Shown here piece after piece: positions 1 to 28,530 of a stretch of 28,530 nucleotides of DNA. The position numbers were made by a program, and so were the translations under genes. Position 1 is the stretch's first letter, and every line of letters starts with the position of its first letter. Source of the DNA: a virus; the IMG/VR virus record IMGVR_UViG_3300035703_000349, positions 1 to 28,530 of that record; one strand, written 5' to 3'. The notes under the pieces were generated by a model that saw only the letters and a list, made by a program, of their open reading frames with translations, ran no database searches and was not told where the DNA came from.

Positions 1-256
1 CAAGGCCAGATATACCTGTACTTACTGGTAAGCCTGTACAGTTTGTGAGCGTACCTGATGATGGTGTGCCTAACGCACCGCCAGAGGTTAGTCCTGTAGC
101 AAAGGTTAGGTTGCCTGAGCCATCAGTCTGTAGAAACTGATTAGCACTACCGTCTGTGCCAGGAAGCGTAAAGGTTGTGTTGCTGCTGGTATTGGCAGAT
201 TGGACGGTTGTTGTCCCTGTCCCAGAAGCGTTACCCTGAAGTTTGATCTTTGACAT
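1..256 (-). CDS. Tail fibre-like protein, N-terminal part (cut by window edge)
   Basis: An open frame starts at ATG 256-254 and runs off the left edge (85 codons visible). The product begins MSKIKLQGNASGTG and continues with a Thr/Ser/Gly/Asn-rich segment containing TLPGTDGSANQFLQTDGSGN. The same kind of segment (TTFVLPSADGAANTLLGTDG) occurs near residue 100 of the neighbouring fibre gene at 260-2350, so the two genes are paralogues. Low-complexity sequence of this type is usual in fibres of aquatic phages, which bind the host surface. Its start lies 3 bp after the stop of the upstream fibre gene, so the two are probably co-translated. The receptor-binding C-terminus lies outside the window. 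Tail fibre is an inference from composition and position. Confidence 0.75.
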   Translation of the reverse strand, partial: MSKIKLQGNASGTGTTTVQSANTSSNTTFTLPGTDGSANQFLQTDGSGNLTFATGLTSGGALGTPSSGTLTNCTGLPVSTGISGL

Positions 257-259
257 AAG

Positions 260-2350
260 TTACCCCAAAACCATCCACGATTGACCATCTGGAACCGTCA
301 CAGCATAACCTGCCGCGACCGTGACAGGACTGACAGACAGTCCGTTTGTGTTGCTCGTAAGTGTGACATTGCTCGAAATCAAAATTTGCGATTCTAGGAT
401 TGGCCCGCCTGCACCACCACCTGTAGCCGACAACGTACCAGCCGACAAACTAAGGCCAGAACCTACCGTGACGTTACTGAACCCGCCCGTACCGTTGTTG
501 GCTAACAGCTCTGTATTCGCACCCGTAGGAGCAGGAGCAGCACCTAACGTATTGTAGGAAAGCGTGACTGCTGTAGAACCGTTAAATGTCGTTCCTGACG
601 CTGCACCAGAACCAGAGTTATTGAGTGTTAATGCGTTAGTTGTTGTGCCACTTCCTCCGGTTGCGCTTAACGTACCAGCAGAGAACGATAATCCGGTTCC
701 TACCGTGACATTAGAAAAGCCACCAGACCCGTTTCCATACAAGATTGACGTACCACTAGTAGCCGGAGCGTAGTCCGTACCAGCAGTTGCATTTGCAAAG
801 CCACCAGAACCGTTAGCCTTTAAGATCGAGGTTCCTGTTGTCGCAGGAGCGTAGTCAATCCCAGACGATGCGGTAGAAAAGCCACCTGCGTTGTCGCCTT
901 TTAGGATGCCTGTGCCTGACGTTGGTGGAGCGAAGTCAGTACCAGACACTGCCGCAGAGATAACGCCGCTAGCAGCCTTCAGAACGCCCGTAGTGCCTGC
1001 TGCTTTAACCAACTTGCCCGTACTACCATCAAACAAAACGATTTGATTAGCGGTCGCTCCAGACGGTCCTACAACGTCACCTGTTCCTGCTGGAGTCGCC
1101 CAAGTTAGTGCGGTCCCATTCCACGAGAGGTAAGTTCCTGACGAGGATGGAGCAGTTACGAAGCCCGTTGTATTAGATGCGGTCTGTACCGCAAGACGAT
1201 TGGCAGCGCCGCCTGCAAGATTGGTTGCGGTTGTTGCCGATGTTGCACTTGTCGCACTATTGGCAGAACCAAGAATGTCGATGTTCCAGGTTCCAGTAGC
1301 GCCAGAACCCGTGTTAGAAGGAACGCCTAGATTGGTGCGAGCGTCACTTGCTGTAGAAGCGCCAGTACCACCGTCTGCAACGGCCAGGTCTGTAATCCCT
1401 GTGATCGAGCCACCGGAGATAGAAACCGAGTTAGCCGCTTGTGTAGCGATAGACCCAAGACCGAGGTTCGTTCTTGCGGTTGATGCCGACGATAGGTCAG
1501 AGAGATTGTTAGCCCTGTAAGCGTAGGTCGTGTCCTGGCCTGTCGCAGTCACACCTAAGTTAGTGCGAGCATCCAGCGCAGAAGAAGCTCCGGTCCCACC
1601 GTCCGCCACGGCAAGATCGGTAATTCCTGTAATCGAACCGCCAGTAATAGATACGCTAGCAGCGGACTGTGTGGCAATCGTGCCTAAGCCTAGATTCGTG
1701 CGAGCAGTCGAGGCCGAGGAGAGATCAGAGAGGTTGTTGGACCTAAAGGCATACGTTGTATCTTGGCCTGTCTCGGTGACACCCAAATTGGTTCGTGCGG
1801 TTGCGGCGTCCGTTGCACCCGTTCCACCGCGAGCGACTGTCAGGGTTCCTGTCGTTCCCGCGATAATAGGAAGGCCAGTACCGTTAGTTAAGGTTACCGC
1901 AGAAGGTGTACCGAGGTCTGGAGTCGTTAGTGTTGGAGATGTTGCGCGAACAACATTGCCCGTACCCGTAACGGACGAGAAAGAAAGGTTTCCGGACCCG
2001 TCTGTGCCTAGTAGGGTGTTGGCAGCACCATCAGCAGAAGGAAGTACAAAGGTTGTATTAGTGGAGATAGAAGCGGCAGCGCGTAACTCAACATAGTTAG
2101 AACCGTTGTCTGCATCCTCTCCGAGACGAACGCGACCTGCGTTAGCCGTTACGCCCTGAACCGTTAAGACATCAGAAGAGGTAAACGAGTCGCCATCTAA
2201 GCCTGCCTGTTGATTCTTGAGCTGCGACATAAGCTCACGAATCGCGTTGTTGATGTTACTAGGAGCGCAGCCCTCAGCAATATCGATGCCATCAATATCG
2301 GTGTTGTTGCCTGGAGTTGAGGAGAACTCGGAAATCTTTGTCTTTGCCAT
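260..2350 (-). CDS. Tail fibre / collagen-like repeat protein
   Basis: This 696-residue protein is probably a fibre or appendage that contacts the host. It starts MAKTKISEFSSTPGNN; a GGAG sits 6 bp before the ATG. Residues about 190-345 hold two near-identical ~77-residue modules (TGQDTTYAYRANNLSDLSS..., ending DLAVADGGTGAS). Residues about 465-555 hold three ~27-residue units of the type (D/S)YAPATSGTSIL.GNGSGGF. The C-terminus ends with a hydrophobic PDGQSWMVLG. Such TNLGLG/GGTGA repeats are typical of phage fibres that trimerise as beta-structure. It is the last complete gene of the virion operon and is followed by a paralogue. No peptidase or chaperone domain was recognised, and the receptor is unknown. 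Confidence 0.8.
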   Translation of the reverse strand: MAKTKISEFSSTPGNNTDIDGIDIAEGCAPSNINNAIRELMSQLKNQQAGLDGDSFTSSDVLTVQGVTANAGRVRLGEDADNGSNYVELRAAASISTNTTFVLPSADGAANTLLGTDGSGNLSFSSVTGTGNVVRATSPTLTTPDLGTPSAVTLTNGTGLPIIAGTTGTLTVARGGTGATDAATARTNLGVTETGQDTTYAFRSNNLSDLSSASTARTNLGLGTIATQSAASVSITGGSITGITDLAVADGGTGASSALDARTNLGVTATGQDTTYAYRANNLSDLSSASTARTNLGLGSIATQAANSVSISGGSITGITDLAVADGGTGASTASDARTNLGVPSNTGSGATGTWNIDILGSANSATSATSATTATNLAGGAANRLAVQTASNTTGFVTAPSSSGTYLSWNGTALTWATPAGTGDVVGPSGATANQIVLFDGSTGKLVKAAGTTGVLKAASGVISAAVSGTDFAPPTSGTGILKGDNAGGFSTASSGIDYAPATTGTSILKANGSGGFANATAGTDYAPATSGTSILYGNGSGGFSNVTVGTGLSFSAGTLSATGGSGTTTNALTLNNSGSGAASGTTFNGSTAVTLSYNTLGAAPAPTGANTELLANNGTGGFSNVTVGSGLSLSAGTLSATGGGAGGPILESQILISSNVTLTSNTNGLSVSPVTVAAGYAVTVPDGQSWMVLG
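1320..1780 (-). repeat. Two ~230-bp direct repeats inside the fibre gene
   Basis: Two in-frame copies code for modules of about 77 residues with the same order (TGQDTTYA.R.NNLSDLSS, then ARTNLGLG.IATQ, then GGSITGITDLAVADGGTGAS). DNA differs mainly at third codon positions, so the duplication is not recent or has been edited by recombination. Such copies let the fibre lengthen or shorten. Confidence 0.85.
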
Positions 2351-2352
2351 GA

Positions 2353-3873
2353 TTACTCCATCAACTCTTTTTGCTGCTGTGTCTGGTAAAGCATATTCAG
2401 CAACCCTCGGTACGGTAAGTTAGGAGCAGCAGCCTGCGCTCCTAACAGTCCACGTTGTAATTGTCCCACGCCGTAAGCGGTTTCGCCAACAATTCTTGGC
2501 GAAGAGGCGAGCATTGTTCCCGCAGCCAAAGGAATACCTCCGGCCATAAAGCCCATGCCGCCAGTAATCGGAGCGGTAGCTCGTTGGATTCCTCGTGGCG
2601 TTAAATCGGACATCGCTTGACCAGCCAATGCAGGCATAAGCTGCCTTCCACCTTGCCTCTCAAGCTCCCTGGCTAAACGCAAACGCTCGCCATAATTCGT
2701 ATTTACGTTGTTACGCATCAGGCTTTGTAGCTTACGGATTGCGGTATCAGCCGATGCTTTCTGACCAAGGCTCAAAGCCCTTTCAATCTCACGAACAAGA
2801 TCGCTTTGGTCCGTATACGCCTTCATAACCTTGGCGTATGTTGGCGCTTGCTTGGTAATCTCGTTTTTAATTGAGTTGTAGACCTCGCCAACAGCCAATC
2901 GAGCGGTCTTTGACTCAATAGGAATACCCTCTAAAACATCGCCGACCTTTTGTTTAAGAGCGTCCAATCCTTCTGGTGTATGGTATTCAACAGGGTCTAA
3001 AGCCTTCCATTCCTCAATATACGTCTTTGCCGTAGAAAGCCTTTCGGCAGCGTCTTTATTCTTGACCTGGCCTTTATAAGTTACCTTGTTGATCGCGTTA
3101 TTGATCGCGTTATCAATGCCTGCGAAGTCAAGAACCGTCTTGTCGTTCTTGATGTCAACCATGCCGGAGCGATACTCGTTTTGCTTGGCTAACTGGATGT
3201 CAGAAAGATTTTGTTTTGCAGCGTCAAGAACCTCCATTGCACCAACTTTGCCACGAAGGTTTTCTGTAAATGACTTAGCTTGTTGCCCACCAGCCCTACC
3301 AGCCTCAAATGCCTGTTGGATAGCCTCGCCACCAACGCCCGTTGTAGACCCAAGCACAGCCTTTGCGCCTTTTCCTGCCGCTTGAGCGGTAGCTGACGCA
3401 GCCTTAGCGGTCATAACCAAAGGATCGGTTGCGTATGCAGCCTTTGACAAAGCAGACGCAACACCTCCGGCCTTTGGGGCAACCATTGCACCACCCGTTA
3501 AAACGGTTGATATATCAGCAAGAACTCCAGCAGGGTCCGTGGCAATGGCTTTTTTTGCACCCTCTACACTACCGTAACGGTCTACATAAAACTGACCAAC
3601 TCTGTTTGCAAGTTCTCGTGAGGCTTTATCTTCGCCTATTGCCTGAACCATGCTTTCTGGAAGGATGTTTTGCAATACACCAGCGCCAAGATCCAAAACC
3701 GTTTTTGCGGTTTGTACAGGACTCGTAATCGCCTCAACAACACCACCGATAACACCGGAAACGGATCTTGGAAGGTTGGTTACTGCCTGTTGAGCGACCT
3801 GCCCAGCAGTCAAAGGTTTTTCTTCTGGAGGCTTACCGCCTATCTGTTCGTCCTTATCCCACCAGTTAGCCAT
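2353..3873 (-). CDS. Putative internal virion / ejection protein (506 aa)
   Basis: I do not recognise a named family. The product starts MANWWDKDEQIGGKPPEEKP, is Ala-rich and has a hydrophobic, glycine-rich stretch at about residues 35-70 and another near 125-185. The middle (about 190-400) is charged and probably helical, and a second Gly/Ala hydrophobic patch follows at about 430-475. It lies between another large virion-type protein and the fibre genes, with 2-3 bp gaps. Large Ala/Gln-rich helical proteins in this place in podoviruses are usually carried in the capsid and ejected with DNA. That role is inferred from position and composition only. Confidence 0.6.
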   Translation of the reverse strand: MANWWDKDEQIGGKPPEEKPLTAGQVAQQAVTNLPRSVSGVIGGVVEAITSPVQTAKTVLDLGAGVLQNILPESMVQAIGEDKASRELANRVGQFYVDRYGSVEGAKKAIATDPAGVLADISTVLTGGAMVAPKAGGVASALSKAAYATDPLVMTAKAASATAQAAGKGAKAVLGSTTGVGGEAIQQAFEAGRAGGQQAKSFTENLRGKVGAMEVLDAAKQNLSDIQLAKQNEYRSGMVDIKNDKTVLDFAGIDNAINNAINKVTYKGQVKNKDAAERLSTAKTYIEEWKALDPVEYHTPEGLDALKQKVGDVLEGIPIESKTARLAVGEVYNSIKNEITKQAPTYAKVMKAYTDQSDLVREIERALSLGQKASADTAIRKLQSLMRNNVNTNYGERLRLARELERQGGRQLMPALAGQAMSDLTPRGIQRATAPITGGMGFMAGGIPLAAGTMLASSPRIVGETAYGVGQLQRGLLGAQAAAPNLPYRGLLNMLYQTQQQKELME

Positions 3874-3875
3874 GA

Positions 3876-5414
3876 CTAACCACCTTTCTTGCGCGTATTG
3901 CCTTGCGGGTCTATGTAAATAGAACCAGCGGGAAGCCTATCGTAATCAGCTTTGCTATTTACTCTTATAGGAGCCTGTTCGTTGCCTACTGGTTGCGTTA
4001 ACGCTGGCTTAAGGGCATCAATTGCTGATTTGCTATAACCCTGAGCGGTAGCAGCATTAGACATCTTGTCAAAAGCATTGCGAGCAACTTCCGCTTGCCT
4101 ATTAAGGTTTGCTTTGATTTGAGTTGGCGACATACCAGGCGTAACCATTGCAGACTCAAACGCTTGAGCCTCTGTCCTTGTAAGCGCAGAACCGAACAAT
4201 TGATTTCTAATTTGGTTCGCAAAAAGATCGTACTGCTGCCACCACTGACCAAAGTCTTTTTTGGCCGGATCATCAGAGCGAAGAGCAATCATTACCGATG
4301 CCCTTCCTAACGCATCAATCTTGTAACCGCCGTAATCATCTTTGAATGTATTGGCAAGACTTGTTAAGTTGGCAGCATTTTCTGACTTAGAAGCCAGGTC
4401 GTTAAGAACCGGACCTGGCAGCGGTTTTCCGTCTTGAGCTTGTGCTTGCTTGGCTTTTGCATCATCTATCCGTAACTGTAGGAGTTGATTGCTTATTCCC
4501 TGTTGCGTGGCCCTGTCGGCCCTCGACTCTTCGCGCTGAAGAGCCTGAGAGTTCATCGAGGTCAAACGCTCCATTGATTTATTTAGGGTGTCCTCATCCA
4601 TGTTTGCAAAACTACGCTGCAACTGATTGGCAAACGGAAGGATAGACGGATGGATAACTCCGCCCTGGATCAATGGAGTAAATGGGTTTTCTGTGGTCCC
4701 TGTTTGTTGCGTTGGAGCCATAATTGTTTTGGTGTTACCTGCAAAATCGGTAACAACAAGGCTCTCGCCTTTCTTAACTGTTGTTGCCTTTGACGCTCCA
4801 GCAACAGGCTTAAACGTTCCGTCTGGCTGACGTTCGTATATAACGCCACCAGTTTCCCTAACCTCTGGTTGCATCGCGCCTTGAATGGTTTTTGCCGCGG
4901 TCAATGCTTTGTCAATAGGAACGCCCTTAGAAACAGCAGCAGAAAGCAATCGCTCAACATCTAACCTTGGCGCACCCATCGTCCGTTCTTCTATAGGAGA
5001 TGTAGACATCCCCATTTGTTCAAGACCAACTTGTTCTTCTTGCGATAGAGGGCGCTGCTGAACCGTGACAGGACGAACAATGCCTGAGCGAAGAACCTCT
5101 GGAAGGTTAGCCTCTGCTTGCATTTGCTTTTGCATTTGCTGTAACTGCAAGCCAGTAACCTTATCCTGCACCGCCTGCTGCATAGCACCACGATAGGCTT
5201 GCTGGCCTGCCTGTAAACCTTGCGCCACAAGCTCGCCCGTAGACCTTCTAACAGGGCTTCTTCCAGATCCAGCCAACAGAGAAAGCCCTAAGTTAAGCAA
5301 ACCTTGGTCTTGTGCTTGTTGGCGTAACTTCTCCTGCTCTTCAGCGCCTAACAGGCCACCCATGTAAGAAGGCATGTCGCCAAATATGCCGCCAAGGAAA
5401 TTAGATGTAGACAC
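3876..5414 (-). CDS. Putative internal virion protein (512 aa, GTG start)
   Basis: The start is GTG at 5414-5412, supported by GGGAGG five bases upstream. The product begins with a Gly-rich segment (LGGIFGDMPSYMGGLLGAEE), then a Gln-rich helical region (about residues 25-110, LQLQQMQKQMQAE). A long charged middle follows, with a C-terminal part rich in Ala and Lys. Composition and place, next to two further Gln/Ala-rich proteins and upstream of the fibres, suggest a protein packaged in the head and ejected to build a DNA-transfer channel. No lytic transglycosylase motif was seen. Family unknown to me. Confidence 0.6.
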   Translation of the reverse strand: MSTSNFLGGIFGDMPSYMGGLLGAEEQEKLRQQAQDQGLLNLGLSLLAGSGRSPVRRSTGELVAQGLQAGQQAYRGAMQQAVQDKVTGLQLQQMQKQMQAEANLPEVLRSGIVRPVTVQQRPLSQEEQVGLEQMGMSTSPIEERTMGAPRLDVERLLSAAVSKGVPIDKALTAAKTIQGAMQPEVRETGGVIYERQPDGTFKPVAGASKATTVKKGESLVVTDFAGNTKTIMAPTQQTGTTENPFTPLIQGGVIHPSILPFANQLQRSFANMDEDTLNKSMERLTSMNSQALQREESRADRATQQGISNQLLQLRIDDAKAKQAQAQDGKPLPGPVLNDLASKSENAANLTSLANTFKDDYGGYKIDALGRASVMIALRSDDPAKKDFGQWWQQYDLFANQIRNQLFGSALTRTEAQAFESAMVTPGMSPTQIKANLNRQAEVARNAFDKMSNAATAQGYSKSAIDALKPALTQPVGNEQAPIRVNSKADYDRLPAGSIYIDPQGNTRKKGG

Positions 5415-5416
5415 AA

Positions 5417-6376
5417 TTACCTCCCAAGCAAGCCAAGCAATCCACCTGCCGCTGCGCCCAACCCAGTGCCAAGACCAGGAACCATACTGCCTAATCGAGC
5501 GCCTGTTAAAGCGCCGCCTAGAGCACCTGCCAGCGGATTAGAGTAGGTCGGCTGAATAGTCTGCTGCCCAGCAGGAGCGCCATAAGCACTCGATAAGAAC
5601 GACTGTAGGTTCGCGTAAGGTTGCTGTTGTTGGTAGTTGAACTTCTGAATGGCATCCGCAAGAGCAGCCTGTTGGTATTGCTCTGCTGTCTGACCAACCT
5701 GAGCAAGTTGTGCAATGTCCGTGTAGTCCTGAGCAGCAAGGCCTGGCGCAGCACCGATAGCAGCCTGTTGTCTAGCCTTCTCTTGCTCGTAAAGGTTTGC
5801 ACTGAGGCCAAGCGCAGACTGCTGTCTTGCTCGCTCGTCTGCGTAGTTTTGGTAAGCAAGCTGACCCGCCTGAGAAGTTAGCGCATTTGCTAACGCGCCT
5901 TGAGCACGAGCCTCTTGAGACATCAGAGCCTCGTTCATCCCGTAGCGACCAGAAGCAGACGCTCTAGACCTCATCTGGTTGATTGCGTCTTGATAAGACT
6001 GCGTTGCTTGAGAAAACCCTGGTTGTAAGGCTTGCGTGAGGTAAGGATTCGGGTTGAGGTAATTACCTGTAATTGTGCTTTGCAACAACGGGTTAAATTG
6101 GCCTTGTAAAGCTGTAGCCTGAGCGCCGCCTATCTGGCCTGCAAGTTGTTGTTGGGCTAAAGGTACAAGCGGATTGCCTTGCATAGCCCTTGTCTGCATC
6201 GCAGACATTGCGGCCTGAGTCTGTTGCGATGGGCCAACGTACGTCTGCCCTGTGTAGGCTTGTGGGCCTCCAGTTGCGTATAGACGTTGAGCCTCAGATA
6301 GACCGTACTGAACGTACGGCTGCATAGACGGATCTAATTCCGTCCTGGTTACTGTGTTTGTTGACCCGCCGGACAT
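5417..6376 (-). CDS. Putative virion protein, Gln/Ala-rich (319 aa)
   Basis: It starts MSGGSTNTVTRTELDPSMQP, and GAGAGG lies a few bases upstream. Residues 30-270 are very rich in Gln, Ala and Tyr and repeat short blocks such as QQQAAIGAAPGLAAQDY. The final ~35 residues are a Gly/Ala/Leu hydrophobic tail (GALGGALTGARLGSMVPGLG, then GLGAAAGGLLGLLGR). That tail looks like the glycine-zipper segments found in membrane-inserting phage ejection proteins. Two bases separate it from the next gene. Role inferred; the N-terminal 'DP.MQPYV..GL..A..LY' pattern is common among podovirus virion proteins. Confidence 0.6.
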   Translation of the reverse strand: MSGGSTNTVTRTELDPSMQPYVQYGLSEAQRLYATGGPQAYTGQTYVGPSQQTQAAMSAMQTRAMQGNPLVPLAQQQLAGQIGGAQATALQGQFNPLLQSTITGNYLNPNPYLTQALQPGFSQATQSYQDAINQMRSRASASGRYGMNEALMSQEARAQGALANALTSQAGQLAYQNYADERARQQSALGLSANLYEQEKARQQAAIGAAPGLAAQDYTDIAQLAQVGQTAEQYQQAALADAIQKFNYQQQQPYANLQSFLSSAYGAPAGQQTIQPTYSNPLAGALGGALTGARLGSMVPGLGTGLGAAAGGLLGLLGR

Positions 6377-6377
6377 A

Positions 6378-6764
6378 TTAAACCTCTCTTACCCATTTCC
6401 TGGGCCTGAAACCCAACGCTTGAGCTTTGCGATCCCAGCCTTTACGCCACGAATCAAAGCTGATAGTCCTTGCGCCACCTTCTCTCGCAATGCGGAGAAC
6501 ATGATCCATGCCTGCATCAAAATCTCCCTTGCCATAAGCGCACCAAATATGCAAATTATCGCCGATAGGCTGCAAAACAACAAAGCCGCAAGGATAAGTA
6601 TCCTCAACAAAGACCCAAAGAAGTGATCGCCCTGCAAAACAGTCCGCGTAAATGTCCTCGGGTATCCATGCTTCTGGACTCTTTCTGAGAATGACTTCCA
6701 ATCCCTGCCTAACGAACGGCCAGATTTTGCGAAGATTCTCCGGCTTAACGTATTGAACATTCAT
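6378..6764 (-). CDS. GNAT-fold-like protein, possible T7 gp13-type internal protein
   Basis: This 128-residue protein (MNVQYVKPENLRKIWPFVRQ...) has the layout of a small GNAT acyltransferase: an N-terminal helix pair, a beta segment with LLWVFVEDTYPCGFVVLQPI, then HIWCAYGKGD, a helix, and a final strand with DSWRKGWDRKAQALGFRPR. The 'A..LGF' end resembles the closing element of GNAT domains. T7 internal virion protein gp13 is also a GNAT-like protein encoded just before the ejection proteins, the position seen here. The ATG overlaps the stop of the upstream gene (ATGA). Whether it binds acetyl-CoA cannot be read; no clear R/Q-x-x-G-x-G/A loop is visible, so it may be non-enzymatic. Confidence 0.6.
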   Translation of the reverse strand: MNVQYVKPENLRKIWPFVRQGLEVILRKSPEAWIPEDIYADCFAGRSLLWVFVEDTYPCGFVVLQPIGDNLHIWCAYGKGDFDAGMDHVLRIAREGGARTISFDSWRKGWDRKAQALGFRPRKWVREV

Positions 6765-7543
6765 CCAACCACCACATAACCATAAGTCTTATCGGAGGTA
6801 GCGTTAGGAAAATGCGTAATCGTCGCGGAGCCATTCGTAACCGAAGAGATATACACCCCACCGTTAGAAAACCCCCCAACAAACTGCATCGTGGCAATCA
6901 CAGAAGGAGTCGCAGGTCTCGTCGGACTCGTTTGAGTGGGGATGTGCTCGATGATGGCAAGCGTTGATGTTGTAGCCCACATAAGCTCAATGTAGTCATT
7001 GGCAGCGAGGTCTACAAAAAGGTTGAGCGCAGCAATAACGTGGCCTTTTATCGACCCGTGTTTTGAGTCAATCGAAAACTTAGAGTTACTGTCGGCAACG
7101 TCTGTGCCGTTTTTTCTTATCCAAACATCTACGTCCTGTATCTGCGAGTCATCGTTAGCAAACTGAATCGAGAACTGGAAGTTGTACTTACCAGCAGCCC
7201 TTACATTGATCCTCGACGAGTTTGATAGGTAGACGTTATTAGACAGGTCGGTGTTAGATAACGTAATGGCATAGGCTGTTGTCGTACTCGCAGCGGATTG
7301 GTCTGTAACGTCAAAAAACGACCCATAAGGGACCGCATCTGCGTAGGCATTGGCAGAATAAGGTACAAGGATGATCTTGCTTTCTACCCCTATTCTCGCG
7401 TCTGTAATCGTGGTTGTGGTGGCGTTTCCGGTATTAAGCGTTACCGTTCCCGTGTTGTTGGTCTTACCGTCCATGATGTTACGGACGATTTCGGCAACCG
7501 CTCTCGCATCGCCACCAAACGGAGGCAGCGTACGGAAGATCAT
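6761..7543 (-). CDS. C1q/TNF-like beta-sandwich virion protein
   Basis: A 260-residue protein beginning MIFRTLPPFGGDARAVAEIV. Residues 1-30 are helical. Residues about 30-60 form a Thr/Asn-rich strand region (TGTVTLNTGNATTTT). Residues about 75-225 look like a C1q/TNF-type jelly roll: INVRAAGKYNFQFSIQFAND, then DVDVWIRKNGTDVADS, and later ANDYIELMW. This pattern (GkY.f.fs.qf, v.vwirkNG, gDyieL.w) is frequent in phage tail and fibre proteins. The last ~35 residues (YISSVTNGSATITHFPNATS) look like another beta element. It sits after the nozzle gene with ATGA overlaps at both ends, so it may be a tail-hub or fibre-attachment protein. Confidence 0.65.
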   Translation of the reverse strand: MIFRTLPPFGGDARAVAEIVRNIMDGKTNNTGTVTLNTGNATTTTITDARIGVESKIILVPYSANAYADAVPYGSFFDVTDQSAASTTTAYAITLSNTDLSNNVYLSNSSRINVRAAGKYNFQFSIQFANDDSQIQDVDVWIRKNGTDVADSNSKFSIDSKHGSIKGHVIAALNLFVDLAANDYIELMWATTSTLAIIEHIPTQTSPTRPATPSVIATMQFVGGFSNGGVYISSVTNGSATITHFPNATSDKTYGYVVVG

Positions 7544-8991
7544 CTCAGCCCCTGCGGTACAACCGTGACATCTATTCCAACCGCAGAAGTCCAGACCCCA
7601 GAAGGCCTTACCTGCAACCGATGATAGGTTCCAGAAGAACGTAAGCCTATACGGTTGTCATCGTTTGCCGTGTAACTTGAACCCGTAAACTGAGCAACCT
7701 GGCCCAAACGCTTTCTCGACGAGATTTGCACTGAGCACGATCCCGTATCAATCACGGGTCTTACCAGCGTCACTACGCTAGGTGTATCGTTGAGCGATAA
7801 ATCAGGCGTAATGATGTTTGCCGTTAATGCCGACCCAGAAAAAGCCACAATCTTCGTGCCTAGCGTACCCGTAAGTAGGTTGGATGTGACCGTATACCCA
7901 AAGGAATCAAGGCTTGCAGGAAGCGAATCAATGCTTCCGTAAGCGTCTAATTGCTCTAAGGTCAGGCCAGACGAAGAGGTTGTCGTGATAGCGGTCGAAG
8001 ATGAGATCGTGTCTACATTCACCTCACCATAAGACCACTTGTTAAGGTTGAAGTTGTAGATCAGGACGTTGGTTGATTGACTTGTCGTCTTAAAGCACCA
8101 AATAACAAGGTTTTTAAGCGGGTCAATCGCCGCACTCATCGTAGATAACTGCGATATATCTACGTTGTTGAAGAACCACCTATCTACCTTCTCGACAGAA
8201 ATAGACTCGACTGCCTGACCGTTGCAGCGATAAAACCCATCATCAGACAAAAAGAACGACATGCCGCCGTACTGGATGATCGAGTTGGGCTCCATACAAC
8301 CCAAGCCCCTAGAGATCGTGTCAAACTGGAATACAAGAGGGCTTCCAACGTAGGACATACGGACAACCGCACGATCCATGTACACCAATCCATACTCACC
8401 ACCCGTCAATCCCTTGACATGCCCACCATCAGGAATGTCCTGGTAGTCAGACTGTGTGAGAGCGGATGGGGTCCAATCGGTTTCATCGCCCAACGCGCAC
8501 CACTCAACGCGGTTAGGGTAAATCGTTGCTCCGTTGTTAAAGCCTGCAACCACAAAGTCCCTGACTGTAGTGACGTACCGAGACTTAGGCGCAGCAGCAC
8601 CAAGGTCTGCAAAAAGGGTCGATGAGCCCATGAGGTAGCCCTGGAGCCTGTCACCACCGTTAGCTGCGATCACTCGGTTGCCGAATTGGGTAAACCGCCA
8701 CTTCTGATCCGATGGGGTTGTATAACCACCAGACTTTGATACGTCAGACAAAGCCAAGTTCGTACCTAGCTTAAACAACTTCGTATCACCGCCAGCAAAG
8801 ACCGTAACTGCTTCACTAGGTGCAGCAGCAGCAACAACCGAGTTAAGCGTTTCTGATGCTGCGTTAGACCACTCAGCAGGAGCAGGAAGCGGTCCGTATC
8901 CTACTTGTTGCGGAATGACGTTCTTAGCATCCACAAGCGCACCAGCCACGCCTGGCTGATCGGGTAACCACTCACCAAAGTTAACTCTCAT
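7540..8991 (-). CDS. Tail nozzle-like protein (T7 gp12 / P22 gp10 role)
   Basis: A 483-residue protein starting MRVNFGEWLPDQPGVAGALV, continuing LVDAKNVIPQQVGYGPLPAP. It then has repeated beta-rich blade-like segments: TKLFKLGTNLALSDVS, KWRFTQFGNRVIAANGGD, YVTTVRDFVVAGFNN, YGLVYMDRAVVRMSYVG, NKWSYGEVNVDTI. This beta-propeller-like pattern, and the place directly after the adaptor gene, match the nozzle/tubular protein B of short-tailed phages, which closes the DNA channel. ATGA overlaps link it to the adaptor upstream and the C1q-like gene downstream. The family is inferred from motif pattern and synteny. Confidence 0.7.
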   Translation of the reverse strand: MRVNFGEWLPDQPGVAGALVDAKNVIPQQVGYGPLPAPAEWSNAASETLNSVVAAAAPSEAVTVFAGGDTKLFKLGTNLALSDVSKSGGYTTPSDQKWRFTQFGNRVIAANGGDRLQGYLMGSSTLFADLGAAAPKSRYVTTVRDFVVAGFNNGATIYPNRVEWCALGDETDWTPSALTQSDYQDIPDGGHVKGLTGGEYGLVYMDRAVVRMSYVGSPLVFQFDTISRGLGCMEPNSIIQYGGMSFFLSDDGFYRCNGQAVESISVEKVDRWFFNNVDISQLSTMSAAIDPLKNLVIWCFKTTSQSTNVLIYNFNLNKWSYGEVNVDTISSSTAITTTSSSGLTLEQLDAYGSIDSLPASLDSFGYTVTSNLLTGTLGTKIVAFSGSALTANIITPDLSLNDTPSVVTLVRPVIDTGSCSVQISSRKRLGQVAQFTGSSYTANDDNRIGLRSSGTYHRLQVRPSGVWTSAVGIDVTVVPQGLR

Positions 8992-9608
8992 CGTTTAGCA
9001 AGCGCCATCGCAAGAGGAACGCCTGAATACTGGCTCTCCTCGTCGGATCTCGTAAGCGCAGTGATCGCACGATCATACAAAACACCCCAGGTCTGCAACC
9101 GAGGGTCATTCATAAGATAAGGCTCAGCCTCGCCTAAAGCGCCGTACAAAAGCGCATCAGGGCAAGTCGTTAGGAAGAGGTTTGTTGTGTTGGAAGTCGA
9201 GAGAAAAGCAGGCGCTGCGTAGTAGAGGATCTTAATCGTGTAATTGCTGTCAGGAATTGGCGCAAGCTGAATGGTCGAACCGAGGATCGTGTAGAAAGCT
9301 GGTACGCCACTCTCGTTCGTCCTGCCGTTCCTGATGAAGATACTCGGCGTTGCGAACGTGATCGGGAAGTCGGGATCAGAGTCAACGTACACATCCCGCG
9401 CTTGCAGGAAGTCAGTAGGGAGGTTAATTGTTGCGCCACCACCTGTAGCCGTGATCGATGTCTGGGTAAGCATCTGGCGCAGGCGTAGATCTCTGCGTAA
9501 GCGTATTTCCGCGAGTTGGATGAAGTCAGGGATCGCGCTAGTAAGATCATCTCTACTGAGATAATTAGCTATCGTCGTTTGTAGTTCGCTGTAAGTGCTT
9601 AGGGCCAT
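8988..9608 (-). CDS. Head-to-tail adaptor protein (gp4/gp11-type)
   Basis: The product MALSTYSELQTTIANYLSRD...LIPDFIQLAEIRLRRDLRLRQM is the characteristic N-terminus of podovirus adaptor proteins: a helical bundle, then a beta region with NLPTDFLQARDVYVD and a helical end around ALLYGALGEAEPYLMNDPRL. It forms the ring joining portal and nozzle. Two starts are possible, ATG 9617 (adds MSN) and ATG 9608. I prefer 9608: GGAG lies 11 bp before it but only 2 bp before 9617, and family members usually begin MALST. The 5' end overlaps the glycosyltransferase gene by about 44 bp. Confidence 0.8.
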   Translation of the reverse strand: MALSTYSELQTTIANYLSRDDLTSAIPDFIQLAEIRLRRDLRLRQMLTQTSITATGGGATINLPTDFLQARDVYVDSDPDFPITFATPSIFIRNGRTNESGVPAFYTILGSTIQLAPIPDSNYTIKILYYAAPAFLSTSNTTNLFLTTCPDALLYGALGEAEPYLMNDPRLQTWGVLYDRAITALTRSDEESQYSGVPLAMALAKR

Positions 9609-10230
9609 ATTCGACATCGCTCCATCGATATTCGTACGTCCCGATGTGTCCTATCTCAAGACTCAATTCGTGATCCACGAACGTCTGAATACCGTGATCT
9701 AGGGCTTTTACGCAGAAATGCACATCTTCGCCAATTAGACCACCCGCCCCCCATACTACATCAAACCAAGGTTGGGGCATAGCCTCAAACACAGATTTAT
9801 GGGTTAGCACAACCCCAAAACCTACAGCAGTGACAGCCTCGATACCCTTCTTACCTCTGCTCTCAATCTTCTCAAAGATTTCCTTGTCCTGATGAAAGTT
9901 AATCGCCGTAGGTAAGACAGGCTTTCGTCTCGTAACTGCGTTAACCCCAACGATCTGTTTACCGTGAGCTAACAAACGCTCCAAGGTGTTCTTAGGGAAT
10001 CTCATATCTGAGTCCACCCAGAGAATATATTCCGCACCGTCTGCCAGCGCTTCTTTGGCTAGAGACTCGCGTTGAGAGAAGATCAATGTGCCTGGCGCTG
10101 TGTAGAGCAATAAAGCGCCACCGTGTTTGCCGACCCGATTAGCACCGTCATAAGCAGCCAATCGAGCCATGTCAAAAGATGTGCCGGTCATCATCGTGTC
10201 CCTGCATGGGACGCATAGAGCTACTTTCAT
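9565..10230 (-). CDS. GT-A type glycosyltransferase (221 aa)
   Basis: Begins MKVALCVPCRDTMMTGTSFD. Residues 70-77 (LWVDSDMR) contain the DxD motif (D73-S-D75) that binds metal and nucleotide-sugar in GT-A enzymes, followed by FPKNTLERLLAHGKQIVGVN. Later GEDVHFCVKALDHGI fits the acceptor-side ED motif of family-2 enzymes. A longer reading (start at 10281) exists, but ATG 10230-10228 forms an ATGA junction with the upstream gene and has AGGA upstream, so it is preferred. It lies inside the virion operon between the capsid and adaptor genes. Targets could be virion protein, modified DNA or host surface glycan; none can be read from the sequence. Confidence 0.75.
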   Translation of the reverse strand: MKVALCVPCRDTMMTGTSFDMARLAAYDGANRVGKHGGALLLYTAPGTLIFSQRESLAKEALADGAEYILWVDSDMRFPKNTLERLLAHGKQIVGVNAVTRRKPVLPTAINFHQDKEIFEKIESRGKKGIEAVTAVGFGVVLTHKSVFEAMPQPWFDVVWGAGGLIGEDVHFCVKALDHGIQTFVDHELSLEIGHIGTYEYRWSDVEYGPKHLQRTTNDDS

Positions 10231-10514
10231 ACTTTTCCTGGCCTCGTCCTGAAGTGTCTGTTTTCTGGGTCGTTCATCCACGCCCTGAATCTTTTCTCGT
10301 CAATCACCGCAAACCCACGCATGATGCCCTTGGCGTTTAGGTCATCAATCACAACAAAGGGAAGTTGTGCGTAGCGTGTCCATTCACCCCATCGCTCACG
10401 CTCGTCTGTCGCGTTGTACAGGGCTTTATTCTGCTCGACGATGTCAGTTATCTCTTGCGTTCTCTGGAACACAAACTGATCGTCGGTAGCGTGAAATGTT
10501 GTCTTTGTGCTCAT
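10227..10514 (-). CDS. Conserved small phage protein after capsid (95 aa)
   Basis: Starts MSTKTTFHATDDQFVFQRTQ and ends NDPENRHFRTRPGKV. It is charged and mostly helical with a short beta segment (LPFVVIDDLNAKGIMRGF). I associate this type of protein with the gene just after the capsid gene in several podoviruses, but know no function. Its ATG (10514-10512) follows directly on the U-tract of the terminator at 10515-10543, so there is no space for a normal ribosome-binding site; expression needs terminator read-through or leaderless initiation. It is coupled to the glycosyltransferase by an ATGA overlap. Confidence 0.7.
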   Translation of the reverse strand: MSTKTTFHATDDQFVFQRTQEITDIVEQNKALYNATDERERWGEWTRYAQLPFVVIDDLNAKGIMRGFAVIDEKRFRAWMNDPENRHFRTRPGKV

Positions 10515-10543
10515 AAAAAAAGGGAGGTTGTTACGCCTCCCTT
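10515..10543 (-). terminator. Rho-independent terminator after the capsid gene
   Basis: Read leftward, an 8-bp stem (AAGGGAGG / CCTCCCTT, 10520-10543) with an 8-nt loop is followed by T6 (10520-10515) and then, without a gap, the ATG of the 95-aa gene. The capsid stop codon lies about 20 bp before the stem. On the + strand the stem is followed by TTCTTTTTA, so it may work in both directions. It would allow high capsid mRNA with lower expression of the genes beyond. Confidence 0.85.
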
Positions 10544-10564
10544 CTTTTTACCACAGTTTATAAC

Positions 10565-11521
10565 TTAAGCAGTTTTCAGATCCGCGAGGATACCGTGAGC
10601 TGCTTCGTTACGCATTTCCATCGTGAACTCGGCAAGGATCTGGGTCTTTTCAGAGTCACCAGTTTTTGCAAGTTCGTTCGTCTGGAACGGACGGAGGTAA
10701 CCAATCGCTGCGTACTCAGGGTCGAGGATGAACGCATCACGGCTACGAACGAAACGATCTGGTACAACAGAGATCGAACCAAAGTCGCTGAGATAAACGT
10801 CAGCCGCGCCGATGATGGTCGTAGGAGCATCCGAAGGAGCCATGTAACGCTGTGCTGCGATACCAGCAAAGGCAGATACAGTCTGCTTCAGTGCAGGACC
10901 AACCACGAGGATCTTGGGGCTGCCGCCAGAGGTGTAAACCTGCTGAACGCCATCCTTGAGGATTGCCTCGGTAAAGGTACGGGTTGTACCGTCCGAACGG
11001 GTCGAAACACCGATGGTGGTGGGGTTAGCACCGTCCGAGGTGTTGTAGTTCGAGTTGGTCTTGAGCCAAGAAAGCAACGAACCCATCTTGCGAGCGGTCG
11101 ATGCGCCACCGGCAGAACGGCCCTGGTTAGCAGCAATGATCGTCTCTTGGTCACGCTTGAGTTCCTGCGAAGCCTTCGAGAGCTGATAAGCCTTCTCTGC
11201 GCGGCGACCTGCAAGATCAACAGCCATCATCGTGCCGGAAACCTGGATCGTCTTAGCAACGATCTGGGTATAGTTACCGAGACGGGTTGTGGGCGAAAGC
11301 GTTGCAGCCGTAGCATCGTCACCTTCAACCTGTGCGTTGTTAGTGGTTGCTGCTGCGAGGGTATCCGTCTGCCACTCGTGGTAAACAGCGGTTGCCTTCG
11401 TGCGAGCAAGCGACGAAAGGATAGGGGTTTCTGTGGGGCTGATGTTGTAGATAACATCAGTCAAGTCCTCACGCTGACCGACAGCCGTGAAGGTTTGGTA
11501 TGTACCTGAAGGGACAGACAT
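10565..11521 (-). CDS. Major capsid protein, HK97 fold (SU10/DUF5309 type)
   Basis: A 318-residue protein: MSVPSGTYQTFTAVGQREDL, then TDVIYNISPTETPILSSLAR, a beta/loop region with HEWQTDTLAAATTN, the long helix region AYQLSKASQELKRDQETIIA, and a C-terminal part with DVYLSDFGSISVVPDRFV and RDAFILDPEYAAIGYLRPFQ. This order is characteristic of the DUF5309/SU10-type capsid family. It assembles into the icosahedral shell around the scaffold encoded just upstream. AGGAGA lies 5 bp before the ATG, one of the best ribosome sites in the window. A strong terminator follows the gene. No separate head-decoration gene was recognised. Confidence 0.93.
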   Translation of the reverse strand: MSVPSGTYQTFTAVGQREDLTDVIYNISPTETPILSSLARTKATAVYHEWQTDTLAAATTNNAQVEGDDATAATLSPTTRLGNYTQIVAKTIQVSGTMMAVDLAGRRAEKAYQLSKASQELKRDQETIIAANQGRSAGGASTARKMGSLLSWLKTNSNYNTSDGANPTTIGVSTRSDGTTRTFTEAILKDGVQQVYTSGGSPKILVVGPALKQTVSAFAGIAAQRYMAPSDAPTTIIGAADVYLSDFGSISVVPDRFVRSRDAFILDPEYAAIGYLRPFQTNELAKTGDSEKTQILAEFTMEMRNEAAHGILADLKTA

Positions 11522-11535
11522 CTTAATCTCCTAAA

Positions 11536-12471
11536 TCATAAAAATCGTTCAAACACTCTGGCAGCGTCTTGACGAGATCCCGTCTTTTTTAGCCGCGCAA
11601 AGTCCTGTTTTGCAGCCTCTGTGGCTATGGTCTTACCTGTTGCGTTCCCAGCCCTTAGCATCTTGGGAGCCTCGGTAACCTTCTTGGTTACACCAGGCTT
11701 TGCCTTCTGCAACTTCTGGTACTGGCTTGCCATCCACAACGTCAATACAGCACGAGAGTCTGTCGCGTTAGCCAACTCGGTATCTGAATACCCGATTGAC
11801 TTTGCAAAGCTACGAAGTTCAGACCGAACCTTCTCACCCTTTTCGGGGTGGGCATAGTCAGGAATTGCTTCTGCAACCCTCTTAGCCTCCTCAACAAGAT
11901 GCTTCTCCAGGTGTGCCTCGCGCTCTGCCTGTTGCTCTCTAGCAATGCGTTGCTGCTCTGCACGAATCTGCTGGACCTGCTTTTCCTGCTGGGTTCGTTC
12001 TGCGACCTTCACTGCGTAAGCAATGGGATCGGTTTCCTTCAAGCTCTCAATATCCTCGCCACGCATTTGTTGGCTCAGGAAGTTATCCATTGCCTGCAAA
12101 CGCTGCGAGTACGCATCTCTCGCCTGCTTTGCTTGCTCGATTGCGGTCTTTTCTGCCTCTACTGCCTTCCGCTGCTCGGCAAGCTGATTAGTCTTTTTGT
12201 GGTAATCCGTACCCTTTTGGTAGCCTTCGATCAGTTCTTGGAGGGTCACCTCGCGTTCTTCGCCTGCTGCTTTGACTACGAAACGCTGTTCCTCCTCTTG
12301 AACTTCCTCTCCAGACTCCTCGGACTCAGATTCACTGGCAACAAGTTCTTGCTCGTCTGTCTGGTCTTGAACTTGCTCCTGCGGAGGTTCGCCACCATCC
12401 ATCATCCCTAAGAACGCATTTGCTGCCTGTCCCACCGTCAAGCTAGTCCCTTGCGGGTTGCTGCTATCCAT
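11536..12471 (-). CDS. Capsid scaffolding protein
   Basis: A 311-residue acidic, coiled-coil protein directly before the capsid gene. Residues 25-65 are Glu/Gln/Ser-rich (ESESEESGEEVQEEEQRF). Then comes FVVKAAGEEREVTLQELIEG, a short motif seen in many phage scaffolds, followed by about 110 residues of heptad-like Glu/Lys/Gln/Ala sequence (AVEAEKTAIEQAKQARDAYS). The basic C-terminus (LKKTGSRQDAARVFERFL) fits the capsid-binding helix-turn-helix of P22-like scaffolds. It directs procapsid assembly and is lost from mature heads. Assignment rests on composition, the TLQELIEGYQKG motif and place. Confidence 0.85.
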   Translation of the reverse strand: MDSSNPQGTSLTVGQAANAFLGMMDGGEPPQEQVQDQTDEQELVASESESEESGEEVQEEEQRFVVKAAGEEREVTLQELIEGYQKGTDYHKKTNQLAEQRKAVEAEKTAIEQAKQARDAYSQRLQAMDNFLSQQMRGEDIESLKETDPIAYAVKVAERTQQEKQVQQIRAEQQRIAREQQAEREAHLEKHLVEEAKRVAEAIPDYAHPEKGEKVRSELRSFAKSIGYSDTELANATDSRAVLTLWMASQYQKLQKAKPGVTKKVTEAPKMLRAGNATGKTIATEAAKQDFARLKKTGSRQDAARVFERFL

Positions 12472-12485
12472 AAACTAACCTCAAT

Positions 12486-12719
12486 TCAAAAAATACGAAA
12501 CCGTTTCTTGACCATCTCGCCTTCGGCGGCAATAGCCTCCAAACGGGCTTTTACCTGATTGACTGCGCGAATCGAGCTGTAAGCCTCTTCACGTTGGTCA
12601 ATCTCATCAGGATTGCTTCGGATGATACGCTCGATGTTGTCTTTTTCCAACTCAGCAAAGACTTCTTGCAAAAACTCATCGCCGAGTAATGCCTTGGCTC
12701 GCTCCCATCGTTGCGTCAT
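12486..12719 (-). CDS. Small helical protein between portal region and scaffold (77 aa)
   Basis: Product MTQRWERAKALLGDEFLQEV...IRSNPDEIDQREEAYSSIRA, ending AAEGEMVKKRFRIF. It is charged and predicted fully helical. It begins in an ATGA overlap with the 536-aa gene and ends 14 bp before the scaffold gene. Small helical proteins are common at this place in podovirus packaging/head clusters, but no specific function can be assigned. A role as a head-assembly helper is inference from position. Confidence 0.7.
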   Translation of the reverse strand: MTQRWERAKALLGDEFLQEVFAELEKDNIERIIRSNPDEIDQREEAYSSIRAVNQVKARLEAIAAEGEMVKKRFRIF

Positions 12720-14326
12720 AACAGGCTCTTCACTTTCTCTTTAGAAATCCTTGACTCGTTCAAGGCTTCTAGGAAATCTTCGCCGTACTTGTTGACAGCC
12801 TTCTTTCTGATAACAAACTCTCCGTACTGGAGCGCACCAAAACCATCGTCATCGTTGCTTGGGTTAGGCCCAAGCAGAGACTTAACCTTGCCTCCTTTTG
12901 CGCTACCTGTTTGCTGCGCTGCATCGTCTGCCGCTTGTTGCGCCTGCTGCGCTGCTTGTTGAGCCAACTGAGCGTCAGTCTTAGCCCAATCGTAGTTAGC
13001 GATAAGACCTGAGCGGTTAAACGGCCCAGGCTGAAACTGTTGTACCTGAGATACGTTTGCAGGCACACCAAACTCTAGGGTCATAGGGCGCAGGTTTGTG
13101 TATCCTGCTGCGCCAGATTGAAACTGGAATGGAACTTCAGGTGTTGGCGTTGTCTTGTAAAAGAAACCCGTAGTAGGGGCAGCAAGGCTTGTCTGTCCAC
13201 CGCCCGTAGCAAACGGCACAAAGTTAGTCGCAGGAAGATTGTAGGCAGGCGGCAAGAAATCTTCTGGCCTGAAAGTTGGTGTCGTTGGTGTCGTTGGTGT
13301 CGTTGTCGTTGTTGCGCCAAGACCTGCTGCAATAGCTCCCTGAACATCCGTTTCAGGCACACCCATTGCTCGCAGCATATCTGCCGTGACTTTGTTGTTA
13401 TTAAACCAAGTTGCTTTCTGACCTGCTGTATACGATGCCCAATCACTCGGCAAGGTCATGCCACTTGGAAGGCTCCAGCTCGGTGGCGCTGCGGTTTTCG
13501 TTCCAAGACCAAGTTGTTTTGCGTAAGCAATATCAGCCTCTGGGACTTTGTAATCCCTAAGCGTCTGCTCGGTAATCTTGTTGGCGTTAAACCAGTTAAC
13601 CCGATCTTGAGCGCCGTAGGCATACCACTCTTTAGGCAGCCCTAAACCCAATTGCGCCGCCATCAGCGTAACAGCGTCTTGAGGCTTATCTCTTGGTTGC
13701 TCAATAACATTACCGCTTGAGTCTAAGTAAGAAGGTCCGGTTGTCGAGCTACCTGTTGATCCGCCAGTAGTTGTTGACCCGCTTGTCGTAGTGCTTCCTG
13801 TGGTGCTGCCGCTTGTGGTCGTACTGCCGGTTGTTGCGTTCCCCGAAGTCGCGCCGCTCGCTGTTGTTCCTGTTGATGTAGAACCTCCAAGCAAACCGGT
13901 TGATGTAGATGGTTGGGGCTGGGAACCGCTTGATGCTTGGCTTTGTTGATCCCTGTAGTCATAAACAATATCGAATCCGGTTTCACCACTGAGAAGCCTT
14001 TGGTAAATAACATCTCTCGGCAATCCCGTCATCGAAGAAACAAAGTTGATTTCAACTTCGTAAGGATTCGGAGTGCTTGTGTCTACATAATCTGATGAGC
14101 CACCCGTGTCCGCTGGTTGATTATTAGAGGTCTGATCGGCTGGAGGAGACCCGTCACCCATGCCTCTTTCTGCAAACCAATACACCTCACTTGGCGTAAT
14201 CCAACCGGCTTGTAAAAGGTCGTAGGTGGTAACACCGTTGCTCTTGAACCAATTTACCTTGTCCTGAGCTTCGTAGTATGGGCCGCCTGGTACACCCCAG
14301 TTTGATGGTAGCGATGGAATTGCCAT
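12716..14326 (-). CDS. Three-repeat, Ser/Thr/Gly-linker protein of unknown function (536 aa)
   Basis: Not recognised. Three copies of a ~45-residue module with consensus LP..W..Y.AQDKVNWFN.NKVT...L...GV...D...A...GLG are found at about residues 7-57, 230-275 and 292-337. Between copies 1 and 2 lies a low-complexity Ser/Thr/Gly stretch (about 145-198). After copy 3 comes a TPTTPTTPT linker and a Pro-rich part. The end is KGGKVKSLLG...GEFVIRKKAVNKYGEDFLEALN (about 480-536). A closing GE(F/Y)V(I/V)..A..KYG motif is seen at the ends of various phage virion proteins. It lies between portal and scaffold genes, so a virion or assembly role is likely. AGGA stands 6 bp before the ATG. Confidence 0.7.
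   Translation of the reverse strand: MAIPSLPSNWGVPGGPYYEAQDKVNWFKSNGVTTYDLLQAGWITPSEVYWFAERGMGDGSPPADQTSNNQPADTGGSSDYVDTSTPNPYEVEINFVSSMTGLPRDVIYQRLLSGETGFDIVYDYRDQQSQASSGSQPQPSTSTGLLGGSTSTGTTASGATSGNATTGSTTTSGSTTGSTTTSGSTTTGGSTGSSTTGPSYLDSSGNVIEQPRDKPQDAVTLMAAQLGLGLPKEWYAYGAQDRVNWFNANKITEQTLRDYKVPEADIAYAKQLGLGTKTAAPPSWSLPSGMTLPSDWASYTAGQKATWFNNNKVTADMLRAMGVPETDVQGAIAAGLGATTTTTPTTPTTPTFRPEDFLPPAYNLPATNFVPFATGGGQTSLAAPTTGFFYKTTPTPEVPFQFQSGAAGYTNLRPMTLEFGVPANVSQVQQFQPGPFNRSGLIANYDWAKTDAQLAQQAAQQAQQAADDAAQQTGSAKGGKVKSLLGPNPSNDDDGFGALQYGEFVIRKKAVNKYGEDFLEALNESRISKEKVKSLL
13277..13313 (-). repeat. 9-nt tandem repeat coding for Thr/Pro linker
   Basis: About four copies of GGTGTCGTT, degrading to GTCGTT, on the + strand. 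On the coding strand they give the TPTTPTTPT linker after the third module of the 536-aa protein. This is simple-repeat growth inside a gene, not a CRISPR array. Confidence 0.8.
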
Positions 14327-14329
14327 GTC

Positions 14330-16297
14330 TTATCCTGGTATCTCGATGTTGGAAGTAATACCCGCGCCGACCTTCATAGCCTTCATCTGAGCCTCGGCCT
14401 CGAACTCCATCTTCTTAAGCTCTAGCTCGGCTATGGCCTTCTCTCTTGCAAGCTGAATGTCTGCCATTGCTTTCTGACGCTTGATCTCGATGTCCGCTTG
14501 AGCCTGCGCCATCATCATCTGAACCGCAGGATCTGGGCCTTGTTGTTGAGGTTGTGCAAGGGCTTGATCGACCTCTTGCGTGACAGGCTTGAAGAACTCA
14601 GCAGAATCCGCAAACCCTGCCGCTTCAACCAGTTTGCCAAGCGTTGCGCGATATTGCGAGAGCGACACTAAAGGATTGTTTGGTCCCAGCATCTGCAGCA
14701 TCTGCTCTTGTTTTGAGAGAACCATTGAGAGCATGGCCATCTTTTGCTCGATGTTGCCTGTCCCAAGACCCACATTCACTGAGACATCGTATTGGTTCGA
14801 CCACTCTCTCGGATCGTACTGGACGTACTGCCCACGCATCCGAAGGATAACTGCCTTGTCCTGATACTTGCATAAGAGATGTAAAAGTCCTTTGAACAAG
14901 TCTTTTACACCCGTCTCTGCAAAGACGCGAGCGATAAGTTCGATCTTGCCTTGTGACGCTTGCGTGAGAGCCGCAATAGCCGCAGCAGTCACGTTCTGTA
15001 GGATGTTGGGGTCTAAGCCCTGGGAAGCCTCTGTAAGGCCTGTTCTCTTGGCTTGAACTTGATCTAGGTATTCTAAAAGCGGAAAGGCTTGCTGGCCTAC
15101 AGGAGGTGTTTGTATGGGAACCAAAGCACCAGGGTTCTTGAGCCTGATAACACCACCAGGTGTAACGCTTAAGAGGTCATCCAGGTTGACCTGACCTTCC
15201 ACAGCACCCATGCGGGTATTGTTCTGAAGGTACATATTGTCCAGCATCTGCCTCGTTACAGTAGTCTTGATAAGCTGGAGATCAACTGTACGATCAGCAG
15301 GGCAATCCCCAAAGAAGCGATGAGGTATCGGAATAGGACAGATAGAGTAAAACGGCACATAGTCGGTTTCTTCATTCGCAAGTATCTCGTTTCCAGAGAA
15401 GTAAACCTGCCTTAGCTCCGCGATCCCATCTCCGTCATAGTCTGTCTTTAGGTAGCACTCAAAAACCTCAACCGTCTGCATACTCTTATCGAGACTAGGC
15501 TCCATGAAGGGCTGCTCGTCTCGGTTGTATCGAGCGATGTACTCGGCAGAGAACTCAAGGTCGTTGTAGACCGGCAGGTTCATGATGATCTCGGCATCGA
15601 ACCCCATCGCAATCAGGTCTGACCTCGTGATGAGTTTCCTGTGCGCGACGAATGGCGTATCCCTAACGGTCTTGCCTGCCTTAGAGATCAAGAACTCCTC
15701 TGGAGGCACGTTCTCGACCTTGACCTTGCCTGCCTTGGTCTTTCTCATGAGAGCCACGTTATGGACACGCATGATTTGCCCGTCCATCTCTTGCTCTATC
15801 GTCTCCTGACCTGCGATCTCCATCGTCCCATCAGACAGAAGCATCGCAAGTTCATCGTCGGTCAGGTTCGCGTACTGCTCCTTCGTAACCGAAATGGAGT
15901 CATCCCAATAAGCCTTGACGATCCCAACTTTCTGAAGGATCGCGTCCTTAAACCAATCGTGCATGATGCCAATACCTGGGTTCTGTTTCATCAGCACCCA
16001 GTTGCAGTATTCGGTAGCCTGTTTAGCTAATGGCTCATCGCCTGGGCCTACAGGCTCGAACACACCGATCTGATCCGCAGAGGTAAAGAGACGCATGAGA
16101 GGCGGCAGCATCCCGTCTACAGCCTCTGCGACCTCACCCGTGACAATCTGAGACCTGCCCTCGACCTCGTTACCGTATGGATCCCTCATATACGCAGTGA
16201 GCGCGTTCTTGCGTTGCTCGACGGTCTCTGTCTCTAAGAAACCAATGGCGTTGTCGATCTCGCCTTGTAGGATTGCTTTTAGCCGACCATCATCCAT
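14330..16297 (-). CDS. Portal protein
   Basis: A 655-residue protein starting MDDGRLKAILQGEIDNAIGF. Features typical of podovirus portals are the early YMRDPYGNEVEGRSQIVTGE, the hydrophobic/helical WVLMKQNPGIGIMHDWFKDA, VEVFECYLKTDYDGDGIAEL, and the clip/stem region with PHRFFGDCPADRTVDLQLIK. A long C-terminal coiled region (about 590-640, MAQAQADIEIKRQKAMADIQ) could be a barrel helix. It forms the dodecameric ring through which DNA is packaged and exits. The ATG follows directly on the stop of the large terminase gene (TAAATG). Confidence 0.93.
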   Translation of the reverse strand: MDDGRLKAILQGEIDNAIGFLETETVEQRKNALTAYMRDPYGNEVEGRSQIVTGEVAEAVDGMLPPLMRLFTSADQIGVFEPVGPGDEPLAKQATEYCNWVLMKQNPGIGIMHDWFKDAILQKVGIVKAYWDDSISVTKEQYANLTDDELAMLLSDGTMEIAGQETIEQEMDGQIMRVHNVALMRKTKAGKVKVENVPPEEFLISKAGKTVRDTPFVAHRKLITRSDLIAMGFDAEIIMNLPVYNDLEFSAEYIARYNRDEQPFMEPSLDKSMQTVEVFECYLKTDYDGDGIAELRQVYFSGNEILANEETDYVPFYSICPIPIPHRFFGDCPADRTVDLQLIKTTVTRQMLDNMYLQNNTRMGAVEGQVNLDDLLSVTPGGVIRLKNPGALVPIQTPPVGQQAFPLLEYLDQVQAKRTGLTEASQGLDPNILQNVTAAAIAALTQASQGKIELIARVFAETGVKDLFKGLLHLLCKYQDKAVILRMRGQYVQYDPREWSNQYDVSVNVGLGTGNIEQKMAMLSMVLSKQEQMLQMLGPNNPLVSLSQYRATLGKLVEAAGFADSAEFFKPVTQEVDQALAQPQQQGPDPAVQMMMAQAQADIEIKRQKAMADIQLAREKAIAELELKKMEFEAEAQMKAMKVGAGITSNIEIPG

Positions 16298-17554
16298 TTA
16301 GACCACCCAAGATACGTTAGGTTTCAGAGGCTTGGACCAACTCGTTGTCTCATTCATTCCAACCGCTAAATACCGGAACGCGTCTGCTGCGTGAGATGCC
16401 CAATCGTGAAGAGGCTTATCCCAGTAAACTTGACGCTTATCGTCGTATTGTCGCCGATAATTGCGCAGCGCGTCCACACCGCGCTTAGTCTTAGGGTCGA
16501 ACCAACAGTAAGGAATAAGCCTTCTCACGGCCTGTATCCCATCGTCCACGCCCATCCTTGGCACGATTGTGATGTTTAACCCTGCCTCTTGTAGAAGTTC
16601 GAGCCTTGATCTACCTGAGCCTAACTCACGCACTTGTACGTCATGCGGAAGTAACTGCTCTGCAAGCTCGTAGTTGTTTGTCCTGAGCCAGTTCACATAC
16701 CAATCCAAGCCTTGCCCGTGGTTCTCAACGAAGTCGATAAGCCTTGTTTCTAAGCCTACCCTCTGGCAAACCCAGATAGCAGTAGAGTCGCCTATCCCTA
16801 AGTCCCAGGCGCAATAAGTCTTGGCTATCCCGTCCCTTGGGATCTCTCCGAATCGCTCAGACGGTAACTCATTGAGAAGCTGTCCGTAGTACGCACCTTC
16901 GATAGCTGAGTCAAAGGAACACTCAAACTCTTGCAGGTACTTGTCGTCTCCCATCTCTGATCGAGCGGCATCGAGTTCAGATTGAGGAATAAGACCTGTT
17001 TCTGATGCTCTGAACTCAAGCATGTCCCAATCGTTATGCTCTGCTGCATGGTCTCTCATGGTCTTAAAGTGATTTGCGCCTTTTGGGGTTCCAAGGAATA
17101 AGGCCCATCCCATCCTATCGGACAAGGCTGGACGAACCACCTCCGACCAGATACGCGGGTCTTGATCGCCAAATTCGTCGAACACAACGCCATCGAAATA
17201 CTGTCCTCGCAGAGAGTCTGGGTTATCAGATCCTGCAAGCTGAATCCTTCTGCCCCAGAAATCAACCCTAAGTTCCGCAATATTGGCAGTGGCGTTGAGG
17301 GGTTGGGTAAATTTGAGGAGGTAATCCCAGATAACTCGTTTGGTCTGAGAGTAGGTAGGCCCGATGTAAGCATATCGAGGAGCCTCGCGATTATTTTGTA
17401 TCGCCTCGCGTATAAGGTGATTAACCGCGGAGACCGACTTTCCTAATCTTCTGTGAGCCACTACAACAGCAAAACGCTTCTCTCCTAACGCGTCATGAAT
17501 CCTTAGCTGCTGAGGCCTTGGCGCATAAGGAATAATTATTCTGGTTGCGCCCAT
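16298..17554 (-). CDS. Terminase large subunit (packaging ATPase/nuclease)
   Basis: A 418-residue packaging motor. The ATPase half has a Walker A-like HRRLGKS (34-40), Walker B VVFDEF (123-128) and coupling motif LGTPKG (154-159). The nuclease half has AWDLGIGDSTA with D251, and the closing acidic motif HDWASHAADAFRY near 380-392, which fits an RNase H-like metal site. It cuts and pumps concatemeric DNA into the procapsid through the portal. The gene overlaps the terS-like gene by 19 bp and joins the portal gene with no gap. The length is somewhat short for the family but both domains are present. Confidence 0.95.
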   Translation of the reverse strand: MGATRIIIPYAPRPQQLRIHDALGEKRFAVVVAHRRLGKSVSAVNHLIREAIQNNREAPRYAYIGPTYSQTKRVIWDYLLKFTQPLNATANIAELRVDFWGRRIQLAGSDNPDSLRGQYFDGVVFDEFGDQDPRIWSEVVRPALSDRMGWALFLGTPKGANHFKTMRDHAAEHNDWDMLEFRASETGLIPQSELDAARSEMGDDKYLQEFECSFDSAIEGAYYGQLLNELPSERFGEIPRDGIAKTYCAWDLGIGDSTAIWVCQRVGLETRLIDFVENHGQGLDWYVNWLRTNNYELAEQLLPHDVQVRELGSGRSRLELLQEAGLNITIVPRMGVDDGIQAVRRLIPYCWFDPKTKRGVDALRNYRRQYDDKRQVYWDKPLHDWASHAADAFRYLAVGMNETTSWSKPLKPNVSWVV

Positions 17555-17871
17555 GAGATCTGCATTGCAACTGGTTGGCCATTCTCGCCTGTTATCTCGT
17601 GCTTAACGCTCTCATGCCATTTAGCCCTTGTCTTTAGCCAAAAGATCATCGCCGTGGTATTTCCTGACATAGCTTGTTGATAAAGGCTTTTCGCTACCGC
17701 GGCATTAGCATCCACGCGACCGTCATCAAGCTCCCTCTTGTAATACTTGACAAGCGTATCCGCGCTTAGGTCTACCTTTGCGGCAATATCCTCGTGACGA
17801 ACGCCAACCGCGGCTAGCCCTCTGACTAGCTTTCTGTTCTCATCCGTTGGTTCATGCAACACGCCCTGCAT
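17536..17871 (-). CDS. Terminase small subunit-like DNA-binding protein
   Basis: A 111-residue protein upstream of and overlapping the large terminase gene. Residues about 24-48 (VRHEDIAAKVDLSADTLVKY) form a helix-turn-helix. Residues 55-90 (NAAVAKSLYQQAMSGNTTAM...FWLKTRAKW) resemble the central helices of small terminase subunits, followed by KHEITGENGQPVAMQISW. It should recognise the packaging start site and load the large subunit. The start ATG 17871 has GGAG eight bases upstream. A perfect 18-bp palindrome lies just before the gene (17887-17904). Confidence 0.8.
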   Translation of the reverse strand: MQGVLHEPTDENRKLVRGLAAVGVRHEDIAAKVDLSADTLVKYYKRELDDGRVDANAAVAKSLYQQAMSGNTTAMIFWLKTRAKWHESVKHEITGENGQPVAMQISWAQPE

Positions 17872-17886
17872 ATTTTTAACTCCGAA

Positions 17887-17904
17887 AGTTAGTGCTCACT
17901 AACT
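17887..17904. promoter_or_regulatory. 18-bp palindrome before terS (operator- or packaging-site-like)
   Basis: AGTTAGTGCTCACTAACT has two perfect 8-bp arms around a CT centre. It covers the last codons of the methyltransferase gene and lies 15 bp before the ATG of the terS-like gene. It could be a dimer binding site, a packaging recognition site or an RNA hairpin that hides the terS leader. No U-tract follows in either direction, so a terminator is unlikely. Confidence 0.45.
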
Positions 17905-19085
17905 AATTCTGCCTTCTTGCCGGTGAATTCTTCCCATCGCTTGACGATGACATCGCAGTATTTTGGGTCTAGTTCCATCAGATATGCAACTCGACCATTC
18001 TTTTCTGCTGCTACTAAAGTAGTGCCCGAGCCTCCAAAGCTATCTAAAACAATGTCGCCACCTTTGGTGTTGTTAAGCATTTGGTATTCAAACAACGCGA
18101 CAGGCTTCATCGTTGGATGCTCGCCGTTTCGACTAGGCTTATCAAACTCTAAGATAGTCGTTTGCTTTCTATCTGCCGCCCAAAGGTGTCCAGCACCTTC
18201 TTTCCATCCGTACAAACAAGGCTCGTGCTTCCAATGATAATCCTGCCTCCCCATTACCATCGTTGATTTTTTCCAGATCAAGCACTGTCGCACCTTCCAA
18301 CCCGCGTCCTGCGCCGCTCCGCGGAAGTTGTAACCTTCTGAGTCCGCATGCCAAATATAAAAAACCGCTCCTGATTTCATCACCGCATCAGCCGCGGTAT
18401 ACGCGTCTCTTAGAAACTGACGAAAGGTATCGTCTGACATGCTGTCGTTTTTAATCGTCAAAGCGTCCTTTGTTTTGCCCTCGTATGCCACGTTATAAGG
18501 CGGGTCCGTTAACCACATATCAACTTGCCGACCATTGCACAGCTTTTCTAGATGGTCGATGCTCGTACTATCGCCGCACATAAGCCTATGCTTGCCTAAT
18601 ATCCAAATGTCCCCAGGCTTTGTAATAGGCTCCTCTGGAGTCTCAGGAACAGCATCCTCGTCCGTCAATCCCTCCGTTGGCTCGAGCGCATTTAAGAGAC
18701 CGTCTAGCTCCTCTACAGAGAACCCAAGCATCTCGAGGTCAATGTCCTCTGCTTTTAGCTCGATCAACTCTAGCTTAAGTAAGTCGTTATCCCACCCTGC
18801 GTTTAGCGCAAGCCTGTTATCAGCAAGTACATACGCCTTACGTTGAGTGTCGCTTAAATGAGACAGTCTGATAACAGGAACTTCTGCTAACCCTAGCTTT
18901 CTCGCCGCGGCAAGCCTTCCGTGGCCGGCAATGATTGAGTAATCATCAGAAATGAGGATTGGATTGTTAAACCCAAACTCTTTTATGGAAGCCGCAATCT
19001 GCGAGACCTGTGCTTCGTCATGTGTTCTTGCGTTCCTTGCGTAAGGAATCAGCTTTTCTATCAAAACTTTTTCTACTTGACTCAC
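17889..19085 (-). CDS. ParB-like N-terminal domain fused to DNA (N6-adenine/N4-cytosine) methyltransferase
   Basis: A 398-residue fusion. Residues about 5-75 are a ParB/Srx-type domain (LIPYARNARTHDEAQVSQIA, GHGR at 54-57). From about 155 follows a beta-class methyltransferase (KPGDIWILGKHRLMCGDST) with catalytic motif IV DPPY within TDPPYN (193-198) before SAM-binding motif I DSFGGSGTT (348-356). It methylates DNA, probably phage DNA; the target site cannot be read. No partner restriction enzyme is nearby, so it looks like an orphan phage methyltransferase, perhaps for anti-restriction. The start is GTG 19085-19083 with GGAGA upstream. Such ParB-MTase fusions are common in phages. Confidence 0.92.
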   Translation of the reverse strand: MSQVEKVLIEKLIPYARNARTHDEAQVSQIAASIKEFGFNNPILISDDYSIIAGHGRLAAARKLGLAEVPVIRLSHLSDTQRKAYVLADNRLALNAGWDNDLLKLELIELKAEDIDLEMLGFSVEELDGLLNALEPTEGLTDEDAVPETPEEPITKPGDIWILGKHRLMCGDSTSIDHLEKLCNGRQVDMWLTDPPYNVAYEGKTKDALTIKNDSMSDDTFRQFLRDAYTAADAVMKSGAVFYIWHADSEGYNFRGAAQDAGWKVRQCLIWKKSTMVMGRQDYHWKHEPCLYGWKEGAGHLWAADRKQTTILEFDKPSRNGEHPTMKPVALFEYQMLNNTKGGDIVLDSFGGSGTTLVAAEKNGRVAYLMELDPKYCDVIVKRWEEFTGKKAELVSEH

Positions 19086-19103
19086 CGTATTCTCCGTTGG
19101 AGG

Positions 19104-19403
19104 TCATCGGTTTTTATTCCTCGCCGAGATAGCCTTAGCCTTTGCCTTAGCATCAGCCTTAGAACTTGCTCCCCACGCCTTTAGGCTCAAAAGAAGTCTG
19201 GTAGGGCTCCCATCGGGTTTTCTCTCTGGGCCTGGCATGTTACCCATTCGCGCAAGAAAAGACGCTCTACGCGGGTTATCGCCTGACTTAACAGGAGCCT
19301 TCAGATCTGACCCAGGATTCTCACGCTCGTAAGACTTCCTGCCCTTCTCGTTAAGACCACCTTTGGCGTTCTTGCCTTCCTTACGAGTCCAGGCGGCAGT
19401 CAT
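19104..19403 (-). CDS. DUF6321-like basic phage protein (99 aa)
   Basis: Product MTAAWTRKEGKNAKGGLNEK..., then NPRRASFLARMGNMPGPE, PTRLLLSLKAWGASSKAD and a Lys/Ala-rich tail. I recognise the pattern 'W.rkeGKn..GGLn.kGrksy...nLkaPv...nprRasFlarM..mpGPe' from the DUF6321 family, common in phages of aquatic bacteria. Function unknown; the strong positive charge suggests nucleic-acid contact. Its ATG overlaps the stop of the 51-aa gene (ATGA). Confidence 0.75.
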   Translation of the reverse strand: MTAAWTRKEGKNAKGGLNEKGRKSYERENPGSDLKAPVKSGDNPRRASFLARMGNMPGPERKPDGSPTRLLLSLKAWGASSKADAKAKAKAISARNKNR

Positions 19404-19555
19404 TTCTTAGCCGTTTTAGCTGATTCTTTGAAAGCCTTAGCCGTTGGCGCACCAGGACTACCAGGCTTACGCATCTTCTCTGGAGTCTTTCCCGCAGCCT
19501 TTTGCTTGGCTATGCGTTCACGCTTGGCGTGGATATTTGCGTATAAGCCTTTCAT
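19400..19555 (-). CDS. Tiny basic phage protein (51 aa)
   Basis: ATG 19555-19553, stop TGA 19402-19400. The product begins MKGLYANIHAKRERIAKQKA and ends with a Lys/Ala-rich tail (AFKESAKTAKK). It is very basic. Both ends are coupled: the ATG lies next to the stop of the upstream DUF6496-like gene and the stop shares ATGA with the DUF6321-like gene. The opening MKGLYANIHAK and a Pro/Gly-rich centre recur, as far as I know, in small proteins of related phages. Function unknown. Confidence 0.75.
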   Translation of the reverse strand: MKGLYANIHAKRERIAKQKAAGKTPEKMRKPGSPGAPTAKAFKESAKTAKK

Positions 19556-19710
19556 TTCTTCTTCTTCATACCAGCTTCTGCCAATGCTATCGCGGTCGCC
19601 TGGGCTCGGCTCTTAACTACCGGACCAGATTTGCTTCCAGAGTGCAGCTTACCCTTGTTGTACTCAGTCATCACCTTGGAGATCTTCTTCTCCGCTTTCG
19701 TTTTCTTCAC
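19552..19710 (-). CDS. DUF6496-like small basic protein (GTG start, 52 aa)
   Basis: I choose GTG 19710-19708 because GGAG stands 7 bp upstream and the protein then starts VKKTKAEKKISKVMTEYNKG, as in relatives. The core is LHSGSKSGPVVKSRAQATAI followed by ALAEAGMKKKK, the signature of DUF6496. The upstream frame stays open to 19776 but has no better ribosome site. The 5' part overlaps the Cys-rich gene by 47 bp. An in-frame ATG at 19671 is an alternative. Function unknown; the repeated Lys runs suggest nucleic-acid binding. Confidence 0.7.
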   Translation of the reverse strand: MKKTKAEKKISKVMTEYNKGKLHSGSKSGPVVKSRAQATAIALAEAGMKKKK

Positions 19711-20047
19711 TTTTCCACTCCATACAAGATTTCTCAGGCGCACACATGAAGTTCCACTCGTGGCAGTAACCGACACCTTCAGGTAGACAATCCTTCATCT
19801 CCATGTCGAAATATCCACAATTACCGCAGCGCCTCTCTTGGGCCTGGCTTGCAGAGATACGCCACTTTGCACCGAGATCGCGCCAGAACTGAGTGTCGCC
19901 CTCTCGTTCAGGACCGTACATACCCTCTTCCCTGGCGATCTGCTTGTTTTCCTCGTTGAGCTTCTCGTCTTGGGTCGGCAGTGGACACTCGTTTTCTTCT
20001 TCGTCCTTGATGACGATCATGACTTTAGGTGAGAGTAAGCCCTTCAT
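19664..20047 (-). CDS. Cys-rich putative zinc-binding protein (127 aa)
   Basis: Starts MKGLLSPKVMIVIKDEEENE. The acidic N-terminal half contains NEENKQIAREEGMYGPEREG. The C-terminal half (about 85-117) has C-x2-C ... C ... YCHEW ... C ... C spacing (RRCGNCGYFDMEMKDC, then GYCHEWNFMCAPEKSC), like a treble-clef or rubredoxin-like zinc site. The end is acidic (EENESGEEDLQGDD). Its ATG overlaps the stop of the 25-codon ORF upstream (ATGA), and AAGG lies 7 bp before the start. The zinc role is inferred from the cysteines. Family not recognised. Confidence 0.75.
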   Translation of the reverse strand: MKGLLSPKVMIVIKDEEENECPLPTQDEKLNEENKQIAREEGMYGPEREGDTQFWRDLGAKWRISASQAQERRCGNCGYFDMEMKDCLPEGVGYCHEWNFMCAPEKSCMEWKSEENESGEEDLQGDD

Positions 20048-20121
20048 TTCTTGACCTTCTTAGGTTGCATGGGGATACCCACCTTCCTATCGTATCGAAT
20101 AGGAACCGGAGGAACCTTCAT
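20044..20121 (-). CDS. Tiny ORF (25 aa) coupled at both ends
   Basis: ATG 20121-20119 sits in an ATGA overlap with the stop of the glycosyltransferase gene, and its TGA sits in an ATGA overlap with the start of the Cys-rich gene. The product is basic and Pro-rich (MKVPPVPIRYDRKVGIPMQP, then KKVKK). The exact tiling between two real genes is the main support. It could be a real small protein or only a translational bridge. Confidence 0.5.
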   Translation of the reverse strand: MKVPPVPIRYDRKVGIPMQPKKVKK

Positions 20122-20810
20122 TCGGTAGGGAGATGGTAGTGCCTTGCTATCCCTGGTTCGTTTTTCCACATCCATCGTGAAGCCTCCATGAGGTTTTTAC
20201 GGTCATCCTTGCCGACTGTCTGAGAGCCAGCGTGATGAACGTAAGCCCTTGATACAAAATGCCTAAAGTCTAATACCGTAAGTGTATGACAAAACACATT
20301 ATCTGAGAACCAATTTATCGGCGGGAATCTAACCGCTTGAAAAGCCTCCTTTGATACGTAGGCAAAGATAGGCGCAATAACCGAGGCTTCCCTAATCGTC
20401 TCTTCCTCTACCCATTTCATCCCGTTTCTTGGGCCAGACTCATACCGGATATTCTGGGTGTCTAGAATAAAGTCAGACCTGCAACCAATAACACCCAATT
20501 TATGCCCTGCGTCTTTTAGGTGCTGGACATCCTCACAAAGCAATCTATACGAATCAGGAGTCAGGCATATATCGTCGTTAGCTACTATGACTTCATCGTG
20601 GTACTGGAAGGCATCGTCCATGATCCTGTTGTAAGCGTCACCGAAGTTACTCGACGAATTGAGTACCCATTTGTAAATTCGTGGGTCCATTGTCTCGGAC
20701 CGGCTCGACAGATAAACAGGCGCTTCTTTGGCGTATAGACTGATGCTCGACAGCGCGATTTCAAGGCTTGGCGATCCTGTTGTGCAGATGAGAATCGGTA
20801 ACTTTTTCAT
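20118..20810 (-). CDS. Glycosyltransferase-like protein, GT-A fold (230 aa)
   Basis: Starts MKKLPILICTTGSPSLEIAL at ATG 20810; GGAGGAGT directly upstream decides this start over the longer reading from 20834. Residues 74-82 (VIVANDDIC) carry an NDD/DxD-like motif (78-80), preceded by NFGDAYNRIMDDAF, typical of family-2-type nucleotide-sugar transferases. Later come GCRSDFILDTQN and FSDNVFCHTLTVLDF. The 5' end overlaps the previous glycosyltransferase by about 50 bp. The target is unknown (virion, DNA or host glycan). The pairing of two such genes suggests they act on the same glycan. Confidence 0.7.
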   Translation of the reverse strand: MKKLPILICTTGSPSLEIALSSISLYAKEAPVYLSSRSETMDPRIYKWVLNSSSNFGDAYNRIMDDAFQYHDEVIVANDDICLTPDSYRLLCEDVQHLKDAGHKLGVIGCRSDFILDTQNIRYESGPRNGMKWVEEETIREASVIAPIFAYVSKEAFQAVRFPPINWFSDNVFCHTLTVLDFRHFVSRAYVHHAGSQTVGKDDRKNLMEASRWMWKNEPGIARHYHLPTE

Positions 20811-21459
20811 ACTCCTCCATTCTGTGGCCTGCAACCACCTGAAAGTATTCGTTGTTCATGAGCGACTTATTGCAAACATTAACTTCTAAGCCATGTTCTG
20901 ACGCGACAATCGGGAATGAGAGCTGGTCCTGTAAGCTCCACTTCATCATCTCCTCCCACCATGCTTGGTTGGCTCTAGGATTGATGTAGGACCGCTTCCA
21001 ACAGATAACCCCGCCTGCGATAAGACCGCCGTTCTCAGGCCATCCTAAGTCCCTATAGTGTTCAACCTGAGACAAGATGGGCTGATCCCTGTACTTAATC
21101 ATATCGTGGCACTCTTGGGCTTCTTCGTAAATACAAGTCCTCCAAGGGTGTTGGAACGCTGCCATCGTATCTCCGGCCTGCTCGACCATGTACTCCACAA
21201 ACTTAGCGCTCGTAATCCGTATGGACCCGTCCACCCAGATCACATAATCCTCGTCAAACTCCAACTTGTCAGGAAAGACTTTGTACCACTTAGCTTCCAT
21301 CCTGGGGTCAGAGAACCGTCTCGTGGTTACGATCTGCTTCCAGCCCTGATGAGGTTTAGCCTCGTCAACAATCGCGTAGAAGTTCGTAGGCACGGACTGC
21401 CTGACCGCGTAGTGCAGCGGGTCGTAACTCCCGAAGATGGATGTGTAGACAGCGATCAC
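20761..21459 (-). CDS. DUF616/TOD1-MUCI70-like glycosyltransferase (GTG start)
   Basis: Starting at GTG 21459 the product is MIAVYTSIFGSYDPLHYAVR..., with KWYKVFPDKL (57-66), YVIWVDGSIRI (72-82) and HPWRTCIYEEA (104-114). The 'IAVYTsIFGsYD', 'K..K..P' and 'iWvDgsi' trio is the DUF616 (TOD1/MUCI70) glycosyltransferase signature; D77 would be in the metal/sugar-nucleotide site. The frame is open up to 21492, but that extension runs through a perfect terminator hairpin and is not part of the protein. The GTG abuts the T-tract, so no Shine-Dalgarno site is available. It is the first gene of the late leftward block. Confidence 0.72.
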   Translation of the reverse strand: MIAVYTSIFGSYDPLHYAVRQSVPTNFYAIVDEAKPHQGWKQIVTTRRFSDPRMEAKWYKVFPDKLEFDEDYVIWVDGSIRITSAKFVEYMVEQAGDTMAAFQHPWRTCIYEEAQECHDMIKYRDQPILSQVEHYRDLGWPENGGLIAGGVICWKRSYINPRANQAWWEEMMKWSLQDQLSFPIVASEHGLEVNVCNKSLMNNEYFQVVAGHRMEEYEKVTDSHLHNRIAKP

Positions 21460-21486
21460 AAAAAAAAGCCTGGCATCGCGCCAGGC
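21460..21486 (-). terminator. Rho-independent terminator between early/middle and late leftward genes
   Basis: Read leftward, a perfect 7-bp stem GCCTGGC / GCCAGGC with the 5-nt loop GCGAT is followed by T8 (21467-21460) and directly by the GTG start of the glycosyltransferase gene. It lies about 30 bp after the stop of the 60-aa gene at 21514. It should end most early-operon transcripts, so late genes would depend on antitermination, read-through or a promoter inside the leader. Confidence 0.88.
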
Positions 21487-21513
21487 AAACACAGGAGGAG
21501 TTCCATCGTTAGT

Positions 21514-21696
21514 TTACTCCCCCGTTAGAAAGTTGAGAAGCTCCTCGGCTTGTAGTCGAAGATCGATGCTTGCTTTGTGTAGTTCTACGCTCATGTTGAC
21601 TAAAGCCAAGACTCGTGATTCTAGCTCACTGGAATCCATTGCGTCTTGAATAACGTCTTGAGCAAGTGCTTTGGCTGCTGCTTCATTTAGATTCAT
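21514..21696 (-). CDS. Small helical protein, end of early operon (60 aa)
   Basis: Starts MNLNEAAAKALAQDVIQDAM at ATG 21696 with AGGA 7 bp upstream; the longer reading from 21717 lacks such a site. The rest (SSELESRVLALVNMSVELHK... EELLNFLTGE) is predicted fully helical with a regular hydrophobic spacing. It overlaps the DUF3310 gene by 14 bp. Unknown function. It is the last gene before the terminator at 21460-21486. Confidence 0.65.
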   Translation of the reverse strand: MNLNEAAAKALAQDVIQDAMDSSELESRVLALVNMSVELHKASIDLRLQAEELLNFLTGE

Positions 21697-21895
21697 TACT
21701 GATCCTTTGTATCTCACGGTTGATATACCAGACTGCTTTCTTCAAATCCTCGGTTGCATCTTGAGACTTTAAACCTGCCCGAAGGATGTACTTGATTGCA
21801 TTACCCAGGCAAAAATTCATGTGCTCGGTAATCTCAATCACTTCTATGCCTGATGGATGTGACTTGTAATGAGTTGGGTTTATGGGATCGTTCAT
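21683..21895 (-). CDS. DUF3310 family protein (T7 gp1.7-like)
   Basis: The 70-residue product MNDPINPTHYKSHPSGIEVI, then EITEHMNFCLGNAIKYILRA and DLKKAVWYINREIQRI, is the full DUF3310 signature. T7 gp1.7 belongs to this family and has been described as a nucleotide kinase; many short members consist of this domain only. It probably acts in nucleotide metabolism early in infection. An ATGA overlap joins it to the DUF551-like gene upstream. Confidence 0.88.
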   Translation of the reverse strand: MNDPINPTHYKSHPSGIEVIEITEHMNFCLGNAIKYILRAGLKSQDATEDLKKAVWYINREIQRISNESK

Positions 21896-22074
21896 AACAT
21901 CGCCTTGATGTGCTCAGGAACCTTTGGCAATGGAGCCCAGGCAACCGCCCAATCCGACCAATGCCCGATCACACAGACCCCTCCAGGGTTCAGCAAAAGC
22001 ATCTTAGTTCCCAACGGAGGTGTCTTGTCACTCGGTGTCATCCAGTGGGTATGCCCTGAAACGTAGTCCTTCAT
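21892..22074 (-). CDS. DUF551-like small protein (60 aa)
   Basis: Start ATG 22074 is chosen because GGAGGAAGG directly precedes it and it forms an ATGA overlap with the upstream gene; a longer frame to 22125 is open. The product contains HTHWMTPSDKTPPLGTKMLL, LNPGGVCVIGHWSDWAVAWA and PLPKVPEH. This has the elements of DUF551 proteins ('W...d..PP.g..vll...G....g.w....v..W.PLP') common in phages and prophages. Function unknown. Confidence 0.65.
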   Translation of the reverse strand: MKDYVSGHTHWMTPSDKTPPLGTKMLLLNPGGVCVIGHWSDWAVAWAPLPKVPEHIKAML

Positions 22075-22385
22075 ACCTTCCTCCGGTAATACCAGGCCCA
22101 AGCACCATGCCTCCCTTCTGTCCACCGATACCTAGACTCTCTCTCGACCAATCCCTTTGACATCAAGACCTTTAGATGCTTCCTTGCTCCCTCTGTTGTG
22201 CATCCAAAGTGCTCTGATAGCTCGATGAGCGAGAAAGGTTGAGTAAGATGGTTGAGATACATCTGCTCGGTTTTTGTCAGCGGTTTGTGCTTGCGGAGAA
22301 TCTGACGAACTAATGCTTTAACTTGATCGGTATGGTGAACAAGTCCGAGGTTATGCGCCATTCTTTGGATTTCAGCGCCGTTCAT
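22071..22385 (-). CDS. Winged-helix DNA-binding protein (104 aa)
   Basis: Starts MNGAEIQRMAHNLGLVHHTD. Residues 51-83 (FSLIELSEHFGCTTEGARKH, LKVLMSKGLVERE) are a clear helix-turn-helix with the following wing (YRWTEGRHGAWAWYYRRK). It resembles ArsR/MarR-like domains used as small phage regulators. The start shares one base with the TAA of the 58-aa gene upstream (TAATG). It may regulate transcription from the 24.6-25.1 kb regulatory gap, but no target can be shown. Confidence 0.7.
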   Translation of the reverse strand: MNGAEIQRMAHNLGLVHHTDQVKALVRQILRKHKPLTKTEQMYLNHLTQPFSLIELSEHFGCTTEGARKHLKVLMSKGLVERESRYRWTEGRHGAWAWYYRRKV

Positions 22386-22561
22386 TATTCTTTTCCTTCA
22401 GTGTGGCTGAATTGCACGTCAAGTTCTTCTAGCGCATCAGCCAGCACTAAGGCTTTGGGTTGTGGGTTCATGTGTTCTTCTCCTTCAAGAATTGCCGCAC
22501 AGCGATGACCGCGACACGAGATTAGCCCACACTTTGGACATAAAGAATCCTGCTGGCTCAT
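22385..22561 (-). CDS. Small zinc-ribbon-like protein with possible internal start (58 aa)
   Basis: ATG 22561 lies in an ATGA overlap with the stop of the 96-aa gene; TAA 22387-22385. The N-terminal 21 residues have four-to-five cysteines (LCPKCGLISCRGHRC), like half a zinc ribbon. Residue 31 is an in-frame ATG at 22471 preceded by GGAGAAGAACAC, exactly the ribosome-site cassette found before two other genes here. This would give a separate 28-aa protein MNPQPKALVLADALEELDVQ... Either both forms are made or two small genes have been fused in frame. Confidence 0.6.
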   Translation of the reverse strand: MSQQDSLCPKCGLISCRGHRCAAILEGEEHMNPQPKALVLADALEELDVQFSHTEGKE

Positions 22562-22848
22562 GTGTTTTTACCTCTTAATTTAAGTTCTATATGCCTTGCA
22601 TAGTCATGCAAAGTCTCGTTAGGTTTCCAATCCACTGCGCTGATCTCCTCATCCGTCAGACTGACCCATTGCTTTGGTGGTGCGGTGTAGAGGGGAACGC
22701 CATTTAAGGTCAACGGTGCGTCAAGGTCTTGTACCAGTGGTTTGCGTTGTTCTTTTGATAGCGGACCCTCGTAAGCGGGCATTCCGTTGCACCACGCATC
22801 AGGCTGACCGTCATCCGCCGGTGTTTTTGCGTTCTTGTTTTCACTCAT
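22558..22848 (-). CDS. 'PLYTAPP-WVxLTDEE' family small phage protein (96 aa)
   Basis: Starts MSENKNAKTPADDGQPDAWC. The centre has LTLNGVPLYTAPPKQW followed by VSLTDEEISAVDW, and the end is HIELKLRGKNT. The PLYTAPP...W.gLTDEE pattern is widespread in proteobacterial phages, with variable heads and tails, and partly resembles Ead/Ea22-like proteins. Function unknown. The first 12 residues are the same as in the next gene upstream (22845-23363), showing a recent duplication or recombination. GGAGAAGAACAC precedes the ATG. Confidence 0.7.
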   Translation of the reverse strand: MSENKNAKTPADDGQPDAWCNGMPAYEGPLSKEQRKPLVQDLDAPLTLNGVPLYTAPPKQWVSLTDEEISAVDWKPNETLHDYARHIELKLRGKNT

Positions 22849-23363
22849 GTGTTCTTCTCCTCAAGGAATCTGTCTATGGCGTTTATAAGCTCCGCCCTGT
22901 CAGTGTATTTTTCGTAGAAATCTTCTGCTTCATTTAATGTCAGCCCAACCCATTGTTTCTTTGGCGGTGCGGTGTAGAGAGGTATGTCATCTTGATTGGG
23001 GCCGATCAGGTTGCCTTCTTCATCGAACTTTGATGAGCGATGCCACCAAAGTTCCCCCTTGCCACCATTGGTAATCCACGCCACCGGCTCCTCCTCAGGC
23101 TTCGGCGCGTACACCAACAAGTGCTGCCAAACACGCGGATCAACAGTGTCAGCCTCAGACCCCAACCGATCAACGCAGTCCATCAATTCATCGGTCAACG
23201 AAGGTGCTTGGCTCAGGGCGTCAATCTCCTCATCCGTCAGCCCAACCCATTCCTTCTTTTGTGGTTTGCTTGAAATACAGGTAACCGTATAAGGCCTGCC
23301 ACACTGGCAACTCCATGCCACAGGCCCGTCTGCTGGTGTCTTTGCGTTTTTGTTTTCGCTCAT
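22845..23363 (-). CDS. Two-module 'WVGLTDEE' family protein (172 aa)
   Basis: Starts MSENKNAKTPADGPVAWSCQ. It carries two modules: residues about 15-75 with CQCGRPYTVTC and EWVGLTDEEIDAL, and about 95-172 with EPVAWITNGGKG, DIPLYTAPPKKQWVGLTLNE and a helical end LINAIDRFLEEKNT. It looks like two family members joined in frame. Function unknown. It shares an ATGA junction with the 96-aa gene. The leader overlaps a broken small gene at 23365-23439. Confidence 0.7.
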   Translation of the reverse strand: MSENKNAKTPADGPVAWSCQCGRPYTVTCISSKPQKKEWVGLTDEEIDALSQAPSLTDELMDCVDRLGSEADTVDPRVWQHLLVYAPKPEEEPVAWITNGGKGELWWHRSSKFDEEGNLIGPNQDDIPLYTAPPKKQWVGLTLNEAEDFYEKYTDRAELINAIDRFLEEKNT

Positions 23364-23439
23364 GCTAAGAACTCCTTGATGGCCTCGTACACATCCGTGC
23401 GTCCTCTTTCGCCATCTTGATAATGTCGTCTCTATCCAC
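23360..23439 (-). pseudogene. Broken remnant of a small 'DRDDIIKMA' protein
   Basis: From GTG 23439 (AGGAGAAGAACG upstream) the frame reads VDRDDIIKMAKEDARMCTRP and stops at 23365. MxRDDIIxMAxEA is the usual opening of a common phage protein that is much longer. A second frame reads GERGRTDVYEAIKEFLA and stops at 23360, overlapping the next ATG; it matches the helical tails of the LTDEE proteins. So a head and a tail have been joined out of frame by a deletion. It could still make a 24-aa peptide. Confidence 0.45.
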
Positions 23440-23749
23440 CGTTCTTCTCCTTTAGTTTGGCTTCGACGGCTTCAATCAAATAAACACCCCAATCCCTAGT
23501 CCTTAATAATTCCTCATAATCATCATCCGTCAGCCCAACCCATTCACGATTAGTAGCAAGCAACGGACCATCTTGAGCAATCCACGCCTCACCATAAGGA
23601 CCGGTATGTATCTTTACCCCTTGCGGTTCCCAAAACTCACACTCACAAACATATCTACCGGCACTATGTGATGCGTCACGCATGAAGCCATGCGGTGCAT
23701 CTGGATGTGGGTTGCATTGCAACCTGTCAGTCATCTGTCTTTTCTTCAT
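23432..23749 (-). CDS. 'WVGLTDDD' family small phage protein (105 aa)
   Basis: Starts MKKRQMTDRLQCNPHPDAPH. The first half has GRYVCECEFW, with two Cys, and YGEAWIAQDGPLLATNREWV; the second has GLTDDDYEELLRTRDW and the helical tail EAVEAKLKEKNGG. The last part belongs to the same family as the next two genes downstream. Function unknown. The ATG is in an ATGA overlap with the winged-helix gene upstream. It ends in the GTG of the broken remnant. Confidence 0.7.
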   Translation of the reverse strand: MKKRQMTDRLQCNPHPDAPHGFMRDASHSAGRYVCECEFWEPQGVKIHTGPYGEAWIAQDGPLLATNREWVGLTDDDYEELLRTRDWGVYLIEAVEAKLKEKNGG

Positions 23750-24066
23750 GATGCCCTCAGATTAAAAGGATTGTTGAAGTTGATCTCGAATACTTCCTCG
23801 ACAGACCCGTTTTGCAGAATCTTCTTCTTCACCTTTGAGTCTGCTGCCAGATAAGAATAAGAGAGCCCCGCTTTTTTAGCCGGAGAAGATTGCTTCCAGA
23901 CCATGCCCCTAATGACTTTGCCATCAAGAATAAGAGGTTCTAACGAGTTCTGGATAGACCGTGGGCTAACTTTTAACTTCTCTGCGAGCTCAACAGTCGT
24001 AACCGGTGTCGATCTTGACTGTAGGTACTTTAGACAAAACTCACCCCTGCTAACCTTTTGTCTCAT
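23746..24066 (-). CDS. Winged-helix-like DNA-binding protein (106 aa)
   Basis: Starts MRQKVSRGEFCLKYLQSRST. Residues about 21-52 (VTTVELAEKLKVSPRSIQNS, LEPLILDGKVIRG) form a helix-turn-helix followed by a wing. The C-terminal half (LSYSYLAADSKVKKKILQNG... EINFNNPFNLRAS) is unassigned. It may regulate early genes or help replication as the next gene to the replication-organiser-like protein. ATGA overlaps occur at both ends. Confidence 0.65.
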   Translation of the reverse strand: MRQKVSRGEFCLKYLQSRSTPVTTVELAEKLKVSPRSIQNSLEPLILDGKVIRGMVWKQSSPAKKAGLSYSYLAADSKVKKKILQNGSVEEVFEINFNNPFNLRAS

Positions 24067-24227
24067 GCCATATCTCCTGTCATGTCGATTTCTGTTTCTT
24101 GCAAGGTCTTGGTTGCCAACTTCAAGTCTTGCAAGAGAATCCGCAACTCTCGGCTGTGGACAATCACATAGTCGTTTTCCTGTGCCAGCTTGTGTAGCAG
24201 TTTGTATGCTCTTTCTTTCTCGTTCAT
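24063..24227 (-). CDS. Small helical protein (54 aa)
   Basis: ATG 24227 gives MNEKERAYKLLHKLAQENDY, VIVHSRELRILLQDLKLATK and an acidic tail. It is preferred over the reading from 24272 because it makes an ATGA overlap with the stop of the replication gene and has GAGG upstream. Predicted helical, unknown function. Confidence 0.6.
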   Translation of the reverse strand: MNEKERAYKLLHKLAQENDYVIVHSRELRILLQDLKLATKTLQETEIDMTGDMA

Positions 24228-24586
24228 GCTGCCCTCAGCTTCTCTGAGATCCTTGCCTTCCAAGAGTTCCAATCCTCTCCTGGCCTAGCTGGACAATTTA
24301 CCTTTGCCGCCATCTCGGCAGTACCCTTCTCTGTAGCCCACCACACCACAACCTTCTCTTGCGTAGGTGCGATCTCTAGCTCATCTTCCCATCTTCCTTG
24401 GTTCAGCCAGGTAGCAGGATGCGGAATAAACTCCTGACCTGTTCCCTTCACCTGGTAATACTTGTTATGCGTCACCAGAGCCTCTACAGCGGACTTTTGC
24501 TCAGCGGGCGATAGTTTGTTCCATGCCTTCTGTGCAGCGCGTTTAGCGACCTTTCTTGGGTACTTACTCCAAAACTCTTCAAACAT
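24224..24586 (-). CDS. Replication organiser / helicase-loader-like C-terminal domain (120 aa)
   Basis: Begins MFEEFWSKYPRKVAKRAAQK and contains FIPHPATWLNQGRWEDELEI. 'FeeFW..YPrK..k..A.kaW.k' plus 'FiPhPaTWLnqgrWeDe' is the signature of the C-terminal domain of many phage replisome organisers (lambda O/DnaT-like proteins). The usual N-terminal winged-helix half is missing; the gene starts right at this domain, with AGGAGG 4 bp before the ATG, so it is a stand-alone domain. It may work with one of the separate winged-helix proteins of the operon. It is the first gene of the leftward operon. Confidence 0.7.
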   Translation of the reverse strand: MFEEFWSKYPRKVAKRAAQKAWNKLSPAEQKSAVEALVTHNKYYQVKGTGQEFIPHPATWLNQGRWEDELEIAPTQEKVVVWWATEKGTAEMAAKVNCPARPGEDWNSWKARISEKLRAA

Positions 24587-24637
24587 AAAACCTCCTGTGT
24601 TGGAGTTTTTACTGTAGACCTTTTTTTGTTTGTTGAA

Positions 24638-24655
24638 TGTCGTTCTGTTGACAAT
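24638..24655 (+). promoter_or_regulatory. Operator-like motif, copy 1
   Basis: TGTCGTTCTGTTGACAAT matches the - strand reading of 25017-25035 (TGTCGTTGCTGTCAACAAT) at 16 positions with one gap. The two copies face opposite ways and flank the regulatory gap. Copy 1 is about 50 bp before the first leftward ATG, where a promoter and operator would be expected. Confidence 0.35.
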
Positions 24656-24667
24656 CTTTTACTTTCT

Positions 24668-24949
24668 TTATTTCTGGACATAACTTCCCCAAGGGTGGTA
24701 GCACTCACCTCGCCCCGCAAGGGTCACTTCTGGATGTTCCTTGCCTAGCGTAGCCGAAGCCAGCGATTCTCTCCGACTATCTCTGTGTCTACCACCCATG
24801 CAGAAATAGTCTACGTCCAGTACCTCACTGACAGTCTGGATCGGAAGTGCTCTAGGGTGTCCAGGTTCCGGTGTTCTACTCCAAGCAGCCCATGCAGGCT
24901 CACTACTAACGGGTGGAGTCCGGTTATCGAGCGGAAATAAAAAAGCCAC
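24668..24949 (-). CDS. Doubtful ORF in regulatory gap (93 aa, GTG start)
   Basis: An open frame from GTG 24949 to TAA 24668, reading MAFLFPLDNRTPPVSSEPAW ... HPEVTLAGRGECYHPWGSYV. Arguments for: length and a non-repetitive composition. Arguments against: the GTG lies within a terminator stem, the T6 tract is its second to fourth codon, no ribosome site is visible, and the same DNA has strong pairing potential. An internal ATG at 24799 would give 43 residues. No family recognised. Confidence 0.3.
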   Translation of the reverse strand: MAFLFPLDNRTPPVSSEPAWAAWSRTPEPGHPRALPIQTVSEVLDVDYFCMGGRHRDSRRESLASATLGKEHPEVTLAGRGECYHPWGSYVQK

Positions 24950-25010
24950 TTACTGCTGCGCCTGGTTGCTGTCCCCTGTTTTTACAGGAGCAGACGCATG
25001 AGTAAGTGGC
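24938..25010 (-). terminator. Long hairpin with leftward U-tract (terminator or small structured RNA)
   Basis: Perfect 10-bp outer stem GCCACTTACT (24945-24954) / AGTAAGTGGC (25001-25010). Inside are GCG/CGC and TGCT/AGCA-type helices and an inner CCTGT/ACAGG stem with a TTTT loop, so almost the whole 66 nt can fold into one interrupted hairpin. Leftward it is followed by T6 (24944-24939). It should end transcripts from the 116-aa gene at 25050-25400, and is much longer than a normal terminator. Confidence 0.7.
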
Positions 25011-25016
25011 CTTAAT

Positions 25017-25035
25017 ATTGTTGACAGCAACGACA
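25017..25035 (-). promoter_or_regulatory. Operator-like motif, copy 2
   Basis: The - strand reads TGTCGTTGCTGTCAACAAT, related to copy 1 at 24638-24655. It is also partly self-complementary (TTGTTG ... CAACAA around it), and on the + strand contains TTGACA. It lies just downstream of the promoter-like pair at 25044-25071, where a bound protein would block leftward transcription. Confidence 0.35.
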
Positions 25036-25043
25036 ACAAAGCA

Positions 25044-25071
25044 ACTATATCACATCTCTACGACCTTACAA
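25044..25071 (-). promoter_or_regulatory. Possible leftward promoter inside the 116-aa gene end
   Basis: Read leftward: TTGTAA (25071-25066), 16-bp spacer, TATAGT (25049-25044), close to sigma70 consensus. A transcript from about 25037 would run only to the terminator at 24938, giving an RNA of about 100 nt made mostly of the long hairpin. Predicted by eye only. Confidence 0.3.
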
Positions 25072-25400
25072 GTCCACCCTTCCTTTAGCTTTGCCCAGCC
25101 ATGAACCTCGATCTTCCAACCTGCTCTCAGGATAGCCGGAAGATGCTCACACTCGCTTATCTTCTTCACCCTAGCGTTGATATTGGCCCTGCTCGTTGTC
25201 TGCACCAGTAGAGTTTCTTCGTTTCTGAGACAAAGTATGTCTCCGATACTGAAAAGGTCTTGTCGAATACGAGCCCAAGGGTTCCAGTGCTCGACGATCT
25301 GGCATAAATAACCTCGCTCCCTAAGTAAAGCTAGAGACCTCTGAGTAGGACTAACCGACGAACGGCGTGTTTTCTTGGTGTCAGTGGCAGAGATTGTCAT
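25050..25400 (-). CDS. Conserved phage protein, possible PD-(D/E)XK-like nuclease fold (116 aa)
   Basis: Starts MTISATDTKKTRRSSVSPTQ. The core reads SLALLRERGYLCQIVEHWNP, IRQDLFSIGDILCLRNEETL, LVQTTSRANINARVKKISEC and GWKIEVHGWAKL. A helix, then D...GD, a strand with LLVQTTS, and a helix with R/K is the order of the PD-(D/E)XK/VRR-NUC type core (D, then Q/E-x-T/K). Relatives are common in phages but their function is not known to me. It is divergent from the rightward operon, so the two promoters must share 25400-25480. A weak ribosome site makes the exact start unsure. Confidence 0.65.
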   Translation of the reverse strand: MTISATDTKKTRRSSVSPTQRSLALLRERGYLCQIVEHWNPWARIRQDLFSIGDILCLRNEETLLVQTTSRANINARVKKISECEHLPAILRAGWKIEVHGWAKLKEGWTCKVVEM

Positions 25401-25485
25401 CGTGACGACAGTCTTAAAGGTTTTATTCGGTCAATATACACCCATGCAAACGAACTTATTAACCCGCTCTTCAAAGGAGATTCAA
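25401..25485. promoter_or_regulatory. Divergent promoter region of the early rightward operon
   Basis: Lies between the start of the 116-aa gene (leftward) and the ATG of the first rightward gene. It is AT-rich at 25415-25440 with a TATACA box at 25434-25439, but no good -35 at the right distance. The ribosome site AAAGGAGA at 25473-25480 is clear. Promoter location is inferred from gene direction. Confidence 0.35.
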
Positions 25486-25662
25486 ATGAGCGACTTCCAA
25501 GTTCTTCCCTTCGATTTCTCAGCAACCACGGTTACTTTCGTGGCTAACAACACAAACGCTAAAGACCGCATTTGCGGCGGCGTTTCCTGCGAAGTTCGCA
25601 AGTCTGCTGCACCAGAGTTTGCAGCAAAGCTCGAAGCTGAAGGCTTCACAGTTTCTTACTAA
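25486..25662 (+). CDS. First gene of rightward early operon, unknown (58 aa)
   Basis: ATG 25486 with AAAGGAGA six bases upstream; the frame is open to 25375 but without any ribosome site. The product MSDFQVLPFDFSATTVTFVA, then NDRICGGVSCEVRKSAAPEF-type sequence (actual start of that part: NTNAKDRICGG) and a helical end EFAAKLEAEGFTVSY, looks like a small alpha/beta fold. The KSA.EFA.KL.AEGF.V pattern suggests a compact domain rather than a disordered peptide. Function unknown; strong ribosome site and first place suggest high early expression. Confidence 0.75.
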   Translation: MSDFQVLPFDFSATTVTFVANNTNAKDRICGGVSCEVRKSAAPEFAAKLEAEGFTVSY

Positions 25663-25667
25663 TAACC

Positions 25668-25683
25668 AGGGGCTCCGGCCCCT
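25668..25683 (+). other. UNCG-tetraloop hairpin between early genes
   Basis: Stem AGGGGC / GCCCCT (6 bp) closed by a C(TCCG)G tetraloop, directly after the tandem stop codons TAATAA and 5 bp before the next ribosome site AGGAGA. No U-tract follows, so it is probably an mRNA-stabilising or partial-termination element. Confidence 0.6.
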
Positions 25684-25697
25684 ACCAGGAGAGCAAC

Positions 25698-25868
25698 ATG
25701 AAGATCACACTTACAGAAACCGAAGTCGCAAAGATCGTAGAAGATTTTTTTGATCTTAAGTACAAAATGAAGATCACATCAACTGTGTTTCGCGCGAGCT
25801 ACTCGTACAGCTCAGTTGATTTCTGCACACTTTCAACAGACGCAGAGGATAAAAAAGATGAACTATGA
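25698..25868 (+). CDS. Small early protein, unknown (56 aa)
   Basis: ATG 25698 with AGGAGAG upstream. The product begins MKITLTETEVAKIVEDFFDL, continues KYKMKITSTVFRASYSYSSV and ends TDAEDKKDEL. It is a small alpha/beta protein with a DNA-mimic-like acidic end. The last 11 bp overlap the next small ORF. Not recognised; several phages have small proteins at this place that begin MKI.LTE.EV and have similar length, but I cannot name a family. Confidence 0.65.
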   Translation: MKITLTETEVAKIVEDFFDLKYKMKITSTVFRASYSYSSVDFCTLSTDAEDKKDEL

Positions 25869-25983
25869 CTGGTGGCTAGATCGTCAACTTTGGGAATACG
25901 ACAGGGAGAGAGAACGTGAGCACCAACAACAGCTGGAACAACAGGAGTTTGAACTTGGAGAAATGGAAACCGACGAGGAGTGA
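25858..25983 (+). CDS. Small charged helical protein (41 aa)
   Basis: ATG 25858, TGA 25981-25983; GAGG lies about 9 bp upstream. The product MNYDWWLDRQLWEYDRERER followed by Glu/Gln-rich sequence ending ETDEE is a single amphipathic, highly charged helix. It overlaps the small membrane ORF at 25916 in another frame for 68 bp. Unknown function. Confidence 0.55.
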   Translation: MNYDWWLDRQLWEYDREREREHQQQLEQQEFELGEMETDEE

Positions 25984-26047
25984 TTGGATCTTATGCACGC
26001 TATTGGGAATATTCTACGGAACGCTGCTCTTCCTGTTCATAAAGTAA
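25916..26047 (+). CDS. Possible small membrane protein overlapping in another frame (43 aa)
   Basis: GTG 25916 preceded by AGGGAG at 7 bp. The frame gives VSTNNSWNNRSLNLEKWKPT, RSDW and then a 16-19 residue hydrophobic segment ILCTLLGIFYGTLLFLFIK ending in Lys. A single C-terminal membrane span after a polar head is a normal plan for small phage membrane proteins (holin-like or accessory). TAA is 12 bp before the next ATG. It is too short and too overlapped for routine calling. Confidence 0.5.
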   Translation: MSTNNSWNNRSLNLEKWKPTRSDWILCTLLGIFYGTLLFLFIK

Positions 26048-26058
26048 AGGAGCTAAAC

Positions 26059-26589
26059 ATGAAATTCGCTGAACTCAACAAAATTAACGTCAACAGCAAG
26101 AAAGAAACCAAGATGGGTCTATCGTACCTGTCTTGGGCTTGGGCTGTAGAGCAACTTCTTTTGAATGATCCTAATGCCACCTGGGAGTACAAGCCCCATC
26201 AGATGTGGAACGAGACGGTCATGGTCTTTTGTGAAGTCAAGGCTTTTGGTGTCTCAAGAATGGCTCAACTTCCCGTTATGGATAACCGAAATAAGGCGAT
26301 CTCTAATCCTGATGCTTTTGCAGTCAATACGGCTATGCAAAGGTGTTTAGCTAAGGCAATCGCTTTACACGGCATCGGTCTTTATATCTACGCTGGAGAG
26401 GATTTGCCTTCTGAGGAAAAAGTAGACGAGCTAGAGGCCTACAAGGCAAAACTCGAAGCGGCAGAGTCATTAGACGCGCTCAAGGCAGAGTTCTCTCCGG
26501 CCTACAAAGCCATGAAAGACAAGCCAGAAATAAAAGAACTCGTCGCTGTTTACGAAGCCAAGAAGAAATCACTTACGGAAGTCAAATGA
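26059..26589 (+). CDS. DUF1071 / Sak3-type single-strand annealing protein
   Basis: ATG 26059 with AAGGAGC upstream gives 176 residues starting MKFAELNKINVNSKKETKMG, then LSYLSWAWAVEQLLLNDPNA and later TAMQRCLAKAIALHGIGLYI. 'F.eLN.iNvn....kk.glsYLSWAWa...l' and 'A..RClaKAiAlhGLGlyiYaGEDLP' are the DUF1071 signature, a family of phage recombinases related to Erf/Rad52-type annealing proteins. It should pair complementary strands made by the exonuclease encoded downstream. The C-terminus (LEAAESLDALKAEFSPAYKA) is a helical tail often seen in the family. A longer open frame exists upstream but starts inside the membrane ORF. Confidence 0.83.
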   Translation: MKFAELNKINVNSKKETKMGLSYLSWAWAVEQLLLNDPNATWEYKPHQMWNETVMVFCEVKAFGVSRMAQLPVMDNRNKAISNPDAFAVNTAMQRCLAKAIALHGIGLYIYAGEDLPSEEKVDELEAYKAKLEAAESLDALKAEFSPAYKAMKDKPEIKELVAVYEAKKKSLTEVK

Positions 26590-26939
26590 ACCTAGACCGC
26601 TTTGAAGAAGGCTTGATCGACGACATCCAGACTGACCGCTGCAAGAAACTCTTGTGGTCGGTCATCAATTTAGCAGTTGAAGATGCTTGCAGGGCTCCGC
26701 ATGCAAAAAAGCCAAGTACCGAGTCAATCACCGCGATGAGGTTCCTGGTCGGGAATGGCAAGGAAGCAGACGTTGACTCTTGGCTGATGTGGCTGGATGT
26801 AAACGGTCCGGTGTTTAGAAGGAGACTCTTGGAGGCTATGTACGACGATCACACAAACAAGTTCCAGGACATGGCAAAAAGAGCGTTTAGGTTCAACTAC
26901 AACTGGTGGAGACAAAATGCGACTGATTTTAACGACTGA
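26586..26939 (+). CDS. Conserved phage protein of unknown function (117 aa)
   Basis: Starts MNLDRFEEGLIDDIQTDRCK in an ATGA overlap with the annealing protein. Then KLLWSVINLAVEDACRAPHA, SWLMWLDVNGPVFRRRLLEA and AKRAFRFNYNWWRQN. I recognise the overall pattern from other phages, where it sits near recombination genes, but know no activity. It is mostly helical. It overlaps NinB by 23 bp. Confidence 0.75.
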   Translation: MNLDRFEEGLIDDIQTDRCKKLLWSVINLAVEDACRAPHAKKPSTESITAMRFLVGNGKEADVDSWLMWLDVNGPVFRRRLLEAMYDDHTNKFQDMAKRAFRFNYNWWRQNATDFND

Positions 26940-27336
26940 GAATGACCGTAGGAGGGCTATAGAGGCTCTACAAGGCGCTGAATTGGGTTACATGGTAACT
27001 ATTACCAAACCTCCTCGCACAGCGGCTCAGAATCGGTTTTATTGGGCGATCCTTACTGCGTGTTCTGAACAACTCATGAACCAAGAATACACACAGGACA
27101 TCTGGCACGAGTGGGCGAAAACTCGATTCTTGCCCACAAGGATCGTAGACCTACCTGGAGGCCAGGTGAAGGAGATAGAGCCGAGCACCGCTTCTCTCAC
27201 GGTCTCTGAGTTCTCTGATCTTGTGGAACAACTTTTACAGTACGCATTGGAGAAAGGCTTGATCTGGACTGATGAGATGAAAGACGCTGAACTAGACTTA
27301 AGGAAGATCAATGTACATAAACAAAAAGCTGCTTGA
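26917..27336 (+). CDS. ninB: NinB-like recombination protein
   Basis: Starts MRLILTTENDRRRAIEALQG at ATG 26917 with GGTGGAG upstream. Contains TITKPPRTAAQNRFYWAILT, then a helical part and ALEKGLIWTDEMKD at the end. 'P.R...QN..yWa.l' and the length (139 vs about 146) fit lambda NinB (Orf), which binds single-stranded DNA and SSB and can replace RecFOR in lambda recombination. It here lies between an annealing protein and two nucleases. The N-terminal half is the more conserved part. Confidence 0.8.
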   Translation: MRLILTTENDRRRAIEALQGAELGYMVTITKPPRTAAQNRFYWAILTACSEQLMNQEYTQDIWHEWAKTRFLPTRIVDLPGGQVKEIEPSTASLTVSEFSDLVEQLLQYALEKGLIWTDEMKDAELDLRKINVHKQKAA

Positions 27337-27604
27337 GGCTTGCAGGCACATCCCTTGCGGATCGTGCTTTTGCGAAGATGGAACGGTTGTCGCCGCACAC
27401 AGGAATCAAGGAAAAGGCATGGGCATCAAGGTATCTGATGCTTTAGTAGCATCCCTGTGCTTTCGTTGTCACACATACTTAGACCAGGGAAAGGATATGT
27501 CTCGTGAAGAACGGAGAGACTTCTGGAACCAGGCTTACATAAACACAATGCAGGCAATGATCGAACGAGGATTTCTAAAGGTGCAAAATGGAACAAAGAA
27601 CTGA
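27311..27604 (+). CDS. YbcO-like (DUF1364) zinc nuclease
   Basis: Starts MYINKKLLEACRHIPCGSCF with AGGAAGA upstream of ATG 27311. Cys11, Cys16, Cys19, Cys21, then VVAAHRNQGKGMGIKVSDAL with H30, and SLCFRCHTYLDQG with C50, C53, H54, follow the DUF1364/YbcO pattern 'C.C...... aAHsN.....KGmGiKasD...a.lC..CH..lD.G'. It is an HNH-related, metal-dependent nuclease found in lambdoid nin regions. The end REERRDFWNQAYINTMQAMI is also typical. It overlaps NinB by 26 bp and YqaJ by 17 bp. Confidence 0.8.
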   Translation: MYINKKLLEACRHIPCGSCFCEDGTVVAAHRNQGKGMGIKVSDALVASLCFRCHTYLDQGKDMSREERRDFWNQAYINTMQAMIERGFLKVQNGTKN

Positions 27605-28184
27605 AGATTGGTACAAAGCAAGACTAGGCCACGTAACCGCGTCTAGGGCTTCAGACGCGATTGCAAAGCAAGGTACGGCTACTAGACGGAACTACGCAAT
27701 CCAGCTCGTCACAGAGCGTTTAACGGGCTTGCAGAGCGATTCCTTCACGAACGCTGCTATGCAGTGGGGTACAGAACAAGAACCTATCGCTAGGGTCGCG
27801 TATGAGCAGCACACAGGCTCGATTGTGGAGCAGACAGGCTTTCATAAGCATAAGAGCATAGAATGGCTTGGAGCCTCTCCTGATGGGTTTGTAGGCTCAG
27901 GTTTGATCGAGATCAAGTGTCCTAACTCAAACACTCACGTTGATTATTTACTCGCAAAGGAGGTTCCCACTAAGTACAAGTCTCAAATGCTCACTCAAAT
28001 GCTCGTGACAAACAAGACATGGTGCGACTTTGTAAGTTTCGACCCAAGGCTTCCCGATCACTTGCAGTTATTCATTGTTAGATATGAACCAAAGCCAGAG
28101 GAGTTCAAGATCATTGAGCTACAACTCACGAACTTTCTAGCCGAGGTGTCAGAAATGGAGAAATCGCTATGCCAAAAGAACTAA
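27588..28184 (+). CDS. YqaJ / lambda exonuclease-type recombinase nuclease
   Basis: A 198-residue product: MEQRTEDWYKARLGHVTASR, WGTEQEPIARVAYEQHTG (E63/E65), WLGASPDGFVG (D99), LIEIKCPNSNTH (E108-x-K110) and YKSQMLTQMLV with Q133/Q137. This set is the PD-(D/E)XK active site of lambda exonuclease and YqaJ proteins, which chew one strand of duplex DNA from an end. Paired with the DUF1071 annealing protein it forms a Red-like system for recombination. AAGG lies 7 bp before the ATG. No residue of the site is missing. Confidence 0.92.
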   Translation: MEQRTEDWYKARLGHVTASRASDAIAKQGTATRRNYAIQLVTERLTGLQSDSFTNAAMQWGTEQEPIARVAYEQHTGSIVEQTGFHKHKSIEWLGASPDGFVGSGLIEIKCPNSNTHVDYLLAKEVPTKYKSQMLTQMLVTNKTWCDFVSFDPRLPDHLQLFIVRYEPKPEEFKIIELQLTNFLAEVSEMEKSLCQKN

Positions 28185-28384
28185 CCGGAAGTATCAGCAA
28201 GAACAAGAAAAAAGAAAAAGACGCTCACCCTGATTACCGCGGGTCAGCGACTATAGGAGGGATTGACTACTGGGTATCAGGTTGGGTTAACGAGGGCTCT
28301 GATGGTAAGTATCTGGGTCTAAAGTTCCAACAGAAGGATGGAGAGTCAAAACCCGCAAAACAAGACGATGACGTACCGTTCTGA
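28169..28384 (+). CDS. Small OB-like protein with SSB-type acidic tail (71 aa)
   Basis: Starts MPKELTGSISKNKKKEKDAH with GGAGA upstream. Then come PDYRGSATIGGIDYWVSGWV and KYLGLKFQQKDGES, a short beta-rich core. The last residues QDDDVPF match the DDD(I/V)PF tip with which bacterial SSB recruits its partners. It overlaps the nuclease gene by 16 bp, so it belongs to the recombination operon. An ssDNA-binding or SSB-mimic role is inference; no full SSB fold is visible at this length. Confidence 0.7.
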   Translation: MPKELTGSISKNKKKEKDAHPDYRGSATIGGIDYWVSGWVNEGSDGKYLGLKFQQKDGESKPAKQDDDVPF

Positions 28385-28394
28385 GGAGAAAGAT

Positions 28395-28530
28395 ATGCAC
28401 CTAAGCAAACACCAAAGCCTGTTGAGGCAGGCTTATATTGTTAGACCCAAGCTCATAACCGACGATTCTCCTGCTTTAGATAAAGCGATCAGGACCATCG
28501 AGAGCGAGAATCCCAGTGCTTTCTGGAAAG
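28395..28530 (+). CDS. Unknown protein, cut by right window edge
   Basis: ATG 28395 with GAGGAGA upstream, 45 codons visible: MHLSKHQSLLRQAYIVRPKL, ITDDSPALDKAIRTIESENP, SAFWK. It is probably helical and belongs to the same rightward operon. The small piece allows no family call. Confidence 0.6.
   Translation, partial: MHLSKHQSLLRQAYIVRPKLITDDSPALDKAIRTIESENPSAFWK

Follow-up and report, generated by a model that had tools for sequence, protein, structure and literature searches.

Why does a terminator-like hairpin at the border between two gene blocks of a phage genome run, without an intervening nucleotide, into the start codon of a glycosyltransferase gene? The window analyzed here, namely the whole stretch of 28,530 b, is an entire IMG/VR virus record from a freshwater phage, which has an SU10-type capsid protein and whose best cultured relative by capsid in the phage collection is the Methylophilales phage Venkman (56% identity). 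On the minus strand, small early-type genes run from 25400 down to 21514, after which come genes of the glycosyltransferase type and those for a ParB-type DNA methylase, terminase, portal, scaffold, and capsid, and the junction at 21457 forms the border between the early-type block and the glycosyltransferase/structural block; the division into early and late blocks is read from the gene order. The second gene past the junction gave no match in Pfam or PHROG.

On the minus strand, the junction reads GCCTGGC-GCGAT-GCCAGGC-T8 and then directly GTG (21459-21457), with the 5' arm at 21486-21480, the loop at 21479-21475, and the 3' arm at 21474-21468 (Table 1). A GC-rich stem directly precedes a U-rich tract, as in intrinsic (Rho-independent) terminators, and the element is thus, judged from its sequence, probably of the intrinsic-terminator type, at which transcription would be expected to end. 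The sequence agrees with the initial annotation, which had described a perfect hairpin and T8 abutting the GTG of a DUF616-like gene and had asked whether homologues would place the real start elsewhere. They instead fixed it at this GTG: 13 near-identical loci retain it, two loci of 87% identity (L095 and L096) share the GTG start although they lack the hairpin, and L114, together with about 30 more loci, carries GCCCGAC...GTTGGGC-N-T7-G(T/C)-ATG with an ATG start at the same place. The start given by the ORF finder (21492), which lies upstream of the hairpin, is therefore not the real one, and a wrong-start artefact was rejected, since homologues with and without the hairpin share the start position. 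In L095, a U5 tract still adjoins the GTG despite the missing hairpin. In both L095 and L096 the glycosyltransferase gene follows a different upstream gene, and the similarity to the window starts at TTTTTGTG, as though recombination had its limit at the U tract. In the flush glycosyltransferase genes, the hairpin and the start codon are not separated by a Shine-Dalgarno (SD) sequence, and resemblance to an SD is confined to the 3' arm of the stem. In T4 gene 25/38 the SD is looped out by a hairpin; such an arrangement was rejected for the window, in which the stem has no SD immediately on its 5' side. In the rnd leader of E. coli, a terminator-like hairpin and U8 precede a UUG start; a literature search for this precedent found nothing usable.

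Table 1. Features of the 21457 junction and of the comparison site at 10515.
Feature	Coordinates	Strand	Remarks
Upstream early gene	21514..21717	-	60-67 aa; ends 27 nt 5' of the stem
TTCTCA, -35-like	21534..21539	-	17 nt from TAAACT, inside the upstream gene; weak
GGGGGAG, SD-like	21517..21523	-	10 nt 5' of the leader ATG
TAAACT, -10-like	21511..21516	-	possible promoter only
16-codon leader ORF MELLLCLPGAMPGFFL	21456..21506	-	spans the hairpin and U tract; TGA overlaps GTG (GTGA)
CTCCTCC box of the leader	21494..21500	-	from the sequence; conserved CTCC box in aligned versions
Terminator hairpin	21468..21486	-	7 perfect pairs, loop GCGAT
U8 tract	21460..21467	-	flush with the start codon; invariant core across 25 versions
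Glycosyltransferase gene	20761..21459	-	TOD1_MUCI70 (Pfam; DUF616); true start GTG 21459
Second gene past the junction	20118..20810	-	ATG 20810 preceded by GGAGGAG
Post-capsid hairpin and T7	10515..10541	-	flush with ATG 10514; different element from 21457

Across 25 distinct versions of the junction, 96.6% of the cells of the 7-bp stem were paired, and four of the seven pairs were changed on both sides. The covariation of the stem (0.467) was three times the shuffled mean (0.154), was reached in 0 of 500 shuffles, and lay far above the slid controls; this covariation indicates that the hairpin matters. As the initial annotation had it, the strand holds two strong terminators (10515 and 21457) according to our detector, both flush with a start. 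Its further claim that such placement is unlikely by chance stood in part: in dinucleotide shuffles of the strand, the rate of strong terminators was 0.02 per strand and none of 200 shuffles had a flush one, but once a terminator in the gap is given, a flush position is expected by chance at about 4% per site (about 21 and 27 nt being free), so that flushness without conservation is weak evidence.

The 10515 junction differs from that at 21457 in being a post-capsid hairpin with a purine-rich 5' arm and no leader ORF. The intergenic stretch directly after the capsid gene folded into a GC-rich hairpin in all 78 of 78 related loci (10515-10564 in the window; L002-L081) despite greatly differing sequences (40 distinct versions of the gap, with -13 to -31 kcal/mol), and a strong post-capsid hairpin was also present in Venkman, HTVC106P, phiM5, NV1, MW202879, and MW202711; RHph_I1_23 had no strong one. 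The U tract and flush ATG were seen only in some clades, others having no U tract and some a normal SD, and in L023 the spacing is opened to 14 nt with AAGG before the ATG. What is constant at this site is therefore the hairpin after the capsid gene, with a flush start as one of its outcomes; moreover, since several clades have no U tract, termination there is not certain everywhere, and a function other than termination, such as protection of the mRNA 3' end, is possible. In L017 and L024, imperfect GCTCGTTAAG-type repeats are inserted between the post-capsid terminator and the ATG and thereby provide a natural experiment in which the flush arrangement is lost. On the plus strand of the window (10522-10549), the same hairpin is also a good terminator (AAGGGAGG...CCTCCCTTCTTTTT) and could thus stop antisense transcription. 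The T7 T-phi terminator lies after capsid gene 10, and the 10515 hairpin is similarly situated directly after the major capsid gene, but it differs from T-phi in that several clades lack a U tract. The glycosyltransferase that had been ascribed to the next gene block was not the next gene, which encodes a phrog_3982 protein; a weak match occurs one gene further.

About 190 related loci, 1.79 Mb in all, were surveyed and gave 24 clusters of terminator-like sites located behind a gene on the same strand; several of the clusters fall within coding sequence. Flush starts were found mainly at post-capsid and glycosyltransferase junctions, and most other terminators stood at least 10 nt before the start (L171, L144, L161, L191, and L151), usually with an SD-like stretch between. 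The idea of a general flush switch setting read-through and translation together had to be abandoned on these grounds, flush placement being unusual in the group and 10515 being a different element; a link between read-through and translation is plausible at 21457 through its leader ORF, which the initial annotation had not noticed, but is not a general property of the terminators of this genome. The association with glycosyltransferases fared better, the flush layout being conserved at 21457 and recurring before two Pfam families, although not in L204-L212, where a 21457-type element precedes a DUF5856 gene and is separated from its start by 12-14 nt that include AGG. The second family is Gly_transf_sug (Pfam), whose start is flush with a -10-like box, CTCC box, hairpin, and U tract in L067 (T6-C-ATG), L080 and L055 (both T7-ATG), and L078, in which a TTG start is formed from the last Us. 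A covariance model of the 21457 junction (R1) recovered L080, L055, and L067 at E 0.013-0.024, which is supportive, not decisive.

The leader ORF (ATG GAA CTC CTC CTG TGT TTG CCT GGC GCG ATG CCA GGC TTT TTT TTG TGA) begins at ATG 21506, 8 nt past the stop codon of the upstream gene, and runs through the terminator (21506-21456), as the leader ORF does in pyrBI-type attenuators. Its counterparts in relatives have 18-19 codons against 16 in the window. The leader ORFs of L688/L692 (MASSFLSLARLCVGHFFV) and L067 (MTVVSSSTCPPTAGGLFS) end in NTGA on the start, that of L067 on an unrelated glycosyltransferase, and in L662 a 67-codon ORF passes through the hairpin and ends in the same way. In L114-type loci the leader ORF (MKVGSFPSFARRDVGRFFV) ends in ATGA in a different frame relative to the hairpin; the place of the leader ATG and the frame thus differ between the window and the L114 types, whereas the frame always ends on the start. 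In L095, which has no hairpin, a 60-codon gene is joined to the glycosyltransferase gene by GTGA. The SD-like stretch before the leader ATG is GAGG in L067 and AGGG in L688, and is weak in the L114 type. Altogether, five of the seven junction types (window, L114, L688/L692, L662, and L067) have a leader ORF ending on the start, against a background of 19 of 208 starts (9.1%), which corresponds to P of about 1e-4 for at least five of seven if the types were independent; they are so only in part, four of them preceding DUF616 genes. L080 and L055 show the flush layout with the overlapping stop absent (ATGG), and the L078-type loci have leader ORFs with non-ATG starts only. The sequence of the leader peptides is not conserved between lineages, so that any importance of the ORF would lie in its being translated.

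From this anatomy and its conservation we infer termination, translation of the leader, and coupling, and we lean, without calling it probable, towards a translation-gated attenuator of the pyrBI type between the early genes and the late operon, which would hand the ribosome over to an SD-poor start. RNA polymerase coming from the early genes would usually terminate at the U tract, just before the glycosyltransferase start. If a ribosome reinitiates on the leader ATG behind GGGGGAG and closely trails the polymerase, the hairpin could not fold, the polymerase would read through, and the same ribosome, on arriving at GTGA, would reinitiate on the glycosyltransferase gene. The flush start would then be a consequence of the stop-start overlap that ends a translated terminator, and the 10515 junction would represent a separate post-capsid hairpin rendered flush through compaction. 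In E. coli experiments, hairpin folding was suppressed by a ribosome within about 10-15 nt (PMC4824070), and since the stop of the upstream gene lies farther from the stem than this (Table 1), the ribosome of that gene would by itself do little to block the hairpin. Among closely coupled genes, an NTGA overlap is the most frequent spacing (PMC12548453). The pyrBI terminator sits inside its own leader ORF and is suppressed by a closely following ribosome (PMC4824070), as would be the case here, whereas the 21457 leader is far shorter (16 codons vs 135 bp) and ends in a stop codon that overlaps the next start, the site lies between phage genes, and no UTP-sensing pause tract was identified in it. 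The lambda tR2/ninA site (W48 construct) offers a phage terminator that has, as here, an AUG close upstream and the stop codon of the ORF opened by it close downstream, but its description has no start codon flush with the U tract (PMC4824070). The -10-like and CTCCTCC boxes are left unexplained by the attenuator model.

A simpler account, which we consider somewhat unlikely, is that the hairpin is a plain boundary terminator that only ends early or dampens late transcription and was pushed against the start by compactness, because a terminator must stay clear of the upstream stop codon and contact with the next start is not forbidden. In agreement with it, the distances from stop to stem at 21457 (27 nt) and 10515 (about 21 nt) fall in the range of mostly recovered efficiency (PMC4824070), many other terminators of the group are separated from the following start by 8-20 nt, and L095 manages without the hairpin. 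Such a terminator would, however, explain neither the leader ORFs ending on the start, nor the persistent absence of an SD at the glycosyltransferase starts of two families, nor the conserved CTCC box.

That box would find a role if a promoter overlapping the upstream stop produced an RNA of about 45 nt, from near CUCCUCC to the U tract; this RNA would be either a small RNA with anti-SD action or a late leader cut short by termination, with read-through feeding the late operon. In the lambda pR'-tR' layout a terminator stands at the head of the late operon, a position shared by the 21457 hairpin, whose promoter is putative and whose leader is far shorter. We regard this reading as unlikely and nevertheless as a serious rival, owing to the spacing of TAAACT and CTCC, the TTGATT-17-TACAAT of L204, and the promoter-box-terminator units found elsewhere, in many phages as well as in Burkholderiales chromosomes. 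TAnA(A/C)T precedes the CTCC box by 8-12 nt in the aligned versions, TAAACT having the counterparts TAAAAT, TAGAAT, and TACAAT in relatives, and both are also present in L662 and L688/L692, where the upstream sequence differs; the L204-L212 element is a fair promoter candidate, and its TACAAT is kept outside coding sequence while the flanks vary. On the other hand, the putative promoter of the window matches sigma-70 at 8/12 positions (9/12 in the L204 type), no convincing -35 was seen in L662 or L688, the -10-like box of L662 is coding, the window has no Rfam match, and no Q-type antiterminator was found among the early proteins scanned, the record being possibly incomplete. Venkman gp37 gave a weak Q-type match only (PF06530, E 0.0086). 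The leader can pair over 11 bp with the SD region of the early gene at 24586, but this target, the best one in the window, is not kept in relatives and this pairing is not the best in L114 or L204, which makes anti-SD pairing to one conserved target less likely. In the window, this SD region (AACACAGGAGG, 24586-24610, minus strand) shows perfect complementarity over 11 nt to the leader at 21500 (CCUCCUGUGUU), with -19.4 kcal/mol. The anti-SD small RNAs alpha-r14/cuckoo (CcsR) share a CUCCUCC-type motif in a short RNA, but consist of three hairpins, each with CCUCCUCCC in its unpaired part (PMC10746234), whereas the 21457 leader has a single CTCCTCC in an unpaired leader.

The promoter-box-terminator units elsewhere include an apparently unregistered RNA element, composed of a GCAGUUGCC box and a terminator, in phages and Burkholderiales chromosomes. 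The pattern TANAAT-N4-22-GCAGTTGCC-N18-45-T7 occurred in at least 120 IMG/VR stretches, and a terminator hairpin preceded the T run in 69 of 80 among the matches listed (27 distinct clusters), compared with 4 of 183 T7 runs without the GCAGTTGCC box in the same loci. Loci with TANAAT, GCAGTTGCC, terminator, and T7/8 include L403-L482, L138, L160, L178, L117, L168, and L524:29590-29643 (minus strand). In several phages the GCAGTTGCC element lies upstream of methylase/terminase genes, and elsewhere no same-strand gene follows it; in L044 and L524 a CTCCTC stretch and GCAGTTGCC are both upstream of late genes. In GTDB genomes, 47 of 80 among the matches listed carried a terminator, 43 of these 47 with a CCAAC/GTTGG first stem and the box in its loop, and the matches were mostly from Burkholderiales (Roseateles, Pelomonas, Rubrivivax, Ideonella, and Aquabacterium). 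A conserved, small-RNA-like locus of Burkholderiales chromosomes, TACAAT-gaaggcCCAACAA-GCAGTTGCC-ATACGTTTTGTTGG-terminator-T8, is found in L527-L606 (e.g., L539:1908-1984, L579, and L595). Rfam 15 gave no family at the GCAGTTGCC-element positions of the loci tested, ten Burkholderiales loci included, and a known RNA family was rejected for the window and the related elements alike, the int-alpA matches lying elsewhere. These int-alpA RNAs (RF02996) occur in phage contigs that also have GCAGTTGCC (L405:1378-1445, L425:3599-3672, and L420:5810-5878). At 21457, CTCCTCC instead of GCAGTTGCC stands between the -10-like box and the terminator, and a hairpin accompanied only 20 of 81 CTCCTCC matches in IMG/VR, which makes the CTCCTCC pattern alone weak. 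It is doubtful that the 21457 leader belongs, as a derived form, to a large and so far unregistered phage class of promoter-box-terminator RNAs (CUCCUC and/or GCAGUUGCC), situated at the head of the late operon with the glycosyltransferase read-through gated by a translated terminator, in which the GCAGUUGCC form would mimic a Burkholderiales small RNA. On this reading, since that form shares its box with the apparent Burkholderiales small RNA, these phages would carry mimics of a host small RNA.

It is very improbable that U8 serves mainly as a landing site of ribosomal protein S1 for an SD-less start, along the lines of the E. coli rnd leader: every flush start lacks an SD outside the stem, L095 retains U5 adjoining its GTG without a hairpin, and A/U-rich sequence likely binding S1 can help coupled starts (PMC12548453), but the stem itself covaries.

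If the translation-gated attenuator is true, the junction would constitute a very small regulatory device, in which a terminator, a mini-ORF, and the following gene's start fit into about 50 nt, and a ribosome on the mini-ORF would control both the early/late read-through and the translation of a sugar-transfer enzyme; it would also account for the misplacement of the glycosyltransferase start by automatic start calling. Possibly of greater consequence than the junction itself is the phage RNA element whose conserved box also occurs in an apparent small RNA of Burkholderiales.
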